Shown piece after piece: positions 1 through 64,000 of a DNA stretch of 64,000 nt (position 1 is the stretch's first letter; every line of letters starts with the position of its first letter). The position numbers were made by a program, and so were the translations under genes. The stretch comes from Pedobacter yulinensis (GTDB lineage Bacteria > Bacteroidota > Bacteroidia > Sphingobacteriales > Sphingobacteriaceae), in assembly GCF_003029735.1 (NCBI RefSeq), contig NZ_KZ686269.1:248001-312000 (forward strand), given 5' to 3'. The notes under the pieces were generated by a model. It did not search any database, was not told the DNA's origin, and saw nothing but the letters and a program-made list of their open reading frames with translations.

Positions 1-1
1 A

Positions 2-691
2 TTGGTTGAAAAGTGTTACCAGCGTGGTTCTTACGCACTCATCGACTGGCACATGTTACATCCGGGCGATCCAAACGCAAACACCGCAATGGCCAAAACC
101 TTTTTTGAGCATGTTTCCAAAAAACATGCATCCAAGGGTAATGTGCTCTACGAAATCTGCAACGAGCCAAACAGCGATAAATACCCCGTTACCTGGGCAT
201 TGATTAAAAATTATGCGGAACAGCTTATACCGGTCATCCGCAGGAACGATCCCGGATCGGTGATCATTGTGGGTACGCCTGAGTTTGCCTCTCGGCCTGA
301 TCAGGTAATCGGCAATGCATTGACCGATCAAAATGTCATGTATACCATGCACTTTTATGCCGCCGACAAGAATAAACCTGACCAGGACGCACGCATGCGT
401 TTTGTTCAAACTGCACTCGATGGCGGAATCCCGGTTTTTGTAACCGAATTTGGTACGCAGGACGGATGGGGTGACGGCGAAAATGATTTCGTCAAGTCGC
501 AGCAATGGCTCAGGTTTTTGGCAGAAAGGAAAGTTTCCTGGATAAACTGGAATTTTTCAGATAGCCCGCGCAGCGGAGCCGCCTGGAAAACAGGCACCTG
601 CCCGAACGGCCCATGGACCGAAGATAAGCTTAAAGACGCGGGCAAATGGATCCGGACGCAATTGAGCAGTCCGCCAGATAGCTGGAAATAA
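2..691 (+). CDS. GH5 endoglucanase, 3' part (5' end outside window)
   Basis: This is the C-terminal portion, about 229 residues, of a glycoside hydrolase family 5 enzyme; the gene enters from the left edge, so the apparent TTG start at base 2 is not taken as real. The visible acid/base motif is YEICNEP (Glu near residue 55 of the fragment). The nucleophile motif is VFVTEFG (Glu near 149), followed by the aromatic INWNFSD strand typical of cellulase-like GH5. The family cleaves beta-1,4-glucans or related beta-linked polymers, and the full protein is presumably secreted. It sits 51 bases upstream of a GH20-like gene and at the head of the visible nag operon, so the natural substrate may be a GlcNAc-containing polymer rather than cellulose. 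That substrate is inference. Confidence 0.85.
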   Translation: MVEKCYQRGSYALIDWHMLHPGDPNANTAMAKTFFEHVSKKHASKGNVLYEICNEPNSDKYPVTWALIKNYAEQLIPVIRRNDPGSVIIVGTPEFASRPDQVIGNALTDQNVMYTMHFYAADKNKPDQDARMRFVQTALDGGIPVFVTEFGTQDGWGDGENDFVKSQQWLRFLAERKVSWINWNFSDSPRSGAAWKTGTCPNGPWTEDKLKDAGKWIRTQLSSPPDSWK

Positions 692-742
692 TAAACCGTT
701 GGTAACATGACACACAACCCTAAAATAGCAGGAGTGAACAAG

Positions 743-2302
743 ATGATAAACATAGCAAAGTGCATCTTTGCACTGGCAGTGGGCTGGCTCCTCGCCGCCG
801 ACAACGCCAGTGCGCAAACCTCAAAACCAACAACTGATTTTCAGGTCAGGGGTTTTCACCTCGATCTGAGAATCCAGGTGATGACGATGCCTGCATTGAA
901 AAAATTTGCACAACGTCTCCACCAAAATGGCATCAACACGCTGGTCATGGAGTGGGAAGGGACCTATCCGTTTGAAAAACATGCGGTCATTGCCAACAAA
1001 TATGCTTACAGCAGGGCCGATGTGAAATCATTTATCGCCTATTGCGATTCATTGAAAATTGACGTCATACCCCTGCAGCAGAGTTTTGGACATGTCGAGT
1101 ACATCCTTAAAAATCATCGATACAAGGCGCTCAGGGAGGATCAGAAAGACTATTCACAGGTGAATCCGGTCAAGGAAGCGCTTTGTAAAGCCTTGTTCAC
1201 TGACCTGTATGCAGATCTGATCAGTACCCATACATCCAGATACATTCACATTGGCGGAGACGAAACGTATCTGCTGGGCAAATCGCCGGAATCGAAACGC
1301 AAGGCAGATTCGCTTGGAATGGGGAGGTTATACGGCGACTATATCAAAATGCTTTGCGAGGTGGTGGTAGGCCTGGGCAAAAGACCAGTGGTATGGGCAG
1401 ACATTGCGCTGAAATATCCCGATGCCCTGAAGTCATTGCCGAAGGAAACCATCTTTATCGACTGGAATTACGGCTGGGAACTGGACCGTTTTGGCGACCA
1501 TGGGCAGCTGATGAAAAGTGGTTTCGAAATCTGGGGATCGCCGGCTTTGAGGAGCAGCCCGGACAATTACTTTCTAACCGACTGGGCAAAGCACCTGAAC
1601 AACATCAGGGTTTTTATTCCGCAGGGAAGAGCGCTGGGGTATAAGGGAATGATCATGACCTCCTGGTCTACTTCGGGTATCTATTCGCCGATAGCCGAAT
1701 CGCACAGCGACATGCTGGACCTGCACGCCATCAGAAGGGTTTACCCGCTGTCAGGCTTTAATCTCCTGGTTGACGCTTTCTTCAGGGCGGTCTCCAGCCA
1801 GGAGGCCATCGTGCCGGCAGATTTTGTAACGGATTACGCCAGCAGAAAATATGGATTTTCTGAGGCAGCAGCCACACAATTCTGGAACGCATTAAAACTG
1901 GCACCCTACGAGGTTGCCCAGGGCAAAGTTACCCGTGCCGGCCTTACGGTCGGACAACTGAAAGACAGTGCGGCAGCTGCGCTGAAAACCTTCCGGACAC
2001 TTCACGCAACCAAAAACCAGGCAGAATACGCGCACTACATCCTGATGGCAAACATCCGCTACAACTATCTGGTCTGCATGGAAGTCGAAAACGCGCTGAA
2101 CGATCAAAACTTTGATAAAAAACAGGCTGCAGCCCTCGTTATGAAATTGGAAGCACTGAACACAACAGAAGTTGACACGCAATTTGCCAAGCTAAACGCC
2201 CGTTTCCTGTTCCCTGCAGAAATTGCAGAAGAAGCCAGGCTTCGGAATTTCCGGCATGCAGACCTGCTTGCCCGATTGCGAAAAATGACGCGCACACCTT
2301 AA
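743..2302 (+). CDS. GH20-like beta-N-acetylhexosaminidase
   Basis: The protein is exported and about 519 residues long. It has the GH20 catalytic signature HIGGDET (Asp-Glu pair near residues 173-174) inside a TIM-barrel region. GH20 enzymes remove terminal beta-GlcNAc or GalNAc by substrate-assisted catalysis, with the Asp orienting the acetamido group and the Glu acting as acid. An in-frame ATG exists at 707, but the ATG at 743 directly precedes a clean signal peptide (MINIAKCIFALAVGWLLA, cleavage near ASAQ) and follows an AGGAG, so 743 is preferred. The usual N-terminal GH20b domain is hardly represented: the barrel begins almost directly after the signal. It lies 9 bases before nagP, which suggests release of amino sugar for immediate uptake. 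Confidence 0.8.
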   Translation: MINIAKCIFALAVGWLLAADNASAQTSKPTTDFQVRGFHLDLRIQVMTMPALKKFAQRLHQNGINTLVMEWEGTYPFEKHAVIANKYAYSRADVKSFIAYCDSLKIDVIPLQQSFGHVEYILKNHRYKALREDQKDYSQVNPVKEALCKALFTDLYADLISTHTSRYIHIGGDETYLLGKSPESKRKADSLGMGRLYGDYIKMLCEVVVGLGKRPVVWADIALKYPDALKSLPKETIFIDWNYGWELDRFGDHGQLMKSGFEIWGSPALRSSPDNYFLTDWAKHLNNIRVFIPQGRALGYKGMIMTSWSTSGIYSPIAESHSDMLDLHAIRRVYPLSGFNLLVDAFFRAVSSQEAIVPADFVTDYASRKYGFSEAAATQFWNALKLAPYEVAQGKVTRAGLTVGQLKDSAAAALKTFRTLHATKNQAEYAHYILMANIRYNYLVCMEVENALNDQNFDKKQAAALVMKLEALNTTEVDTQFAKLNARFLFPAEIAEEARLRNFRHADLLARLRKMTRTP

Positions 2303-2311
2303 TCGCATCAG

Positions 2312-3646
2312 ATGTCAACACACAACCACCCCGTTCAGGTATCATCGCTTACCAAAAAAGATATGCTGGTGTCCATTTCAATCATCGGCCTGCTGTTCTT
2401 CATTTTCGGTTTTGTAACATGGATCAATGCCATACTGATTCCCTTTTTTAAAGTGGCCTGCGAACTGAATAATTTCGAGTCCTATCTGGTCGCGTTCGCC
2501 TTTTATATTGCTTATCTGGTCATGTCGCTGCCGGCAGGTTACCTGCTCAAAAAGACCGGCTTTAAAAAAGGCATGATGTGCGGCTTTTGGGTAATGGCAT
2601 TGGGCGCATTGTTGTTTGTGCCTGCCGGGCTTACCCGCACGTACGCGTTGTTTCTGACCGGCCTGTTTACCCTTGGTATTGGCCTGGCCATCTTACAAAC
2701 CGCTGCCAATCCTTATATCACCATACTGGGGCCTCCGGAACGCGCGGCACAACGGTTCAGTATTATGGGAATCTGCAATAAAATGGCGGGTATCCTGGCC
2801 CCCCTGCTTTTCGCTGCCGTCATTTTAAAACCGGAAACAGACAGTGAACTTTTTAAAAGCGTCGTGCTGATGAAGGGAGCGGAGAAGGAAGCTGTACTTA
2901 ACGAGCTCGTTGGCCGGGTCGTAATTCCTTATGCGGCGGTGGCCCTGGTACTGGTGTTACTTGGCTTTCTGGTGCGCTTTTCTCCTTTGCCTGAAATTGA
3001 TACAGAACATGAAGACAAGAACCTTGCGGCAGACCATGCCGGCAAAAAAAGCATTCTTGATTTTCCGCACCTGGTGCTTGGTGCCCTCGCTATTTTTTTT
3101 CATGTCGGCTCTCAGGTAATTGCTGTAGACAGTATCGTGAACTATGCGACACATCAGGGCATGGCCTTCATGGAAGCCAAGTCGTTTCCATCGTACACCC
3201 TTACGGCAACAATTTTAGGCTACCTGTTGGGCATCTCTTTCATCCCGAAGCTGGTCTCGCAGCTTATGGCATTGAAGATATGTACGGTTCTGGGGCTGCT
3301 GCTCGGGCTGTGCATTTTGTTTTTCGAGAAAAGAATAGCCTTTTTCGGGCATGATACCGACATCTCCGTGTGGTTTATTGTGGCGCTGGGTTTCGCGAAT
3401 TCGATGATCTGGGCAGGCGTCTGGCCATTGGCACTCCATAATTTAGGTCGCTTTATCAAAACAGGGGCTTCGCTGCTCATTATGGGCCTTTGCGGGAACG
3501 CCGTCATGCCGCTTTTGTACGGTTATTGGGCCGATCACCACAACCTGCGCGAAGCCTACTGGGTCCTGCTGCCCTGTTACTCCTACCTGATTTTCTATGC
3601 TTTTTACGGTCACCGGCTCAAAAGCTGGAAATCCAGAACCAACTGA
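2312..3646 (+). CDS. nagP: NagP-type N-acetylglucosamine permease (MFS, FHS family)
   Basis: A 444-residue inner-membrane sugar/proton symporter of the fucose-galactose-glucose (FHS) branch of the major facilitator superfamily. Hydrophobic segments consistent with 12 helices run through the chain. The signature LQTAANPYIT of FucP/NagP-like permeases is present near residue 130, and the N-terminal stretch GFVTWINAILIPFF fits the family. Substrate assignment to GlcNAc rests on context: 9 bases after a hexosaminidase gene and 5 bases before nagA. The protein would import free GlcNAc, which must then be phosphorylated by a kinase not encoded in this window. A related hexose specificity cannot be excluded from sequence alone. 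Confidence 0.85.
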   Translation: MSTHNHPVQVSSLTKKDMLVSISIIGLLFFIFGFVTWINAILIPFFKVACELNNFESYLVAFAFYIAYLVMSLPAGYLLKKTGFKKGMMCGFWVMALGALLFVPAGLTRTYALFLTGLFTLGIGLAILQTAANPYITILGPPERAAQRFSIMGICNKMAGILAPLLFAAVILKPETDSELFKSVVLMKGAEKEAVLNELVGRVVIPYAAVALVLVLLGFLVRFSPLPEIDTEHEDKNLAADHAGKKSILDFPHLVLGALAIFFHVGSQVIAVDSIVNYATHQGMAFMEAKSFPSYTLTATILGYLLGISFIPKLVSQLMALKICTVLGLLLGLCILFFEKRIAFFGHDTDISVWFIVALGFANSMIWAGVWPLALHNLGRFIKTGASLLIMGLCGNAVMPLLYGYWADHHNLREAYWVLLPCYSYLIFYAFYGHRLKSWKSRTN

Positions 3647-3651
3647 TATTT

Positions 3652-4857
3652 ATGAATTACACGAAGATATATAACGGCACGGCCATTACGCCCTCTGGCC
3701 TGATTAAAGGTGCCACGGTCGTGATTTGCGGAGACAAGATCGAAGAAGTGACGACCAGCAATGTCTCGGTTCCGGGTGCGCTCAAGATCGATGCAAAGGG
3801 GAAATTTATTGCACCCGGCTTTATTGACATGCATGTGCATGGCGGCGGGGGACACGATTTTATGGATAACACCGTCGATGCCTTTCTTGCCATTTCCCGC
3901 GAACATGCCAAGTATGGAACCACCGCCATGATGCCCACAACGCTGAGCTGTGAAAAGCAGGACCTGCTGGAAACGATTGAAACGTATGAGAAGGCAAGTC
4001 CGCTGAACCAGGAGGGCGCACAGTTTGTAGGTCTGCATATTGAAGGGCCTTATTTTGCCATGAACCAGAAAGGGGCCCAGGATCCGAAATATATTCGTAA
4101 TCCTGATCCCGACGAATACCATGAAATTCTGTCTTCAACGAAGGTGATCAAACGGTGGAGTGCCGCGCCGGAATTGCCGGGCGCTTTGCAATTTGCCGAC
4201 GCATTGAAAGAGAAAAATATCCTGGCTGCGATTGCGCATACCGATGCCATTTATGAGGATGTGGTCAAAGCCTATGATGCGGGATTCAGGCATGCTACGC
4301 ACTTTTATTCGTGTATGTCTGGTGTGTCGCGAAGAAATGCCTATCGTTACGCCGGCGTTGTGGAGAGTGCTTACCTGATCGATGGCATGAGCGTCGAAAT
4401 TATTGCCGATGGTGTACACCTGCCCACGCCCTTGCTGAAACTTGTTTACAAAATAAAGGGCGCAGCACATACTGCTTTAATTACCGACGCCATGCGTGCG
4501 GCAGGAATGGGCGAGGGCAAAAGTATCCTCGGAAGTCTTCAGCGCGGGATGGAAGTTGTGGTTGAAGATGGCGTAGCCAAGCTGCCCGATCGCAGTGCCT
4601 TTGCCGGCAGTGTGGCGACAACTGATCAGCTGGTTCGCAAAATGATTGAACTGGCCGAGGTATCCTTGCCTGACGCCGTAAAAATGATCACAGAAACGCC
4701 CGCCCAAATTTTAGGGCTTGGTCACCTTAAAGGCAGCCTGACCAAAGGCCGGGATGCCGACATCGTCATATTTGACAATCACATCAGGATCGATACGACC
4801 ATCGTTAACGGCAAAGTGGTATATCAAAACCAGGCGCCGGTTCTTTCGATACCTTAA
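3652..4857 (+). CDS. nagA: N-acetylglucosamine-6-phosphate deacetylase
   Basis: A cytosolic amidohydrolase of 401 residues converting GlcNAc-6-phosphate to GlcN-6-phosphate and acetate. Visible family landmarks are HVHG (residues 61-64), the metal-ligand Glu in HIEGP (131), metal-ligand histidines in AHTDA (196) and HATH (217), and the catalytic Asp in ITDAM (279). The reading frame is open upstream to 3490, inside nagP, but that extension is arginine-rich shadow sequence. The ATG at 3652, 5 bases after the nagP stop, matches the usual family length and N-terminus. The tight spacing argues for co-transcription with nagP. The product feeds NagB, encoded at 6902-7636. Confidence 0.95.
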   Translation: MNYTKIYNGTAITPSGLIKGATVVICGDKIEEVTTSNVSVPGALKIDAKGKFIAPGFIDMHVHGGGGHDFMDNTVDAFLAISREHAKYGTTAMMPTTLSCEKQDLLETIETYEKASPLNQEGAQFVGLHIEGPYFAMNQKGAQDPKYIRNPDPDEYHEILSSTKVIKRWSAAPELPGALQFADALKEKNILAAIAHTDAIYEDVVKAYDAGFRHATHFYSCMSGVSRRNAYRYAGVVESAYLIDGMSVEIIADGVHLPTPLLKLVYKIKGAAHTALITDAMRAAGMGEGKSILGSLQRGMEVVVEDGVAKLPDRSAFAGSVATTDQLVRKMIELAEVSLPDAVKMITETPAQILGLGHLKGSLTKGRDADIVIFDNHIRIDTTIVNGKVVYQNQAPVLSIP

Positions 4858-4884
4858 TTACATTTATATATACCTCCATACTTC

Positions 4885-5538
4885 GTGAATCAGCTAAAAA
4901 TTCCCTATATCAGTACTTCAGACTTTAACACCCCAGATACGCTGCTGCATGCCATGCAGCAATTGGAGCGCCAGCAGATTGCAATTAATCCCTGGCCGGA
5001 ATTTACCAGCGACACCCGGGCCGACTTTTTTATTGCGCATAATACCCAAGCCATTCTTTTAAAATACCAGGTTGAGGAGCGCTACCTGATTGCCAATGAG
5101 TCAACCAACGGCAATATCCACAACGACAGCTGTGTGGAATTTTTTATCGCTTTCAATGACGATTCATCTTATTATAACCTGGAGTTCAACTGTTTGGGTG
5201 CAACGAAAATTGGTTATGGCAGTGAACGCGGCGGCCGGGAACTGCTGCCTGCAGCAGCAATCGGCAAAATGAGTTTTGCATCGAGAATTCATTCGGGACT
5301 ATTCAGGCAGGAAGAAGGATTCAGCTGGGAAATTGTGCTGGTCATCCCCAACGACATATTCATCCATCACGACATCCGTTCGTTTGACCTGTTAAAAGCG
5401 AGGGGCAATTTTTATAAATGCGGCGACGGGCTTCCTCAGCCCCATTTTTTAACCTGGAACAGAATTACCGGTGGTGCGCCCGATTTCCATAGAACGGATT
5501 GTTTCGGAGCCCTGGAATTTGGGCCGCGAACAGCCTGA
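4885..5538 (+). CDS. Carbohydrate-binding family 9-like protein
   Basis: A 217-residue protein resembling the CBM9-like/DOMON beta-sandwich proteins often found in Bacteroidota glycan loci. Supporting segments are NDSCVEFFIAF and YYNLEFNCLGATKIGYG in the first half and a C-terminal PHFLTWNRI...FGALEF strand, all typical of this family. It starts with GTG; no in-frame ATG exists upstream within the 27-base gap after nagA. No signal peptide or membrane helix is visible, so a cytosolic location is inferred, which is odd for a polysaccharide-binding fold. It is the last gene of the GH5-GH20-nagP-nagA operon and is followed by a good terminator. The ligand is unknown. Confidence 0.75.
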   Translation: MNQLKIPYISTSDFNTPDTLLHAMQQLERQQIAINPWPEFTSDTRADFFIAHNTQAILLKYQVEERYLIANESTNGNIHNDSCVEFFIAFNDDSSYYNLEFNCLGATKIGYGSERGGRELLPAAAIGKMSFASRIHSGLFRQEEGFSWEIVLVIPNDIFIHHDIRSFDLLKARGNFYKCGDGLPQPHFLTWNRITGGAPDFHRTDCFGALEFGPRTA

Positions 5539-5592
5539 TCTTTCGTGTAAAATCCCCGAGTAAACAGTTTTTGCAGGCAAGCTGGATATACA

Positions 5593-5621
5593 CAGCCGGC
5601 AAAATGCCGGCTGCTGTTTTT
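5593..5621 (+). terminator. Rho-independent terminator after the nag operon
   Basis: Perfect 8-bp stem CAGCCGGC / GCCGGCTG (5593-5600 and 5606-5613) with a 5-base AAAAT loop, followed by a T-run at 5617-5621. It lies 54 bases after the CBM9-like stop codon, between convergent genes. The T-run is on the + side only, so it should end the rightward operon. Confidence 0.8.
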
Positions 5622-5641
5622 GTAAGACCTCATTTTACGTG

Positions 5642-6775
5642 TTATACCTTGACATAGATTTTTCTTTTGTCCATCGCCCAGCAAATCACCCACATGAGCA
5701 GCATATAGCTTACGGCAAATGCCAGAGAAGCGTTTTTTGCGTCTAACGCCGGCAAAAACACCCTGCGGTAAACCGACGACGCCACTGAAAACCCACCGAA
5801 TGGGATCAGGTAAAGTACTTTAAGCACAATCCACGAGACGATATAAATGAACAGCGGATTTTTTCCAAATACAGCAAAGAAATAAGTCCATTTGCGCAGG
5901 TTTGCCAATTCAATCAGTACAACGAGTACGACCAGGATCAGCAGGTCCAAGCCGACTGTCAGCAGAACATAAGAGCTGGTCCAGATGGGCTTGTTGATCG
6001 GAAAGACAGTATTCCACAAGATGGCCGTCAGGCTGAGGATTACCCCGATAATGGTCATCTTTATCGCCTGGATTTTTTTAGAACCTGAGGTTTGCATAAA
6101 TAATCCGGTCAGATAACCGGCGAGCACATTTACCGTTGCCGGCAAGGTGCTCAATAACCCTTCAGGTTCGAACGGCATTCCAAAACCCTGGTAGAGGTTC
6201 TTCGGATTAAATATTTTGATATCGATGGTTCTGACCAGATTGCCTGGAAGGCTGTAGGGGTCGTTCGGGTTGGCCAGGTAAAGCACAGCCCAATAACCGA
6301 CCAGCGTAAGCAGACTTAAAATGACCAGCCACCTTTTATTCAGGTAATAGATAGCGATGCTGGCCAGCAGATAACACACCGCAATTCTTTGCAATACGCC
6401 CCAAAGCCGCACATCAAGTATATTGATAAAAACAAGCTTGCCATCCTCAATTTTGAAAGAAGGAAAGTAAAGCAGCAAAAAGCCGATCAGAAAAATAATC
6501 GCGCTTCTTTTCAATACTTTCTTGTAGAACACCGCTGTGCGTGCCGCCCGGAACGTTTTCCGTGTAAAACTCATGGAGTTGCCTACTGCAAAAAGAAACG
6601 TAGGAAAGACCAGGTCGGTTAACGTAAATCCATGCCATTCGGCATGCCTGAACGGTGCATAAATGTCGCTCCAACTGCCGGGGTTGTTTACGACGATCAT
6701 TAACGCAACGGTCATTCCCCGAAGGACATCCAGGGGAAGGTTGCGTTGACTAACATGTTTTGAATTTTCCATCAT
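5642..6775 (-). CDS. nagX: NagX-like membrane acyltransferase family protein (DUF5009/HGSNAT-like)
   Basis: A 377-residue polytopic inner-membrane protein with about ten hydrophobic helices. The N-terminal landmarks LPLDVLRGMTVALMIVVNNPG and GFTLTDLVFPTFLFAVGNSMSF match the NagX group, related to eukaryotic heparan-alpha-glucosaminide N-acetyltransferase. NagX genes recur in GlcNAc regulons of several bacteria, but their biochemical role is not settled; acyl transfer to an amino sugar at the membrane is a family-based guess. The frame could begin at a TTG at 6778; the adjacent ATG at 6775 is preferred. It is divergent from nagB and shares with it a 126-base intergenic region holding a perfect palindrome at 6825-6842, so the two are probably co-regulated. 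Confidence 0.85.
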   Translation of the reverse strand: MMENSKHVSQRNLPLDVLRGMTVALMIVVNNPGSWSDIYAPFRHAEWHGFTLTDLVFPTFLFAVGNSMSFTRKTFRAARTAVFYKKVLKRSAIIFLIGFLLLYFPSFKIEDGKLVFINILDVRLWGVLQRIAVCYLLASIAIYYLNKRWLVILSLLTLVGYWAVLYLANPNDPYSLPGNLVRTIDIKIFNPKNLYQGFGMPFEPEGLLSTLPATVNVLAGYLTGLFMQTSGSKKIQAIKMTIIGVILSLTAILWNTVFPINKPIWTSSYVLLTVGLDLLILVVLVVLIELANLRKWTYFFAVFGKNPLFIYIVSWIVLKVLYLIPFGGFSVASSVYRRVFLPALDAKNASLAFAVSYMLLMWVICWAMDKRKIYVKV

Positions 6776-6824
6776 CAACGGTTTGTTTGGTTTTTGGGTC
6801 TAAGTTTTGATAAAAATAACAAAT

Positions 6825-6842
6825 TTCGTGTACGTACACGAA
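6825..6842. promoter_or_regulatory. Perfect 18-bp palindromic operator candidate, nagX/nagB intergenic
   Basis: TTCGTGTACGTACACGAA is a perfect dyad between the divergent nagX and nagB starts. The inner core GTACGTAC resembles operators bound by some GntR-type winged-helix regulators of the AraR kind. A TACATTAG sequence at 6850-6857 (one mismatch to TAnnTTTG) could be the nagB -7 element, which would put the palindrome over the -33 region. No regulator gene for it is in the window. Confidence 0.7.
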
Positions 6843-6901
6843 TAATTCTTACATTAGCAAACAAACCACAGAACGGGTTTAAATCTAATATTGCAGACAC
6901 C

Positions 6902-7636
6902 ATGAACATAAAAATTTATGAATCCCGTAAAGCGCTGGGGGCGGCCGCAGCTGAGCAATTTGCACAAGAGGTGAGGCGCCTGTCCAGCATCAAAAACCAG
7001 GTTAACGTGATTTTTGCTGCTGCGCCTTCGCAGAATGAATTTTTAGCGCATTTGCATACTTATAACCTGAACTGGGATCACATCAATGCTTTCCATATGG
7101 ATGAGTACATCGGTTTGCCTGCAGACGCGCCGCAGGGTTTTGGTAATTTTTTACGGGAACGGTTGTTCGAAAAATTCGAATTCAGATCGGTGTACTATCT
7201 GAACGGGAATGCTTCAGACCCGGATGCAGAATGTTTGAGATATGCCCAGCTTTTAGCCGAGCACCCAGCAGATATTGTATGTATGGGCATAGGAGAGAAC
7301 GGGCATCTCGCGTTTAATGATCCGCCGGTAGCAGATTTCAATGACCGCCAGGCTGTAAAGATTGTACAGCTGGATGAAGATTGCAGGAATCAGCAGGTGA
7401 ACGACGGCTGCTTTGAACATATTGGGCAGGTGCCCAAGCTGGCGCTGACACTGACGATCCCGAGCCTGCTGAAAGCAGATTTTATCAGTTGCGTAGTTCC
7501 GGGCAAGGCCAAGGCGCGAGCGGTTAAAAATGCCCTGGAGGAACAGATCGACACAAAATATCCGGCCAGCATCCTGCAGCGCCATTCAAACGTAGATTTG
7601 TTTTTAGATCGTGACAGTGCCAGCCTGTTAACATAA
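6902..7636 (+). CDS. nagB: Glucosamine-6-phosphate deaminase
   Basis: A 244-residue cytosolic enzyme converting GlcN-6-phosphate to fructose-6-phosphate and ammonia, completing the NagP-NagA-NagB route. Motifs are FHMDEYIGL (general-base Asp near 67) and MGIGENGHLAFNDPP (His near 135). It belongs to the short NagB class lacking the C-terminal allosteric extension of the E. coli enzyme. Relative to E. coli, the residue two before the His is Asn rather than Asp, and the later acidic position is Asp rather than Glu. The frame is open back to 6794, but that part overlaps the palindrome and promoter region, so the ATG at 6902 is chosen. A paralogous phosphosugar isomerase role is a less likely alternative. 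Confidence 0.88.
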   Translation: MNIKIYESRKALGAAAAEQFAQEVRRLSSIKNQVNVIFAAAPSQNEFLAHLHTYNLNWDHINAFHMDEYIGLPADAPQGFGNFLRERLFEKFEFRSVYYLNGNASDPDAECLRYAQLLAEHPADIVCMGIGENGHLAFNDPPVADFNDRQAVKIVQLDEDCRNQQVNDGCFEHIGQVPKLALTLTIPSLLKADFISCVVPGKAKARAVKNALEEQIDTKYPASILQRHSNVDLFLDRDSASLLT

Positions 7637-8010
7637 ACCCGTTCGTTGAGCGGTTTTAAAACCCGCAAATCATCATGTTTTAAAGGGACATAGACCAGGA
7701 TTAATTTACACATGCTGATTTCTCAACCTTCACGTCGCTGAAAAGACAAAGCGGCTGGCATCGGCCTTCTGCGGCGTTACATCATCCGGGATACGCATGT
7801 ATGAACGCATGGGGTTGCGCACCGCTTTCGTGTGCAATGCTTGTAACTCGTAAAGCTAAAAAACCAGCCTGAAACTGATACAAAACGACAAAGAATTGAA
7901 CTGATTTTCTCTGATACATTGGTTTATTTTGAACCGAAAAACCAAATATCCATTATCAGATTGCAGACAGGTTGCTCCGCCTTTTACACCGGCGGCAACC
8001 GCTGCCAAAA
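7637..8010. other. Gene-free stretch between nagB and GH105
   Basis: No convincing gene lies in these 374 bases. They contain the 12-bp palindrome GGTTTTAAAACC (7652-7663), a stem-loop TTGCGCAC / GTGTGCAA (7815-7837) without a T-tail, and the PUL A promoter element at 7874-7932. The rest shows no structure that I can interpret. Confidence 0.6.
7874..7932 (+). promoter_or_regulatory. PUL A promoter element upstream of GH105
   Basis: This 59-base segment aligns without gaps to 13278-13336 upstream of the PUL A susC, with about 38 of 59 positions identical. It contains CGACAAA (7886-7892), two TGA cores 21 bp apart (7876 and 7897) and TTATTTTG (7924-7931), which fits a degenerate -7 box. It is inferred to be the binding site of the AraC-type response regulator at 9181-9957 plus the core promoter. 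Confidence 0.6.
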
Positions 8011-9135
8011 ATGCTTAACCTTATGCTGAGAAAACTGCTTCTGTTCCTGCTGCTTTTGCCGTTTCAGGCGGCCTATACACAAACCAGTATGCTGACAAAT
8101 TTTCCTGAGGGCTATACGCCGGAGGAGGTGGGAAAACGCCTGGCCAACCGCTTCCTGGGTGGTAAACATGCGCTTCATGCGGGCAAATGGATCAGTTATC
8201 CGGAAACCTTTAACTGGAATGGTGCCCTCCGTTTTGCAGCCTTAACCGGCGACACCGCCCTGGTCAGAAAACTTGAAGCACGTTTCGAACCACTCTTTAC
8301 CACAGAAAAACACCTGCTGCCTATCAAGAACCATGTGGATTTAAACATGTTCGGCAGTTTGCCGCTCGAGTTGTACCTGCAAACAAAAAATGTGCGTTAC
8401 CTGGAACTTGGCCTTCCGTATGCCGATACCCAATGGCAGGTTCCCGAAAATGCAAAACCTGAAGAAAAGGAGTGGGCCAGGAAAGGATACTCCTGGCAAA
8501 CCCGGTTGTGGATCGATGACATGTACATGATTACCATTGTGCAGACGCAGGCTTTCCGGGTTACGGGCGAGCAGAAGTACCTGGACCGTGCCGCGAAAGA
8601 GATGGTCATGTATCTGAACGAGCTGCAGCGCGAAAACGGACTGTTTTACCATGCCCCCGATGTTCCTTTTTACTGGGGAAGGGGCAATGGCTGGATGGCG
8701 GCGGGAATGGCCGAACTGCTGCGGTCTTTGCCGCGCAACCACAAAGACCGCCCGCGGATTCTTAAAGGCTACCGCACCATGATGAAAAGCCTGAAGGCCT
8801 ACCAGACGCCGGGCGGCATGTGGAACCAGTTAATTGACGAACCGACCTGGTGGGCGGAAACCTCGGGATCTGCGATGTTTACCTTCGCCATGATTACCGG
8901 GGTCAAACATGGCTGGCTCAACACCAAAGAATATGCACCGGTGGCACGCAATGCCTGGATGGCCCTGGTTCCTTACATCGACAAAAACGGTGCAGTGTCT
9001 GAAGTGTGCGTGGGTACCAATAAAAAGAACGACAAACAATATTACTTTGACCGTCCGCGCCGCACCGGCGATTACCACGGGCAGGCACCCTATCTTTGGT
9101 GCACCGCTGCGCTGCTCGAAAAGGTGGCTAAATGA
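8011..9135 (+). CDS. GH105/GH88-type unsaturated uronyl hydrolase
   Basis: An exported (alpha/alpha)6-barrel enzyme of about 374 residues resembling unsaturated rhamnogalacturonyl/glucuronyl hydrolases. These enzymes hydrate and remove the 4,5-unsaturated uronic acid left by polysaccharide lyases. Visible family segments are LWIDDMYMI (the expected catalytic Asp region), YWGRGNGWMAAGMAELL, WWAETSGSAMFTFAM and the C-terminal YHGQAPYLW. The frame opens with a TTG at 7972. The ATG at 8011, followed by a strong signal peptide ending near AAYTQ, is preferred; an ATG at 8023 is also possible. The gene is alone on + opposite the sensor genes, and its promoter matches that of the PUL A susC. No lyase is present in this locus. 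Confidence 0.82.
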   Translation: MLNLMLRKLLLFLLLLPFQAAYTQTSMLTNFPEGYTPEEVGKRLANRFLGGKHALHAGKWISYPETFNWNGALRFAALTGDTALVRKLEARFEPLFTTEKHLLPIKNHVDLNMFGSLPLELYLQTKNVRYLELGLPYADTQWQVPENAKPEEKEWARKGYSWQTRLWIDDMYMITIVQTQAFRVTGEQKYLDRAAKEMVMYLNELQRENGLFYHAPDVPFYWGRGNGWMAAGMAELLRSLPRNHKDRPRILKGYRTMMKSLKAYQTPGGMWNQLIDEPTWWAETSGSAMFTFAMITGVKHGWLNTKEYAPVARNAWMALVPYIDKNGAVSEVCVGTNKKNDKQYYFDRPRRTGDYHGQAPYLWCTAALLEKVAK

Positions 9136-9159
9136 TTTGAACTATCACCTCTGAACGAC

Positions 9160-9193
9160 ATGGCCGGCCCCGAAAGCCGGTCATTCGTTTTTT
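9160..9193 (+). terminator. Terminator after GH105, overlapping the 3' end of the response regulator
   Basis: Stem ATGGCCGGC / GCCGGTCAT (9160-9168 and 9176-9184, one G-T wobble) with a 7-base loop, followed by six T at 9188-9193. It ends the rightward GH105 transcript and overlaps the last codons of the convergent regulator gene, whose stop begins at 9181. Confidence 0.75.
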
Positions 9194-9957
9194 ACCTCTT
9201 TTTGCAGGGAGCCCGCGTACTCGTTCGGCGTCATGTTAAAATAGCGGAGAAAGTTTTTGTTGAAAAGGCTTTGTGAACTGTAACCGACCATTTTTGCAAT
9301 TTCAAACATGGTGAATTCGTTCCTGGCGATCAGTTTGGTCGATGTTTTTAGCCGGGTAACATCAATCAGTTCTTTGGGCGAAAGGGTAGACAGCGATTTG
9401 ATCTTCCGGTACAAGGTCGGCCTGCTCATGTGCATGTGGTGGGCCAGCTGATCGATGTTCATCTGTGTATCTTTGATGTTGCTCCTGATGTAGTCATCAA
9501 GCTTTTTCAGAAAGGTCTCGTCTGTTTTTGAATGGGCCATAACGCGCACATCTTCAAACGGGGAGCTTGCAAAGTGGGCTTTGATCTTTGACCGGTTTTC
9601 GAGCAGGTTGGCTACCTGCACCTGCAGCAACCGGGCGGAGAACGGTTTGTGAATGTAGAGGTCGGCGCCAAGTTCGAGTCCCTGTATCTGTGATTGATGG
9701 GTGTTTTTGACCGTTAGCAGCACCACCGGAATGTGGCAGTATTCAATGCTCGATTTGACCATGTGGCAAAGCTCGAACCCGTCCATTCCGGGCATCATAA
9801 TGTCTGAAATGATCAGGTCTATGTATTCATTTTTCAGAATATCCAGCGCCTGCTCGCCATTGCCGGCCAGTTTCAGTGTATAGTTTCCCTTAAATACGCC
9901 GCAAAGCAGCTCAAGAATGTCTTCGTTGTCGTCTACAATTAAAATCTGATAGTTCAT
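9181..9957 (-). CDS. Response regulator with AraC-type DNA-binding domain
   Basis: A 258-residue cytosolic regulator. Residues 1-125 form a receiver domain: acidic pair D9-D10 in LIVDDNED, phospho-acceptor Asp52 in IISDIMMPGMDGFE, and conserved Lys in HKPFSA. Residues about 150-250 form two helix-turn-helix motifs of the AraC family (MHMSRPTLYRKIK; IAKMVGYSSQSLFNKNF). The arrangement equals the C-terminal third of a classic hybrid two-component sensor, but here it is a separate gene. Its ATG overlaps the kinase stop as ATGA (9954-9957), indicating translational coupling. It probably activates GH105 and susC through the elements at 7874-7932 and 13278-13336. Confidence 0.92.
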   Translation of the reverse strand: MNYQILIVDDNEDILELLCGVFKGNYTLKLAGNGEQALDILKNEYIDLIISDIMMPGMDGFELCHMVKSSIEYCHIPVVLLTVKNTHQSQIQGLELGADLYIHKPFSARLLQVQVANLLENRSKIKAHFASSPFEDVRVMAHSKTDETFLKKLDDYIRSNIKDTQMNIDQLAHHMHMSRPTLYRKIKSLSTLSPKELIDVTRLKTSTKLIARNEFTMFEIAKMVGYSSQSLFNKNFLRYFNMTPNEYAGSLQKEVKNE

Positions 9958-12900
9958 TTGTCAGGGCGTTTTTTCCAGCTGCTCAGTTTGAATTCAAATC
10001 GCTGCCGAACCGGCAGGGTCAGTTTAAATGTTACCTTGTCGGTTTCACCAGAGGTAAGGATCAGCGTGCCATTGTGCAGTTCGGCCAGCGATTTTGCCAG
10101 TGATAAGCCAATCCCGGTACCGGGTTTTTCTTTCGTTCGCAGCCTGAAGAAAGGTTCAAATACCCTTTCGGCGTATTCCGGCGGTATCCCTTTGCCATCG
10201 TTGAGAAAACAAATGCTAAACGTTCCTTCGGGCTCGACCGAGCTTAAAAGTTCAATTGACACCGCTTTGGCCGCATATTTTATAGCGTTTGAAATCAGGT
10301 TCAGGCAGATCTTCACCAGCGCTTCCCGGTCTGCAAATGCAATGACAGGTGGCTCGGGGACCCGCAGAGTCAACGTAATTCCGTTTTTTCGTGCCTCCTC
10401 ATCGAAAGAGAGGGCTTGTTCCTGTAAAAGCTCGTTGATGTTCGTTTCTACGAAGTTCAGCCCGAACTGGTCTATTTCGGTCTGGCGAAAATCGAGCAGC
10501 TGTGTGGTCAGGTCTGACAGCCGTCTGGCATTGCGTTCAACCATCTGCAGGCGCTTTTTCGTTTCTTCTTCATGCGCCTCTTCGGCCATGAGCTCTACCG
10601 GTGCCAGGATCAGGGTCATGGGTGTCTGGATTTCATGCGCAATGTTTGTAAAGAATTCAATCTTTGCCTGGTAAATTTCTTTCTCCTTTTCTATTTCAAA
10701 AAGCCTGAGTTTGCCCAGGTGCTTGCGTTCCTGGTAACGGTGGTAATATCTGGTTAAAAAGTAGACAGCCAGCAGACCGGCGGCAAGGTACAGCAGGTAC
10801 GCCGTGTTGGTTTTCCAGAAAGGCGGTAAAACCTGGATAAATAAGCGGCGTTCGGCACTGGTCCAGTAACCGGCGTTGCTCCTTGCACGTACCGAGAAAG
10901 TGTAGTTTCCGGGCGACAGGTCTGTGAAAAAGGCTTTCCTGTTCCGCGTCAGGTAGGTTCGGTTCTTATCCAGCCCCTGCATAATATATTCATACCGGGT
11001 TGCTTCTGCGGCATGGTAATCGAGTGCAGAAAATTCAACGCTGAAGTTGTTTTCGTTGTATTGCAGCACAATGGTATCTGTGTTGATGATTGACCGGTAA
11101 AGCGGTCCTTTTTGCTGCTGCGGAACAAGTTCGTGGTTATCCAGTTGAAAACCGGTCACGTAAAGGGGCGGTCCTGTCTCAACGCTCAGCAGTTCGCCCG
11201 GCTGAAATGCAACCATGCCTTTAACGCAGCCAAAATACATCATGCCATCTGTTGCCCTGTAAGCGGAGCCAAAATTGAACTGATCTGTTATCAAGCCGTT
11301 TGACCGGTTGTACGTGCGTATCTTTTCGGTGCGCAAGTCGAAACAGACCAGTCCCTTCAGCGAACTGATCCACAGGTGTCCTGAATCATCTTCGAGTATA
11401 CGGTACAGGATATTGGTAGGCAAACCATCTTTTACGGTGAATTTTTTAATGGTTTTGCGGTCAGGGCTCAGCCTGATCAACCCGCCGCCCTCTGTAGCAA
11501 ACCACAGCGATTTCTGGCTGTCTTCCAGGATACCGCATACTGAAAATTCATTCAGCGGAGCCGCTTTATGCTGTGCGGCGAAACGGATATTGCCGGATTT
11601 TCCGGTCTTCGGATGATAAAAGAAGGCACCCTGGCCCAGACTTCCCGCCCATACGTAACCAGCATGGTCTTCCCTGATGGCCAGAATGTGTGTATTGACC
11701 GGAACGCCCGCAACCCGTTTAAATGTCTTGTGACGCGGGTGGTAGGTGAACAACCCGGAGCCATCAAGTCCGGTGCCCAGCAGTACCAGGCTATCGTGGG
11801 TCATGTAGATGGACAATACAAAATAACTTTTGTTGTCTTCCGGCGGTCCAACGAACCTGAACCGGTCACGTATGCGGCCTGTACGTGTGTCCATAATTTC
11901 CAGGCCGTGAAAAAACGGCCCGATAAAAAGTTCGTTTCCGACTGCAAGCAGGCCATGAATGTTTGGGTATGATATGCCGTTCTTTGGGCCGGGAACATAC
12001 GCTGTAAACCTTTTGGTCTGCAGATTAAATTTGTTAAGGCCGGCATCTTCTGTCCCGATCCACAAATGGCCGTCATTGTCCGGGCAGATTTCACGTACGG
12101 CATGGCCCGAGATGGTATTTTTTCCGAGAAGCGGGTAATATTTCCGGAACCTGGCGTTTTCGCGCGAGTAATAGTTCAGACCGCCGAAAAAAGTAGCCAC
12201 CCAGATGCCGCCGCGGTCATCTTGCACCACCTTATACACCGCGTTGTCTGCAATTGAATAGGGGTCGTCTGCGCGTGTCCGGAGGTTGGTCGATGCCCTG
12301 CTGACCGGATTGTAGACGTAAATGCCCGATTCGCTTGCAATCCAATACTCATTGGCGCTGATCCGGTTGATGTCTCGCACATAAATGAGCGCCCGGCCGT
12401 CGCTGTATAGGGGTAGGGTCTTAATCTGTCCCGTACGCAGGTTCAGACTTTTAAGCCCCTGTTTGTAACAGCCAATCAGTACCGTTCCGTCTTCGCGCAA
12501 AGATATACTGCTAATGGAACGCAGGTTGGGGGCGAATTCGCTGCCAACGATGGTATAAGATTTCCGGGACCGGTTCTTAAAATCAAAATACGTGAGCATG
12601 CCGGTATTGTCGCCTACCCAGAGGTTGTTGCGCTGGTCTATGGCCATACATTGGGCCCGGGTGTGCAGGTCTGTTACTTTCCTGCTGCGCTGATCATATT
12701 TGAAGAGGTAGCCGCCAGTTGCAAACCACAAGTTATTCTGCTGGTCGACCAGCAGGTTGTTCACGTTACTCAGGCCGGCTTCGGGCAGTCGGGTAAAGAC
12801 TTCGCGGTCGGGGTCGTAACTAAAAATTCCCCTGCCGGTTCCAATCCACAGGATGCCCTTCCTGTCTTCAGCGAGTGCAGATACTGCCGTATTGCCCACA

Positions 12901-13142
12901 TGGCCGTAGGGATTTTCGTGGTCGCGGTAGGTTTTAAAAGAATAACCGTCAAAACGATTCAGCCCGCCGCGGGTGCCGATCCACATGAACCCTTTTTTGT
13001 CCTGAAGGATCGAGGTGACCGAATTATGCGCCAGGCCGTCATCAGCTCCGTAACGTTTGAAATAATAAGACTGCGCGAAGCACTTCGCCCCAGCAAAGGG
13101 CATAACCAGGTATACGAGCAAACATAAAAGCAAACCCCTCAT
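9954..13142 (-). CDS. Periplasmic-propeller sensor histidine kinase (split HTCS)
   Basis: A sensor kinase of about 1062 residues. After the signal peptide (MRGLLLCLLVYLVMPFAGA) come two-component propeller repeats with recurrent WIGT/WVGD/WFATEGG motifs, a Y_Y_Y domain, a transmembrane helix (YLLYLAAGLLAVYFL), then a HisKA-like segment with FFTNIAHEIQTPMTLI (His near residue 836). ATPase boxes NLISNAIKYA, DGKGIP and GTGIGLSLAKSL follow. The chain ends after the kinase core, with no fused receiver or HTH; these are on the overlapping downstream gene. Such sensors bind oligosaccharides in the periplasm. The frame extends to 13268, but the ATGs at 13142 or 13154 give a proper signal peptide. It is transcribed away from susC. 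Confidence 0.9.
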   Translation of the reverse strand: MRGLLLCLLVYLVMPFAGAKCFAQSYYFKRYGADDGLAHNSVTSILQDKKGFMWIGTRGGLNRFDGYSFKTYRDHENPYGHVGNTAVSALAEDRKGILWIGTGRGIFSYDPDREVFTRLPEAGLSNVNNLLVDQQNNLWFATGGYLFKYDQRSRKVTDLHTRAQCMAIDQRNNLWVGDNTGMLTYFDFKNRSRKSYTIVGSEFAPNLRSISSISLREDGTVLIGCYKQGLKSLNLRTGQIKTLPLYSDGRALIYVRDINRISANEYWIASESGIYVYNPVSRASTNLRTRADDPYSIADNAVYKVVQDDRGGIWVATFFGGLNYYSRENARFRKYYPLLGKNTISGHAVREICPDNDGHLWIGTEDAGLNKFNLQTKRFTAYVPGPKNGISYPNIHGLLAVGNELFIGPFFHGLEIMDTRTGRIRDRFRFVGPPEDNKSYFVLSIYMTHDSLVLLGTGLDGSGLFTYHPRHKTFKRVAGVPVNTHILAIREDHAGYVWAGSLGQGAFFYHPKTGKSGNIRFAAQHKAAPLNEFSVCGILEDSQKSLWFATEGGGLIRLSPDRKTIKKFTVKDGLPTNILYRILEDDSGHLWISSLKGLVCFDLRTEKIRTYNRSNGLITDQFNFGSAYRATDGMMYFGCVKGMVAFQPGELLSVETGPPLYVTGFQLDNHELVPQQQKGPLYRSIINTDTIVLQYNENNFSVEFSALDYHAAEATRYEYIMQGLDKNRTYLTRNRKAFFTDLSPGNYTFSVRARSNAGYWTSAERRLFIQVLPPFWKTNTAYLLYLAAGLLAVYFLTRYYHRYQERKHLGKLRLFEIEKEKEIYQAKIEFFTNIAHEIQTPMTLILAPVELMAEEAHEEETKKRLQMVERNARRLSDLTTQLLDFRQTEIDQFGLNFVETNINELLQEQALSFDEEARKNGITLTLRVPEPPVIAFADREALVKICLNLISNAIKYAAKAVSIELLSSVEPEGTFSICFLNDGKGIPPEYAERVFEPFFRLRTKEKPGTGIGLSLAKSLAELHNGTLILTSGETDKVTFKLTLPVRQRFEFKLSSWKKRPDK

Positions 13143-13277
13143 GGTACAAAACATATCAAAGATATACGAATCGCGCTTATTGTAATAGGCAAGCCCCGGG
13201 TCTGCAGCGCTTTCGGCGACAGCCGCCCGGTCTAAAAAGCGATCCAGCGCTTCATTTGAGTAAAACAACTTACCCTA

Positions 13278-13336
13278 AATGAGATAAATCGACAAAAAGA
13301 TGAACAGAATAAAAGCTTGTCTTTGATTTATTTTGA
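13278..13336 (+). promoter_or_regulatory. PUL A promoter element upstream of susC
   Basis: The second copy of the 59-base element seen before GH105. TGA cores lie at 13280 and 13301 (21 bp apart), CGACAAA at 13290-13296 and TTATTTTG at 13328-13335, all at the same relative positions as in the other copy. Sequence similarity stops abruptly after the -7-like box, as expected for a promoter. It points toward susC. Confidence 0.6.
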
Positions 13337-13635
13337 GAACAGGCTGGTGTTCGTACCAGAAGAACCCCGGCCGACTTGAAACCAAACTATAAACCAAATT
13401 TACACGCGGGCCCCCTTGCCGGTTACCCCGGGCTGGAAAACGTGAGACGAACTGCTATGAAGCCAATACATGCCAATAATCTTAATTGTCCTTTTGCCGG
13501 GTCGTGCCATAGCTACGTCTGGCAGATCCCTTACTAGCTTTCCAATTCTGAAGCTCAATATCCGGGGCCATATGGCTGTGCTCTTGCAACAAGGATTTTG
13601 AAAGTCGCCTGATTAAACAACGAAAACCAAATATT
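13337..13635 (+). other. Long untranslated leader of PUL A susC
   Basis: If the -7 box at 13328-13335 is used, transcription starts near 13343 and the susC leader is about 290 bases. It begins with a small stem-loop CTGGT / ACCAG (13344-13359). No convincing gene is present; the only ATG-initiated frame noted (26 codons from 13456) is unremarkable. The leader ends in AAACCAAATATT directly before the susC ATG. Confidence 0.45.
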
Positions 13636-16600
13636 ATGACCAATAATTACGCTTTTTTACTGAATGGCATAACGACAAAACGGTTGGGCCTTGCCCTTCT
13701 GTTGTGCGTGTTCATGCTGCCAGTGGCTGTTCTGGCGCAAACGAGACCCCTTAAGGGGCTTGTGACCGATGCGCGAACGGGCGAGGCCCTGCCTGGAGTT
13801 ACCGTCCGCATCCAGAATACGACCACTGGCACCAGCACCGACGACAACGGTGCTTTCAGCCTGCAGGTTGGTTCTGCAGCAGTTCTGACCGTGTCTTATG
13901 CCGGTTATGAGTCTCAAACCATTGCGGTGGGTAACCGGAATGAGATCAATATTAAACTGGCCGGCACCACCGAAACGTTAGAGGATATCGTCGTTATCGG
14001 TTACGGCGCCATGAAGAAAAAGGACCTGACCGGATCGATTTCACAAATCCGGCCGGATAAGATTGCAGCCGAGAACCCGAATACCACGCAGGATATCTTG
14101 CGCGGCACACCGGGTGTAACCGTCGGACTCGATGCCTCGGCGAAAGGAGGCGGGACCATCCGCATCCGCGGTCAGCGCTCGGTTTACACCGATGGTGGTC
14201 ACAACGACCCTTTGATTGTACTGGACGGGACCATTTTTTACGGTGAGTTGTCAGAGATCAATCCTGATGACATTGACCAGATTGATGTACTGAAAGACGC
14301 ATCGGCTGCCGCCGTGTTTGGGGCAAAATCGGCGAACGGCGTGCTGATCATCACCACCAAAAGGGGGCAGAAAGGCAAACCGCGTATCAGCATCACCTCA
14401 AACCTGGGCATGACGACCATGGGCGCAAACCGCCCCGTTTTCGGGCCTGAGGGCTACCTGCGATATCGCCAGGACTGGTTTACTTCAGGCACGTACGGAC
14501 TAAATTCCGCCACCGGCAATTACGAGGCTTATCAAAATACCTCGCAGCCCAACCGCGCCTACTACGAATCGCCTATCGCCGCCAACCTGGCCCGTTACGG
14601 GGTTTCGTTAGACCAATGGCGCGCGTATACAACAAATACACCCGGCCTGTCTGATCAGGAAATATGGGCAAAACGCCTGTTGCTGGACGGTGTAACGCTT
14701 AAAAATTTTGCCAACGGGCAAAGTTTTGACTGGTATGACCACAGTTTCCGCACCGGTCTCAACAATGACCACAACATGAGCGTGTCGGGGGCAGGCGACC
14801 GGATGACCTATTACATGTCGCTCGGGTACCTTTCGAACCAGGGGGTAGCGGTAGGAAATAACTACACCTCCATCCGGTCTAATTTAAAAGTTGAAGGCAA
14901 AGTAACCAACTGGCTCGACATCGGTGCCAATGTTAACTTTCAGCAGCGTACAGATGGTGACCTGGCCGTAGACTGGGACCGGCAAATCCGCTCGAACTCT
15001 CCCTTTGCCAGCTACCAGGATGAAAACGGCAATCTCCAGGTAAACCCGATGGGCGATACATTTGTACCCAACCGGGGCTTTAATTATGATTTTGACCGGC
15101 AGTACCGCGACCTTGATAAAGGTTATACGGTATTAAACACCATTCTGACGGCAAAAGTCAAACTTCCTTTTAACATTACCTATTCATTCAACGGCGCACC
15201 GCGTTATCAATTTTTCCATGACCGGTACTGGGAATCAGCGAGCCATCCCAACTGGAAGGCAACCAACGGCCTTGTCAACCGAGAATCCACCCAGCGTTTT
15301 GACTGGTCGCTGAACAATACGCTGAACTGGGACCATACATTCGCCCAGAAACACCGCGTTAACATCACCCTGGTACAGGAAGCTGAACAAAGACAGCGGT
15401 GGACCGACAGGATCGAGGCCAGAAACATTTTGCCAAGCGATGTGCTCGGTTATCATGAAACGTACTACGGTGACAAGAACCGGAGCAGCTACGATACCGA
15501 CGACGTAAAAGAAACGGCAGACGGCATGCTTGCCCGCCTGTTCTATTCATTCAACGACCGGTATATGCTCACCACATCGGTACGCCGCGACGGTTACTCG
15601 GCTTTTGGGTCGTCCAATCCGCGGGCCACGTTTTTCTCGACTGCTTTCGCCTGGACCTTTACCAACGAGAAGTTCTTCAGGTGGAAACCGATGAACAGCG
15701 GTAAGCTTCGCCTGTCATGGGGGCAAAATGGAAACCGGTCTTTGGCCAACCCGTACCTGGCACTCGCCAATCTTGGGGCAGGAGCCGGTGCTACCATGGG
15801 TTACATCGACGCCAGCGGCAACCTGATCCAGTACCGTTACCTGATGATGGATCGCCTTGCCAATCCGCAGCTCAGCTGGGAAAAAACCGAAGCCTTTAAT
15901 GCCGGTCTTGACTTTGGCTTTTTTGACAACCGGATCACGGGAAGTTTTGATTACTACATCACGCCGACCGTGGATATGATCATGAACCGCTCCCTGCCTG
16001 ATTTTGCGGGGGTTGGGAACATCACTACCAATTTGGGTAAAGTGGAAAACAGGGGGTTTGAAATTGCCCTGAACTCGCAAAACATGCGCAGCAAAAACTT
16101 TTCCTGGAATTCTACATTCGGATTTTCGAAATACAAAAACACGATCAAAAATCTGTATTACATCTACGACAATGTTCTGGATGCAAACGGCAATGTTATC
16201 GGCGTAAAAGAGCGGGACGACATTTCCAACCGCTGGTTTATAGGCCAGCCGATCGATGCGATCTGGGACTACCGCGTAACAGGAATCTGGCAGGCAAATG
16301 AGGCGCAAGAGGCCCAGCGCTTTGGTCAGCGCCCGGGCGATCCCAAAGTTGCCAATACCTATACTGCCGACGACCGTGTAAACGCAGACGGCAGCATAAC
16401 CCCGGTTTACAACAACAACGACAGGGAGTTTCTCGGGAGAACCAATGCACCGATCATGATGTCGCTCAGGAATGACTTCAGCTATAAAAACCTCAGTTTT
16501 TCTTTCAACCTCTATTCATACTGGGGCCACAAAAGCCTTAACGGCGCGTACCTGAACCAGACAAACGGCGGCTCGGAATTTACCTACCTGTGGAACGCTT

Positions 16601-16911
16601 ACCAGCGCGAATACTGGAGCCTGGAAAATCCGTCGAACGAATTTGCACGCCTGGACTCAAAAGGCCCCGCCGGTGTCAATGCGCCGAGCAGACTGTATGA
16701 CAGGTCATTTATCCGCCTGGAGAATATCACCGTAGGTTATGATCTGAATGCCCGGCTGCTCAAACAGGTTGGCGTTGAAAAATTCAAGGTCTATGGCGCC
16801 GTTCGTAATGTAGCCGTCTGGAAAAAGGACAAAGACTGGGACTACTGGGATATCGAAACCGGTACCATAGCCCCGCGCATATTCACCTTCGGATTAAACG
16901 TAATCTTCTAA
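13636..16911 (+). CDS. SusC-like TonB-dependent outer-membrane transporter (PUL A)
   Basis: A 1091-residue outer-membrane importer. After the signal peptide (cleavage near AVLAQ) there is a carboxypeptidase-regulatory-like domain (GLVTDARTGEALPGVTV, near 40-110). A plug follows, with VVIGYGAMKKKDLTGS, the DQIDVLKDASAAAVFG segment and the SusC hallmark SANGVLIITTKRG, then a long beta-barrel ending in FTFGLNVIF. There is no STN domain, consistent with control by a two-component system instead of a sigma/anti-sigma relay. It takes up oligosaccharides captured by the SusD partner, which starts 11 bases downstream. The substrate probably contains uronic acid, judging by the GH105 neighbour; this is inference. 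Confidence 0.95.
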   Translation: MTNNYAFLLNGITTKRLGLALLLCVFMLPVAVLAQTRPLKGLVTDARTGEALPGVTVRIQNTTTGTSTDDNGAFSLQVGSAAVLTVSYAGYESQTIAVGNRNEINIKLAGTTETLEDIVVIGYGAMKKKDLTGSISQIRPDKIAAENPNTTQDILRGTPGVTVGLDASAKGGGTIRIRGQRSVYTDGGHNDPLIVLDGTIFYGELSEINPDDIDQIDVLKDASAAAVFGAKSANGVLIITTKRGQKGKPRISITSNLGMTTMGANRPVFGPEGYLRYRQDWFTSGTYGLNSATGNYEAYQNTSQPNRAYYESPIAANLARYGVSLDQWRAYTTNTPGLSDQEIWAKRLLLDGVTLKNFANGQSFDWYDHSFRTGLNNDHNMSVSGAGDRMTYYMSLGYLSNQGVAVGNNYTSIRSNLKVEGKVTNWLDIGANVNFQQRTDGDLAVDWDRQIRSNSPFASYQDENGNLQVNPMGDTFVPNRGFNYDFDRQYRDLDKGYTVLNTILTAKVKLPFNITYSFNGAPRYQFFHDRYWESASHPNWKATNGLVNRESTQRFDWSLNNTLNWDHTFAQKHRVNITLVQEAEQRQRWTDRIEARNILPSDVLGYHETYYGDKNRSSYDTDDVKETADGMLARLFYSFNDRYMLTTSVRRDGYSAFGSSNPRATFFSTAFAWTFTNEKFFRWKPMNSGKLRLSWGQNGNRSLANPYLALANLGAGAGATMGYIDASGNLIQYRYLMMDRLANPQLSWEKTEAFNAGLDFGFFDNRITGSFDYYITPTVDMIMNRSLPDFAGVGNITTNLGKVENRGFEIALNSQNMRSKNFSWNSTFGFSKYKNTIKNLYYIYDNVLDANGNVIGVKERDDISNRWFIGQPIDAIWDYRVTGIWQANEAQEAQRFGQRPGDPKVANTYTADDRVNADGSITPVYNNNDREFLGRTNAPIMMSLRNDFSYKNLSFSFNLYSYWGHKSLNGAYLNQTNGGSEFTYLWNAYQREYWSLENPSNEFARLDSKGPAGVNAPSRLYDRSFIRLENITVGYDLNARLLKQVGVEKFKVYGAVRNVAVWKKDKDWDYWDIETGTIAPRIFTFGLNVIF

Positions 16912-16922
16912 GACAAAACAAC

Positions 16923-18854
16923 ATGAAACTGAATACCAATACACTAAGATACAAGACAGCCAGGCTGTTGCTGGCCGGGACGATCTTGCTTGCTGCCGCT
17001 GCAGGTTGCAAAAAAGATTTTTTGCAGCCCGAACCGCTTTCCTTTTTTGAGCCGGATGCAACCTTCACAACCCAGAGCGGCCTGGATGCGGCAATGGCCA
17101 TCTGCGACCGCCACCTGCGTGCCTACTGGACCTATACGTCTGCGGTAGACCTGGGCAGACCGATCAGCACCGATTACATGTTTTCAGATGTGGCCGTAGC
17201 CGGAAAGACGGATGATGGCAACATTTTCGCCGATATTGCCACCCGTTTAACGCCTACAGACCTGCCAGAACGTACGTCCTATTTCTGGGGTGAGACCTAC
17301 AACGGCGTGAAATATGCAAACACCATTCTGACCTATGTAGACAAGGTGGAAGGTTTAAGCGATGCCGTTAAAAATGAATACCGGGGCCGTGCGCTGTTTC
17401 ACCGTTCGTTCCGTTACATGGCCCTTTGTTTCCAGTTTAAAGACGTGCCCCTGATCACAAAACTGCTCCGTGCCCCTAAGATCGATTATAAATCGACAAG
17501 GAGGGAGGCAATCCTGGAAATGCTAACGCTGGACATGGAGAAAGCGGTTCGCTGGGTGCCTAACCAGGCCCAGATGGGGCTTACCGGCATGATTAACAAG
17601 GGCGCATGCCGCCAGCTGCTGATAAAATGTTATCTGGCCACCGGAAAGTGGGACAAGGCCATTGCACAGGCCGATACGCTGATTAACAATTCCGGCTATT
17701 CGCTGATGAATGCAAACTTCGGAAGTTTCATTAGTCCGTATGCGAACGTTTGGCCGGTAACACGCAATGTGATCTGGGACCTGCACCGGCCTGAAAACAA
17801 GGCGATCGGTGGCAACAAAGAGACCATTCTAGTGATGATAAACCGGAACGAGACAGATATGGGTATCAAATTGAATGCAATCAGGAACTGGGGGCCGATG
17901 CTTGACAACAGCGCCACCACCACGCCCGACGGCAAACAGGCGGTTCGTTTTTATGCGCCTTCCAACGGCAGCTACCGCGCACAATACGATTATAACCGTG
18001 CCCTGGGCCGTGGTATCGGCGTCATCCGCCCAACATATTATGCCCAAAAAGGCGTTTGGTACGTAAACGGGGTAAACGACCAGGGCGACCTTCGTCACAA
18101 TACAGCTGTGGGCAATTGGGTTACGATGGAGTCGATCAAATACAACGATCCCACCAGCGCCAATTTTGGCCAAAACCTGCGTCTTCGAAATGCTGCAGGC
18201 ACGCTGCTGTGCAGGGATACGATCAGAAACTGGTTTGACTACCCGCATTACAAATATTACATCGAAGATCCGCTGGCTACACAAAACCCAAACAGTGCGG
18301 ACCACCGGGGTGGTGCCGGCGATTGGTATCTCTATAGGCTAGCTGAAACGTATTTGTTGCGCGCCGAAGCTAAATTCTACAAAGGGGATGTTGCCGGTGC
18401 CACGCAGGATGTCAATGCCATAAGACGGCGTGCACAGTGCACGCAGTTATACACCGCCGTGAGTATAGGCGATATCATGAGCGAACGCGCACGCGAGCTG
18501 CACATGGAAGAATGGAGGTATACTGAATTAAGCCGGGTGTCTTACTCGCTGGCCCTGAGCGGCAAGCCTGACGAACAAGGCATGGTTTACAATGTCGACA
18601 ACCTTGCTCAAAACAGTTATTGGTATCAACGCATTCAGCGTTACAACGACTTCTACAACAAGGGGAAAGTGATGGTCAGGAACCGTTCCTATACCATCGC
18701 GCCGCACAACATCAACTGGCCGATCCCACAGAATGAAATCGATGCGAACGGCGGCGCCCGTTTGCGTCAGAATCCCGGGTACAGCGGCCACAACGCTGCT
18801 GAGCCGGTTTGGCAAACCTGGCAGGAGGCAGTGGCCGATGAGGACGTTTTTTAA
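16923..18854 (+). CDS. SusD/RagB-like surface glycan-binding lipoprotein (PUL A)
   Basis: A 643-residue lipoprotein, longer than most SusD proteins. The lipobox is LLAAAAGCKKDFL, with Cys as the lipidation site, in the LLAGTILL signal. Family features include the helical TPR-like core, YLLRAEAKFYKGDVAGATQDVNAIRRRAQ and the C-terminal WPIPQNEIDANGG...NPGY motif. It forms the lid of the SusC transporter at 13636-16911. It is the last gene of the susCD unit; no hydrolase follows, so the enzymes for this locus are GH105 and perhaps genes elsewhere. Confidence 0.95.
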   Translation: MKLNTNTLRYKTARLLLAGTILLAAAAGCKKDFLQPEPLSFFEPDATFTTQSGLDAAMAICDRHLRAYWTYTSAVDLGRPISTDYMFSDVAVAGKTDDGNIFADIATRLTPTDLPERTSYFWGETYNGVKYANTILTYVDKVEGLSDAVKNEYRGRALFHRSFRYMALCFQFKDVPLITKLLRAPKIDYKSTRREAILEMLTLDMEKAVRWVPNQAQMGLTGMINKGACRQLLIKCYLATGKWDKAIAQADTLINNSGYSLMNANFGSFISPYANVWPVTRNVIWDLHRPENKAIGGNKETILVMINRNETDMGIKLNAIRNWGPMLDNSATTTPDGKQAVRFYAPSNGSYRAQYDYNRALGRGIGVIRPTYYAQKGVWYVNGVNDQGDLRHNTAVGNWVTMESIKYNDPTSANFGQNLRLRNAAGTLLCRDTIRNWFDYPHYKYYIEDPLATQNPNSADHRGGAGDWYLYRLAETYLLRAEAKFYKGDVAGATQDVNAIRRRAQCTQLYTAVSIGDIMSERARELHMEEWRYTELSRVSYSLALSGKPDEQGMVYNVDNLAQNSYWYQRIQRYNDFYNKGKVMVRNRSYTIAPHNINWPIPQNEIDANGGARLRQNPGYSGHNAAEPVWQTWQEAVADEDVF

Positions 18855-19310
18855 CCTGACAAACTGAGTCATTCATCAAATTAATACCAGGCGGCCAGTG
18901 CCGGCCGCCTGCTTATACCCTATGCGGGGCTGCAGCCGGCAGACCCCTGCATCGTACCGAAAGTTGGTTAAGTGCGGGTCGTTTAAAAACGACCGCTCGC
19001 CCCGGTCCGGGCCCGCTTGCGGGCAACTGAACGCTCATTTCAGTAGCAGGCATCTCCGTTTGGTTGGAGATGCCTTGACCGGGGGTCAATTCCTGTTGTC
19101 CTGAGCAGGATCTTTGTTGCCTTCCGGCAGCCAGTTCAGGCAAGCGTCTTTGTTATGTTGCTTGGAAGCCCTGAACATTTCTGAAGTCAGTTTGTTCGTA
19201 TCTCGTGCAAGCGGATACGCGGATCCTGGCATCGGCTTTACATACCTGATGTAAATCTGCGCCTCCGGCCGCCGATCGCAGCTGCGATTGGTTCCCTGAA
19301 ATTTACCTGC
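18855..19310. other. Intergenic stretch with a series of stem-loops
   Basis: No gene is supported in these 456 bases. Hairpins present: AGGCGGCC / GGCCGCCT (18889-18910), GCCCGC-TT-GCGGGC (19012-19025) and AGGCATCTCC / GGAGATGCCT (19048-19075, perfect 10-bp stem, 8-base loop), followed by TGACC-GGG-GGTCA (19076-19088). None has a T-tail. The first may end susD mRNA; the others are unexplained. Confidence 0.55.
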
Positions 19311-19907
19311 ATGAAAAATGAACGAATACTGATTATCAACGCTCATCCCGATCCCCAGAGTTTTAACGAAGCAATCGCGCAGGCCTATATCGACGCATTG
19401 AGGCAGCACGATGTGGCGTTTCGTTATCTGCCGGTATACCGGCTCAACTTTGACCCGAATCTTCGTTATGGTTTCCGCGACACGCTGCAGCCCGAGCCCG
19501 ATCTCTTGGCCGCAATAGCAGACCTGAAATGGTGCAGCCACCTGGTTTGGATTCATCCTATCTGGTGGTACGGATTTCCGGCGCTGATGAAAGGGTTTAT
19601 AGACCGTGCCTTTCTTCCCGGCGTTACGTTCCATCTGAATGCAGACGGCAGCGTGTCCGGACACCTGGCGGGCAGGTCTGCACGGATCATAGCTACCGGC
19701 GATACGCCTCAGCAGCTGTATAGAGAAACCTATGCCGAATCTGCCCGGATACAGCTGCAGAACGGCGTGCTCGCTTATTGCGGTATTTCGCCAATAGCCT
19801 ACACCTACCTGCACCCTGTGCATTCATCTACACCGGGAATCAGACAGGAATGGCTTGAACAGATACAACAACTGGCTTTGGCTGATGCAGGTCTGCGCAT
19901 GAGTTAA
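19311..19907 (+). CDS. NAD(P)H-dependent flavodoxin-fold oxidoreductase (quinone reductase-like)
   Basis: A 198-residue cytosolic protein of the flavodoxin_2 family (NQO/KefF/MdaB-like), expected to bind FMN or FAD and reduce quinones or similar electrophiles with NAD(P)H. Evidence is the N-terminal beta-alpha unit ILIINAHPDPQSFNEAI, the flavin-contact loop VWIHPIWWYGFPALMKGFIDRAFLPG, and the following GRSARIIATGDTP strand. The length is typical. It stands alone on +, 456 bases after PUL A, and nothing links it to glycan use. The exact substrate cannot be read from the sequence. Confidence 0.85.
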   Translation: MKNERILIINAHPDPQSFNEAIAQAYIDALRQHDVAFRYLPVYRLNFDPNLRYGFRDTLQPEPDLLAAIADLKWCSHLVWIHPIWWYGFPALMKGFIDRAFLPGVTFHLNADGSVSGHLAGRSARIIATGDTPQQLYRETYAESARIQLQNGVLAYCGISPIAYTYLHPVHSSTPGIRQEWLEQIQQLALADAGLRMS

Positions 19908-20016
19908 TTTGTAAAACCAGGATTTTTTGGAAGCTTTGCAGCGCACGCATTTCATGTGGCGCAGCCAGAGCAGCCTGCCAGATCAGAGGAAAGCATCAAC
20001 AATAAATACGAAAGGC

Positions 20017-20430
20017 ATGAAGACCCCAACTCAATACCTCATAACAATTGCAGTCAGCGCCTTGCTTGCATCAGTTCTAAATCTTGCCGCTGTGTTTATA
20101 CTGCAACAGTTCGGCCTGATCGCAACAGCAGATACAGACATGAAAAATTTACCATACGGGTTCGCAGTGGCCTTCAACCTGGTCCTTGCGCTGATGTCTT
20201 TCCCGGTCTTTTTTAATCTGACGCCCCGGGTAAAAGCAAATGTTTTTAGCAGTGCAGCAAGCTTTTTCCTGCTGCCGCTGCTGGCCATGCTATCCCTTTC
20301 GCTGGCAATGGAGGAGGACGGATGGTCTGCAGCGTTATTTTGTCTGCCTTATTTTATTATTCTCCTGGTATTCTTTATCCGTTCCCGCAGAGATATTCAC
20401 CAGGCCAGCAGGCAGCCGGGCCAGCGTTGA
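20017..20430 (+). CDS. Small four-helix membrane protein, unknown function
   Basis: A 137-residue protein with four predicted transmembrane segments (around YLITIAVSALLASVLNLAAV, YGFAVAFNLVLALMSFPVFF, SAASFFLLPLLAMLSLSLAM and ALFCLPYFIILLVFFI) and a basic C-terminus. I do not recognise a family. The frame opens at 19927; the ATG at 20017 puts the first helix directly at the N-terminus and is preferred. It lies about 110 bases after the flavoprotein gene. Confidence 0.6.
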   Translation: MKTPTQYLITIAVSALLASVLNLAAVFILQQFGLIATADTDMKNLPYGFAVAFNLVLALMSFPVFFNLTPRVKANVFSSAASFFLLPLLAMLSLSLAMEEDGWSAALFCLPYFIILLVFFIRSRRDIHQASRQPGQR

Positions 20431-20573
20431 TCTGTCACTTTTAGCCTTTCTTGAATGGGCCCTGGCCCATTTAAGCCGTTATCTTCAAAAAGTGCATTTT
20501 GCAGGAACATATAACGCCGTTGGGGGCAAACCATCTCTTGTTTTTTTCGTTATTGCTTGCATGCCGTTCAACA

Positions 20574-20581
20574 TAATTTTG
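20574..20581 (+). promoter_or_regulatory. -7 promoter box TAATTTTG close to the first ATG of the RCC1 gene
   Basis: A perfect match to the Bacteroidota TAnnTTTG box. It lies only five bases before the ATG at 20587, so transcription would begin at or after that codon. This favours a downstream translation start (TTG at 20659) for the RCC1-repeat lipoprotein. Confidence 0.45.
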
Positions 20582-20586
20582 CGCCG

Positions 20587-21777
20587 ATGAACAGACTGTC
20601 TACCACAAGAAACGCCATTGCTGCTGCGCACACCCATGAAGGGAAATACCATGCTCAGTTGAAACCTCTGCTTAAACTGGCATTCTGCACAACCCTTCTC
20701 TTCGGATTTTCCTGTAAGAAGACCCCCGGACCTGCAGACAAGCCGGATGTGGTAAACGGGCGCTTCGCCGCGCTGCATGTTTCGACAAGCATGGACAATA
20801 CGCTGGTTGTAGACGACAAGGGGGCACTCTGGGCAACCGGTAAAAACAGCGGGCAGGCGCTGGGGCTCGGCAGCAGCTCCGCCCAGCGAAGATTTGCACG
20901 GGTAATGGACGATGTGGCCACGGCGTCAGTGACGGAAAGCCGTTCATTGGTCATTAAACGCGACGGCAGCGTCTGGACCGCAGGAAGCAATAATTTCGGC
21001 GAACTGGGCATTGGCGACCAGCCCTCAGATGGTGGATTTAAAAAGGTAATGGACGCTGCCGCCCAGGTTGAAGCCGGCGACGCATACGGTTTTATCATCA
21101 AAGCCGACCATACGCTCTGGGCAGCTGGCTTTAACCGGGATGAAATGTTTGGCAGCGCATTTTCAAACGGACAAATACTAAACACCTACACCAAAATTGC
21201 TGACAATGTACGCGCAGTTTCGGCCGGACTGGGTCACGTGTTGCTTTTGAAGACTGATCATAGTCTCTGGGCCTGCGGCCGAAACATTGAAGGCGAACTC
21301 GGTATTGGAAATTTCAACGAGCAGCGGGGTTTTGTCAAAGTTATGGATGGCGTTAAAGCAATTAAAGCACTCGACTATCATTCACTGATCATCAAAACTG
21401 ACAACAGCTTATGGGTTGCAGGCAACAATAAATATGGCGAGCTGGGTCTTGGAAACAATGTGAACCAGAACCAGTTTCAAAAAGTGACAGAGGAGGTGGC
21501 GCAATTGGCCGGGGGCCGATTCTTTTCCCTCATCATCAAGAACGACGGAAGTTTATGGGCCAGCGGTTACAACAATTCCGGAACCTTTGGCATGGAGGGC
21601 AACGATACCAACCGGTTTATCAAGGTCACCACTGATGTCGCAGCAGTTGCGGCTGCAGACTACCATTCGTTCATCATAAAAACAGACCGGTCATTCTGGG
21701 CCAGCGGGAGCAATACCTACGGTGTACTTGGCATGGGCAACATTGATCAGCTGACGAAATTTACACAAGTTAAATAA
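20587..21777 (+). CDS. RCC1-repeat beta-propeller lipoprotein
   Basis: About 396 residues if the ATG at 20587 is used. Seven consecutive repeats of roughly 48-51 residues, each with SLIIKxDxSLWAxGxNxxGxLGxG, make a complete seven-bladed RCC1-type propeller. A lipobox-like segment LLFGFSCKK lies at residues 38-46, too far from this ATG for a normal signal peptide. An in-frame TTG at 20659 would give MKPLLKLAFCTTLLFGFSC, a textbook lipoprotein signal, and fits the promoter at 20574-20581. The TTG is therefore the likelier start. The protein is presumably anchored on the cell surface or in the periplasm. RCC1 propellers are protein-binding platforms in eukaryotes; the bacterial role here is unknown. 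Confidence 0.85.
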   Translation: MNRLSTTRNAIAAAHTHEGKYHAQLKPLLKLAFCTTLLFGFSCKKTPGPADKPDVVNGRFAALHVSTSMDNTLVVDDKGALWATGKNSGQALGLGSSSAQRRFARVMDDVATASVTESRSLVIKRDGSVWTAGSNNFGELGIGDQPSDGGFKKVMDAAAQVEAGDAYGFIIKADHTLWAAGFNRDEMFGSAFSNGQILNTYTKIADNVRAVSAGLGHVLLLKTDHSLWACGRNIEGELGIGNFNEQRGFVKVMDGVKAIKALDYHSLIIKTDNSLWVAGNNKYGELGLGNNVNQNQFQKVTEEVAQLAGGRFFSLIIKNDGSLWASGYNNSGTFGMEGNDTNRFIKVTTDVAAVAAADYHSFIIKTDRSFWASGSNTYGVLGMGNIDQLTKFTQVK

Positions 21778-21834
21778 TATGTAACCGGCTACAGGCAGGT
21801 CGAGCCCTGGCAGATAGCAAAATTCTGATCCCCA

Positions 21835-22428
21835 ATGGTACGCAAAGCGATGTTGTTTTTTCTCGTGCTGGTTTCCGTCCAGATAAAAGGCCTGGCGCAG
21901 GCACCTACGCAGGCCGTGGCCGTGCCGCATAACCTGAAAGGTTTTGTACCCAAAGGCTACAGCGTGCTGAATGTAACGCGGGGCGATCTGAACCGCGATG
22001 CTTACCCGGATGCGATCCTGGTGTTGTTTAAGGCGGGTGAAGAGAGAAGGTCTACGGAATCGGAAAGGCCCGAAAAGCGGCCCCTGCTCATACTTGCCGG
22101 TAAGCCGAACAAAAGCTACAGGCTGGTTGCGCGCAGCGACAATGCGGTTTATTGTGTGAATTGCGGCGGACAAATGGGCGATCCGTTTACAGGCATCAGC
22201 ATCAGGAACGGATGCTTTTCTGTTGAGCACTACGGTGGGAGCGGCTGGCGCTGGACACGCATCATCACGTTCAAATATGCGCCTGCCGAAAAAAACTGGT
22301 ATCTGTTCAAAGACGGCGGCGAAAGCTTTCATGCCACCTCGCCGGAACAGGTCAAGACAAAGGTCAGGACGGCAAAGGACTTCGGAAAAATTACCTTCGG
22401 GAAGTTCAATATTTACAAGGAAGATTAG
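21835..22428 (+). CDS. Secreted hypothetical protein with FG-GAP-like motif
   Basis: A 197-residue protein with an N-terminal signal peptide (MLFFLVLVSVQIKGLAQA). The segment VTRGDLNRDAYPDAILVLF resembles a calcium-binding FG-GAP/VCBS repeat (D-x-N-x-D-x-x-x-D). A cysteine pair occurs in YCVNCGGQMG, followed by an aromatic-rich strand (HYGGSGWRWTRIITFKY). I do not recognise a named family; similar short secreted proteins exist in Bacteroidota. It lies 57 bases after the RCC1 gene on the same strand and may be co-transcribed. Confidence 0.7.
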   Translation: MVRKAMLFFLVLVSVQIKGLAQAPTQAVAVPHNLKGFVPKGYSVLNVTRGDLNRDAYPDAILVLFKAGEERRSTESERPEKRPLLILAGKPNKSYRLVARSDNAVYCVNCGGQMGDPFTGISIRNGCFSVEHYGGSGWRWTRIITFKYAPAEKNWYLFKDGGESFHATSPEQVKTKVRTAKDFGKITFGKFNIYKED

Positions 22429-22585
22429 GGGCTGCCGGCTGGACAGTATACCTAATGGGCCGGATAGGATGACCGTGTCTGGGGAAAACAGACTGCGAAA
22501 CCACACACAGCCGTCGTTGAGAAAAATTTACAGTACTGATCGTGACCAAAGGCTGTGAACAGACCTGTATAGGTGGACGAGTTGA

Positions 22586-23161
22586 TTATTCCTGTTTTAT
22601 TCTCCACTGGACAACGCACGTTGAATCGCCCTTGAAATCATCGGGCGATTTAAGATTTTCGATCCGCTTCAGGATAAAAACACTATCTGCTATATGCCCG
22701 TTGCGTCCCAGATCATAACGTTCACAGAAGCCATCAGCCGTTCAAAGCCGCAATGTTCGGTCCTTTGTCTTTAGGCGATAGTAGGTGTCTGAGTCAGGGA
22801 ACTTTCGAATTTCAGGCAGAACAGGGAAAGGTTCTGTTTTTCGGGCCATAAGACCCAGGTTTTGCCTGTGATTGATGGTCAGGTAAGCATTTCTATCAAT
22901 ATCATAGGCATACACTTTTAGTTTGTTGTTCAAGGCAAGATTATCGCCAAATATGATTTCCTCCAATGGCACCGTGTAGGATAAGGACTCACATAATGCC
23001 CGAAGAAATCCCCGGTGCCAGGCTTATGATTTGGTAGGCTGAGTAATTCACCATAAGCTTGGATGACAATAATTTTCTTTTTAACAAGATCTGGCGTAGT
23101 CTTCTGACGTTTGGAGCTTCCCAGGAGCAGGAAGATTATACAATAGGAATAAGTATTTCAT
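22586..23161 (-). pseudogene. Decayed lipoprotein-like gene with two frameshifts and an in-frame stop
   Basis: Reading leftward from an ATG at 23161, coherent protein sequence continues across three frames. MKYLFLLY shifts to IIFLLLGSSKRQK and continues as KKKIIVIQAYGELLSLPNH. After VSPYP it shifts again to VPLEEIIFGDNLALNNKLK, continuing through DTYYRLKTKDRTLRL. A TGA stop then interrupts the same frame, which resumes as ADGFCERYDLGRNGHIADS and ends QWRIKQE-stop at 22586. The intact ancestor would be about 190 residues with a signal or lipoprotein N-terminus. No family was recognised. Sequencing error is a less likely explanation because three separate lesions are needed. Confidence 0.65.
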
Positions 23162-23490
23162 ATTATCTTGTTTTTTACCGGTAGGGCCTGCAGGTTCGCG
23201 GTTTAAATAGGTTCTGTTTATCTGGCACGCAAAAGTAACCGCCGTGGCGGCAATTGTGAGCGTTTTAATTTTCATTTGTTTACTAAGAGCCAATTCATGG
23301 GCCTCCCGGGCTAAGAAGCCCGGGCACATAATTAGCTAAAAATTTAAAAAGAGGAATTCCAGTTATTAAATTCTCAGCATTTTTTTAGATGACAGACTTC
23401 GACCAAAATATTTGCTTAATCGCCAGAGGGTGTATCGCGATCTCGTGCAGAGGATGAATTTTTTCCGGGACCGGAACCGTATCGAATGCA
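23162..23490. other. Intergenic stretch, no gene supported
   Basis: A perfect 8-bp stem CCCGGGCT / AGCCCGGG with a 4-base loop lies at 23305-23324. A short leftward frame (MKIKTLTIAATAVTFACQ, from about 23275) runs into the start of the decayed gene, but I do not consider it well supported. Otherwise nothing is seen. Confidence 0.5.
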
Positions 23491-24858
23491 CTAGTTGATA
23501 GACAACACGGTTAGGGTGCGAAAAGCGGCCCAGATGCTGCCGGCAAGGGCGAATAACAGGCAATACAACAAGGGGTCTACCGGTTGCCTTAACCTGATCC
23601 AGAATACGGCAACAAACATCAAGGGGCAGGTTACCGAAAACATAAACATGATCGTAGCCATTGTTTCGAAGATATCGGCGGTGAAATCATTCAGCAGCAC
23701 GCCGATCCCGAAATACAGGAGCCAGATAACAAATGGCGAAACAAGACAAAGCAGCCATTTGCCAATGGGCCTTAATTCCAGTCGGGCCGGAAACGTTTTG
23801 CGGTAGTTTCTGATCAGCAGGAAAATAGTGGCTGCCATACACAGCACGAGCAGCCCGATCTGTACTGCTTTGTGCAGTTTGCGGTCTGCACGTGTATTGA
23901 TGGTTTCAGCAGACAAAAGTTTAGTGCCTTCAAACCTTTTCACTTCAGTCCGTTCGCCATTAATAAAGGTTTGTTTGGTTATCTCCTTGCTGGTTATATC
24001 GCGGAACGTCCAGGTGGAGTCGGGGATTCCCTTTTTATAAAACCCCTCTATTACTACTTTGCCGGCCCGCGTGCTGATGAACTTTCCGTCCAGGCGTCCG
24101 CCATTGAATCTCACTGCATGCTGTTCCTGCCCGGCATTGATCGTCAACGAGGTGATTTTTCCCGGCGCAGGCAAACTGATCGCTGGATTTCCCGCTAAAA
24201 TTTCTCTGTCGAGGTCTTTTAAGGTTACATTTTTATCATAATCGTCGTCTGCAACAGGACGTCGCGTGGTGTACAGCTCATTGACCTTAACCACAAGCAG
24301 GGAATCGAATTGATAGTACTCAAAAGGTTTGGTATTCGCGCCGGAATCAGCCGGCGCATCAGACTTGAACAACAGGTACTGCGGCTGATCAAAAGATTGA
24401 ACATATCGCTGCTGGCTGGTTGCACAAAAGGAGAAAACCGTAACGAGTGCAATAAAAAAGGCGCTTAACTGACGAACTAAAGAGTTGGTAATAAAAAATA
24501 CCGGGCCATTTTCCAGGAAGCGCCAGGCCAATAACAACATGGACAACGCGATGAGATCGGTCGGGTCTATGGTCCGGTTGATTTTAAAGACATAATCGCT
24601 TACAAGCCCGATAACTGGAGATGCGTGAGCGCTTTTCCAGTAGATGAATAGCAATGCCGTGGAGACGAAAACCCATAAGCGATACCGTGGGAACACAACT
24701 GACCAAAAAACCGCAAATATGAACAAGCCACAGAAATCGGAGAGCTTTCCGGTCAGCACATTGTGGAAGGCGGTCTTCAGGAAGAAGTCGTTCACAATCA
24801 ACAGCAAAAGGCACACAAGGAAAGGAAATGACAGAAGGTATCTGAGTTGGCCGCGCAT
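23491..24858 (-). CDS. Multi-pass membrane protein with central extracytoplasmic domain, unknown function
   Basis: 455 residues. Four to five hydrophobic helices in the first 150 residues are followed by a soluble region of about 170 residues, then four helices at the C-terminus (LLVLCMAATIFLLI, WLLCLVSPFVIWLLYFGIGVLL, MFMFSVTCPLMFVAVFW, LLFALAGSIWAAF). The central region contains VRFNGGRLDGKFIST and GFYKKGIPDSTWTFRD, resembling MORN/YwqK-like repeats that occur in surface proteins. No family name can be assigned. It lies 137 bases downstream of the lipoprotein gene on the same strand and may be part of the same TetR-controlled transcript. Confidence 0.7.
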   Translation of the reverse strand: MRGQLRYLLSFPFLVCLLLLIVNDFFLKTAFHNVLTGKLSDFCGLFIFAVFWSVVFPRYRLWVFVSTALLFIYWKSAHASPVIGLVSDYVFKINRTIDPTDLIALSMLLLAWRFLENGPVFFITNSLVRQLSAFFIALVTVFSFCATSQQRYVQSFDQPQYLLFKSDAPADSGANTKPFEYYQFDSLLVVKVNELYTTRRPVADDDYDKNVTLKDLDREILAGNPAISLPAPGKITSLTINAGQEQHAVRFNGGRLDGKFISTRAGKVVIEGFYKKGIPDSTWTFRDITSKEITKQTFINGERTEVKRFEGTKLLSAETINTRADRKLHKAVQIGLLVLCMAATIFLLIRNYRKTFPARLELRPIGKWLLCLVSPFVIWLLYFGIGVLLNDFTADIFETMATIMFMFSVTCPLMFVAVFWIRLRQPVDPLLYCLLFALAGSIWAAFRTLTVLSIN

Positions 24859-24995
24859 GATCTTGGAAGTTGCTCTTTGTTAATACCTGATTTTAAAATT
24901 GGTAACCCTGTTTGTCTTCATGTTGTTCCGGTTGTGCTGCAGCAAAAAGGGCAAGACTGGTAAGCGTTTGTCTCACGATCCGGAATTTCGGTCCA

Positions 24996-25661
24996 TTACT
25001 TCAGGTTATCGTTCAATTGCTTGTAAAACCCGTCGTTCCGGATTTTCAGGTCAAGACGGGATATGCGGACAAAAAATCTTTCGCCCTCGGCAGTATCGGT
25101 GTTCTCCAGGCAGTACAGGGTGGTCTGGACCTGGTTCTTTTGATCAGTATCCTGGAAGATCTGATATTTGCCATTGTTAAGCTTGTTCACGCTTGTCGTG
25201 GTGATATTTTTAAAATCCTTGCAGTCCGCACGCAGCTGCGCGTATTCTTTGGTGCTCATGTAGACCGACACTTCAGCTTTTCTGAATTTATTGAGACGGT
25301 CTGCGTAAAAATCGACCACCTCGCGTGGCTGAATTCTCAGTGTTTTGAAGCTATATGTACCTTCGGTAACATTTTTTGCAGGAATTCTGTAAACGGAATA
25401 GAGGGTATCCGTTAGGACATATCTGCCAAGCTTCGAATCAAAGACCTCGGTGCCCTTAGGCATCTTGTAGTACTTTTCTGCCCTGGCGAACAGCGTGTCC
25501 AAGTGTTCTGAAAACGTAATCTTGTCAAGGTCGAAGCGTCCGTACCTGGCGCCGATATGGCGCGGGTTTTCCTGTCCCCTGCACCCTTCAAACGTACAAA
25601 GCAAGATTACGCTCACCGCTAATTTAAATACTGTTATCTGGCCATTCGAAGGTCGCTTCAT
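24996..25661 (-). CDS. Hypothetical lipoprotein under probable TetR control
   Basis: A 221-residue protein with a lipoprotein signal: MKRPSNGQITVFKLAVSVIL followed by lipobox LCTFEGC. The mature part is charged and has no recognised domain; a run such as EVVDFYADRLNKFRKAEVSVYMSTK suggests an alpha-beta fold. The frame is open to 25757, but the ATG at 25661 gives the proper signal. About 180-190 bases upstream lie a perfect -7 box (25838-25845, read leftward as TAAATTTG) and, just behind it, a 16-bp operator (25853-25868) identical in 15 bases to the one near the TetR gene. The leader would be about 170 bases. Confidence 0.7.
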   Translation of the reverse strand: MKRPSNGQITVFKLAVSVILLCTFEGCRGQENPRHIGARYGRFDLDKITFSEHLDTLFARAEKYYKMPKGTEVFDSKLGRYVLTDTLYSVYRIPAKNVTEGTYSFKTLRIQPREVVDFYADRLNKFRKAEVSVYMSTKEYAQLRADCKDFKNITTTSVNKLNNGKYQIFQDTDQKNQVQTTLYCLENTDTAEGERFFVRISRLDLKIRNDGFYKQLNDNLK

Positions 25662-25837
25662 CGAATCAACTGGTTTAGCAATATAGTATCCTTCAGACAA
25701 GGGTAATTTGCAAGACGCACCACTCCGGCCGGGAAGAAAAGCACCGGAAATGTACACGAATTTTTATTTCCCTGCACCATTTGTTCATGCGGTCATCATT
25801 AAGATGCGCGAACCGGGGTTGTGCTCACTACGCGCAG

Positions 25838-25868
25838 CAAATTTACAAAAAACTCACCAGATAGTGAC
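25838..25868 (-). promoter_or_regulatory. Promoter with TetR operator copy 1 (lipoprotein gene)
   Basis: Leftward -7 box TAAATTTG (25838-25845). Seven bases upstream of it is CTCACCAGATAGTGAC (25853-25868), whose last 15 bases are the exact reverse complement of part of the sequence at 26726-26741. The operator lies between the -7 and -33 positions, a standard place for a repressor. Confidence 0.7.
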
Positions 25869-25956
25869 TTATTTAAGTGGGCGTTTGACAGCAAACGAGT
25901 GGATTAACGAACGGGAGGGATTTGCGCCGGGCCAGACTCCGGTAGGTGTGCCGATT

Positions 25957-26586
25957 CTAGGGTTTTTGATACACGGAGTCGACCAGGAAAGACAGTGCAC
26001 GCCTGATGCTTTCTCGTCCTTCAGCTTTGCTTAGATCAATGCCGCAAAACGTACTGCCATTAACGCTTGCATAAAGGTTCAGGTAATAGGCGCTCGAAAT
26101 GAGGATGGCCATGACGGCACGGAAATGCTCAGCTCGGTCGCCAAAATGAGGGTCCGTTATATTTTCCAGCAGCGCTTCACCGGCTGCTTCCTGGCTCGCC
26201 GTCAACTTTTCAAGCGCTTCCCGTTGCTCAGACAGGCGCCACAACAGGATTTTTTGAAATGCCTGGTCGTTAGCAACATACTCGAATTGCGAAAGCAAGC
26301 GCTCCTGCACGAAGGCTTTGCCGCCGTCGGTTATTCCGGCCGGCACCGCATCATTCTTCACGTTGCTCCAGAAATCTTTCGAGTGAATGTACTCGTCGAG
26401 AAGCTGGTCAGTACCGCCGAAATAATTGTAGATCAATTTTTTGTCCAGTCCGGCTACTGCTGCAATGTCGTTTACTTTGAGCGCAGTAAAGCTTTTCTCG
26501 ATCAGGATTTTCTCAACTGCATCCATGATTTTCTGCTTGCTGAGTGCTTTGTTGCGCGGTGCACCGGCTGATTTTTTTCTATCCAT
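25957..26586 (-). CDS. TetR-family transcriptional regulator
   Basis: A 209-residue cytosolic regulator. The N-terminal TetR_N domain is clear: KIMDAVEKILIEKSFTALKV, NDIAAVAGLDKKLIYNYFGG as helix-turn-helix (about residues 19-65), then an all-helical ligand domain. The frame extends to 26763, but the ATG at 26586 is preceded by a perfect leftward -7 box TACATTTG (26619-26626), which gives a short leader and fits the family length. Matching operators at 26726-26741 and 25853-25868 flank the gene, so it probably represses the divergent membrane-protein gene, the downstream lipoprotein gene and maybe itself. The effector is unknown. Confidence 0.9.
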   Translation of the reverse strand: MDRKKSAGAPRNKALSKQKIMDAVEKILIEKSFTALKVNDIAAVAGLDKKLIYNYFGGTDQLLDEYIHSKDFWSNVKNDAVPAGITDGGKAFVQERLLSQFEYVANDQAFQKILLWRLSEQREALEKLTASQEAAGEALLENITDPHFGDRAEHFRAVMAILISSAYYLNLYASVNGSTFCGIDLSKAEGRESIRRALSFLVDSVYQKP

Positions 26587-26718
26587 AACTGTCACTCTTT
26601 TGGTAAAGCTTGCAACTACAAATGTAAAACTATCGGTAACTGATGTGCGCCTCAGCAGCAGGCTACCAGTAATTTGTTTGCGGCTTATCAATTTTTTCTG
26701 ACTTGAATGATATTTAAT

Positions 26719-26741
26719 TAATTTTGTCACTATCTGGTGAC
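26719..26741 (+). promoter_or_regulatory. Promoter with TetR operator copy 2 (membrane protein gene)
   Basis: A perfect -7 box TAATTTTG (26719-26726) is immediately followed by GTCACTATCTGGTGAC (26726-26741), a dyad with GTCAC / GTGAC arms and a 6-base centre. A bound repressor would cover the transcription start of the gene at 26825. Confidence 0.7.
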
Positions 26742-26824
26742 TTGTGTGTTTGTTAAGCTGCACTAACTGCCGGACCAGTTGTCATCTACACCACCGGGAA
26801 ACACGAACCAGGAAAATCCAGCGC

Positions 26825-27313
26825 ATGAAAAACAAACTCAAGTTAGCCATCACATCCATCATCCTGCAGTTCGTCCTGTCGATCCTGATGCGCAGATTCC
26901 CTTATTTTGCTCCTGGACCAGGAAGCATGCTATCCATGCTGCATACGCTTTGTATTCTCGGGTTGCTGCCTTTTTTCATTTCGCTCTATAAGAGTGAGGC
27001 CTTCGCCGTGCTTTTACACGGAGATACTACCGCTTCAGTAAAGAAACAGGATGAGAACTGGCTCAAACATCTGTTAATCAGGCTCTCGCTGTTTATGTTT
27101 ATCTGCCTCGTTTTGTTTTTGATCTCTGCCTTAGAACGCGGCGCCGGCGGCGCTTATCTGATGGCTTATGGCATGGCTTATACATTAGGTATTGCCGCTC
27201 TTTTACTCATCATCGAAACATTTGTGCTCTTTTCCAGGAAATGTAACTACAAGGCATCAGCTAACATTTTCCTGATCATTGTGGCTGTATGGTCGCTGCT
27301 TGAAATGATGTAG
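26825..27313 (+). CDS. Four-helix membrane protein, divergent from TetR
   Basis: A 162-residue inner-membrane protein with hydrophobic segments at about 7-27, 40-58, 87-108 and 117-137, and a final one near the C-terminus. No family was recognised. The frame begins at 26744, but the ATG at 26825 opens directly into the first helix (MKNKLKLAITSIILQFVLSI). It is divergent from the TetR gene and its promoter overlaps a TetR operator, so it is the most likely primary target of that regulator, possibly an export or stress function. Confidence 0.7.
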   Translation: MKNKLKLAITSIILQFVLSILMRRFPYFAPGPGSMLSMLHTLCILGLLPFFISLYKSEAFAVLLHGDTTASVKKQDENWLKHLLIRLSLFMFICLVLFLISALERGAGGAYLMAYGMAYTLGIAALLLIIETFVLFSRKCNYKASANIFLIIVAVWSLLEMM

Positions 27314-27696
27314 CCAATTTCCCCTACAAATACATGAGAGCCTCAAAACTTTCAAAAGACCGCTGTTTCCTGATCGCGGTACATGCTTATCACGCTCCTT
27401 GCTTCAGACTGGTGGCGGTACCAGGTAACAGAAGGCGATTCAAGCATAATCAGCGTCAAGCTCCACCTGAAACACACTGGACTTTGGAGATGTATCGAAC
27501 CAACGGGACGTGAATTGTACACCATCGGATACCGGGAATTTAAAATACGGGCATCTAAAAATCATTACACATACCAGGTTTATCAATAGCCAGGCAATAG
27601 AAGATCAGGTTAAAGGTTCCGCGCAGGGTTGTCCTGTCAAAAGACAATGACCCGCGGCGACCTTTTTAGGGATCCGGAACGAATCCCGAATCGTTT
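27314..27696. other. Intergenic stretch with a doubtful 68-codon frame
   Basis: A rightward frame at 27383-27589 encodes a basic, aromatic-rich 68-residue sequence (TGLWRCIEPTGRELYTIGY) with no recognised family or promoter. It could be a small gene or a remnant. Nothing else is seen in these 383 bases. Confidence 0.3.
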
Positions 27697-28395
27697 TTAC
27701 CTGATGGCCAGGATAAACAACTGCTGCTCAAGGATCAGTTTTGTCGTATCATAGCCAAGAACTAAGCTGGTCTCTGAAAAACCGGCTCGTTTAAAGTCTT
27801 CAAGCAGGTCCCAGCCAAAGTCGTAGAACGACAGGATCCCTTCCTGCCTGAGCGGGTCTCCATGGTATTCCGGTTCAAGCAGGTGGTTAACCGTCCCATC
27901 ATCGCTGATCCGTGCCCTGGTCACAGTCTTTTGTTTGTCCACCCAAAAAGGCGTACTCAACAGTGCCGCACCTTTTTTCCTGGTTACCCGGTAAAGCTCT
28001 TGTATCGCCTTTTTGTAGTCGGGAATATGCTCGAGATCTTCGAAAGAAATACAGAGATCAAAAGACTCATCGGCAAATGTAAGCCCCGTCATGTCCTGGT
28101 GCAGCGGATGATCCGAATTAAACAAGCTGGACGTGATATTGAAATCATAGTTTGCCGCCAGAAAGCGGTGATAGCGGGTATCGTGCTCAGTGAGGTACAC
28201 CTCGGTTACAGATCGTAAATAGTTATCGATGATCTGCAGGCTAAACCGCAGCCTTGAACTTAAACCTTCGGCCGAAAGGCAGGACTCTCTGAAGTTGTCG
28301 TATTTTCCATATAAATTCATCTGATAAGTAGAGCCGTTTAACCTGACATAATCAGGCTGCCCCAACTGCCGCAGTTTGTTTTCGAATTGCCGCAA
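27697..28395 (-). CDS. SAM-dependent methyltransferase-like protein, abnormal 5' end
   Basis: A class I methyltransferase-like protein, 232 residues from a TTG at 28395. The motif region FADESFDLCISFEDLEHIPDYKKAIQELYRV is the methyltransf_11 motif II-III pattern, and RKKGAALLSTPFW is the following strand. The glycine-rich motif I is not evident: the expected position reads YDFNITSSLFNSDHP. The frame stays open upstream to a stop at 28573-28575 and encodes plausible protein (WFSQKLSRALPKTASHLQ, then EEYSAYAEYLQYLRQFENK) without any ATG or GTG. The gene may therefore have lost its start codon, or it is truncated. The substrate is unknown; related enzymes modify sugars or lipids in surface-polysaccharide clusters. 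Confidence 0.65.
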   Translation of the reverse strand: MRQFENKLRQLGQPDYVRLNGSTYQMNLYGKYDNFRESCLSAEGLSSRLRFSLQIIDNYLRSVTEVYLTEHDTRYHRFLAANYDFNITSSLFNSDHPLHQDMTGLTFADESFDLCISFEDLEHIPDYKKAIQELYRVTRKKGAALLSTPFWVDKQKTVTRARISDDGTVNHLLEPEYHGDPLRQEGILSFYDFGWDLLEDFKRAGFSETSLVLGYDTTKLILEQQLFILAIR

Positions 28396-28828
28396 ATATT
28401 GAAGATATTCGGCATACGCACTGTATTCTTCGCGGTTTTTTATCTTAACTAGCAGTCGGCTGTAAGCTGTGGTCTGCTGCAGATGACTGGCCGTTTTCGG
28501 TAAGGCCCGACTTAACTTTTGAGAAAACCATGAGATATATTTGTTATTTTGACAGACGTCATGTTCGTTTTGTTAGCCAAAATTTATTAAAATCTAGCAC
28601 TTTTTTATGCGAGCCGCTTTAATTGTATAACGCCGGTGTTTCACGGCCGCGACAGGTGGCCCCTTGATTTCCGGTTGGGCATGCAGCTATCGTGCCGGAT
28701 TGGCGCTGGTTTTTGCTGCTGCGGTTCGAACAAACGGCAAAATACCGTAGCAAGGGGTGAGCGTAACCGCCAGGTTAGCCAAAAACAATATGCCCGATGC
28801 CACTTTAAAAATACTTGTCTGTTTTTCG

Positions 28829-28860
28829 GTTGCCCGGCAACAGGGTCAGGTATAATTTTG
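28829..28860 (+). promoter_or_regulatory. Consensus promoter for the MFS exporter
   Basis: TTG at 28830-28832, a 20-base spacer, and a perfect -7 box TAATTTTG at 28853-28860. This is the best match to the Bacteroidota housekeeping consensus in the window. The leader to the ATG at 28948 would be about 80 bases. Confidence 0.65.
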
Positions 28861-28947
28861 TGACAATCCATGCGGAGGTCTTCAGCCGATGTGATGTGCT
28901 CACACACCGGCCATGCGCCCCGCTTTTTTTAAACCCAAGCTTATCAA

Positions 28948-30339
28948 ATGTCTGCAAAAACAAACCGTTCAAAGTGGCTCATACTGCTGGTTATTTTAAC
29001 GGCTCCTTTGTTGTATGTGATTGATATTTTCATCATCAACATGGCGGTACCTGTCATCAAATCGAAATTACATGCTACACAGGGCGAAGTACAGCTCATC
29101 ATAGCCGGCTACTTACTGGGCAGCGCATGTTTCCTGATCTCCGGCGGCCGGGCCGGCGATTACCTGGGGAGGAAAAAGGTGTTTTTTTGGGGAATGTTGG
29201 GTTTTACGGTTACGTCGGCGTTCTGCGGTCTGGCCCATTCTGCTTTGCAGCTGAATATTGCGCGGTTTCTGCAGGGTATCAGCTCGGCATTTATGGTCAC
29301 GCAGTCCATTGCATTGATCCAGGTGTTGTTTCCCGGGCAACAGGAACGGGCTAAGGCAATTGGCTGGTACGGCATGACGCTCAGTATCGCTGCGATCATC
29401 GGGCAGATATTGGGGGGCTACCTGGCAGAAAGCCATTTTCCTATCGCGGGCTGGAGACTCATCTTTTTTATTAATGTGCCGGTTGGGCTGCTGGCCATGT
29501 GGGCAATCAGCCTGTATTTACCCGAAACCTCAACAGAACGCCACGTGAGGTTCGATTATGGGGGTGCAGTACTCCTTACCATCAGCCTGGGCTGCATCAT
29601 TTACGCCCTTACTGAGGGCCGGGAACAGGGGTGGCCTTACTGGAGTGTTGTGCTGTTAATTGCCGGGGCATGTATCCTTCCCCTTTTTTTTTATGACCAG
29701 CAGCAAAAACTGCGTGGCGACGGGCATCCGCTCATAGACATGCAGTTGTTCCGCTACAAGGAATTTAATATAGGCTTGCTGGCCGTGTTGTTTCACTTTA
29801 TGCTGCACACCGCTTATTTGTTAATGATTGCGGTGTACCTGCAAAACGGGCTGGGTATTTCGGCCCTGATTTGCGGAATTTACTTTGTACCCCATGCTTT
29901 GCTTTTTATGCTGTCTGCAGCATTGGCATCGAAGCTGCTGGTCGTCTACGGCAGATACGTTTTATTAGCCGGACTCTTAATTATCGGTAGTTCATTTCTG
30001 TTGCAGATCCTCCTGTTCGGAACTGTTAGCGCGCCATACCTGAACGTTTCGCTGATCGGGCTATATGGCCTGGGAAATGGCATGGTGTTGCCCTTTTTGT
30101 TAAATGTTGCGCTGGACAAGGTTCCGCCGAGGTTTGCGGGCAGCTCATCCGGGGTGTTTTCAACCTTTCAGCAGTTGGCCTCGGCCTTGGGTGTCAGCGT
30201 AATCGGTGGCATCTTTTACAATTCGGTTGCGTTGAACACGGCGGCGTATTACAAACTCGCGCTCGACAACGGCCTGAAGGCCGGAATGGTCTGCCTGGGC
30301 GTGGTTGCAGGGATGTTGATCTTGCTCCCAAGAAAGTAG
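28948..30339 (+). CDS. MFS multidrug exporter (DHA2/EmrB-QacA type)
   Basis: A 463-residue inner-membrane proton antiporter with hydrophobic segments consistent with 14 helices. Characteristic pieces are the first-helix acidic motif LYVIDIFIINMAVPVI, MFS motif A GGRAGDYLGRKKVFFWG, RFLQGISSAFMVTQSIALIQ, and the antiporter-like motif GQILGGYLAE. The family exports drugs, dyes or natural products. It has its own strong promoter and no adjacent membrane-fusion partner, so substrate specificity cannot be inferred. The gap of about 550 bases before it contains no other supported gene. Confidence 0.88.
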   Translation: MSAKTNRSKWLILLVILTAPLLYVIDIFIINMAVPVIKSKLHATQGEVQLIIAGYLLGSACFLISGGRAGDYLGRKKVFFWGMLGFTVTSAFCGLAHSALQLNIARFLQGISSAFMVTQSIALIQVLFPGQQERAKAIGWYGMTLSIAAIIGQILGGYLAESHFPIAGWRLIFFINVPVGLLAMWAISLYLPETSTERHVRFDYGGAVLLTISLGCIIYALTEGREQGWPYWSVVLLIAGACILPLFFYDQQQKLRGDGHPLIDMQLFRYKEFNIGLLAVLFHFMLHTAYLLMIAVYLQNGLGISALICGIYFVPHALLFMLSAALASKLLVVYGRYVLLAGLLIIGSSFLLQILLFGTVSAPYLNVSLIGLYGLGNGMVLPFLLNVALDKVPPRFAGSSSGVFSTFQQLASALGVSVIGGIFYNSVALNTAAYYKLALDNGLKAGMVCLGVVAGMLILLPRK

Positions 30340-30576
30340 TCGCTTATACGGTCTGGTAAGAGGCCGCTCGGATTTTCACGGTTTCGTCGGTTTTCTACAA
30401 GCAAATTTCAGGAGAGATGAATAAGTTTGCATGGCTGGTTTATGCCGTTGGGTCCGACCCGGACAAGCCTGAAGCGGTGGTGCCACTTTGCGGCGGAGCG
30501 GAGCTAGAAAAAACGAAACGTATGAGCCGGTTTTCTGTCTCAGCCTGTAGCTAAAAACATTTTACGCTTTGTTTCT

Positions 30577-31290
30577 ATGAAAAACGAACAAATCCAAATT
30601 CTCGAAAAACAAGTAAGGCAACTGCGTTACCTGGTCTTCTCGCTTGGCCTGGTAGTAGTAGCGGGCGCGGCGATGGCCTTTAGCGGAATTACCAGGTTTA
30701 CCGAACTGACGGCTGAACGGATCAACATCGTTGAAAAAGACGGCACCATCAAGCTGGTCATCAGCAACAAAGCCCGGCAGCACCCCGGGCGCATGGCTGG
30801 AAAGGACCTCCCGCCTCGGGTAAGGGACGCCGGGCTGATCTTTTTTAATGGCGATGGCGACGAGTGCGGGGGCCTGGCCTATGATAACGATAAAAAAAGC
30901 GCAGGCATGGTCTATTCAGTCGACAAATACCGCGACGACCAGGTCATGCAGATCCAGTACATTGAAGACCTGCAGTCGCGGGTAAAGAAATATGGCCTGC
31001 AATTGTGGAGTTACGGCAAGGAAGATGCCTTACAGGAGCGCCTGGACCGCTATCATGCCCTGCAAAAACTGAAGAATGACTCCTTAATGAAGTCGGGCAT
31101 TGCAGCCATGCGCAAAGATGGGCTTCTGGCCACCGAACGGTTGTTTATCGGCAAGACCTATACGGACGACATGGGCTTGTTCATTAAAGACCAGAATGGC
31201 AAGGTGCGCATCAGGATGTACGTAGACAAACACAACCAGCCCAGGATTGAACTGCTTGATGAAAATGAAAAGGCCCTGCCGCTACAATGA
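30577..31290 (+). CDS. Membrane-anchored hypothetical protein
   Basis: 237 residues: a short coiled-coil-like N-terminus (MKNEQIQILEKQVRQLRYLV), one transmembrane helix (VFSLGLVVVAGAAMAFSGI), then a soluble beta-rich domain. The domain contains two imperfect copies of an edge-strand pattern: ERINIVEKDGTIKLVISNK near the start and GLFIKDQNGKVRIRMYVD near the end. Proteins of this kind are common in sphingobacteria but have no assigned function. It stands alone. Confidence 0.7.
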   Translation: MKNEQIQILEKQVRQLRYLVFSLGLVVVAGAAMAFSGITRFTELTAERINIVEKDGTIKLVISNKARQHPGRMAGKDLPPRVRDAGLIFFNGDGDECGGLAYDNDKKSAGMVYSVDKYRDDQVMQIQYIEDLQSRVKKYGLQLWSYGKEDALQERLDRYHALQKLKNDSLMKSGIAAMRKDGLLATERLFIGKTYTDDMGLFIKDQNGKVRIRMYVDKHNQPRIELLDENEKALPLQ

Positions 31291-31341
31291 TGTTGCAGCA
31301 GCGCCTTTGACCGGATTTCCGGGAATGCAGGCGCGGCGCCG

Positions 31342-31872
31342 TTACAATGAACCGCCGTCAGGTGGGTTCCGCGTTAAATGCAGCTGGACAATCCCTTCGT
31401 CAAGCACCCGGGAACCAGCTAAATGAAAGCGTGTCGCCACCTGACTGGCCGTACCCAAAACTCCGCCGTCTCCGGTAATGACCGGAATGAGGTTAAAGTA
31501 AATGTCGGTAACCAGTTCCTGGTCCAGGAACAGATTATAGATTTCCGTTCCGCCGCCAACGGCCACATCCTGGAAGCCTTTTTCGGCAAGGTAGCTGATT
31601 GCTTTTTTGGCGCTGCCGATTACCGGCACATCGGCCGGATAGTCTGGCTGGCTTGAAATGATCACAACTTCGGCACCCGGCAGCATCTGTTTAATACCGC
31701 CTGGAAATTGCGCGATGAAGTCATAGGTCTTCCGGCCGATGACCAGGTTGCCGGCCTGAAGTGCCATTTGCATCAAACTATTTGTAGCCTGGTCAGGTGC
31801 ATGATGGTCAGGATTTTCGCCCAGCAGGACTTTTCCGTTTGCTGAGATATTCGCACCGAGGATAATTTTCAT
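31342..31872 (-). CDS. Dihydrofolate reductase / RibD C-terminal family protein
   Basis: A 176-residue cytosolic NADPH-binding protein of the DHFR-like/RibD_C group. Landmarks are MKIILGANISANGKVLLG, NLVIGRKTYDF, the Gly-rich DVAVGGGTEIYNLFLDQ and the terminal DEGIVQLHLTRN strand. The enzymatic substrate is unknown; these proteins are often paired with HxlR or MarR regulators, as here. In-frame ATGs at 31878 and 31902 are also possible. A perfect leftward -7 box TAGTTTTG lies at 31900-31907, which argues against the 31902 start. Confidence 0.85.
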   Translation of the reverse strand: MKIILGANISANGKVLLGENPDHHAPDQATNSLMQMALQAGNLVIGRKTYDFIAQFPGGIKQMLPGAEVVIISSQPDYPADVPVIGSAKKAISYLAEKGFQDVAVGGGTEIYNLFLDQELVTDIYFNLIPVITGDGGVLGTASQVATRFHLAGSRVLDEGIVQLHLTRNPPDGGSL

Positions 31873-31958
31873 GTTCATGTGATTTGACGTTGATGTGGTC
31901 AAAACTATCTGATGCCGGGTTTATTTTTACCATTGATTACCTTTAGGAAAGTGACTTT

Positions 31959-32318
31959 ATGAAAACATCTGCAGCAGCCTGCAGCAATACGGCATTCTGG
32001 CAGGAGCGAACCCTGCCACTGCGCGACGCCATTGAACTGCTCAGTGGCAAGTGGAAAATCTGCATTATCCAGAACCTGACCATTGGTGCCCTGCGTTTCA
32101 AAGACCTGCATGAGCGGGTAAGGGGCATATCGCCGAAGGTACTGTCAAAAGAGCTCCAGGACCTGGAGCAGAACCAGCTGGTTACCAGAACAGTGAATGA
32201 CACCCGGCCGGTTACAGTATCGTATGCGCTCACTGAACATGCAGACGCGATTCAGCCTGTATTGGATGCACTGATTGAATTTGGTTCAAAACACCGCAAA
32301 ATGATAACAGGCAAATAG
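31959..32318 (+). CDS. HxlR-family transcriptional regulator
   Basis: A 119-residue winged-helix regulator. The HxlR signature is clear: LRDAIELLSGKWKICIIQNLTIGALRFKDLHER, then GISPKVLSKELQDLEQNQLVTR and the wing VNDTRPVTVSYALTEHA. It is divergent from the reductase-like gene with an 86-base intergenic region, so it probably controls that gene, responding to a redox or electrophile signal as other family members do. An N-terminal Cys (residue 8) could be a sensing residue, but this is speculative. Confidence 0.9.
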   Translation: MKTSAAACSNTAFWQERTLPLRDAIELLSGKWKICIIQNLTIGALRFKDLHERVRGISPKVLSKELQDLEQNQLVTRTVNDTRPVTVSYALTEHADAIQPVLDALIEFGSKHRKMITGK

Positions 32319-32610
32319 GGTTCCAGCGAGCTGCAGCCTGCTGCAAGTTACGGCCCATTGGTCTGCAGTGAGGTGTGCCGTAAAGGGCATGCCGGAAAAA
32401 TTGTCGGCTTTTTACAATTTAGGCTACCCGGAGATGAATAAGTTTGAACTTTACTGTGAAGCCGGGCTGACCAACACCGGCAAAAACGTGCGAAGCGTCG
32501 CTTCAATACGATTGGCAGGTCTGCCCGGGTCTGCAATTTTAATTAAACAGCGGGTTCTGCCCGCGCAGGTGGTACGGGCCGGAGGAAGTCCAAAAAGGGG
32601 GTCAACAAGT

Positions 32611-33423
32611 ATGGGGATGAACTATCAGATTTATGAAGCGCCGCCCGGTTTGCAGGCGTACGTTCGTTATTTCTGGACGATTGATTATGCCGAAGACGGG
32701 GGCAAGGATAAAGCCATTAAAATTTTAGCCGATCGTTTTCCCAGGCTTATTTTTCAGAACCTGGATGGGCACATTGCTACAAAGACAGAAAACGGCATCG
32801 TACTGCCAACTGCTTTCTTAAGCGGAATTATTACCAGGCAGACCCACTATCTGGTAAAAGGTTCTTATTCGCATCTTGGCGTCAGTTTCTATCCCCATGC
32901 CATGAAGGCCCTTTTCGGTATCGATGCCCATGAACTGACCGACACCTTGCCGGATCTGGTCAACTTTTGTTCCGCAGAGCTGATTGAAAAACTATATGAT
33001 GCGGCCGGCCATCAGCAACGGGTTGATTTACTTATTCAATATCTTTTATCCAGGTTATCCCGAAAAACTATCCAACTGAGTGCCATCAACTGGATGATTC
33101 ATTCGCCGCTTGATCGACTGAGTTCAGTGGACGAGATTCTGAATGTGGTAAGAATGTCAGAACGGTCTCTTGAGCGGTTGTTTAAAGCCCATCTGGGCAT
33201 ATCACCAAAAAAATACCTCCGGATACTCAGATTTGAGAAGGCTGTCGAAATGCTGAATCAAAGCAAGCGTACTAACTTATCGTCCCTGGCTTACGCCATC
33301 GGCTATTCAGATCAGGCACATTTCAACAGGGATTTTAAAGAATTTTCCGGACTTACGCCCAGGCATTTTCAAAACCAGGTGAAAGTTGGCCGCGAAGCTT
33401 CCTCGTTTTTGCTGGAATCCTGA
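32611..33423 (+). CDS. AraC-family regulator with DUF6597-like N-terminal domain
   Basis: About 270 residues. The N-terminal half (MNYQIYEAPPGLQAYVRYFW, LIFQNLDG, LSGIITRQTHY, LGVSFYPHA) is the domain typical of AraC regulators in Bacteroidota with a DUF6597-like sensor. The C-terminal half has two HTH motifs (VVRMSERSLERLFKAHLGIS and LAYAIGYSDQAHFNRDFKE). The frame is open to 32368; ATGs at 32434, 32611 and 32617 are possible. The sequence before 32611 has no counterpart in the family, so 32611 is chosen. The target genes are unknown. Confidence 0.85.
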   Translation: MGMNYQIYEAPPGLQAYVRYFWTIDYAEDGGKDKAIKILADRFPRLIFQNLDGHIATKTENGIVLPTAFLSGIITRQTHYLVKGSYSHLGVSFYPHAMKALFGIDAHELTDTLPDLVNFCSAELIEKLYDAAGHQQRVDLLIQYLLSRLSRKTIQLSAINWMIHSPLDRLSSVDEILNVVRMSERSLERLFKAHLGISPKKYLRILRFEKAVEMLNQSKRTNLSSLAYAIGYSDQAHFNRDFKEFSGLTPRHFQNQVKVGREASSFLLES

Positions 33424-33563
33424 AGCTTTTTTTTGTACCCCGATACGTGGCGCCAAAGAACCTGGGTTAACTGAAATCGGTGGAAAAGGCAAGTGCGATC
33501 CGGCTGCGGGAACGTAAGCCAAATTTTCACCCGTTGATGCCTGGATATAATTCGAGTCCTGCA

Positions 33564-33594
33564 AAGTTGGTAACTTTTGTAAAGTTACCAACTT
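33564..33594. repeat. Perfect 14-bp inverted repeat, orphan operator candidate
   Basis: Arms AAGTTGGTAACTTT (33564-33577) and AAAGTTACCAACTT (33581-33594) are exact reverse complements around a 3-base TGT centre. There is no T-tail. The AT-rich symmetric sequence looks like a dimeric winged-helix regulator site. No gene starts within 250 bases downstream. Confidence 0.75.
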
Positions 33595-33832
33595 AAGTTA
33601 ATAAAATTACTCATTATCCGGATAAATATCTAATCTCAGTAATAAAACCCATCCAGGATATGGTCAGAGCTTGGTTGCCGAGGGGCGATGTCACGTTGCT
33701 ATGGTGCAGGGTCGTCAGATCCTAATTTCCAGTTTGCGCTGCACGCACAGATGGACAGGTTGCCAGCCGGATACCTGAAACGGCCTCTTTATCTTTGACG
33801 GGTTCCTTCTATTCCAGCTCCCACAGCAGCGG

Positions 33833-33840
33833 TACTTTTG
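33833..33840 (+). promoter_or_regulatory. -7 promoter box for the cytochrome c gene
   Basis: TACTTTTG matches TAnnTTTG perfectly and ends 11 bases before the ATG at 33852, implying a very short or absent leader. No clear -33 box was seen. Confidence 0.45.
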
Positions 33841-33851
33841 AAGAAAAAAGT

Positions 33852-34151
33852 ATGAAAAAAATGATTTTGCTTGTGGCCTGCTGCGGCGTCATGAGCGCCA
33901 GCGCTCAGCAGGCAAAGACTCAGTTGGAAAACGGAAGAATGATCTTTCAGAACAACTGCGTGCGGTGTCATGGAGCCGACGGAACGCTGGGCAGAATGGG
34001 AGCCGGCAACCTGAAGGTGAGCACCATTAATGACAGTGAATTGGCTGACATCATTACCAACGGCAAATGGTTTATGCCGAAGTGGAGAAAGGTCCTGACA
34101 CCCGGGCAGATTGCAGCCGTCGCGACCTATGTGAAGACCTTGAGAAAGTAG
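33852..34151 (+). CDS. Small exported c-type cytochrome
   Basis: A 99-residue periplasmic electron carrier. Signal peptide MKKMILLVACCGVMSASAQ; single haem-attachment motif CVRCH; probable axial Met in NGKWFMPKW; and the C-terminal helix ILTPGQIAAVATYVKTLRK-like segment typical of cytochrome c class I. The ATG at 33852 is chosen over an open frame to 33795 because it starts the signal peptide. It stands alone, and the redox partner is not evident. Confidence 0.85.
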   Translation: MKKMILLVACCGVMSASAQQAKTQLENGRMIFQNNCVRCHGADGTLGRMGAGNLKVSTINDSELADIITNGKWFMPKWRKVLTPGQIAAVATYVKTLRK

Positions 34152-34310
34152 CCGGCGTATCTTATATCGAAAAACCAGGCGGTGGGCGTCTCGGTCTAAA
34201 GACTGCTGCCGGCACAATCTCTTGCGAGCAGGAGCATTGCAGTTGCAGCCGGCGCAGCTTTTTTAAACGCAGCGTTGGCACTGTAACCAACCACAGGCCG
34301 AAGCCCACGT

Positions 34311-34658
34311 TTATGCCTCGATAACGAAGGCCTGCAGTTCTGCCATCTTGCCGTCCCGAAACCGCCAGACATCGCAATAGGTGTAATCGGTCATTGTCCC
34401 TTCCTGGTTTCTCAGGCTGATTTGTCCGATGGCTGTAACAAAGTCGCCTTCAGCTATCAGGTTCCGGACCATAAACCGGGGGGGCTCCACATATACAGCA
34501 GCCATGTATTGCCGAACGGCTTCTTTTCCGTGCAGGGTCTGATCGCCGACAAATGTCCACAGGGTATCATCGGTGCAGCAGGAGAGAAAGTCCTCATACT
34601 CGCCTGCAGTTATAGCTGCATTCGCTTTTTCCAGTATTTCTTTGTTGTTCAGATTCAT
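34311..34658 (-). CDS. SnoaL/NTF2-like domain protein
   Basis: A 115-residue cytosolic protein with the cone-shaped NTF2-like fold: NLNNKEILEKANAAITAGEY, CCTDDTLWTFVGDQTLHGKE, MAAVYVEPPRFMVRNLIAEG, and the closing YCDVWRFRDGKMAELQAFV. Such proteins may be isomerases or ligand-binding proteins, and no specific role is suggested by neighbours. The frame is open to 34790, but the ATG at 34658 matches the family N-terminus. Confidence 0.85.
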   Translation of the reverse strand: MNLNNKEILEKANAAITAGEYEDFLSCCTDDTLWTFVGDQTLHGKEAVRQYMAAVYVEPPRFMVRNLIAEGDFVTAIGQISLRNQEGTMTDYTYCDVWRFRDGKMAELQAFVIEA

Positions 34659-35049
34659 GGTTTTTTTAATTTGATGCGCCGGAGCGCAACCGCTTCGTAC
34701 AACAATCAGAAGCTTAAAGTGTTTTCCGCTGCCAAGGGGGTTTTCTTCTGGGGCTCCTTCACAATGAAAGCCCGGCGGCGACCCTTCCAACGGATCATGT
34801 GCCGGCTCGCGTCAATCGTTTTGTCCTTTAAGCCTTGTGGGCGGTCCGGCTTCAGTTGTCTTTTGCGTCTGCCGCCAGCTCTACGACTCCGCTTTCGATC
34901 AGCCACCTCAATATCGGCATACCTTTCATTCTGATCAGCGCGGTTTTTGCCAAGCGGTCATACGAACGCAGATAAGCCCGGTAAATAAAGTCGCAGGTGC
35001 GGAAACGGCCGCTAATTGAACGCTCTGGCCTGCAGTTTACATGTGCCGT
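34659..35049. other. Intergenic stretch before the fasciclin remnant
   Basis: A small stem TGCGC / GCGCA lies near 34675. A leftward 112-codon frame (34852-35190) has a plausible-looking end (AYLRSYDRLAKTALIRMKG) but no recognised family and overlaps the fasciclin remnant antisense. No gene is supported. Confidence 0.4.
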
Positions 35050-35300
35050 TCTCGCGGTGTTTTTATCGCCCGGGCAGTTCCCGGCCGCATCGTTTCCGGC
35101 GACCTGACCGAGGCTATTGCGAATGGTACGACCCTGACAGGAGGCGCTGGTGGCAGAGCAAAAGTAAAAGGAAACAAAACGCCTCGGCATCTGTTATTTT
35201 GCAGGCTAATGTTGTGACAGCCAATGGGATGATTTACGGAGTTGACCGGGTGCTGTTGCCGCAAGCCGGGATCTTATTTTTACTGTTAACTTCAGCGTAA
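35050..35300 (+). pseudogene. Fasciclin (FAS1) domain remnant, frameshifted
   Basis: In one frame, bases 35077-35184 read VPGRIVSGDLTEAIANGTTL followed by TGGAGGRAKVKGNKTP. A -1 shift at about 35182-35184 then gives SASVILQANVVTANGMIYGV and DRVLLPQ, ending at TAA 35298-35300. The order (GRIVSGDL, then ANVVTANGMIYGVDRVLLP) is the C-terminal half of a FAS1 cell-adhesion domain. The N-terminal half and a start codon are missing: the first frame has a stop at 35017-35019. It is interpreted as the decayed tail of a fasciclin-domain surface protein. Confidence 0.65.
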
Positions 35301-35395
35301 TGCCTGTCAGAGCCTGTATTTACTTTATTACTTAATTTCGCCGGGCAAGCGGCCTGAACCCTTAACTTCGCGGCTCATTCTAACTACCATTTGCA

Positions 35396-37831
35396 TTGAA
35401 AATAAACTACTTCATTTTTCTCCTTTTCTTTTTATTCAGGATGCCGGTCTTTGCACAGCAGAACGGCCTGATTACAGGATCCCTCCAGGATGTCAATACC
35501 GGTAAACCGCTGTCAGGCGCTACCATTTCGGCGGGCGACTCAGTGGCCACAACTACCACCGACACCGCCGGCCGTTTCCGGCTCACCATTCCTGTGGGTA
35601 CCTACATTATCTCTGCCAGCAGTGTCGGTTACGTGACGCAGCTGAAATACAACATCGTAGTCGGCAGCGGGAGCCCGCAACTGGTCAATTTTTACCTCCA
35701 GCCGCAGGCCAACACCCTCAAGGATGTGAACATTAGCTTCAAGCGCGGCAAATCTGCGGTGGCAACCGATCTGGTCACCCCGCTTTCCGTCCAGCAACTT
35801 ACCACAGAAGAAATCAGAAGCAGTCCCGGCGGCAATTTTGATGTCTCAAAAGTGGTACAAACCCTTCCCGGTGTGGGCGTTAGCAATGGCGTTGGCGAAC
35901 GGAATGATATCATTATTCGCGGTGGCGCGCCGAACGAAAATGTGTACTACCTGGATGGGATCGAGATACCCGTGCTGAACCACTTTCAGACGCAAGGCAG
36001 CTCGGGTGGCGCACAAGGCATTTTGAACGTATCCTTTATCGAAAGCCTGAAATTGACTTCTTCTGCTTTCGATGCACGTTATGACAACCCGCTGGCGTCG
36101 ACCTTCGTGATCAGGCAGCGCGAAGGTAATTCCGAACGGTTTTCAGGCAATGCACGGGTGAGTTTTACCGAGACGGCGCTGACGCTAGAGGGCCCGCTGT
36201 CTAAAAACACTACCTTCCTGGCTTCGGCGCGCAAGTCTTACCTCGGCTTTCTGTTTAAACTGATCGACCTGCCTATCAGGCCGAATTTCGAAGATTTTCA
36301 ATATAAAGTAGTGCACCAGTTCAGCCCGCGCACCAAACTGACTGCCATTGGTCTCGGTGCCATAGACCGGTTCAATTTCGCCGCAACGCGGGAATCTACT
36401 CCCGAAAATACCTATGTGCTTCGGTCTACACCTTACATCAACCAATGGAATTATACGGCGGGCTTTAACCTGAATCACCAGATCGAGAACGGCTACCTGA
36501 ATTTCACGATCAGCCGCAATGCGTTCGACAATAGCCTCGATAAATTTGAAGACCAGGTACAGGACGAAAGCCGGCGCACGCTGCGGGTGCAGTCGCGGGA
36601 AACCGAAAACAAGTTCAGGTTCGATATCAATGAGTTTGTGAACGGCTGGCGCCTTGCCGCAGGCGTCAGTGCGCAGCTTGTCGGCTATACCGGCGACCTG
36701 TTCAATGTCGTTTCTGCCGGTACAACAGGTGGGTCCGGTAGTCAGGCGCAGCCGCGGCGCGAAATCAGGTTCAGCAACGCCATTGATTTCTGGAAATATG
36801 GTGCATTTGCACAGGCCTCCAAAAACCTGTTCAATGAAAAACTACTGGTTTCGGGCGGGTTGAGGACTGATCTGAACACGTTTACCGCTACGGGCAACAA
36901 CCCGCTTAAAACGTTATCGCCCAGGCTTTCCCTGTCATACCACCTAAATGAGAAATGGGATATCAATGCATCTGCAGGCACTTATTTTAAAATTCCGCCT
37001 TATACCATTCTCGGTTATCTCGACAACAGCGGTGTGGCTGTGAACAGAAGTTCAAAGTATATCCAGTCAACACATTACGTGCTGGGCACGCAGTTTCTGC
37101 CCAGGAATGACCTGAGGTTTACCGTCGAAACTTTTTACAAGCGATACCGGAATTACCCGGTCTCGGTAAACAATGGCATTTCGCTGGCCAACCAGGGCGC
37201 TGAATATGCATCGGTGGGGAGCGAAGCCGTGCTGAGTTCCGGCGACGGGGAAACATATGGTGCAGAGTTTTTTGTGCAGCAAAAACTGGTGAACAAGCTG
37301 TTTTATGTAGCCAGTTATACCTATGTGATCAGCAAATTTTCCGGACTTGATGGCAACCTGGTCTCTTCATCCTGGGATAACCGCCACCTGTTGTCGGTCA
37401 CGCTCGGTTACAAACTTAAACGCAACTGGGACCTGGGTTTGAAATACCGCTATTCGGGCGGATCGCCGTACACCCCGTTTGATCTTCAGCGCTCGCAAGC
37501 CAGTTATTATGCCCTGGGTACAGGCGTTGCCGATTACAGCCGGCTAAACACCGAGCGGCTTCCCGCTTTCAGCCAGATTGATTTCCGGGTAGACAAACGG
37601 TTTAATTTCAGAAAAACTGCGCTAAATATATACCTGGATATTCAGAACATCGCCAAGGGTCAAAATGAGAATTTTCCCAAGTATACCTTCAGGCGAACTG
37701 AAGATAACAGTGCGTTTTTAACGACTGATGGTACAGCATTGCGGGCCGACGGGTCGAACGCGATCCCGACCATCCTGAACACGACATCGGGTAACCTGAT
37801 TCCATCATTTGGGTTCATATTTGAGTTTTAA
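35396..37831 (+). CDS. TonB-dependent receptor with carboxypeptidase-regulatory-like domain
   Basis: 811 residues, outer membrane. TTG start at 35396 gives signal peptide MKINYFIFLLFFLFRMPVFA; no upstream ATG is in frame. A regulatory-like domain (GSLQDVNTGKPLSGATISAG, about 28-105) is followed by a plug (FDVSKVVQTLPGVGVSNGVG, IIIRGGAPNENVYYLDGIEI) and a beta-barrel closing with PSFGFIFEF. It lacks SusC features and has no SusD partner, so it belongs to the iron-complex or general TonB receptor group. The ligand is unknown. TAATTTCG and TAACTTCG near-matches to the -7 box occur within 70 bases upstream. Confidence 0.88.
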   Translation: MKINYFIFLLFFLFRMPVFAQQNGLITGSLQDVNTGKPLSGATISAGDSVATTTTDTAGRFRLTIPVGTYIISASSVGYVTQLKYNIVVGSGSPQLVNFYLQPQANTLKDVNISFKRGKSAVATDLVTPLSVQQLTTEEIRSSPGGNFDVSKVVQTLPGVGVSNGVGERNDIIIRGGAPNENVYYLDGIEIPVLNHFQTQGSSGGAQGILNVSFIESLKLTSSAFDARYDNPLASTFVIRQREGNSERFSGNARVSFTETALTLEGPLSKNTTFLASARKSYLGFLFKLIDLPIRPNFEDFQYKVVHQFSPRTKLTAIGLGAIDRFNFAATRESTPENTYVLRSTPYINQWNYTAGFNLNHQIENGYLNFTISRNAFDNSLDKFEDQVQDESRRTLRVQSRETENKFRFDINEFVNGWRLAAGVSAQLVGYTGDLFNVVSAGTTGGSGSQAQPRREIRFSNAIDFWKYGAFAQASKNLFNEKLLVSGGLRTDLNTFTATGNNPLKTLSPRLSLSYHLNEKWDINASAGTYFKIPPYTILGYLDNSGVAVNRSSKYIQSTHYVLGTQFLPRNDLRFTVETFYKRYRNYPVSVNNGISLANQGAEYASVGSEAVLSSGDGETYGAEFFVQQKLVNKLFYVASYTYVISKFSGLDGNLVSSSWDNRHLLSVTLGYKLKRNWDLGLKYRYSGGSPYTPFDLQRSQASYYALGTGVADYSRLNTERLPAFSQIDFRVDKRFNFRKTALNIYLDIQNIAKGQNENFPKYTFRRTEDNSAFLTTDGTALRADGSNAIPTILNTTSGNLIPSFGFIFEF

Positions 37832-37889
37832 AAAAGGATGGCAGCCGGCAGGGATCGCTGCTATGCCCTATAAATGAGGAGGACTAAGC

Positions 37890-38669
37890 ATGAAAAAAGT
37901 ACTTGCAATAGGCAACACAGCAGCATTGATCATCACGATCGCAATCAATTACCTTTCCAATACCGGATTGCTGAACGGCAATACCATGGGAAGCGTATCT
38001 GCCCGATACGATAATTATTTTACACCTGCCGGGTACGCTTTTTCGATCTGGGGTTTGATCTATCTGTCGCTCGCCGGCTTTATTGTGTTTAATTGGACGA
38101 GCAAAACAGATCCAGACCGGGCGGTTGTTTCAAGAATAGGCTGGTGGTTCGTGATTTCATGCGCAGCCAATTCCATGTGGATATTTGCCTGGCTTTACGA
38201 CTATACGGCGCTGTCTGTGCTGATCATGATTATCCTTTTTATTTCGCTGTTTAAAATTGTGCGGAATGCTGGCATAGGAAATGCAGCCGAGCCGTTCAGG
38301 CGCCGTTTGCTGGTCCACTGGCCGTTCTCAATTTATTTTGGCTGGATATCGGTGGCCATGATCGCAAATATTGCTGCTTACCTGACCAAAGAAGGCTGGG
38401 ATGGCTGGGGTATTCCGGCGGCGACCTGGGCAATTGTGATGGTCTGCGTGGCGGGTCTGGTTAACATCCTGGTTGTTCGCACGCGCAGGCTGCTGGCCTA
38501 TGGGCTGGTGGGCATCTGGGCGGTCATTGCCATTGCCGTAGCAAATGCGGGTCGGAGCGAGGCCAGGCAGGTGGTATACGCCTGTTACGGAACTGCTTTG
38601 ATCATTGCAATTTTCGTCGTCCTTACTGCATTAAAGGGTGGGCAGCTGGAACGCCGGCAGGGCTCCTGA
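37890..38669 (+). CDS. TspO/MBR-like tryptophan-rich membrane protein
   Basis: 259 residues with about seven or eight hydrophobic helices and many tryptophans. The segment YDNYFTPAGYAFSIWGLIYL is the family hallmark, followed by RIGWWFVISCAANSMWIFAW and HWPFSIYFGWISVAMIANIA. Bacterial proteins of this type are annotated as tryptophan-rich sensory proteins; the ligand may be a tetrapyrrole or a lipid. It starts 58 bases after the TonB receptor, after an AGGAGG-like stretch, and may be co-transcribed with it. Confidence 0.8.
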   Translation: MKKVLAIGNTAALIITIAINYLSNTGLLNGNTMGSVSARYDNYFTPAGYAFSIWGLIYLSLAGFIVFNWTSKTDPDRAVVSRIGWWFVISCAANSMWIFAWLYDYTALSVLIMIILFISLFKIVRNAGIGNAAEPFRRRLLVHWPFSIYFGWISVAMIANIAAYLTKEGWDGWGIPAATWAIVMVCVAGLVNILVVRTRRLLAYGLVGIWAVIAIAVANAGRSEARQVVYACYGTALIIAIFVVLTALKGGQLERRQGS

Positions 38670-38751
38670 GCCATTTTACTTATCTGGCCATTGCAAACTG
38701 CATACCCATTAAAGCAAAATTTACCAGCAGTTGCAAGACACCACGTGCCTG

Positions 38752-41526
38752 CTAGCGCGCCGGCATGCTGAACCGATACGATCCTGAGCCAAGCGCAAGC
38801 ACCGTTTCGTTCGCCGAGCTGCCCCTGATGCTGATTTCCTTATGTGTGTTTAAAGCGGTTCCGCTTTCCGTGACGCCATCCGGACTACCCGCCGGCAAAT
38901 AAACCAGGGCCGTTGTATTGGCGGGTATGGTAACCCTTATCTCGTACCGGTCGTTGCTGTGCTTCCAGTGTGAAAAAATTTTTCCGCCGGCCGACTGGTA
39001 GCTGGCCTCGACCCACGAAAGTTCCGATATAAACGTGGGTTTGATCACGATGCGGCCGAATGCCTGTGCACCCGGAGCAGGTTGGATGCCGGCCAGTGAA
39101 TGGTAGAACCAGTGTCCGATCGGGCCTGCTAAAGAAGGCATCTGTACAAGCCCGCCGTTCCAGGCCTCTTTCAGTACTGAATTACCTTTATTGAAAACCA
39201 TGTCAAACCAGCCGGGGTAGTCCTCTTTGGTCGCCATTGCATAAGCCTCTTTTCCCATGCCCAGGTCTGATAACGTGGTGAGCAGAACGGGCGTCGCGAC
39301 GAAACCGGTCGATAGGTGCCCGTTCTGTTTGGCAATGTATTCGCGCAGGCGCTCCAGGGCCAGCCCCCGTTTGTCATCGGGCACGAGTCCGTAGCGCAGG
39401 GACATGAGCTGACCTGCCTGGCTTCCCAGTGCGTAACGGCCGGTCGCCGCGTCCAGGAACCGTCGGTTATATGCTGTTTTGATGTCTTTGGCCAGATCCG
39501 TGAAATAGCTTACGTCATCAGGCTTCTCCAGCAGCCGTGCAAATTCAGCCATTTTGCATGCGTAAAAGTAATAGGCAACGGTCGATGTCAAGGGCACAGG
39601 CGTGGTCGTAGGCCGGCCATCGGGTGCGGCAGCAGGTTCCATCCACTCGCCAAGGCCCCATTCAACGACATGGTCTTTCGAGATCGATTGCAGGTAGGCC
39701 ATCCACCGCTTCATAGGCGCATAACTTTCCCTGATAATATCTTCGTCGCCGTAATAGTGGTGCAGCATGGCAACATTATACAAGATCATACCACCCCACC
39801 ACGGACCGTTGATCGAGGGCCCGGCAAACCTGCCGGGTGCAACCGGCGGTACATAACCGTTGTCGAACGCAATGTCGTTGAAGTCACGTTGCCATTTGCG
39901 GTACATGGAGGCCACGTCATAGTTGTATGCGTTTACATCGAAGCCGTTTTGGGTATCCTGCAGCCAGCCGGCTTTTTCGCGGGTTGGATCGTTCGGGATA
40001 TGCAGTACGAAGTTATCAATGGTGTTCAGCAACGTTTGCTGCAGCCGGTTCAGCTTATCGTTGGAGCAGGCAAATGTGCCCGTTTTCTTCAGTTCTGTAG
40101 CCACGAGCACGCCCTGCACATCTGAGCACTCAGGACTATAGTCCAGACCCTCAACTTCGATCAGCCTGAAACCATTGTAGCTGAAACGCGGTTCGTACCA
40201 TTCCTCCCGGCCACCCTTTAAGATATAGTAGTGTGTCTGGTAGCGACCGAGGGTATGCCCGCCCGAGCCTAAATAGTGTATTTTGACCTGTTGTCCCCGC
40301 TTGCCATGGACCCTGAGCCTGACCCAGCCACTGAGGTCTTGCCCGAGGTCGAACCGGAATCCCTGCCCTTGCCGGCTAACGCTCACTGCGGGAACAGTCC
40401 GGATTTTCGTCACCGGATAAAGTTGCTGCGAGACCAATTTTCCGGAAGGCGCGCTGGCAGCCAGGCATTTTTCCCAGTTCGTGGCTGCATAGCCGGGGGT
40501 GCTCCATCCCGGCATTTCGCTGCGGGCGTCATAACTTTCACCGCTGAGTATGTCATTGTAATAGATCGGGCCGCGGGTGGTGTACTGCCAGCTTTTGTCA
40601 GTCCCGACCAATTTGACAGAGCCGTCAGCGTATTCGATGCGCAGCTGCATCATGAGCTTGGGAGGATCGATGTAGTCTGCCGTGTAAAAGCGCAGGGCAT
40701 GCGGTACCAGCCCATTGTACCAGCCGTTGCCCAGGATTACGCCGAGGGCATTACGACCCGTCTTAATGTAAGCGGTTACGTTATACGTATTGTAAAATAC
40801 CGTTTTTTGGTAGTCGGTGTGGGCCGGATTCAGGTATTCCTTGCCAACCCGCCTGCCGTTCAGGTAGAGTTCGTGCAGACCCAGACCACAAACGTAAGCC
40901 GTCGCTCTCCTGATCTTTTTTGAAGTGGTAAAAACCCTGCGCATGTGGACAGCCTGCGCCGTATCGAGCACCCGCACATGCTTGCGTATCGAATCGGCCC
41001 GCCGCCATATGGATGTCTCGGGTTCCATATCGAAGTCGGGCAGGCTTCGGAGCGCGACCTGATAGGCTTTTAGTTCCAGGTTCGAGGCAACCCATTGCGC
41101 CTTCCAGTGTGCCGGTTCAAGCACGCCCATTTTCCAGTAGGCCGGTGCACTCCACGACGATATTTTCCCTGCGGCATCCCACACACGCACGCGCCACCAG
41201 CAGTTCATGAAAGAACGGAGCGGGCTGCCGGCATATTTCACGTGGAGGTTTCTCGTTGACTGGACTTTGCCGCTGTTCCAGATAACGGCCTTGCTGCTGA
41301 GGAGGCCGGCCGAATCGGTGGCAACCATGATTTGATAGGCCCGTTGGTGCCAGTTTCGGGCGGCCGCCTGTATGTTCCAGCTCAGGCGGGGTTGCCGCTC
41401 ATCGAGGCCGATGGGGCTGCTGCGGTAATTACAGGTCAGGTTAACCGGAACCGCGTGTAGGGGCGGCACCTGTGCAAACCCGTTGCAGAAAACGGTCAGC
41501 AGCGCAAAAAGGAGTATGGTCTTCAT
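38752..41526 (-). CDS. GH78 alpha-L-rhamnosidase (PUL B)
   Basis: A 924-residue exported enzyme releasing terminal alpha-L-rhamnose. Signal peptide MKTILLFALLTVFCNGFAQ. The N-terminal fibronectin-like domain (PRLSWNIQAAARNWHQRAYQ), Bac_rhamnosid N-domain (RRATAYVCGLGLHELYLNGR, LGVILGNGWYNG) and catalytic (alpha/alpha)6 barrel with the DPTREKAGWLQDTQ signature near residue 500 are in family order. A C-terminal beta-sandwich (FGRIVIKPTF, SHWKHSNDRYEIRVTIPANT) follows. It is the last gene of the PUL B operon, 188 bases after the six-hairpin gene. It suggests a rhamnose-containing glycan such as rhamnogalacturonan or a plant glycoside. Confidence 0.93.
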   Translation of the reverse strand: MKTILLFALLTVFCNGFAQVPPLHAVPVNLTCNYRSSPIGLDERQPRLSWNIQAAARNWHQRAYQIMVATDSAGLLSSKAVIWNSGKVQSTRNLHVKYAGSPLRSFMNCWWRVRVWDAAGKISSWSAPAYWKMGVLEPAHWKAQWVASNLELKAYQVALRSLPDFDMEPETSIWRRADSIRKHVRVLDTAQAVHMRRVFTTSKKIRRATAYVCGLGLHELYLNGRRVGKEYLNPAHTDYQKTVFYNTYNVTAYIKTGRNALGVILGNGWYNGLVPHALRFYTADYIDPPKLMMQLRIEYADGSVKLVGTDKSWQYTTRGPIYYNDILSGESYDARSEMPGWSTPGYAATNWEKCLAASAPSGKLVSQQLYPVTKIRTVPAVSVSRQGQGFRFDLGQDLSGWVRLRVHGKRGQQVKIHYLGSGGHTLGRYQTHYYILKGGREEWYEPRFSYNGFRLIEVEGLDYSPECSDVQGVLVATELKKTGTFACSNDKLNRLQQTLLNTIDNFVLHIPNDPTREKAGWLQDTQNGFDVNAYNYDVASMYRKWQRDFNDIAFDNGYVPPVAPGRFAGPSINGPWWGGMILYNVAMLHHYYGDEDIIRESYAPMKRWMAYLQSISKDHVVEWGLGEWMEPAAAPDGRPTTTPVPLTSTVAYYFYACKMAEFARLLEKPDDVSYFTDLAKDIKTAYNRRFLDAATGRYALGSQAGQLMSLRYGLVPDDKRGLALERLREYIAKQNGHLSTGFVATPVLLTTLSDLGMGKEAYAMATKEDYPGWFDMVFNKGNSVLKEAWNGGLVQMPSLAGPIGHWFYHSLAGIQPAPGAQAFGRIVIKPTFISELSWVEASYQSAGGKIFSHWKHSNDRYEIRVTIPANTTALVYLPAGSPDGVTESGTALNTHKEISIRGSSANETVLALGSGSYRFSMPAR

Positions 41527-41714
41527 CTGCGTTTCAATGGTTTAAGGTTGGGTAGGTGTCAGGTCATCGAGAAACCAGACAAACATGTTAAAAATTACGT
41601 ATATATTCGATATCGAGCGTGATGCCATGCCTTCGCCGATAGTCCCTCCACCCCGGGTGGCGGCCGGCAGCCAGGTCGGGAGGCCCGAGCGTCAGCCGCA
41701 GCCTCTTAAGTCGC

Positions 41715-43586
41715 CTAGTCCAGGTTTTTGCCGCCGTAAAAATCCACAGCAGCGTACAAGGTGAGGTAATTATCTACGAGGAAGCCTTCATAGCCCCAGC
41801 ATTCACCGTTCCAGGTTTTCCAGTCTCTGGACATTTTTGAACCGGCGCACTGTCCCTGAAATTCCCGATTTGAAAAAGCATCCATCATTTGCAGCAGCAT
41901 GTCTTCCGCTTCCTTTTTTTTGCCCGTTTTCATCAGGGCCTTCAGGGTATAGAAAGCAAAACAGCCTGATGCACCACCGTTCTCATAGATCTGGAAACCG
42001 TCAGATCCGTCTTCCTTTTCACCGTAGCCCCAGCGCTTATCGGGATGCGTGTAATCTTCGCTTCTGACGGCAATGAGGTTTCCCGGTAAACCAAGTTTAA
42101 AGTTTGTGTAACCAACCTGTGCCATCTTCGCGAGCAGCGCGTTCATGACGCCGCGGCTCTGCTTATTTGATAACAACCCGTAAGTTACGGCAATGCTGTT
42201 TACGAAAGTGAAAGCATAGTCGTGCAATTTGCCGTCTTCGCTGCGCCAGCCCGCGAGCAAGCCGGTGCCTTGATTAAAAAAGGCTTTATAATATGCGCCC
42301 TTTAGTTTCTGAGCCAGTTTCCTGTAGCGTTCTGCGCCTGGCCGGTCATCGAGCTGATGCGATACGGCCGATAGCAGGTAAAGCGCCCGGTACGCCAGGG
42401 CGTTGGAGTAGGCATCGTCATGCCCGAATCCGATGGCGTCCCACCAATTGGCGGGGCGCCTGAACTCGCCGCGCCAACTGCCTGCGTTGCCAGAGTAGCC
42501 GTATTCAATCAGGCCGTCGCCATTTTTGTCCAGCTGCATCATCGCGTCTGCCCAGGCGTTTATGGCTTTATAATTCTTAAGCCCCCAGTTGCGGTCATTG
42601 GTGTGGCTGATGTAATGACAGGCGGCGATGATCAGTGAGGGATAGCTGTCAAGCGAGTGGTACTTGCTGATCCAGCCCGGATGACCGCTAAAACCGTAGC
42701 CGGAATAGCCGTCCAGATAACGGTTCAGGGTGTCGCGAACCAGGTTCATGGCCGGGAAGCCCTCGAACAGGTCCGGGCAGCGCCGGGCGGCCTCTGCATA
42801 AAGGTATACGGTGAACACGCAATTGTCACTGCCTGAGTTGTTGGCCAGGATGTTCCGGCGGGGATTGAGCTGGAAGATGTTTAGCAGATCACGCTTAACG
42901 CCCTTGAGCCGCGGCTCCGCGTTCAGTTGGCCGATAGCCGGGTAAATGGCAACAGATTCAAACTTGTATACACGTGTCTGGTCGTCGTTGGCTGGTGGGA
43001 GCGTAACCGAAACATATGGGTTCGCGGCAGCCCTTCCGGCGTCGTTGAGCGCATCGTAACCGATCTTTACACCCGGTGTGGCGCAACTGATCTTCAGCGA
43101 GCCCATTCCGGGAAAGTGAAGGATACAGGGCAGGGCCATCTGCCCCTGACTATCGAGTGAACCCAATACGGTGCAATGGTTGGCCTTCTGGGCCATCACA
43201 ATGCTGAAGGAGACCTGGTGATCTTGCCCTGCAGAACGATTGCTGGTAATCCATATGGTTTTTGTGTGACAGGAGATGCTCCACTGCGGCTGCGGCTGGT
43301 TGCCTCCCAGGTAGCTGATCTGGTTCCCGCCGACCTTTGTCTGAAATGCAGGTTCTTTCACTTCAGGCAGCCGCAGCAGGCTGTTTGTCAGAAAATCGCC
43401 TTCGCCCAGGCTGTCTGTGGCCAGGTAGGTTAACCTGGGATAATTTTCGTGCGCCCTCAACTTAAGATAGGCCGACTCAAAGGCGTAACCGGTGTCGGCC
43501 GGGAGGATTTTTAATGCTTTTGAGCCGACCAATGCCATGCCCGCCAGGCTGCTTTGCCTGATAAATTTTCTTCTTCCGGAATTCAT
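41715..43586 (-). CDS. Exported six-hairpin glycosidase-like protein, unassigned family (PUL B)
   Basis: 623 residues. The N-terminus MNSGRRKFIRQSSLAGMALV has a twin-arginine motif (RRKFIRQ), suggesting Tat export. A beta-rich domain of about 220 residues is followed by an (alpha/alpha)6-type region with motifs usual for such hydrolases: MQLDKNGDGLIEYG, WWDAIGFGHDDAYSNALAYR, NGECWGYEGFLVDNYLTLY. I cannot assign a numbered GH family. Acidic residues in the DGLIEYG and GFGHDDA segments are candidate catalytic groups. It lies between susD (41 bases upstream) and GH78, so it probably acts on the same glycan. Confidence 0.7.
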   Translation of the reverse strand: MNSGRRKFIRQSSLAGMALVGSKALKILPADTGYAFESAYLKLRAHENYPRLTYLATDSLGEGDFLTNSLLRLPEVKEPAFQTKVGGNQISYLGGNQPQPQWSISCHTKTIWITSNRSAGQDHQVSFSIVMAQKANHCTVLGSLDSQGQMALPCILHFPGMGSLKISCATPGVKIGYDALNDAGRAAANPYVSVTLPPANDDQTRVYKFESVAIYPAIGQLNAEPRLKGVKRDLLNIFQLNPRRNILANNSGSDNCVFTVYLYAEAARRCPDLFEGFPAMNLVRDTLNRYLDGYSGYGFSGHPGWISKYHSLDSYPSLIIAACHYISHTNDRNWGLKNYKAINAWADAMMQLDKNGDGLIEYGYSGNAGSWRGEFRRPANWWDAIGFGHDDAYSNALAYRALYLLSAVSHQLDDRPGAERYRKLAQKLKGAYYKAFFNQGTGLLAGWRSEDGKLHDYAFTFVNSIAVTYGLLSNKQSRGVMNALLAKMAQVGYTNFKLGLPGNLIAVRSEDYTHPDKRWGYGEKEDGSDGFQIYENGGASGCFAFYTLKALMKTGKKKEAEDMLLQMMDAFSNREFQGQCAGSKMSRDWKTWNGECWGYEGFLVDNYLTLYAAVDFYGGKNLD

Positions 43587-43627
43587 GTTTCTTTCTTTAT
43601 GGGCGTAATGCCCTTGTGACTGCCTGA

Positions 43628-45238
43628 TTAATAACCTGGGTTCTGCACCATGTTTTTATTCTGATCAATTTCTACCTGCGGTATGGGCCAGAGCCAATCC
43701 TTGCTGCTGAATTTCCGGCTTTCTACAATGACGGGTTGGTTGGTCTGCGGATTGGTCGCGCCGTACACAACTCCGTTCATTAACTGGTCTGCAATTCGCC
43801 ACCGCCTGATGTCATATAGACGCCGGCCTTCAAAAGCAAGTTCAACCCTGCGCTCGCGCCTGTAAAGCTCGCGCAGTTTTTCCTGGGAGTTGTATTTAGT
43901 GGTATTGATCTCGGGCATTTCGGCGCGCCTGCGTATCTGGTTCAGGCTGGAAGCCACATCCGGGTCTGTCCATTTGCCATCTTCTACCAGGGCCTCGACA
44001 TACATCAGCAGGACATCGGCATAGCGGTACAGCACATAATCCAACCTGCTCCCGTACTGGTTGTAACGGTCGCCGGCATCCAGGTATTTTTTGACCCAGT
44101 AACCTGTTCGGGTCGAATTGGAAGCGCCGAGCCGGTTGGCGTTCGAGGCGGAATTATTGAACGGGTCGAGTACACCGAAATAATCTGCGCCGCGGTAGAG
44201 GATGGTGGCTGACAGCCTCGGGTCGCGGTTGTTGTTAAAGTTCGGATTCAAAATATAGTTTGTCCTTTCCGCATCGCTCAGCTCGGCCAGCGTTAAGCCC
44301 TGTTTGGTTTCATACGAATTGACCAGGGCTGCCGTGGGGCTGAGGTTGGTCGTGCCGCCTGCGCCCGCGGGCGCCAGCCTGCCGTACCCTTCACGCATAC
44401 CGCCGGCTTTAAACAGAATCCTTTCCTTGTTGAGTTGGCCCGCGTAAGTAAACAACTGCTCGTATTTAGGATGCAAAGCGTAAACGCCTTCACCGGCCAG
44501 GGCGATTACCTTTTTGCAGGCCAGTGCCGCTTCAGTGTAACGGCCCGAGTTCAGTAATGCTTCGGCCTGCATCGTGTAACAGGCACCTTTTGTAATGGCC
44601 GCGGGATCGCGTTGACTGGCCGTGGCGGGTAGCTCGGCTGCAGCCAGCTCGAGCTCCGAGACGATAAAATCTACCACTTCTTTCCGCGTACTTTTCGGCA
44701 AGCCGGGATTTGCAGGCTCCATGATATCTCTCATCACCGGTACTTCGCCATAAAGCAACAAGAGGTCCAGGTGGTAATAAGCACGCAGCGCACGGGCCTG
44801 TGCAATATAGTTCGATTTGAGCGACTGCTCGATGTAGGCTTTTGGCGCATATTTTATGAAGCGGTTGGCTGCGCGGATGGCGAAAAAATTATCGCGCCAT
44901 ATAGGCATAATGGCGTTGGTTGGTACGCCGAGTGTCTCCTGCTTCATAGACGGATTGCCGTTGCCCAGTGCAATCGTCGGAATCTCATTGTAAAAATTCG
45001 CGTTCCATACGGCGTCGTCTGTCATCCCGCTGAATGAAATTTTGGTGTTGGCCTGGTATTGGTACGTGCCGCTCGGAAGGGCATCGTAAACGGTAGCCAG
45101 CGCGTTGCGCAGCTGGTCTTCGGTGTTCCAGAAGAGTTCGTCGGTTACGCCGGTTGGATTGTCCTGTTTCAGGAAATTTTTCTGGCAGCCGCTGGCAGCC
45201 AGCAGGCCTACCAGAAAGATGATATAAATATTTTTCAT
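43628..45238 (-). CDS. SusD/RagB-like surface glycan-binding lipoprotein (PUL B)
   Basis: 536 residues, typical SusD size. Lipobox LLAASGCQKNFL; N-terminal helix DELFWNTEDQLRNALATVYDALP; TPR-like core with RALRAYYHLDLLLLYGEVP; YADVLLMYVEALVEDGKW; EGRRLYDIRRW; and the C-terminal DWLWPIPQVEIDQNKNMVQN hallmark. It starts 10 bases after the susC stop, so the two are translated from one message and form a pedestal-lid import complex. Confidence 0.96.
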   Translation of the reverse strand: MKNIYIIFLVGLLAASGCQKNFLKQDNPTGVTDELFWNTEDQLRNALATVYDALPSGTYQYQANTKISFSGMTDDAVWNANFYNEIPTIALGNGNPSMKQETLGVPTNAIMPIWRDNFFAIRAANRFIKYAPKAYIEQSLKSNYIAQARALRAYYHLDLLLLYGEVPVMRDIMEPANPGLPKSTRKEVVDFIVSELELAAAELPATASQRDPAAITKGACYTMQAEALLNSGRYTEAALACKKVIALAGEGVYALHPKYEQLFTYAGQLNKERILFKAGGMREGYGRLAPAGAGGTTNLSPTAALVNSYETKQGLTLAELSDAERTNYILNPNFNNNRDPRLSATILYRGADYFGVLDPFNNSASNANRLGASNSTRTGYWVKKYLDAGDRYNQYGSRLDYVLYRYADVLLMYVEALVEDGKWTDPDVASSLNQIRRRAEMPEINTTKYNSQEKLRELYRRERRVELAFEGRRLYDIRRWRIADQLMNGVVYGATNPQTNQPVIVESRKFSSKDWLWPIPQVEIDQNKNMVQNPGY

Positions 45239-45248
45239 GTTTTGTCTG

Positions 45249-48200
45249 TTAGAATTTGACGTTTAATCCGACGGTATTGATCTGCATGAGGGGATAGGTC
45301 CCCTCGTCGCCCTGTGTCTCAGGGTCAAGCAGCCGGTTTTTACTGAACGTTACGGGGTTTTGCGAATTGACGAATACCCTCAGGCTCGACAGGCCCATCT
45401 TTCTGACGAAATCCTGGCGAAAGTTGTAAGCGAGCTGGATATACCGGATGCGGCAGAAGGCGGCGTTGAACAGCCAGAAGTCAGAGGCCAGCGCGTTGGT
45501 GCCGGCCGTGGGTAAAATTCGTGGCAAACGCGCCGTCGTGTTCGCAGGCGTCCAGTAATCGGTTTGGTAGCGCATGGGCGTGCCACCCGTACTCGTATTG
45601 GTTGTCGCCATCTGGTAGCGGCCTGAATAATAGCCCAGGCTGTTTGTAAACCCATTTAACTGCGTTTCGAGTTCGATTCCCTTGTAGTTAAGCGTCAGGT
45701 TGGCGAAGTAATTGCCCTGAGGTTCTGAATTGCCAAGCAATTCGCGGTCTGCTTCGGTGATCTCGCCATCCTTATTCAGGTCAAGATATTTGATATCACC
45801 CGCTCCCGAGCCGGCCAGCCGGGGAACATTGGCGGCTATATCGGTTTCCTGCAACAAACCGTCGGTCCGGTACAGGTAATAACTGCTGATCGGCTGACCC
45901 TCGGCAATGCGTTTCAAATTGAAGGTGTACGGACCGCCAAGCAATGTCACAACCTTATTTCTGTAATAGGAGAAGCCGCCGCCGGCGCTCAGGTTAAAGT
46001 CGTTGGCAAAGGCATGCGTATAGTTCAGCGCCAGCTCCCAGCCGGTATTTTTCACACTCCCCGAGTTAACCGGAACGGTCAGGCCAAAACCTGACGAAAG
46101 GGGCAGCGCCGGACTCAGCAAAATGTCCTGTGTCGTTTTATCGAACCAGTCTGCGGTGATGTTCAGGTTGTTAAACAGGGTCAGGTCTGCGCCGATATCA
46201 ACCATTTTTACGGTTTCCCAGGTAATGGCCGGATTACCCAGGGTGGTCTGCCGGCCGTTGTTGGCGTCAATTAAACTTTGATACTGATAAAGCTGGGCAT
46301 TTTCATTATTTCCCAGCAAGCCATACGACGCGCGGAGCTTAAACTTCTGAACAAACTTCAAATTTTTTAGGAAATCCTCGTTCCCGATGTTCCAGCCTAT
46401 GGCACCAGAAGGGAAGGCTCCCCATTGTTGACCCGGACCAAACCGCGAAGAACCATCGGTGCGGATCGTACCTTCAATAATGTACCGGTCATTGTACACA
46501 TAGTTGGCTTTCACGAAGTAGGAGGCCAGGTTAACGATATCAAAATTGGTGATGCCCGACGATTCGCGGCTGAAGCCCCCAAGTGCATAGACAGAATGCT
46601 TGTCAAATTCTTTGGTGTATTCCAGGTTAAGGGCGAGATAATTGTAGCTGTTGCGGTTCGTGCTCTGCGTTTTGATTGACGAGTAGGTATACTGCAGTGC
46701 GTTCGTATAATAGTCGATAAAACTGTACACGTCGCGGTTGCTGAGGCTGCCGCCGCTGTTCACCTTGTACAGGTATTGGCCGCGGGCCTTCAGCTCGGGC
46801 GTAATTTTCCAGATCGGTTGAAAATTGATGTTGGCGATGTTGTAATTGTAGCGTGCATAGCCGCCGCGTTCTACCTCGGCAAGGGGGTTCTGCATGTCGC
46901 CGAAGTTCCCGTATGATTGCAGGCCGTCGGCGCGAAGGGGGTATTTCGGTACTATGTTCGGTGGCGTACTGTACACGCCGCGCAACAGCGGGTTGCCAAA
47001 ACCAAACCGGCTTATTTCACTCTGGTTGACACCGTTTTGTAACACCAGGTCGAGCAGCATGGACAGCTGTTTACTCAAGGTTACACCCGTATTGGCCCGG
47101 AACGAGTACCTTGTAAAATCGCGCAGCGGTGTAATGCCGTCCTGGTACAGGTAGTTGCCCGATACGGCAAACCTGGCCAGTTCGTTTCCGCCTGAAACTG
47201 CGAGCGAATGGCTGTGTATCTCCGGGTTTTTCTTAAGAATCAATTCTGACCAGTCTGTGTTCGGATATTTTAGCGGGTCGGTCCCGGCTGCAGTATTGCT
47301 GATGTACTCGTCTGAATACAGTTGCGCCCCGCCGGTATTGATACTGGCTTCGTTGGCGAGCCTCAGGTAAGTGGGGCCATCGACAAACTCGGGAAGAAAG
47401 GATGCCCGCTGGTAGCCCCCGTAGCCATCATACGCAATGACCACCTTTCCCGGGACACCCCGTTTTGTCGTGATCAGGATAACGCCATTGGCCGCTCGTG
47501 CCCCATAAACCGAGGCCGCTGCTGCGTCTTTTAAGACGTTAATCGATTCAACCGTATTCGGGTCCACATCATTGATGTTGAACGGCACGCCGTCTACCAG
47601 GACAAGGGGAGAAGTTGACCCAATGGTCGAGATGCCCCGAATGAGAATATTCGCGCCGTCGCCGCCCGGCAAGCCGCTTCCCTGCCTGACGGTGATGCCC
47701 GTGACACCGCCCTGCAGCGATTGCGAAAGCTGGGTGATCGGCTTGTTGCTTACGTTTGCTTTGATGTTCATCGAACTGAATGAACTGGCCAGGGTCTTGA
47801 CTTTTTGCTCGCCATAGCCTGTTACAACCACTTCATTCATAAGTGTTACTTCTTCTTCCAGCGAAATTGTGATGTTGTTTTTTGGCCCTGTTACTGCATA
47901 TTCGCGGGGTTTGAAGCCGGTAAACGTGACCAGCAGGATTTGGTTACGCCTGACCGGAATTTCAAAATTTCCATTTTCATCGGTACTGGTCCGTACGCTG
48001 GAGCCTTTCAGCGCAACATTTGCCCCGGCCAGGGCATGCGGTGGCTCTGCACTGTCAAACACACGACCCTTCAGGCTGAAAGAGCTGTCTTGTTTGGATG
48101 CGCCGGCTTTGCCGGATACCGGCCTGATGACAATCGTGCGGTCTATAATCCGATAGGTAAAAGGTTGGTTCCTGAATATCTTTTCGAGCGCCTGCTCGGC

Positions 48201-48473
48201 TGATGCATTTTTCAGTTCGACCGTTACGGGCTGCGCGTCTGCAAGCAGCTCGCTGACAAAGAGAAATTCATAACCGGTCTGGCTGTGAAAACTGTCCATT
48301 ACCTTTTTAATGGGGGCATTTTTCATCGAGATGCTGACCTGGGCGTTTACTTCGGCCCTGATTTGCGAGAACACCATAAATACCAGTAGTGTGGTTATCT
48401 TCATGATCAAGATGAGTTTTCGGATGGGGGCATGCGGAACACAGGCCTTGCTGTTCAAAGCATTAAAATTCAT
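45249..48473 (-). CDS. STN-domain SusC-like TonB-dependent transducer/transporter (PUL B)
   Basis: 1074 residues. The long N-terminus MNFNALNSKACVPHAPIRKL plus a second hydrophobic segment is usual for sphingobacterial SusC proteins, so the first ATG is kept. A secretin/TonB short N-terminal (STN) domain (about 45-115: SISMKNAPIKKVMDSFHSQT, IFRNQPFTYRIIDRTIVI) precedes the regulatory-like domain and plug (VVVTGYGEQKVKTLASSFS, ILIRGISTIGSTSPLVLVDG, ARAANGVILITTKRG). The barrel follows. The STN domain contacts a FecR anti-sigma factor, which matches the fecR and sigma genes just upstream, so this protein both imports and signals. Confidence 0.96.
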   Translation of the reverse strand: MNFNALNSKACVPHAPIRKLILIMKITTLLVFMVFSQIRAEVNAQVSISMKNAPIKKVMDSFHSQTGYEFLFVSELLADAQPVTVELKNASAEQALEKIFRNQPFTYRIIDRTIVIRPVSGKAGASKQDSSFSLKGRVFDSAEPPHALAGANVALKGSSVRTSTDENGNFEIPVRRNQILLVTFTGFKPREYAVTGPKNNITISLEEEVTLMNEVVVTGYGEQKVKTLASSFSSMNIKANVSNKPITQLSQSLQGGVTGITVRQGSGLPGGDGANILIRGISTIGSTSPLVLVDGVPFNINDVDPNTVESINVLKDAAAASVYGARAANGVILITTKRGVPGKVVIAYDGYGGYQRASFLPEFVDGPTYLRLANEASINTGGAQLYSDEYISNTAAGTDPLKYPNTDWSELILKKNPEIHSHSLAVSGGNELARFAVSGNYLYQDGITPLRDFTRYSFRANTGVTLSKQLSMLLDLVLQNGVNQSEISRFGFGNPLLRGVYSTPPNIVPKYPLRADGLQSYGNFGDMQNPLAEVERGGYARYNYNIANINFQPIWKITPELKARGQYLYKVNSGGSLSNRDVYSFIDYYTNALQYTYSSIKTQSTNRNSYNYLALNLEYTKEFDKHSVYALGGFSRESSGITNFDIVNLASYFVKANYVYNDRYIIEGTIRTDGSSRFGPGQQWGAFPSGAIGWNIGNEDFLKNLKFVQKFKLRASYGLLGNNENAQLYQYQSLIDANNGRQTTLGNPAITWETVKMVDIGADLTLFNNLNITADWFDKTTQDILLSPALPLSSGFGLTVPVNSGSVKNTGWELALNYTHAFANDFNLSAGGGFSYYRNKVVTLLGGPYTFNLKRIAEGQPISSYYLYRTDGLLQETDIAANVPRLAGSGAGDIKYLDLNKDGEITEADRELLGNSEPQGNYFANLTLNYKGIELETQLNGFTNSLGYYSGRYQMATTNTSTGGTPMRYQTDYWTPANTTARLPRILPTAGTNALASDFWLFNAAFCRIRYIQLAYNFRQDFVRKMGLSSLRVFVNSQNPVTFSKNRLLDPETQGDEGTYPLMQINTVGLNVKF

Positions 48474-48555
48474 ACTTTTGTTTGTTTGGGTTACAATAGA
48501 TTGTTAGCTATGCTGTTGATTTTCAGTCTCAAGCTGGGATGACCCAAACTTTTGA

Positions 48556-48585
48556 AACGTGAAGGTGCTGGAACACCTTCGCGTT
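48556..48585 (-). other. Stem-loop in the fecR-susC intergenic region
   Basis: Arms AACGTGAAGGTG and CACCTTCGCGTT (48556-48567 and 48574-48585) form a 12-bp stem with one mismatch and a 6-base loop. A T-run follows on the + side, while on the - strand used by fecR and susC no T-tail follows. It may partly separate fecR from susC transcription or stabilise the susC mRNA; the role is unproven. Confidence 0.45.
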
Positions 48586-48690
48586 TTTTCTGAAAAAAGC
48601 ATGTTGGCCGCTGCCAACTTCGATACGGGCTTTCTTTATGTTGTCATGGTTAGGGAGTTAGTTGTTTATATTTGGTTAGCGTTGGCTTGG

Positions 48691-49758
48691 TTAGGGATTG
48701 GCTGCACGTACGATAATTTTTCCTGCGGAAAACTCCAGGTGTACAAGGCCTGTTGCCTGGAGCATCTCGAGTACTTTCGAAAGATTTTGTGACCTGGAAA
48801 TGGTTCCCTCCAGGCCACCGTCGGGCACAGGACCACGGTAAACAACATCAACGTCATACCAGCGGCTGACCTTTTGCATCACTGAACGGATGTCTTCGTC
48901 GTGAAAACTGAAATACCCGAGCTTCCAGTCAATGGCTTCCCGGGCATTGACCTCCTTAATTACTGTACCGCCGGGCGATGCGGCGAGTTCCTGCCCCGGG
49001 CTGAGCAGCCGGATCTGGCGGGAATGATACTCTGAAACCTTTATACTGCCCTGCAGCAAGGTGACTTTGCTGGTGCCTTCGTCTCGGTAAGACGAAACGT
49101 TGAAACGGGTACCGAGCACCTCAATCTCCTGCGATGCCGTACGTACGCGAAAAGGCTTCAGTTTGTTGTGCGCGATTTCGAAATAGGCTTCACCCTTTAA
49201 TAAAACCTTGCGCTCTTTGCCGGTAAACCTGGCCGGAAAGGTTAGGGAGGAGTAAGCATTGAGCCAGACCCTGCTGCCATCGGGAAGCTGGAAATGATAC
49301 TGGCCGCCCCGCGGGGTGGCAATGGTCCGGTAGCCTTGAACCGCATCCCCCGGTTTCAGGTCGTCTGTATGCCGGCCGTCTTGTGCGGCATCCAATTCGA
49401 TCCGGTCGCCATTGGCGAGGACCAGCTCAGCGCGTGTTTTTCCCGGCATCACATCGCCGGGCGCCCGCAACCGGTCCTGACCGATGTCAAAACGATAGAC
49501 ACCCAGACCTGCAACCACCACAACCATCGCGGCAACCGCCCATTTGTACCAGGCCGTGGAGCGACCCGGCCTGCGGTTTTTTGCCTGTATCCGGCTCCAA
49601 ATTTCGGCCTCGACAGTTTCATAGTTGTATTCGGGCAGCTCATCGCGCTGTTTTTTTGCATGTTGCAGGTACCAGTCCTCTACGGTTGCGCGTTCCTCTG
49701 CGTTACAGCGGCCTGCACGGTATCTGGCTATGAGTTGTTCTAAATTTTTTTGTTCCAT
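48691..49758 (-). CDS. FecR-family anti-sigma factor (PUL B)
   Basis: 355 residues. A cytosolic N-terminal domain (YRAGRCNAEERATVEDWYLQ), one transmembrane helix (WAVAAMVVVVAGLGVYRF, about 71-88), then the periplasmic FecR domain (TPRGGQYHFQLPDGSRVWLN, FTGKERKVLLKGEAYFEIAH, VLGTRFNVSSYRDEGTSKVT) and a DUF4974-like C-terminal part (YFSFHDEDIRSVMQKVSRWY). It holds the ECF sigma factor inactive until the STN domain of the SusC protein signals ligand transport. It lies 131 bases after the sigma gene. Confidence 0.95.
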   Translation of the reverse strand: MEQKNLEQLIARYRAGRCNAEERATVEDWYLQHAKKQRDELPEYNYETVEAEIWSRIQAKNRRPGRSTAWYKWAVAAMVVVVAGLGVYRFDIGQDRLRAPGDVMPGKTRAELVLANGDRIELDAAQDGRHTDDLKPGDAVQGYRTIATPRGGQYHFQLPDGSRVWLNAYSSLTFPARFTGKERKVLLKGEAYFEIAHNKLKPFRVRTASQEIEVLGTRFNVSSYRDEGTSKVTLLQGSIKVSEYHSRQIRLLSPGQELAASPGGTVIKEVNAREAIDWKLGYFSFHDEDIRSVMQKVSRWYDVDVVYRGPVPDGGLEGTISRSQNLSKVLEMLQATGLVHLEFSAGKIIVRAANP

Positions 49759-49889
49759 GCAGGCGATGGTCTTTGATCTTGGTTATAAAGTAAGACAGGG
49801 AGGTCCGGGCCTGGGAGTACCCCGGATGAAAAAAAAGTCCGGCCTGCCGGATCCCGGCGAACCGCTGCGCACAGATCGGTGCCATCGTA

Positions 49890-50462
49890 TTACAGAAAGG
49901 AGAATAAATGATATAAAGGTCCGAGCCTGAGCCGCAGCACTTTGATGGCTTTTACGATCTGCTTTTTAACCGTTTTGTCTGAAATGTCGAGTTGAGCCGC
50001 AATTTCCTTGTGGCTCAGGTTATCTTTGCGGCTTAATTCAAAAACACAGCGCATTTTCTGTGGCAACCTGGCTATTTCCTGCTCGATGAGCGCAGCCAGC
50101 TCACGCTCCCTTAGCAGGTAGTCGGTCTTGCTTTCGGCAGCACTGATGGGGTGGGGCAGTGTGCTCAGGTGTACTTGCTGTACCCGACCGCGGTCAAAAA
50201 GATTCAGGATTTTGTTGCGTGTCGCGGCATAGAGATAACCGGCAACGTCTGTATTGATCTCGATGGCCGGCACGCGGCTCCACAGCGTCGTGAATACGTC
50301 CTGCACCACATCTTTTGCTTCTTCTTCATTGTGCAGCATTTTTCTGGCATGCTTATACAACAGGTACCAATAACGCTGGTACAGCTCTTTGTATGCGGCC
50401 TGGTCATATCCTTTGATCAGGTTAATCAGTTCACTATCTGTACATGACCGGTAAATTTTCAT
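49890..50462 (-). CDS. ECF-type RNA polymerase sigma factor (PUL B)
   Basis: 190 residues. Region 2: YKELYQRYWYLLYKHARKML followed by EEAKDVVQDVFTTLWSR. Region 4: LPQKMRCVFELSRKDNLSHK then EIAAQLDISDKTVKKQIVKA, the -35-reading HTH. It is the first gene of the PUL B operon and is expected to direct transcription of the susCD-enzyme genes downstream when released by FecR. A perfect leftward -7 box TAGATTTG lies at 50477-50484, only about 15 bases before the start codon. Confidence 0.95.
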   Translation of the reverse strand: MKIYRSCTDSELINLIKGYDQAAYKELYQRYWYLLYKHARKMLHNEEEAKDVVQDVFTTLWSRVPAIEINTDVAGYLYAATRNKILNLFDRGRVQQVHLSTLPHPISAAESKTDYLLRERELAALIEQEIARLPQKMRCVFELSRKDNLSHKEIAAQLDISDKTVKKQIVKAIKVLRLRLGPLYHLFSFL

Positions 50463-50476
50463 CCGCTTGCTCTTAC

Positions 50477-50484
50477 CAAATCTA
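50477..50484 (-). promoter_or_regulatory. -7 promoter box of the sigma factor gene
   Basis: Read leftward, TAGATTTG matches TAnnTTTG exactly. The implied transcription start is within about 8 bases of the ATG at 50462, that is, nearly leaderless. Confidence 0.5.
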
Positions 50485-50714
50485 ATAAAATAAGTAAACC
50501 AAAAGAAGAGGGTCGACCGATGTGGGCATTTTCGTCAGAAGCACAGGCAGCTGCAGTCAGGGAAGACCTACGCCCGCTAACCGATAACACCTCATCTTCA
50601 TGCCGCTGAGGAAAAGCCCCTGCAAGTCAGACCGCTGTCTGCCGGCCTGTACGCCAAGATGCCTGCGCAGGCTGATCAGTAACTGCTTAGTATGGATTTT
50701 CGGCATTGATTGTT

Positions 50715-50722
50715 TAGTTTTG
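50715..50722 (+). promoter_or_regulatory. -7 promoter box of the 50731 gene
   Basis: TAGTTTTG, a perfect TAnnTTTG match, ends 8 bases before the ATG at 50731. The transcript would be leaderless or nearly so. Confidence 0.45.
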
Positions 50723-50730
50723 GTCAATCT

Positions 50731-51303
50731 ATGCGCACACTCAAAGCCAGGCTTTCGGAGAAGTCAGATGCCCAGCTGCTGTACTATATTCAGCATGTGG
50801 ACAAACACACAGAGGAGGCCGTCCGGCTGGCCCACGCAATTCTTCTGGAACGCAGTGCCGTTTTACCGTCCGGCGTAGCCGAATGCATGGAAACTGCTAT
50901 AGCAGAAAGCAACGAAGTAAAGGAGCACGTTGTAGACGATCCCGAGGTCCCACTGTTTTATTCCCAATCAGCCATTTATGCATTTTCAATTTTGTTCTCC
51001 GTGCTTTTCGGCTCATTTATGCTGGCAGCGAACTGCAGGACGGTCGGAAAATCGGGCTGGTTGGTCATCGCCGTGGGCTTATTGTATACGGTCTTTGCGG
51101 GCGCGGCAGTCAACAGCCTGGACCTAAACCCGGGCCTGGGCGGTTCCTTCCTGATCAACGGCCTTGGTGTGGTGCTGATGTACGAGTTCTTCTGGAAACG
51201 CCACATTGGCAAAGAAACGAAATACCGTGCAAAACCGATCTGGAAACCGCTTTGCATCGGCCTTGTGCTGTTTGCGCTGTTGGTCTATCTGTTGACCAGT
51301 TGA
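50731..51303 (+). CDS. Hypothetical membrane protein
   Basis: 190 residues. An N-terminal soluble helical segment (SEKSDAQLLYYIQHVDKHTE, EEAVRLAHAILLERSAVL) is followed by four hydrophobic helices (YAFSILFSVLFGSFMLA, LVIAVGLLYTVFAGAAV, SFLINGLGVVLMYEFFW, LCIGLVLFALLVYLLTS). No family was recognised. A TTG start at 50710 is possible but overlaps the promoter box, so the ATG is used. It is divergent from the sigma gene and its link to PULs B or C is unclear. Confidence 0.65.
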   Translation: MRTLKARLSEKSDAQLLYYIQHVDKHTEEAVRLAHAILLERSAVLPSGVAECMETAIAESNEVKEHVVDDPEVPLFYSQSAIYAFSILFSVLFGSFMLAANCRTVGKSGWLVIAVGLLYTVFAGAAVNSLDLNPGLGGSFLINGLGVVLMYEFFWKRHIGKETKYRAKPIWKPLCIGLVLFALLVYLLTS

Positions 51304-51455
51304 GGGGAACGCTGATGTAAGCCGGGCTTGTGCTGCCCGGAAGACCGCTTCGAAGCTTTTAAACAATGGCCCGGTAACCCGCTTCGGCAGTGGCGCAGGC
51401 CGGGCCGGTTTGGCGCAGCACCCATTCCGCCTGCATGGCAGTCTCCCCGGCCGTC

Positions 51456-51525
51456 ATTTCAGACTATTTTGAACCAATTTCAGGCAAAAACGAACACATT
51501 TGTACGCCGGCCGGTGCTACCTTGC
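51456..51525 (+). promoter_or_regulatory. PUL C promoter element upstream of GH16
   Basis: ATTTCAGAC (51456-51464) and ATTTCAGGC (51477-51485) are direct repeats exactly 21 bp apart, followed by CGAACAC (51491-51497). The 42-base block matches 56908-56949 at 33 of 42 positions. A -7-like TACCTTGC starts 62 bases from the block start, the same offset as TACATTTG in the other copy. It is inferred to be an HTCS binding site plus core promoter. Confidence 0.7.
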
Positions 51526-51545
51526 AGTACCCAAACCACACACAA

Positions 51546-52805
51546 ATGCACGGTTCAAAACTTTTAATCCTGTCCGGCCTGATCCTTGCGCTCGCCGCAC
51601 ACCCCGTTTCAGAAGCAAAGGCTTCGAACGGTTTTCCAAGCCCTGGGGCAAGCAAACTTTTAGCCGTCGCCGACACCTCGGCCCGCAGGATCGCGGCTGC
51701 GGACTGGCGATTGGTGTTTTCAGACGAGTTTAGGTCGGCCGGCAAGTTTAATGCAGGCAGCTGGACCTATTGCGAGCGGGGATCAGCCGCCTGGACCAGG
51801 TACCTCACCTCATCGCCTGATTATGTTTACCAGGCCGGAGGCAACCTGGTGCTGCGTATGGACAATGCCATCATTGCCGGCGATGCAGTTCCTTACCATT
51901 CGGGCGGCATCATGACATCCTCAAAGTTCAGCATCCGTTATGGCAAAATCGAAGTCAGGGCACGCTTCAGCAAAGGCAAGGGTTCGTGGCCGGCCATCTG
52001 GATGATGCCTGAACTGCCAACCGCCTATGGTGGCTGGCCAAACAGTGGCGAAATCGATATCATGGAACATGTGAACAACGAAAATGTCGTGCACCAAACC
52101 ATCCATAACAGCGCGGTAACCAACGAAAAAGGAGCCAGTACTGCTACGCACCAGGCTTCTTACCATGCTGATGATTACAATACATACGGCATTGTCTGGA
52201 ACCCCGGGTCGATTGAATTTTATGTGAATGGCGAACACCAGTATACCTACAAAAAGGAAACTGCAGCGGGTTCGAAACAATGGCCTTTTGACCGGCCGTT
52301 TTATATCATTTTAAACCAGGCCGGCGCTGTGGGCTGGCCGGGACCCGCGAACAATGCAGACCTTCCTTTTGAAATGAAGGTAGACTGGGTCAGGGTGTAC
52401 AAACAGCAGGAACTGCCTAACCCCGGCTTCGAGCAGGCCGGACTGGGGCCCTGGCAGGCTGGAGCGGGTGCAAAGGTCGTCAGGGCGCATGCCCGTAGCG
52501 GAGGTCGCGCGGTTCGCCTGAAGGGCGGGGCTTCCATTTTAGCGCAGACCATCGGCGGGCTTCTGCCCAACACAACCTATACGTTTGGAGGCTATGTCCG
52601 GACCAACACCAGCAGTCCTTCCTTGCTGCTCGGGGTAAAGAACTACGGTGGTTCTCCGGCAGAAACCCCGATAGCGGGCAAAAAGTACCAGCACGGCCTG
52701 GTTACCTTCACGACCGGGGCGCAGCAAACCTCGGCCACCGTTTACATTTCGAAGCCGGAAGCCGGAACGGCTTATGCAGACGATTTTTATCTGAACAAAC
52801 AGTAA
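51546..52805 (+). CDS. GH16 endo-beta-glycanase with C-terminal carbohydrate-binding module (PUL C)
   Basis: An exported enzyme of 419 residues. Signal peptide MHGSKLLILSGLILALAAHP; GH16 domain about 50-285 with catalytic GEIDIMEH (nucleophile Glu169, Asp171, acid/base Glu174), WPAIWMMPELP and the closing MKVDWVRVYKQ. A CBM4/9-like beta-sandwich (290-419; NPGFEQAGLGPWQAGAG, PNTTYTFGGYVRTN) follows. ExDxxE-type GH16 enzymes include laminarinases and endo-acting enzymes on other beta-glycans. The ATG at 51546 is preferred over an open frame to 51390 because the promoter lies between. A sequence element shared with the PUL C susC promoter ties it to that regulon, although it is on the far side of the HTCS gene. 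Confidence 0.9.
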   Translation: MHGSKLLILSGLILALAAHPVSEAKASNGFPSPGASKLLAVADTSARRIAAADWRLVFSDEFRSAGKFNAGSWTYCERGSAAWTRYLTSSPDYVYQAGGNLVLRMDNAIIAGDAVPYHSGGIMTSSKFSIRYGKIEVRARFSKGKGSWPAIWMMPELPTAYGGWPNSGEIDIMEHVNNENVVHQTIHNSAVTNEKGASTATHQASYHADDYNTYGIVWNPGSIEFYVNGEHQYTYKKETAAGSKQWPFDRPFYIILNQAGAVGWPGPANNADLPFEMKVDWVRVYKQQELPNPGFEQAGLGPWQAGAGAKVVRAHARSGGRAVRLKGGASILAQTIGGLLPNTTYTFGGYVRTNTSSPSLLLGVKNYGGSPAETPIAGKKYQHGLVTFTTGAQQTSATVYISKPEAGTAYADDFYLNKQ

Positions 52806-52824
52806 CCTATATCCAAACCACGGT

Positions 52825-52861
52825 AGGGGCTTAGGGATCTATTCCGGCCCCTTCTATTTTT
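52825..52861 (+). terminator. Terminator between convergent GH16 and HTCS genes
   Basis: Stem AGGGGC / GCCCCT (52825-52830 and 52847-52852) with a 16-base loop, followed by T-rich CTATTTTTC (five T at 52857-52861). It is a moderate rightward terminator for GH16; it overlaps the HTCS stop codon region. Confidence 0.5.
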
Positions 52862-55800
52862 CTTGCCTGACTGTGTTCTTCTGCCTGTAATGAGTGGGCG
52901 TAGTTTGGTAGACCTGCTTAAACACAGTGCTGAAATATCGTTGGTTCGAAAAGCCCACAGCGTCTGCAATATCCATAATACTCTTATCAGTATGTACCAG
53001 CAGGTAGGCGGCTTTCTCGAGCCTGAATTTGTTGATGTAATCGTTTACGCCGATGTCGGCTATGTTTTTCAGTTTGCTATAGAGCGTTGCCCGGCTCATG
53101 GCCATTTTATCGGTTAAAAACTCCACATGCAGCTGTTCATTATCCAGGTTGTTCGTAATGAGGTCATTCAGTTTACGCATAAATTCTTCATCCGCCCGGC
53201 TAAACGTTCCGTCTTGGGGTGCGGTAAACAGCGCTGAACTTTTATACCTGGCCTTTACAGCTTCCCGGTTTCTCAGCAGGTTTTCCAATAGTGTTTGCAG
53301 GAAATCTAGCTCAAAGGGTTTTGCCACATAGGCGTCAGCACCCAGTTTATATCCAAGGTTCCGGCTGTCCGCGTCTCCCTGGGTGGTCAGCAATACAATG
53401 GGAATGTGGCTCACCTGGATATCATTTTTCAGTCGTTTGCATAACTCGAAGCCGTCTATTCCAGGCATCATGACATCGCTTACCACGATATCGGGGCCGT
53501 GGCTGGTTACAAGATCAAGTGCCTCCAACCCGTCCGCAGCGTCATAGACTGAAGCAAAATAGGGCTTAAGGCTTTCAACCAGGAAAGTACGCAGCTCAGA
53601 CTGGTCTTCGACGATCAGCAACGTGTGGCCGGCCGTCTCAAATTGTTGAATTACAGGCGACTGGCTGATGACATCGAGGTTACGCACAGCAGCTGCGGGC
53701 ATTTCGGCCGAAGCATGATCCGGCTCCAGGCTGGCGGGCAGCTCAAAATAAAACGTTGCGCCCTTGTTTTTATTCGGTGTTGCGCCAATGCGTCCGCCGT
53801 GCATTTCGACCAGGATTTTCGAAAAAGAAAGGCCAATTCCGCTTCCATGTTCATGGTGCACCCCCTGGTAAAACGGCCTGAACAACTGGTTTACATCTAC
53901 ATGGTCCAGCCCGATGCCCTCGTCGGTAACTGCAACCCTGAAAAAACCGCCGGCTTGTGCTGTGCTGATGGTCAGGTTCGTATTGGCTTCGCTGAATTTT
54001 AAAGCGTTGGCAAGCAGGTTGGTCAGAACCAGCGCACATTTTTTATCATCAAAAACAGCTGAGGTGATCGATTCGTCAAACCGGTAGATCATGCGTATCC
54101 TCCTGTCCTCAAACTCTGTTTCAAAATTCTCGGTTATCTTTCTGACCCAGTTGTTCAGCTGCAGCCGCTGCAGGTTCAACCGTTCCTGTCCAAGTTCTAT
54201 TTTCCGCACATCGAGCACCATGTCGATCATTTCTTTCATGTGTCCCGCCTGTTTGTAGACGCCCGCGAGCTTCCGTTTCAGTTCTACGTCCATGTCTTGC
54301 TGGCGAAGCAATCGTTGCAAAGGCGAATAAATAAGTGTTAAGGGTGTTCTCAGTTCATGACTGATGTGAATCAGGAAGCGTATCCTGGCCTCATAGCTCT
54401 TTTGCTCGTGTTCCTTCATGTCCCATTGCAATTTTCGTTCTCTCTTGGCGATGGCGGTGCGGTACAGCAGAACGACAGCGGCGGCGACGATAAACAGAAC
54501 CAAAGCAATAAACCAGAAGCTTCTGAACCAGGGCGGATTTACATCAACCTTAAGCACTTCTGCATAGTTGCTCCAGCCGCCATTTCTCAGGCTGCAGGAT
54601 ACCAGGATCCGGTAGTTACCTGGCGGCAGGGAGCCGAGGGCAAGCTGATGATTGTAGGTCTCAATGACCTGGCTGCGCAGACCGCTGATCTGGTACCGGA
54701 ACATTTTTTTTCTGAAAACGTCCTTTTCCCGGGCCATGACTTTGATCACCAAAGAGCTGTGGTTCCATGGAATACTGATATGATTCGGCTGTGCCCTTAC
54801 ATTTTCCGGTAAAGGAACACCGTTCAGTTCAAGGCTCATCAGGCTGATGGCGGGTGGGTCGGCCGTAACGGAGGGAATGTCTTTTTTAATATGCAGGAGT
54901 CCCTTCACGCCACCCAGGTATACGTCTCCGCTTGAAGCAACAAGAGAGGGCTTGAAGAGAAATTCATTTGGGATCACGCCGTCAGACTCGCCGAAGGCGG
55001 CAAATTTGTTTTGCTGCGAGACGTACAGAAACACCATGTTCTGTGCGCCGATCCAGAGCTTACCCGCACTGTCGGCGACCAGCGCCGAAACCTCGTCGAA
55101 CAGGCTGGTTCCCACCTGCTTCGTTACGTTCGTTGCCGGATCAAAACGCATAAGTCCGTCGCGGTTGCCGATCCAGAAAATCCCGCGCCTGTCTCTCGCC
55201 ACGGCCGTAATGGGGTTTTCATTGGCCGGAACGGTCAGGATTGTCCTGACCCGGTTGCTGGCATGGTGCAGCTCAAAAATTCCGTACGAGCTAAAGAAAT
55301 AAGTGTATTGCCTGTTCGAAGCAATCTTCAGGAGGGAGCTGTAAACGCGCCGGTCATGCTTAAAGTTAACCTTTGAAAAAACACCTGAAGCAATGTTGTA
55401 GTGGAAGATATCGCCCGTAAAAAGGTAAAGGTCGTTTTCAGATACCCTGTTTACATTCACCGCGATCCCCGAAGACCGGATGGTTGCACCCCTGGGGTTG
55501 ATCTGCCCATCATGAAAAGGCCGTACTGTACCTGCTGCTTTGTTGAAAAGATATAGCCCTTTGCTGAAGGCCGAAATAAGCAGGTGGTCCGAATCGTAGT
55601 TTGTTACGGATGCGATTTTGAAGCCAAACGTAGCCGGATAGTGGCGAACTGTAAAGTGAACAGGATCGAAACGGTTAATGCCCCCGCCGTCTGTTCCGAC
55701 CCACAACACGCCTGACTTGTCTTCACAGGTACTAAGCACCGTTTTTTCACTAAGCCCATAAACGCTGCCCAGGGGGGCATCCTTATAGGTGTTGATAAAC

Positions 55801-56801
55801 GCTTTGCGGATGGAAATCAATCCGCCCCTGACGCTTCCTGCCCAGAGATTGTCTTCCTTGTCATGGTAAAGGCTCAGGATCGAATTTTCAGGAAAGGACG
55901 TGGCGTTACCAGGTATGTGTTTGAGGACCGAAAAATTCCTGCTTTGCAGGTCAAAGATATTGATGCCGCCGCCATCAGTGGCAATCCACAACTGGCCCTT
56001 AAGACCAATGATATCAAGCACTACATCGCTGCTGATCGCCGAGTTACGCGTGTTGTAATGAACAAGCGTTTTGCCCTGCCTGCTGTAAGCCCTGATACCC
56101 TGCCCGTAAGGCGCAACCCACAGCTGCTGGCGCTCGTCTACATGTACGGCCATGATTTCCTTTTCGGCGATAGCCGTAAAGCGTAAAAGCAGGCGGTTCC
56201 GGGCATCATACGTCCATATTCCATTTCGGCGGGTATATAAAACAACAGTCTGGTCATGCCACAGTTTCATGCCTGTAAAGGCATCGTCGCTTTTTTCGCG
56301 TATGGTAACAGGTAAAGGCCGGACTTTTCCGTCAGCAAACGCGTACGCATAGAGCGTGCCGTCGCCGCCGAACAGAACGGCATGAGGCAACTCCAGTGCG
56401 GAGCGGGCCAACAAAGGACGGTTTCTATGCCTGATTACCTTAAAATTGTCTTTAACGGGGTCATAAACGGCCAGGCCATTTTCAGTGCCCACCCAAATGG
56501 TACCCCGCCGGTCTTCCATGATGAAACTGATCTGGTTGCCCGGAATGCTGTTGGGATTATTTTTCCGGTACACGTAACTTTTCAGGCTGTACCGGTCGAA
56601 CCGGTTCAGGCCCGATTTCGTACCGATCCAGATGAAACCGTTCCGGTCGTTCAGCATACAGCGTACAGTCGACTGCGTCAATCCTTCGCTCAGCGATAGT
56701 TGCTTGAATGTGTAGCCCTGGTTGGCCCCGGCCGGTGCCAGGTAACACAGGAAAGAAAGCGCAAGGAACAAACAGGTTGTTCTAAGTTTGAATTTTGCCA
56801 A
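52854..56801 (-). CDS. Hybrid two-component system sensor-regulator (PUL C)
   Basis: A 1315-residue fused regulator. It starts with TTG (no in-frame ATG nearby), giving signal peptide AKFKLRTTCLFLALSFLCYLA. Periplasmic propeller repeats (WIGTKSGLNRFDRY, WVGTDGGGINRFDP) run to about residue 680, then a Y_Y_Y domain, a transmembrane helix (FWFIALVLFIVAAAVVLLY), and a kinase with ISHELRTPLTLI (His815), NLLANALKFS and GSGIGLSFSKIL. A receiver (phospho-Asp near 1109, IVVSDVMMPGIDGFE) and AraC HTH domain (MAMSRATLYSKLK, IADAVGFSNQRYFSTVFKQ) complete it. Oligosaccharide binding in the periplasm should activate GH16 and susCD through the direct-repeat elements flanking this gene. Confidence 0.95.
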   Translation of the reverse strand: MAKFKLRTTCLFLALSFLCYLAPAGANQGYTFKQLSLSEGLTQSTVRCMLNDRNGFIWIGTKSGLNRFDRYSLKSYVYRKNNPNSIPGNQISFIMEDRRGTIWVGTENGLAVYDPVKDNFKVIRHRNRPLLARSALELPHAVLFGGDGTLYAYAFADGKVRPLPVTIREKSDDAFTGMKLWHDQTVVLYTRRNGIWTYDARNRLLLRFTAIAEKEIMAVHVDERQQLWVAPYGQGIRAYSRQGKTLVHYNTRNSAISSDVVLDIIGLKGQLWIATDGGGINIFDLQSRNFSVLKHIPGNATSFPENSILSLYHDKEDNLWAGSVRGGLISIRKAFINTYKDAPLGSVYGLSEKTVLSTCEDKSGVLWVGTDGGGINRFDPVHFTVRHYPATFGFKIASVTNYDSDHLLISAFSKGLYLFNKAAGTVRPFHDGQINPRGATIRSSGIAVNVNRVSENDLYLFTGDIFHYNIASGVFSKVNFKHDRRVYSSLLKIASNRQYTYFFSSYGIFELHHASNRVRTILTVPANENPITAVARDRRGIFWIGNRDGLMRFDPATNVTKQVGTSLFDEVSALVADSAGKLWIGAQNMVFLYVSQQNKFAAFGESDGVIPNEFLFKPSLVASSGDVYLGGVKGLLHIKKDIPSVTADPPAISLMSLELNGVPLPENVRAQPNHISIPWNHSSLVIKVMAREKDVFRKKMFRYQISGLRSQVIETYNHQLALGSLPPGNYRILVSCSLRNGGWSNYAEVLKVDVNPPWFRSFWFIALVLFIVAAAVVLLYRTAIAKRERKLQWDMKEHEQKSYEARIRFLIHISHELRTPLTLIYSPLQRLLRQQDMDVELKRKLAGVYKQAGHMKEMIDMVLDVRKIELGQERLNLQRLQLNNWVRKITENFETEFEDRRIRMIYRFDESITSAVFDDKKCALVLTNLLANALKFSEANTNLTISTAQAGGFFRVAVTDEGIGLDHVDVNQLFRPFYQGVHHEHGSGIGLSFSKILVEMHGGRIGATPNKNKGATFYFELPASLEPDHASAEMPAAAVRNLDVISQSPVIQQFETAGHTLLIVEDQSELRTFLVESLKPYFASVYDAADGLEALDLVTSHGPDIVVSDVMMPGIDGFELCKRLKNDIQVSHIPIVLLTTQGDADSRNLGYKLGADAYVAKPFELDFLQTLLENLLRNREAVKARYKSSALFTAPQDGTFSRADEEFMRKLNDLITNNLDNEQLHVEFLTDKMAMSRATLYSKLKNIADIGVNDYINKFRLEKAAYLLVHTDKSIMDIADAVGFSNQRYFSTVFKQVYQTTPTHYRQKNTVRQEK

Positions 56802-56907
56802 GCTGTCTATAATTACAGGAGATAAAGATAAGCAACGGCGGGTGTAAACATACCGCTAACAGGTTTATGCTTGCCTGAAATGGCATCACGATGCCGCGTT
56901 GCATCGA

Positions 56908-56977
56908 ATTTCAGACAATTTCGGAGCAATTTCAGACAGGAGTGAACACCCGTCGGTTGGCGGCCGCCCTACATTTG
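56908..56977 (+). promoter_or_regulatory. PUL C promoter element upstream of susC
   Basis: Direct repeats AATTTCAGAC (ATTTCAGAC at 56908 and 56929) spaced 21 bp, then GTGAACAC, and a perfect -7 box TACATTTG at 56970-56977. Geometry equals that at 51456-51525. The implied leader of susC is about 70 bases. The site lies in the 252-base region between the divergent HTCS and susC genes. Confidence 0.75.
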
Positions 56978-57053
56978 GTTAGGGAAAACAAGCACCCGGA
57001 GGCGCCCCGCTTCCGGCGTGCAATCAAACAGACTTTAACCAAATAAAATTATT

Positions 57054-60000
57054 ATGAAAGGTAGTATTACCATGCATCTATCCCGGCTATCGTATTTTGT
57101 TGCATTTACCGTTTGGTTGTTGCTGCCGCACCTGGCCGCAGCACAAACCCGTGTTGTAAAAGGCAAGGTAACAGATGGGACGAAAAACGCTGTAGTCGGC
57201 GCAACCCTGCAGATTGTAGGAACATCCCGTTATACAACCACCGATGGCGATGGAAATTTCAGCATCCAGTCGGCGGCGGCGACTGATATTTTAAAGGTCA
57301 GCTACACCGGGTTTGAAACCCAGCAAATTCCGCTTGCCGGCAAAACTGTTGTAAACATTACGCTAAACGAGCAGAACAACACCCTGGATAACGTTGTCGT
57401 GATCGGTTACGGAACCGTAAAAAAATCGGACGTGACGGGCGCCATTGCTTCCCTTAAACCCGAGGCAAATGATGCATCGAAATCATTATCTGTTGAGAAC
57501 CTGATGCAGGGCAAAATTGCCGGCGTCGCCGTTTCAGGGTCGGTGGCTGCCCCGGGAGCAGCTTCATCCGTGACCATTCGCGGTGCCAACTCACTCCGGG
57601 GCGACAACCAGCCGCTGTATATCATTGACAACATTCCACAGGCGTCTACAGGCTCAATGCCTGCAAGCGCACTTGGCGGAGGCGATTTCCAGATCCCGCA
57701 AAATCCGTTAACAAGCCTGAGCCCGGCTGATATCGAGGATATTCAAATCCTGAAAGACGCCTCTGCGACCGCAATCTATGGGTCGAGGGGTGCCAATGGT
57801 GTCATCATCATTACGACTAAAAAAGGCAAACAGGGTAAGCCAGCCATCAATCTCCGGACGAATTTTACTACGGCGCAGGCTACGAACCTGCGTGATATGC
57901 TAAGCCTGTCAGAATATGCCGCTTTTCGCAATGAACGCGCCGGCACGGCCGAAAAGCAATTTTACCAGGTTGGCGACGAGACGCGGTACGTGTTTTCGGG
58001 TCAAATATATGATGCCGCCAATCCCGCTACATTCCGCGCGGTCACAGAGCGGAACTGGCAAAAAGAAATTTACAGAAATGCGTTCTCCCAGAATTATGAA
58101 CTCTCGGTAAGCGGCGGCGAAAGCAAACTTAAATATTACCTGTCGGCAGACCACAAAGATATACAGGGTCTCGTGAAGCAAACAGGTTTGAAACAAACGG
58201 GTATGCGGCTCAACCTGAGCGGCAACCTGTCTCCGAAACTTACCTTCAATGCTTCGTTAAGCGGTGCCCTGAAAAAGAACAACATGATGAGCGGGGGCAA
58301 CTCGCGCGGTGGAGCAACTGGCTCCATTTCCAGAACGGCAATCGATTCTGCGCCCTTCGAAATTCCGGCCGACGATCCCTTTCTGCTCAATAACGAAGAA
58401 AATAGGACGACAACGCTGTCATGGCTCAACGATTATGATGACCTGACCGACGAAAAATCCGCGCGGGCAGCCGCAGATCTAACCTGGAAAATTTCCAGGA
58501 ATTTTTCTTATAACGTGCGCGGAGGTGGAAACATAATGATCCAGGACCGTGCGCGGTGGTATGGCGTGCAGTTATTTCAGGGACTAAATAATAACGGGCT
58601 TCTCGGACTTAGCAAACTGAACAACAATAATTACACCCTGGAAAACCTGGTCAACTACACAGGCGAAATCAAAAAGCTCGTTACGGTGAACGCGACAGTA
58701 GGTGTTACTTACGATGACTACAACTGGCTGAGCCATTCAACCACCGGAACCAATTTCCAGTTTAAGAACCTGCGCACCAATGGGCTTCACATGGCCTCGA
58801 TCATCAACGAACTGCAGCCGATGCAGCGTGACTACCAGCTCCTGTCTTACCTGACCAGGTTAAACCTGTCATTTCTTGACGGCAAATACCTGGCTACAAT
58901 AACCGCGAGGGCTGATGGCAGCAGCAAATTCAAAAAAGAGAACCGCTGGGCCCTGTTCCCTTCTTTTGCGCTGGCCTGGCGGGCAGACCAGGAAGCCTGG
59001 CTCAAAGAAGCGAGCTGGTTGGACCAACTTAAGGTGCGCCTTGGCTACGGCAAAACCGGCAGCCAGTCGATCTCGCCCTACAACAGTTTTTACAACTACA
59101 GCCAAACCATTGATTACGCTACCGCTATGGGCGTCAGGGCAATGGCCATTGCCGTCAGCAACCTGCAGAACAGCGACCTGAAGTGGGAAACGACGACCGC
59201 TTACAATGCCGGTATCGATTTCGGATTCTGGAAGGGCAGGCTCACCGGAACGCTCGACGCCTATTATAAAGAGACCAGCGACCTGCTGATTGAAAAAAAC
59301 CTGCCAAGCTCAACCGCTTTTGGCGCCATCACGATGAACCAGGGCGCACTCAGCAACCGCGGGATTGAACTGTCACTTTCTTCAGAGCTGATCAGGAATG
59401 AGGACTTCAACTGGAGCATTTCAGGAAACATCGGAATCAACAGGGCCAGAATCATCGAACTCGGCCTGCCGGTAACGCAGTTTGGCAGCGAGATGTACAG
59501 GGCTTACCTGGGCAATTCGATCGGCGACCATTTCGGTCCCGCGAACATCTTCATCATGGGCAAAGCACCGGGTCTTTTCTTTGGTTACAAGACCAACGGT
59601 ATCATTCAGGCCGGGGAGACGGTTCCTGCTTCAAGCATTTTCAACCAGTCGGCAGGGAACATCAAAGTTGTAGATGTTAATGGCGATGGCGTCATCAATG
59701 TAAATGACAGGACCATTATCGGCGACCCGAACCCAGATTTCAACTACGGTTTTCAGACGGCCCTGGAGTACAAACGGCTTCGGTTCTCGGCATCATTTTA
59801 CGGAGTAAGCGGCGGAGATGTATTAAATGGCAATGTGCGCTACGAGCAGACGCCCTCACAGCAAACCGGTAACATGATCAGTGCTGCTTACCTGGGTGCC
59901 TGGCGGCCATCGGCACCCTCGAACCTGTATCCTGGTATCAACAGCGTACTGCAGAATGTCATTTACGACCGGTATGTCGAAGACGCAAGTTTTCTGCGCT

Positions 60001-60227
60001 GCAGTGACATTACCCTTGCTTATACGCTGCCCGGCAAAACCTTTAACAATAAACTCGGGAACGTGAACATGTTCGCTTCGGTAAAAAACGCTTTTCTGAT
60101 CACTGATTATTCCGGTTATGATCCGGAGATGAGAACGTTCCCTTTCGATGGCCTGAGGCCGAGTATCGACCTGAACTCCTTTTCAAATCCCCGCCAGTTC
60201 GTATTGGGTCTTAACATTACTTTTTAA
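57054..60227 (+). CDS. SusC-like TonB-dependent outer-membrane transporter (PUL C)
   Basis: 1057 residues. Signal peptide (FVAFTVWLLLPHLAAAQ); regulatory-like domain (VKGKVTDGTKNAVVGATLQI, about 34-105); plug (VVVIGYGTVKKSDVTGAIAS, SVTIRGANSLRGDNQPLYII, SRGANGVIIITTKKG); barrel ending PRQFVLGLNITF. There is no STN domain, consistent with HTCS control. It pairs with the SusD gene 8 bases downstream. The enzymes around it (GH20, sulfatase, GH16) point to a sulfated, hexosamine-containing glycan. Confidence 0.96.
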   Translation: MKGSITMHLSRLSYFVAFTVWLLLPHLAAAQTRVVKGKVTDGTKNAVVGATLQIVGTSRYTTTDGDGNFSIQSAAATDILKVSYTGFETQQIPLAGKTVVNITLNEQNNTLDNVVVIGYGTVKKSDVTGAIASLKPEANDASKSLSVENLMQGKIAGVAVSGSVAAPGAASSVTIRGANSLRGDNQPLYIIDNIPQASTGSMPASALGGGDFQIPQNPLTSLSPADIEDIQILKDASATAIYGSRGANGVIIITTKKGKQGKPAINLRTNFTTAQATNLRDMLSLSEYAAFRNERAGTAEKQFYQVGDETRYVFSGQIYDAANPATFRAVTERNWQKEIYRNAFSQNYELSVSGGESKLKYYLSADHKDIQGLVKQTGLKQTGMRLNLSGNLSPKLTFNASLSGALKKNNMMSGGNSRGGATGSISRTAIDSAPFEIPADDPFLLNNEENRTTTLSWLNDYDDLTDEKSARAAADLTWKISRNFSYNVRGGGNIMIQDRARWYGVQLFQGLNNNGLLGLSKLNNNNYTLENLVNYTGEIKKLVTVNATVGVTYDDYNWLSHSTTGTNFQFKNLRTNGLHMASIINELQPMQRDYQLLSYLTRLNLSFLDGKYLATITARADGSSKFKKENRWALFPSFALAWRADQEAWLKEASWLDQLKVRLGYGKTGSQSISPYNSFYNYSQTIDYATAMGVRAMAIAVSNLQNSDLKWETTTAYNAGIDFGFWKGRLTGTLDAYYKETSDLLIEKNLPSSTAFGAITMNQGALSNRGIELSLSSELIRNEDFNWSISGNIGINRARIIELGLPVTQFGSEMYRAYLGNSIGDHFGPANIFIMGKAPGLFFGYKTNGIIQAGETVPASSIFNQSAGNIKVVDVNGDGVINVNDRTIIGDPNPDFNYGFQTALEYKRLRFSASFYGVSGGDVLNGNVRYEQTPSQQTGNMISAAYLGAWRPSAPSNLYPGINSVLQNVIYDRYVEDASFLRCSDITLAYTLPGKTFNNKLGNVNMFASVKNAFLITDYSGYDPEMRTFPFDGLRPSIDLNSFSNPRQFVLGLNITF

Positions 60228-60235
60228 CGATTGTC

Positions 60236-61972
60236 ATGAAAAATTTAACACGCATCACATACATGGGCCTGGTGGCCCTGGCCCTCACGTCGGCTTCCTG
60301 CAAAAAAGCCCTCGACGAAGACCCCCGGTATTCGATCAACAGCAAAACCGCATTTGAAACAGAAAGCACAGCCAACCTGGCACTGGCAGGCTGCTATGGA
60401 TACATGACCACATACAATGCCTATGGTCAGGGAGTGCCGGAAATCATGGTTGGAGGCTCTGGCCTGGGCTGGGCACAGACCAACGGCCAGGATCAGGACA
60501 TGTTTGCTTCGCTGAATGTACCAGCCACAAACGGTACCGTGTCGATGATCTGGTCGGGCTGGTACAAAGTGATCGGCGAATGCAATTACTTCATCAGCAG
60601 CCTGGAGCAAAGCCAGCTCGGCACGGCCTATAAGAAACAGGCCATTGCCGAAGCCAAATTTTTACGCGCCTTATGTTATTTCAACCTGGCTAACGTATTT
60701 GGCGGTGTACCGCTGCGCCTGGAGCCGACAACATCGGCCAGTATCGCTAAAGGCAGGGCAACACGCCAGGAGGTGTATGCCCAGGTTGAAAAGGACTGGC
60801 TTGAAGCTGCCGAAAACCTGGCCACAAAAGAACAATTGGGTGCCGCCGCAGCAGGGAAAGCGACTAAATATGCCGCGTTCGCCTACCTTGCCAAATTGTA
60901 CTGGATGCTTGGCAGCCAGGAGAACGTGAGCACTTCTCCTTACTGGGCAAAGGCCAAACAAATGGGCGACCGGGTCATTGAACAGGGTAATTATGCGCTT
61001 GCCCCAAAATTCGGATCGCTCTTTGCCAACAGCGTGAGCAATTCACCGGAGTCGATCTTCCAGCTGAACTTTTCTTCGGTATCAACCTATGTAGGCAACC
61101 GGGGAAACTGGCTCTTTGCACCGTCTAACACCACAACTGGCATCAGCTGGGGCCGCGTGAAGGTATCGAAGGCGTTTTACGATCAGTTCAGGGGTACCTA
61201 TCCGGATGATCCGCGGCTGAAGCTGAGCATCGCCGCAACCTATGTGCAGTCGAAGACAAACAACTTCCGCATGTTCTCGTATCCATATCTTTCCGGTCCG
61301 GGGGGTGTGAATGCAACGGCCATTGATTCGGTTCGCTATGCGGCACTGGCCGATCCTACCAACCCGAAAGTGGATGAAATTTCACCGGCAATGAAGGCCG
61401 CCTATGTAGACCGAAACGGCGACCACCAGGGCTGGCCCTATTTTATCAAGGCCATGGATGTCAACTCGACTGCCCAGAACAGCAACAAACACGCGATGAT
61501 TTTCCGGTATGCGGATTTTCTGCTGCTCATGGCAGAAGTGGAAAATGAACTGAACAACAACGCGAAGGCCCGCGAGTATATGAACCTGGTCCTGACCCGC
61601 GCGCGCAACTCGGGAACAACGCCTTCCGTTTATCCGAAAAACCTGACTGCCGCTGTTCCGCAGAATGAGCTGCGAACCCTGATCTTTAACGAACGGCTGT
61701 TCGAGCTGGCAGGGGAGTATGAAATGTATGTCGATGTACGGCGTCGCGGGGTTGACTACCTGAAACTGGTGGTAGACCGGCACAACAACCACCACCTGAC
61801 CAAGGCGTTTGTCGCTTCGGCTGCGGCCAGCAACAACAATACCCCATTCAGGGAGCGGATGCTGCCTAACAGCCCTGAATTACTGCGGAAGAACCTGCTG
61901 CTGCCCATTCCCCAAAATGAACTGAATACCAACGAAGGCCTGTCGGCAGATCAGCAGAATTATGGCTACTAG
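60236..61972 (+). CDS. SusD/RagB-like surface glycan-binding lipoprotein (PUL C)
   Basis: 578 residues. Lipobox LALTSASCKKAL with Cys lipidation; N-terminal ESTANLALAGCYGYMTTYNA; TPR core with KQAIAEAKFLRALCYFNLAN and VFGGVPL; RYADFLLLMAEVENELNNNA; FNERLFELAGEYEMYVDVRR; and a C-terminal LLLPIPQNELNTNEGLSADQ. It should cap the SusC barrel encoded just upstream and bind the target glycan at the cell surface. The following GH20 gene begins 16 bases later. Confidence 0.96.
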   Translation: MKNLTRITYMGLVALALTSASCKKALDEDPRYSINSKTAFETESTANLALAGCYGYMTTYNAYGQGVPEIMVGGSGLGWAQTNGQDQDMFASLNVPATNGTVSMIWSGWYKVIGECNYFISSLEQSQLGTAYKKQAIAEAKFLRALCYFNLANVFGGVPLRLEPTTSASIAKGRATRQEVYAQVEKDWLEAAENLATKEQLGAAAAGKATKYAAFAYLAKLYWMLGSQENVSTSPYWAKAKQMGDRVIEQGNYALAPKFGSLFANSVSNSPESIFQLNFSSVSTYVGNRGNWLFAPSNTTTGISWGRVKVSKAFYDQFRGTYPDDPRLKLSIAATYVQSKTNNFRMFSYPYLSGPGGVNATAIDSVRYAALADPTNPKVDEISPAMKAAYVDRNGDHQGWPYFIKAMDVNSTAQNSNKHAMIFRYADFLLLMAEVENELNNNAKAREYMNLVLTRARNSGTTPSVYPKNLTAAVPQNELRTLIFNERLFELAGEYEMYVDVRRRGVDYLKLVVDRHNNHHLTKAFVASAAASNNNTPFRERMLPNSPELLRKNLLLPIPQNELNTNEGLSADQQNYGY

Positions 61973-61988
61973 GTCCGTAACAGCATTT

Positions 61989-63647
61989 ATGAGAATAACA
62001 AAAGCCTTTCACACGATCCTGTTCGGTTGCCTGTTCTTGCACTTGACCGGTACAGCCTCAGCCCAGGTTAAGATCATTCCAGAACCCGTTAGAATGGAAA
62101 TGGGTGAAGGTCATTTTATCCTGGCTAAAAACGCCAGCATCTATTTCGATGCTAAAAACAGGGCACTGTCCAGGCAGGCAGCTTATCTGACCAATGTTGT
62201 TGCATCTGTTTCAGGGTTCCGTTTAAAGAATACAGGCAATAAGTCTCAAAGTCAGATCAGGCTGCTGATCGGGGCTGATCAGCTGCTTGGTGACGAAGGT
62301 TATCGCCTGCGCATCGATGCATCGGGCATCACAGTCGCTGCGAACAGCGATAAGGGCGCTTTTTATGCCCTCCAAACGCTCTTCCAGCTGATGCCTGCAA
62401 ACCGTACCAACGAAGCCATCCGGCTGCCGCTGCTCAACATTACCGATTATCCCCGCTTTAAATGGCGGGGCATGATGCTCGATGTAAGCCGGCATTTTTT
62501 CTCTGTCGAGGCGGTGAAAAGTTACATTGACCTGCTGGCCATGTATAAAATGAACGTCTTTCACTGGCACCTGACCGATTCAGAAGGCTGGCGGCTGGAG
62601 ATCAAAAAGTATCCGAAGTTGACGGGCATTGGTGCCTGGCGAAAGGAAATTCCCGGGAGCGTTTTTTACAAAAGCAAGCAGACACTGCCGGCTGATACGT
62701 TTCGTTATGGGGGTTATTACACGCAGGAACAGGCGCGCGAGGTTGTGCGTTATGCCGCTGCAAAAAACGTTACCGTTGTGCCCGAGATCGAAATGCCGGG
62801 CCATTCTGATGCTGCCCTTGCGGCCTATCCCGAATTGTCCTGTACAGGTTTGCAGCAGGAGGTAAGAAGCTCTTTTGGCGGTCAGCCCGAGGCGCTCGCC
62901 AACTACTGCGCAGGCAAAGAGCACAGCTTTGAATTTCTGCAGCAGGTATTGAAGGAGGTGATGGATGTCTTTCCCGGCCAGTACATTCATATTGGTGGTG
63001 ACGAAGTGAACAAAACCGGCTGGAAAAAATGTACCAACTGCCAGCGCCGCATCCGCACCGAAGGGTTGAAAGACGAGCACGGCCTTCAGAGTTATTTTAT
63101 AAAACGCATTGGGCGGTTCCTGACGGCAAATAACCGAAAGTTGCTTGGCTGGGACGAAATCCTCGAGGGAGGTCTCGCTCCTGATGCGACGGTAATGAGC
63201 TGGCGAGGCGAGGAAGGCGGTATTAAGGCAGCAAAAATGCACCACCCGGTGGTCATGGCGCCCGTCAAACCACTTTATTTTAACCGCTACCAGGCAGATA
63301 CGCTGGCCTACCAGCAGCCGCTCGCCGCTAAATTTTCGATCAATACACTGAAAGATGTGTATGATTATGATCCGGTGCCTGCAGAGCTGAACACAACCGA
63401 AGCCGCCTTCATCATCGGCGCCCAGGCCTGCATCTGGACCGAGTTTATCGGTTCGATGAAGGGCGTAGAGGAGATGGCGCTGCCGCGCATGCTTGCCCTG
63501 TCAGAAAGCCTGTGGACGCCAAAACCATTAAAAGACTGGCAGCAGTTTAATAAAAAGCTTTACTTTCATTCCAAAAGGCTGGGTGCGGCCGGCCGGAGTG
63601 TGTTTACCGCTGTCCCCCTCGTTTATGATAATTTACCAGTAAAATGA
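61989..63647 (+). CDS. GH20 beta-N-acetylhexosaminidase (PUL C)
   Basis: 552 residues, exported. Signal peptide [20 protein letters not shown] (cleavage near ASAQ); GH20b domain about 30-150 ([31 protein letters not shown]); catalytic barrel with [51 protein letters not shown] and [12 protein letters not shown] (Asp338-Glu339). All canonical GH20 motifs are intact. An ATG at 61962, overlapping susD, is possible, but 61989 begins the signal peptide. Its stop overlaps the sulfatase start as ATGA (63644-63647), indicating coupled synthesis and a joint substrate. Confidence 0.93.
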
Positions 63648-64000
63648 ACCTGTTTAAAAGTATTCTGATCATCCTGTTAGCGCACACGGGTTCGCTGTTG
63701 TGCGCCCAGGTGCAACCGGCGGCTACCGCCACCAAACGGCCCAATATTGTCATCATCATTTCTGACGACCATGCCTACCAGACCATCGGGGCTTATGGCA
63801 GCAACATGATGCCGACGCCGGGTATTGACCGGATTGCCAGGGAGGGTGTCCGTTTTAACAAGGCATATGTGACCAATTCGATCTGCGGCCCGAGCCGGGC
63901 GGTAATCCTGACCGGTAAATACAGCCACAAGAACGGCTTCAAGGACAATGAAAGTTCGGTCTTTAATGGCGACCAGGATTCTTTCGCCAAGCGCCTGCAA
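63644..64000 (+). CDS. Sulfatase, 5' part (S1 family; continues past window)
   Basis: The first 119 codons of an exported sulfatase. Signal peptide [20 protein letters not shown]; metal-binding Asp pair in [13 protein letters not shown] (41-42); and the formylglycine site [14 protein letters not shown], where Cys81 in C-x-P-S-R would be modified by a maturase. The neighbourhood of the active site ([20 protein letters not shown]) resembles sulfatases acting on 6-sulfated GlcNAc. That specificity is inferred from resemblance and from the translationally coupled GH20 gene. The gene runs beyond the right edge. Confidence 0.88.

Follow-up and report, generated by a model that had tools for sequence, protein, structure and literature searches.

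Candidate operators for an HTCS regulator before the susC and GH16 genes that flank it in Pedobacter yulinensis

Introduction

Which regulator controls a GH16 gene that lies on one side of an HTCS gene when the susC-susD genes lie on the other? The question arises in Pedobacter yulinensis (assembly GCF_003029735.1, contig NZ_KZ686269.1), in a window of 64,000 nucleotides that covers positions 248,001-312,000 of the forward strand; all coordinates below refer to this window. The HTCS gene (52854-56801, minus strand) adjoins susC/susD-type genes and encodes a single protein that combines a periplasmic Reg_prop/Y_Y_Y sensor with HisKA, HATPase_c, a receiver (Response_reg) and a C-terminal AraC-type HTH (HTH_18). 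All of these families exceed their cut-offs, Y_Y_Y barely so (26.8 against 26.6). On one side, and on the plus strand, follow genes for a SusC/RagA family TonB-linked outer membrane protein (57054-60227), a SusD family lipoprotein (60236-61972) and a GH20 beta-hexosaminidase (61962-63647). The start of the GH20 gene overlaps the end of susD, and it presumably belongs to one operon with susC-susD. On the other side, also on the plus strand, lies a gene for a GH16 protein of 419 residues with a C-terminal CBM_4_9 domain (51546-52805), and beyond it an ECF sigma/FecR gene pair (48691-50462).

Results

Twin blocks before GH16 and susC

The plus-strand blocks at 51456-51497, before GH16, and at 56908-56949, before susC, had been described in an earlier note as matching at 33 of 42 positions without gaps, and direct comparison gives the same figure. 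The next-best 42-bp matches in the window reach 27/42 for the GH16 block and 26/42 for the susC block. When the two upstream regions (242 and 252 bp) were shuffled 1000 times under a Markov model, the best 42-mer match never exceeded 28 and averaged 22.4. The remaining details of the description also hold: each block contains two repeats spaced by exactly 21 bp (ATTTCAGAC/ATTTCAGAC before susC and ATTTCAGAC/ATTTCAGGC before GH16), both blocks end in GAACAC, and in both a -7-like box begins at +62 from the start of the block. Over the 60 bp that precede each site the two regions are only 17% identical, so the twin blocks are not parts of a longer duplicated fragment.

The Bacteroidota -7 box is TAnnTTTG. 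The susC-side box TACATTTG (56970-56977, plus strand) matches it fully, and the GH16-side box TACCTTGC (51518-51525, plus strand) has four of its six fixed bases; each begins 26 nt after the start of GAAC. The distance from block to start codon is 48 bp for GH16 and 104 bp for susC. The open reading frame listing contains an alternative upstream GTG start for GH16 at 51390, which would make the block coding, but this start is unlikely because a signal-peptide-like sequence, recognized by eye, follows the ATG at 51546.

Conservation of the site in Pedobacter relatives

The locus with GH16, HTCS, SusC, SusD and GH20 is also found in Pedobacter sp. N36a, P. rhizosphaerae and P. polysacchareus, with HTCS proteins 64%, 56% and 67% identical to that of the window. 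The site is present without gaps in all eight promoters of the four genomes (four susC and four GH16), which share four short boxes, RGAY-N6-RRA-N8-RGNY-N6-RAAC, with the -7 region beginning 26 nt after the start of the last box. In the window these boxes are AGAC (51461-51464), GAA (51471-51473), AGGC (51482-51485) and GAAC (51492-51495) on the GH16 side, and AGAC (56913-56916), GGA (56923-56925), AGAC (56934-56937) and GAAC (56944-56947) on the susC side. Mean pairwise identity among the susC promoters is 0.66 over the 46-bp operator, 0.27 over the 60 bp upstream and 0.42 over the spacer; the corresponding values for the GH16 promoters are 0.55, 0.24 and 0.23. An exact TAnnTTTG stands at +26 in all four susC promoters and in none of the four GH16 promoters, which have degenerate -7 boxes at or near this position.

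Comparison with the orthologs alters the repeat as it was first read. The blocks of the window show the 21-bp repeat. The orthologs keep the four-box grammar, but several have weak plain self-similarity at lag 21: it is surpassed by lag 20 in both R_susC and R_GH16, and by lag 19 in both P_susC and P_GH16. The ATTTC part of the proposed repeat unit is not conserved; what is conserved is an RGAY-N6-RRA-like unit, present twice. The long ATTTCAGAC repeat is peculiar to the P. yulinensis genome, and a search of the ortholog loci with it recovered none of the true sites because the ATTTCAGAC part is not conserved.

Specificity of the site

A degenerate pattern was drawn from three genomes, where it fits five of the six sites and misses the P. 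rhizosphaerae GH16 site; overall it misses one of eight. In a blind test on the 22,262 bases of the fourth locus, that of P. polysacchareus, it matched exactly twice, before susC and before GH16, where 0.04 matches were expected from a Markov model and 0.08 from the rate of five matches in 1.37 Mb of other HTCS loci. With an added -7-like box, a condition written after the fourth locus had been seen, there are two matches in that locus and none in the 1.37 Mb. Pattern and box together also match the coding strand of the HTCS gene once in the window (55468, minus strand).

Weight matrices built with one genome left out rank the two sites first and second within their own locus in four of four genomes. 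Among 3.64 million control positions, 1 to 12 reach the score of a left-out site (eight sites in all); the control includes loci fetched for their resemblance to the site, sister operators among them. A model built from the six foreign sites and applied to the 4.31 Mb of the P. yulinensis genome places the window sites first and second (25.7 and 20.0 bits, the next at 14.2; 150 of 548 first-look candidates scored). In 25 congeners that have no match to the window HTCS at E ≤ 1e-120, the site model is without a match at E ≤ 0.05 in 21, and the best match in the other four reaches 19.5 bits. R1 has no match in the stretches that surround HTCSs of another family with 37% and 33% identity, and no such block is present in the window at 13268-13636, an intergenic stretch next to another gene that looks HTCS-like by eye. 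A single-half-site pattern is too loose for the genome (937 matches against 479 for the reversed control), and a two-repeat TTTCAG pattern gives 135 matches at no more than one mismatch (7 exact) against 32 for the control.

The earlier note had held that many copies of the block at unrelated genes would speak against an operator. The own-genome model search (150 of 535 first-look candidates scored) gave two clear sites, at 36.4 and 34.0 bits, and one probable copy, a weaker site of 15.5 bits before a GH16 paralog that is 60% identical and 1.18 Mb away. With the foreign-only model (150 of 548 candidates scored) the paralog site is sixth of seven. At this coverage, the two clear sites and the probable one speak for a regulon limited to functionally related genes and not for many copies at unrelated genes. 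In the other three genomes, none of the 14 weaker-match loci (L113-L126) contains a GH16 relative, and hence no counterpart of the distant GH16 site is seen among those loci.

Discussion

The blocks had been put forward as a candidate operator for the HTCS encoded between them. Conservation together with the HTCS in four genomes, the top rank in the genome scan and an anatomy like that of Bacteroides sites all support this assignment. The placement of GH16 in the PUL C regulon likewise gains support, as the site stands before GH16 as well as before susC in four genomes. We consider it very likely, with a probability of about 0.88, that the two blocks are operators of the intervening HTCS, through which it would activate susC-susD-GH20 and GH16 together, and probably the distant GH16 as well.

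The sequence of the candidate operator, its conservation, fixed spacing and specificity in the genome scans are direct observations; what we infer from here on is HTCS binding, dimerisation and activation, where transcription starts and which glycan is sensed. The predicted operator would consist of a half-site that is directly repeated with a spacing of 21 bp; each copy combines an RGAY-like box with an RRA box about 10 bp away. The two HTH units of one AraC-type DNA-binding domain would touch successive major grooves, which fits the spacing of the boxes. A glycan sensed by the periplasmic domain would lead to phosphorylation of the regulator, and the phosphorylated HTCS may bind as a dimer to one face of the DNA, close to the -33 region and immediately before the -7 box, from where it would recruit RNA polymerase. 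In this way GH16 would be turned on in concert with the susC-susD-GH20 operon, and probably with the second GH16 1.18 Mb away.

It is improbable that the block is instead the operator of another regulator, such as the ECF sigma/FecR pair or another AraC-type or HTCS protein. The position of the ECF sigma factor and FecR genes on the far side of GH16, and the presence of similar operators at other HTCSs, would suit such a regulator. However, the three relatives have the site yet no ECF/FecR relative in their loci (L014, L015 and L018; tblastn, E 1e-10), the longer N36a stretch L050 has a single ECF match of 23.5% beyond the end of GH20, and wherever this HTCS gene is present, in four genomes, the site accompanies it. 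In addition, a 21-bp tandem repeat upstream of a -7 box would resemble an activator site and not an ECF promoter. Still less credible is a leader element acting in the RNA of both transcripts: the block is near both start codons, but its conserved boxes form two direct-repeat half-sites, and its place upstream of the -7 boxes means that it would not be transcribed from the proposed promoters. Just two clear copies in the genome (150 of 535 candidates scored) might agree with chance similarity or with a functionless promoter fragment copied recently, but this reading is virtually dismissed by the excess over the shuffles, the differing flanks and the retention of the site at both genes in four diverged relatives despite diverged flanks. 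Chance, a duplicated promoter, an RNA element and ECF control were accordingly rejected on the shuffles, the flanks, the conservation, the position of the block and the missing ECF/FecR relatives.

The proposed operator control by the HTCS has a familiar counterpart in AraC, whose araI1-I2 site, beside that of RNA polymerase, pairs direct half-sites at a spacing of 21 bp; two helix-turn-helix units touch each of them. Unlike the Pedobacter HTCS, AraC is a one-component sugar-binding regulator of unrelated sequence that acts at a sigma-70 promoter. Further parallels come from Bacteroides. Ravcheev et al. 2013 (PMC3878776) predicted tandem direct repeats with a mean spacing of 21 bp for 16 Bacteroides HTCSs; the 21-bp repeat rule is therefore not new. 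In the text available to us, the B. thetaiotaomicron operators are likewise direct two-site repeats of about 21 bp before genes of loci adjoining HTCS genes, some regulons include a distant gene (for example BT4675), and an HTCS dimer on one face of the DNA is proposed; genus and operator sequence differ, and neither the position of the operator relative to the -7 box nor the two-box split of the half-site, described here for Pedobacter, was seen in that text. Binding is experimental for BT4124 and BT4663, whose response-regulator parts (REC-DNA-binding) bind the susCD promoters bt4114 and bt4662 in gel shifts in a phosphorylation-dependent manner (mBio 2024, PMC11253607), whereas the Pedobacter operators are predicted from sequence. 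A literature search that covered few subscription papers turned up none dealing with this operator or with HTCS operators of Pedobacter. We regard the Pedobacter site as a well-supported new case of a known HTCS operator type.

The layout recurs elsewhere: P. rhizosphaerae has a second HTCS locus, distinct from the first, in which four promoters are arranged in this way. Around 77 other HTCS loci (ORFs of at least 200 codons, 188 boxes) there is a faint excess at lag 21, 0.312 against 0.265-0.292 at other lags; for susC genes alone (12 boxes in 10 of 23 promoters) it is clearer, though small, 0.433 against 0.229-0.357. A further 80 Pedobacter regions were hand-picked among the matches listed, of which 28 with a divergent susC were kept and 52 dropped for lack of one. 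There, 13 boxes in 10 promoters peak at lag 22 (0.474), in part owing to orthologous promoters, with 0.38 at lag 21. The merged sets hold 55 promoters, or 48 once near-copies are removed, and these may still include more distant orthologs. Lag 22 accounts for strong tandem repeats in nine of them (one of which, L040, repeats a -7-like box), lags 20, 21 and 27 for two each and six other lags for one, where 0.03-0.38 per lag are expected. The 21-bp spacing is thus not universal. We advance only tentatively, at somewhat less than even odds, that Pedobacter HTCS promoters share two two-box half-sites at a spacing of 21 bp, or 22 bp in some classes, and that the start of the last box precedes the -7 box by 25-26 nt. 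Given that distance, the regulator would stand in for the -33 contact irrespective of the sequence it recognizes.

The site provides a specific candidate operator for an HTCS outside gut Bacteroides. It would tie a glucanase-like GH16, and probably also its distant copy, to the same sensor as the sugar-uptake genes. The box-level grammar and the fixed distance to the -7 box could help to predict the targets of other HTCSs and, if the geometry is general, HTCS operators and regulons across Bacteroidota would become readable from sequence alone.

Two related blocks on either side of the sensor gene

The genome of P. yulinensis (4.31 Mb, 11 contigs) carries a polysaccharide utilisation locus that occupies the window from 51.5 kb onward. 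ORF and domain searches place in it a GH16 gene with a CBM_4_9 domain (51546-52805, plus strand), a gene for a hybrid two-component sensor/regulator with an AraC-type HTH (HTCS; 52854-56801, minus strand) and the genes for SusC, SusD and GH20 (together 57054-63647, plus strand). An earlier note had claimed that the regions before GH16 (51456-51497) and before susC (56908-56949) share a block with repeats 21 bp apart and promoter boxes at an identical offset, and reading and comparing the sequence confirms the positions, identity, repeats and offsets exactly. The two blocks match at 33/42 positions, compared to at most 28/42 in 1000 shuffles of the same regions. On the other side of GH16, ECF sigma factor and FecR genes (48691-50462) point away from it, toward a second SusC/SusD pair; no relative of either was found at E 1e-10 in L014, L015 or L018, the stretches retrieved for the ortholog loci.

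A lone half-site (ATTTCAGGC, 6 nt, AAAC) at 56863-56881 on the minus strand faces the HTCS gene from a position 62-80 bp upstream of the start. By eye, there is no second half-site beside it and no counterpart at the same place in L014, the Pedobacter sp. N36a locus. Self-regulation of the HTCS is possible.

Conservation in related Pedobacter

A search with the sensor part of the HTCS in 148 genomes, P. yulinensis included, finds close orthologs in two genomes besides its own, and matches of only 37% and 33% in one genome of another family. P. polysacchareus came from a scan of named genomes and completes an ortholog set with Pedobacter sp. N36a and P. rhizosphaerae (L019 and L050 are the P. 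rhizosphaerae and N36a loci again, and each locus is counted once). All three loci contain GH16, HTCS, SusC, SusD and GH20; in P. rhizosphaerae, GH16 is inverted and lies downstream of HTCS on the same strand, with its own site still present. A search of the ortholog loci for the ATTTCAGAC repeat of the window did not find it. A different pattern, recognized by eye, is common to the promoters; its final version is RGAY, 6 nt, RRA, 8 nt, RGNY, 6 nt, RAAC. The eight susC and GH16 sites align without gaps.

Mean pairwise identity is 0.66 in the putative operator, 0.27 in the 60 bp upstream and 0.42 in the spacer of the susC promoters, and 0.55, 0.24 and 0.23, respectively, in the GH16 promoters. 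The operators are kept, while identity in the 60-bp upstream flanks and the spacers is far lower. In each of the four susC promoters the -7 box fits TAnnTTTG and lies at a distance of 26 from GAAC; the boxes of the GH16 promoters are degenerate. The -7 consensus, and an uncertain -33 motif, are as in the available part of PMC7366714.

A test pattern fixed from three genomes (RRRY-N6-RRA-N8-RGRY-N6-RAAC) was applied to the fourth locus, that of P. polysacchareus (L018; 22,262 bases). It matches exactly twice, upstream of susC and upstream of GH16, with 0.04 matches expected from a Markov model, and a -7-like box stands where expected at both matches. Across other HTCS loci, 1.37 Mb in total, the pattern matches five times, never with a -7-like box, a condition added only after the L018 result was known. 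The pattern fails on one of its source sites, P. rhizosphaerae GH16. In the window it matches both blocks and one position within the HTCS gene, on the coding strand (55468), box included, which we count against the specificity of the bare pattern.

Genome-wide scans

The earlier note had also proposed a whole-genome motif search with the two-repeat pattern. In genome scans with models of the conserved sites, the two window blocks rank first and second, with a model that contains their own sites and with one that does not. A sequence-only model of the eight sites scores the blocks at 36.4 and 34.0 bits, followed by 15.5, 14.6, 13.0 and 10.6 (150 of 535 candidates scored). Since this model contains the window sites, a second was built from the six foreign sites, and it gives the blocks 25.7 and 20.0 bits and the next match 14.2 (150 of 548 candidates scored). 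In the relatives, whose sites were in training, the eight-site model likewise puts the known sites on top: 36.8 and 27.2 bits in N36a (next 16.1), 37.4 and 33.1 in P. polysacchareus (next 16.2), and 30.3 and 29.6 in P. rhizosphaerae, where the next match, at 22.3, is a sister operator described below. Leave-one-genome-out weight matrices rank both sites first and second within their own locus in 4/4 genomes; as a control, 1 to 12 of 3.64 million positions score as high as the left-out sites, among positions that include the sister operators and stretches fetched for resemblance to the site. Of 25 congeners that lack a close ortholog of the sensor, 21 have no match at E 0.05, and the best match in the other four reaches 19.5 bits.

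The third-ranked match of the eight-site model in P. yulinensis (C2:1485703-1485742) ends 63 bp upstream of a second GH16 + CBM gene, 1.18 Mb from the window locus (L209:9807-11036; C2 about 1,485,800) and 60% identical to the window GH16. It carries all four boxes (AGAC, GAA, AGAC, GAAC) and, at the -7 place, AATATTGT, resembling TATATTGT of the P. polysacchareus GH16 promoter. The earlier-fixed pattern with the box condition fits it independently, as the sole match of that pattern in the surrounding 19.9 kb. With the foreign-only model it drops to rank 6 of 7 (12.9 bits; 150 of 548 candidates scored). The site is a probable, not proven, third member of the candidate operator set.

Related candidate operators, substrate and precedents

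At another HTCS locus of P. rhizosphaerae (HTCS at L210:7771-11304, G010 contig C50), four promoters around the locus's own HTCS carry putative operators of a sister type, two clean copies of GTACAAAA-N2-RAACC spaced by 21 bp (L127:5838 and 18959, L128:3535 and 15062, plus strand). The second copy reads GGACAAAA in one of them; a -7-like box follows after 25 or 26 nt, as an exact TAnnTTTG in three of the four. Other HTCS-adjacent susC promoters in Pedobacter have tandem repeats mostly at 22 bp, not 21 bp, many of them GATTTTNACCC-like (stretches L130, L139, L141, L143, L145, L147, L155 and L185). The geometry of HTCS promoters in Pedobacter is therefore shared but not rigid.

The best solved relative of the window GH16 is 6t2r, which belongs to the GH16 structures deposited with the paper on mucin O-glycanases (PMC7419316, part available); beta-1,3(4)-glucanases and laminarinases come next. 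With a GH20 hexosaminidase (61962-63647) in the same locus as this GH16, the glycan may contain GlcNAc; a beta-glucan is equally possible.

In the available text, Ravcheev et al. 2013 (PMC3878776) predict tandem motifs for 16 B. thetaiotaomicron HTCSs, spaced on average by 21 bp, and propose dimers on the same face, two turns apart. The response-regulator parts of two HTCSs gave gel shifts on susCD promoters in PMC11253607, as far as the available text reports. The two-box half-site and the fixed -7-box distance do not appear in the available text of either paper, figures and supplements aside. The sequence comparisons support well the reading that the P. yulinensis sites would be a new example of the kind of HTCS operator predicted by Ravcheev et al.
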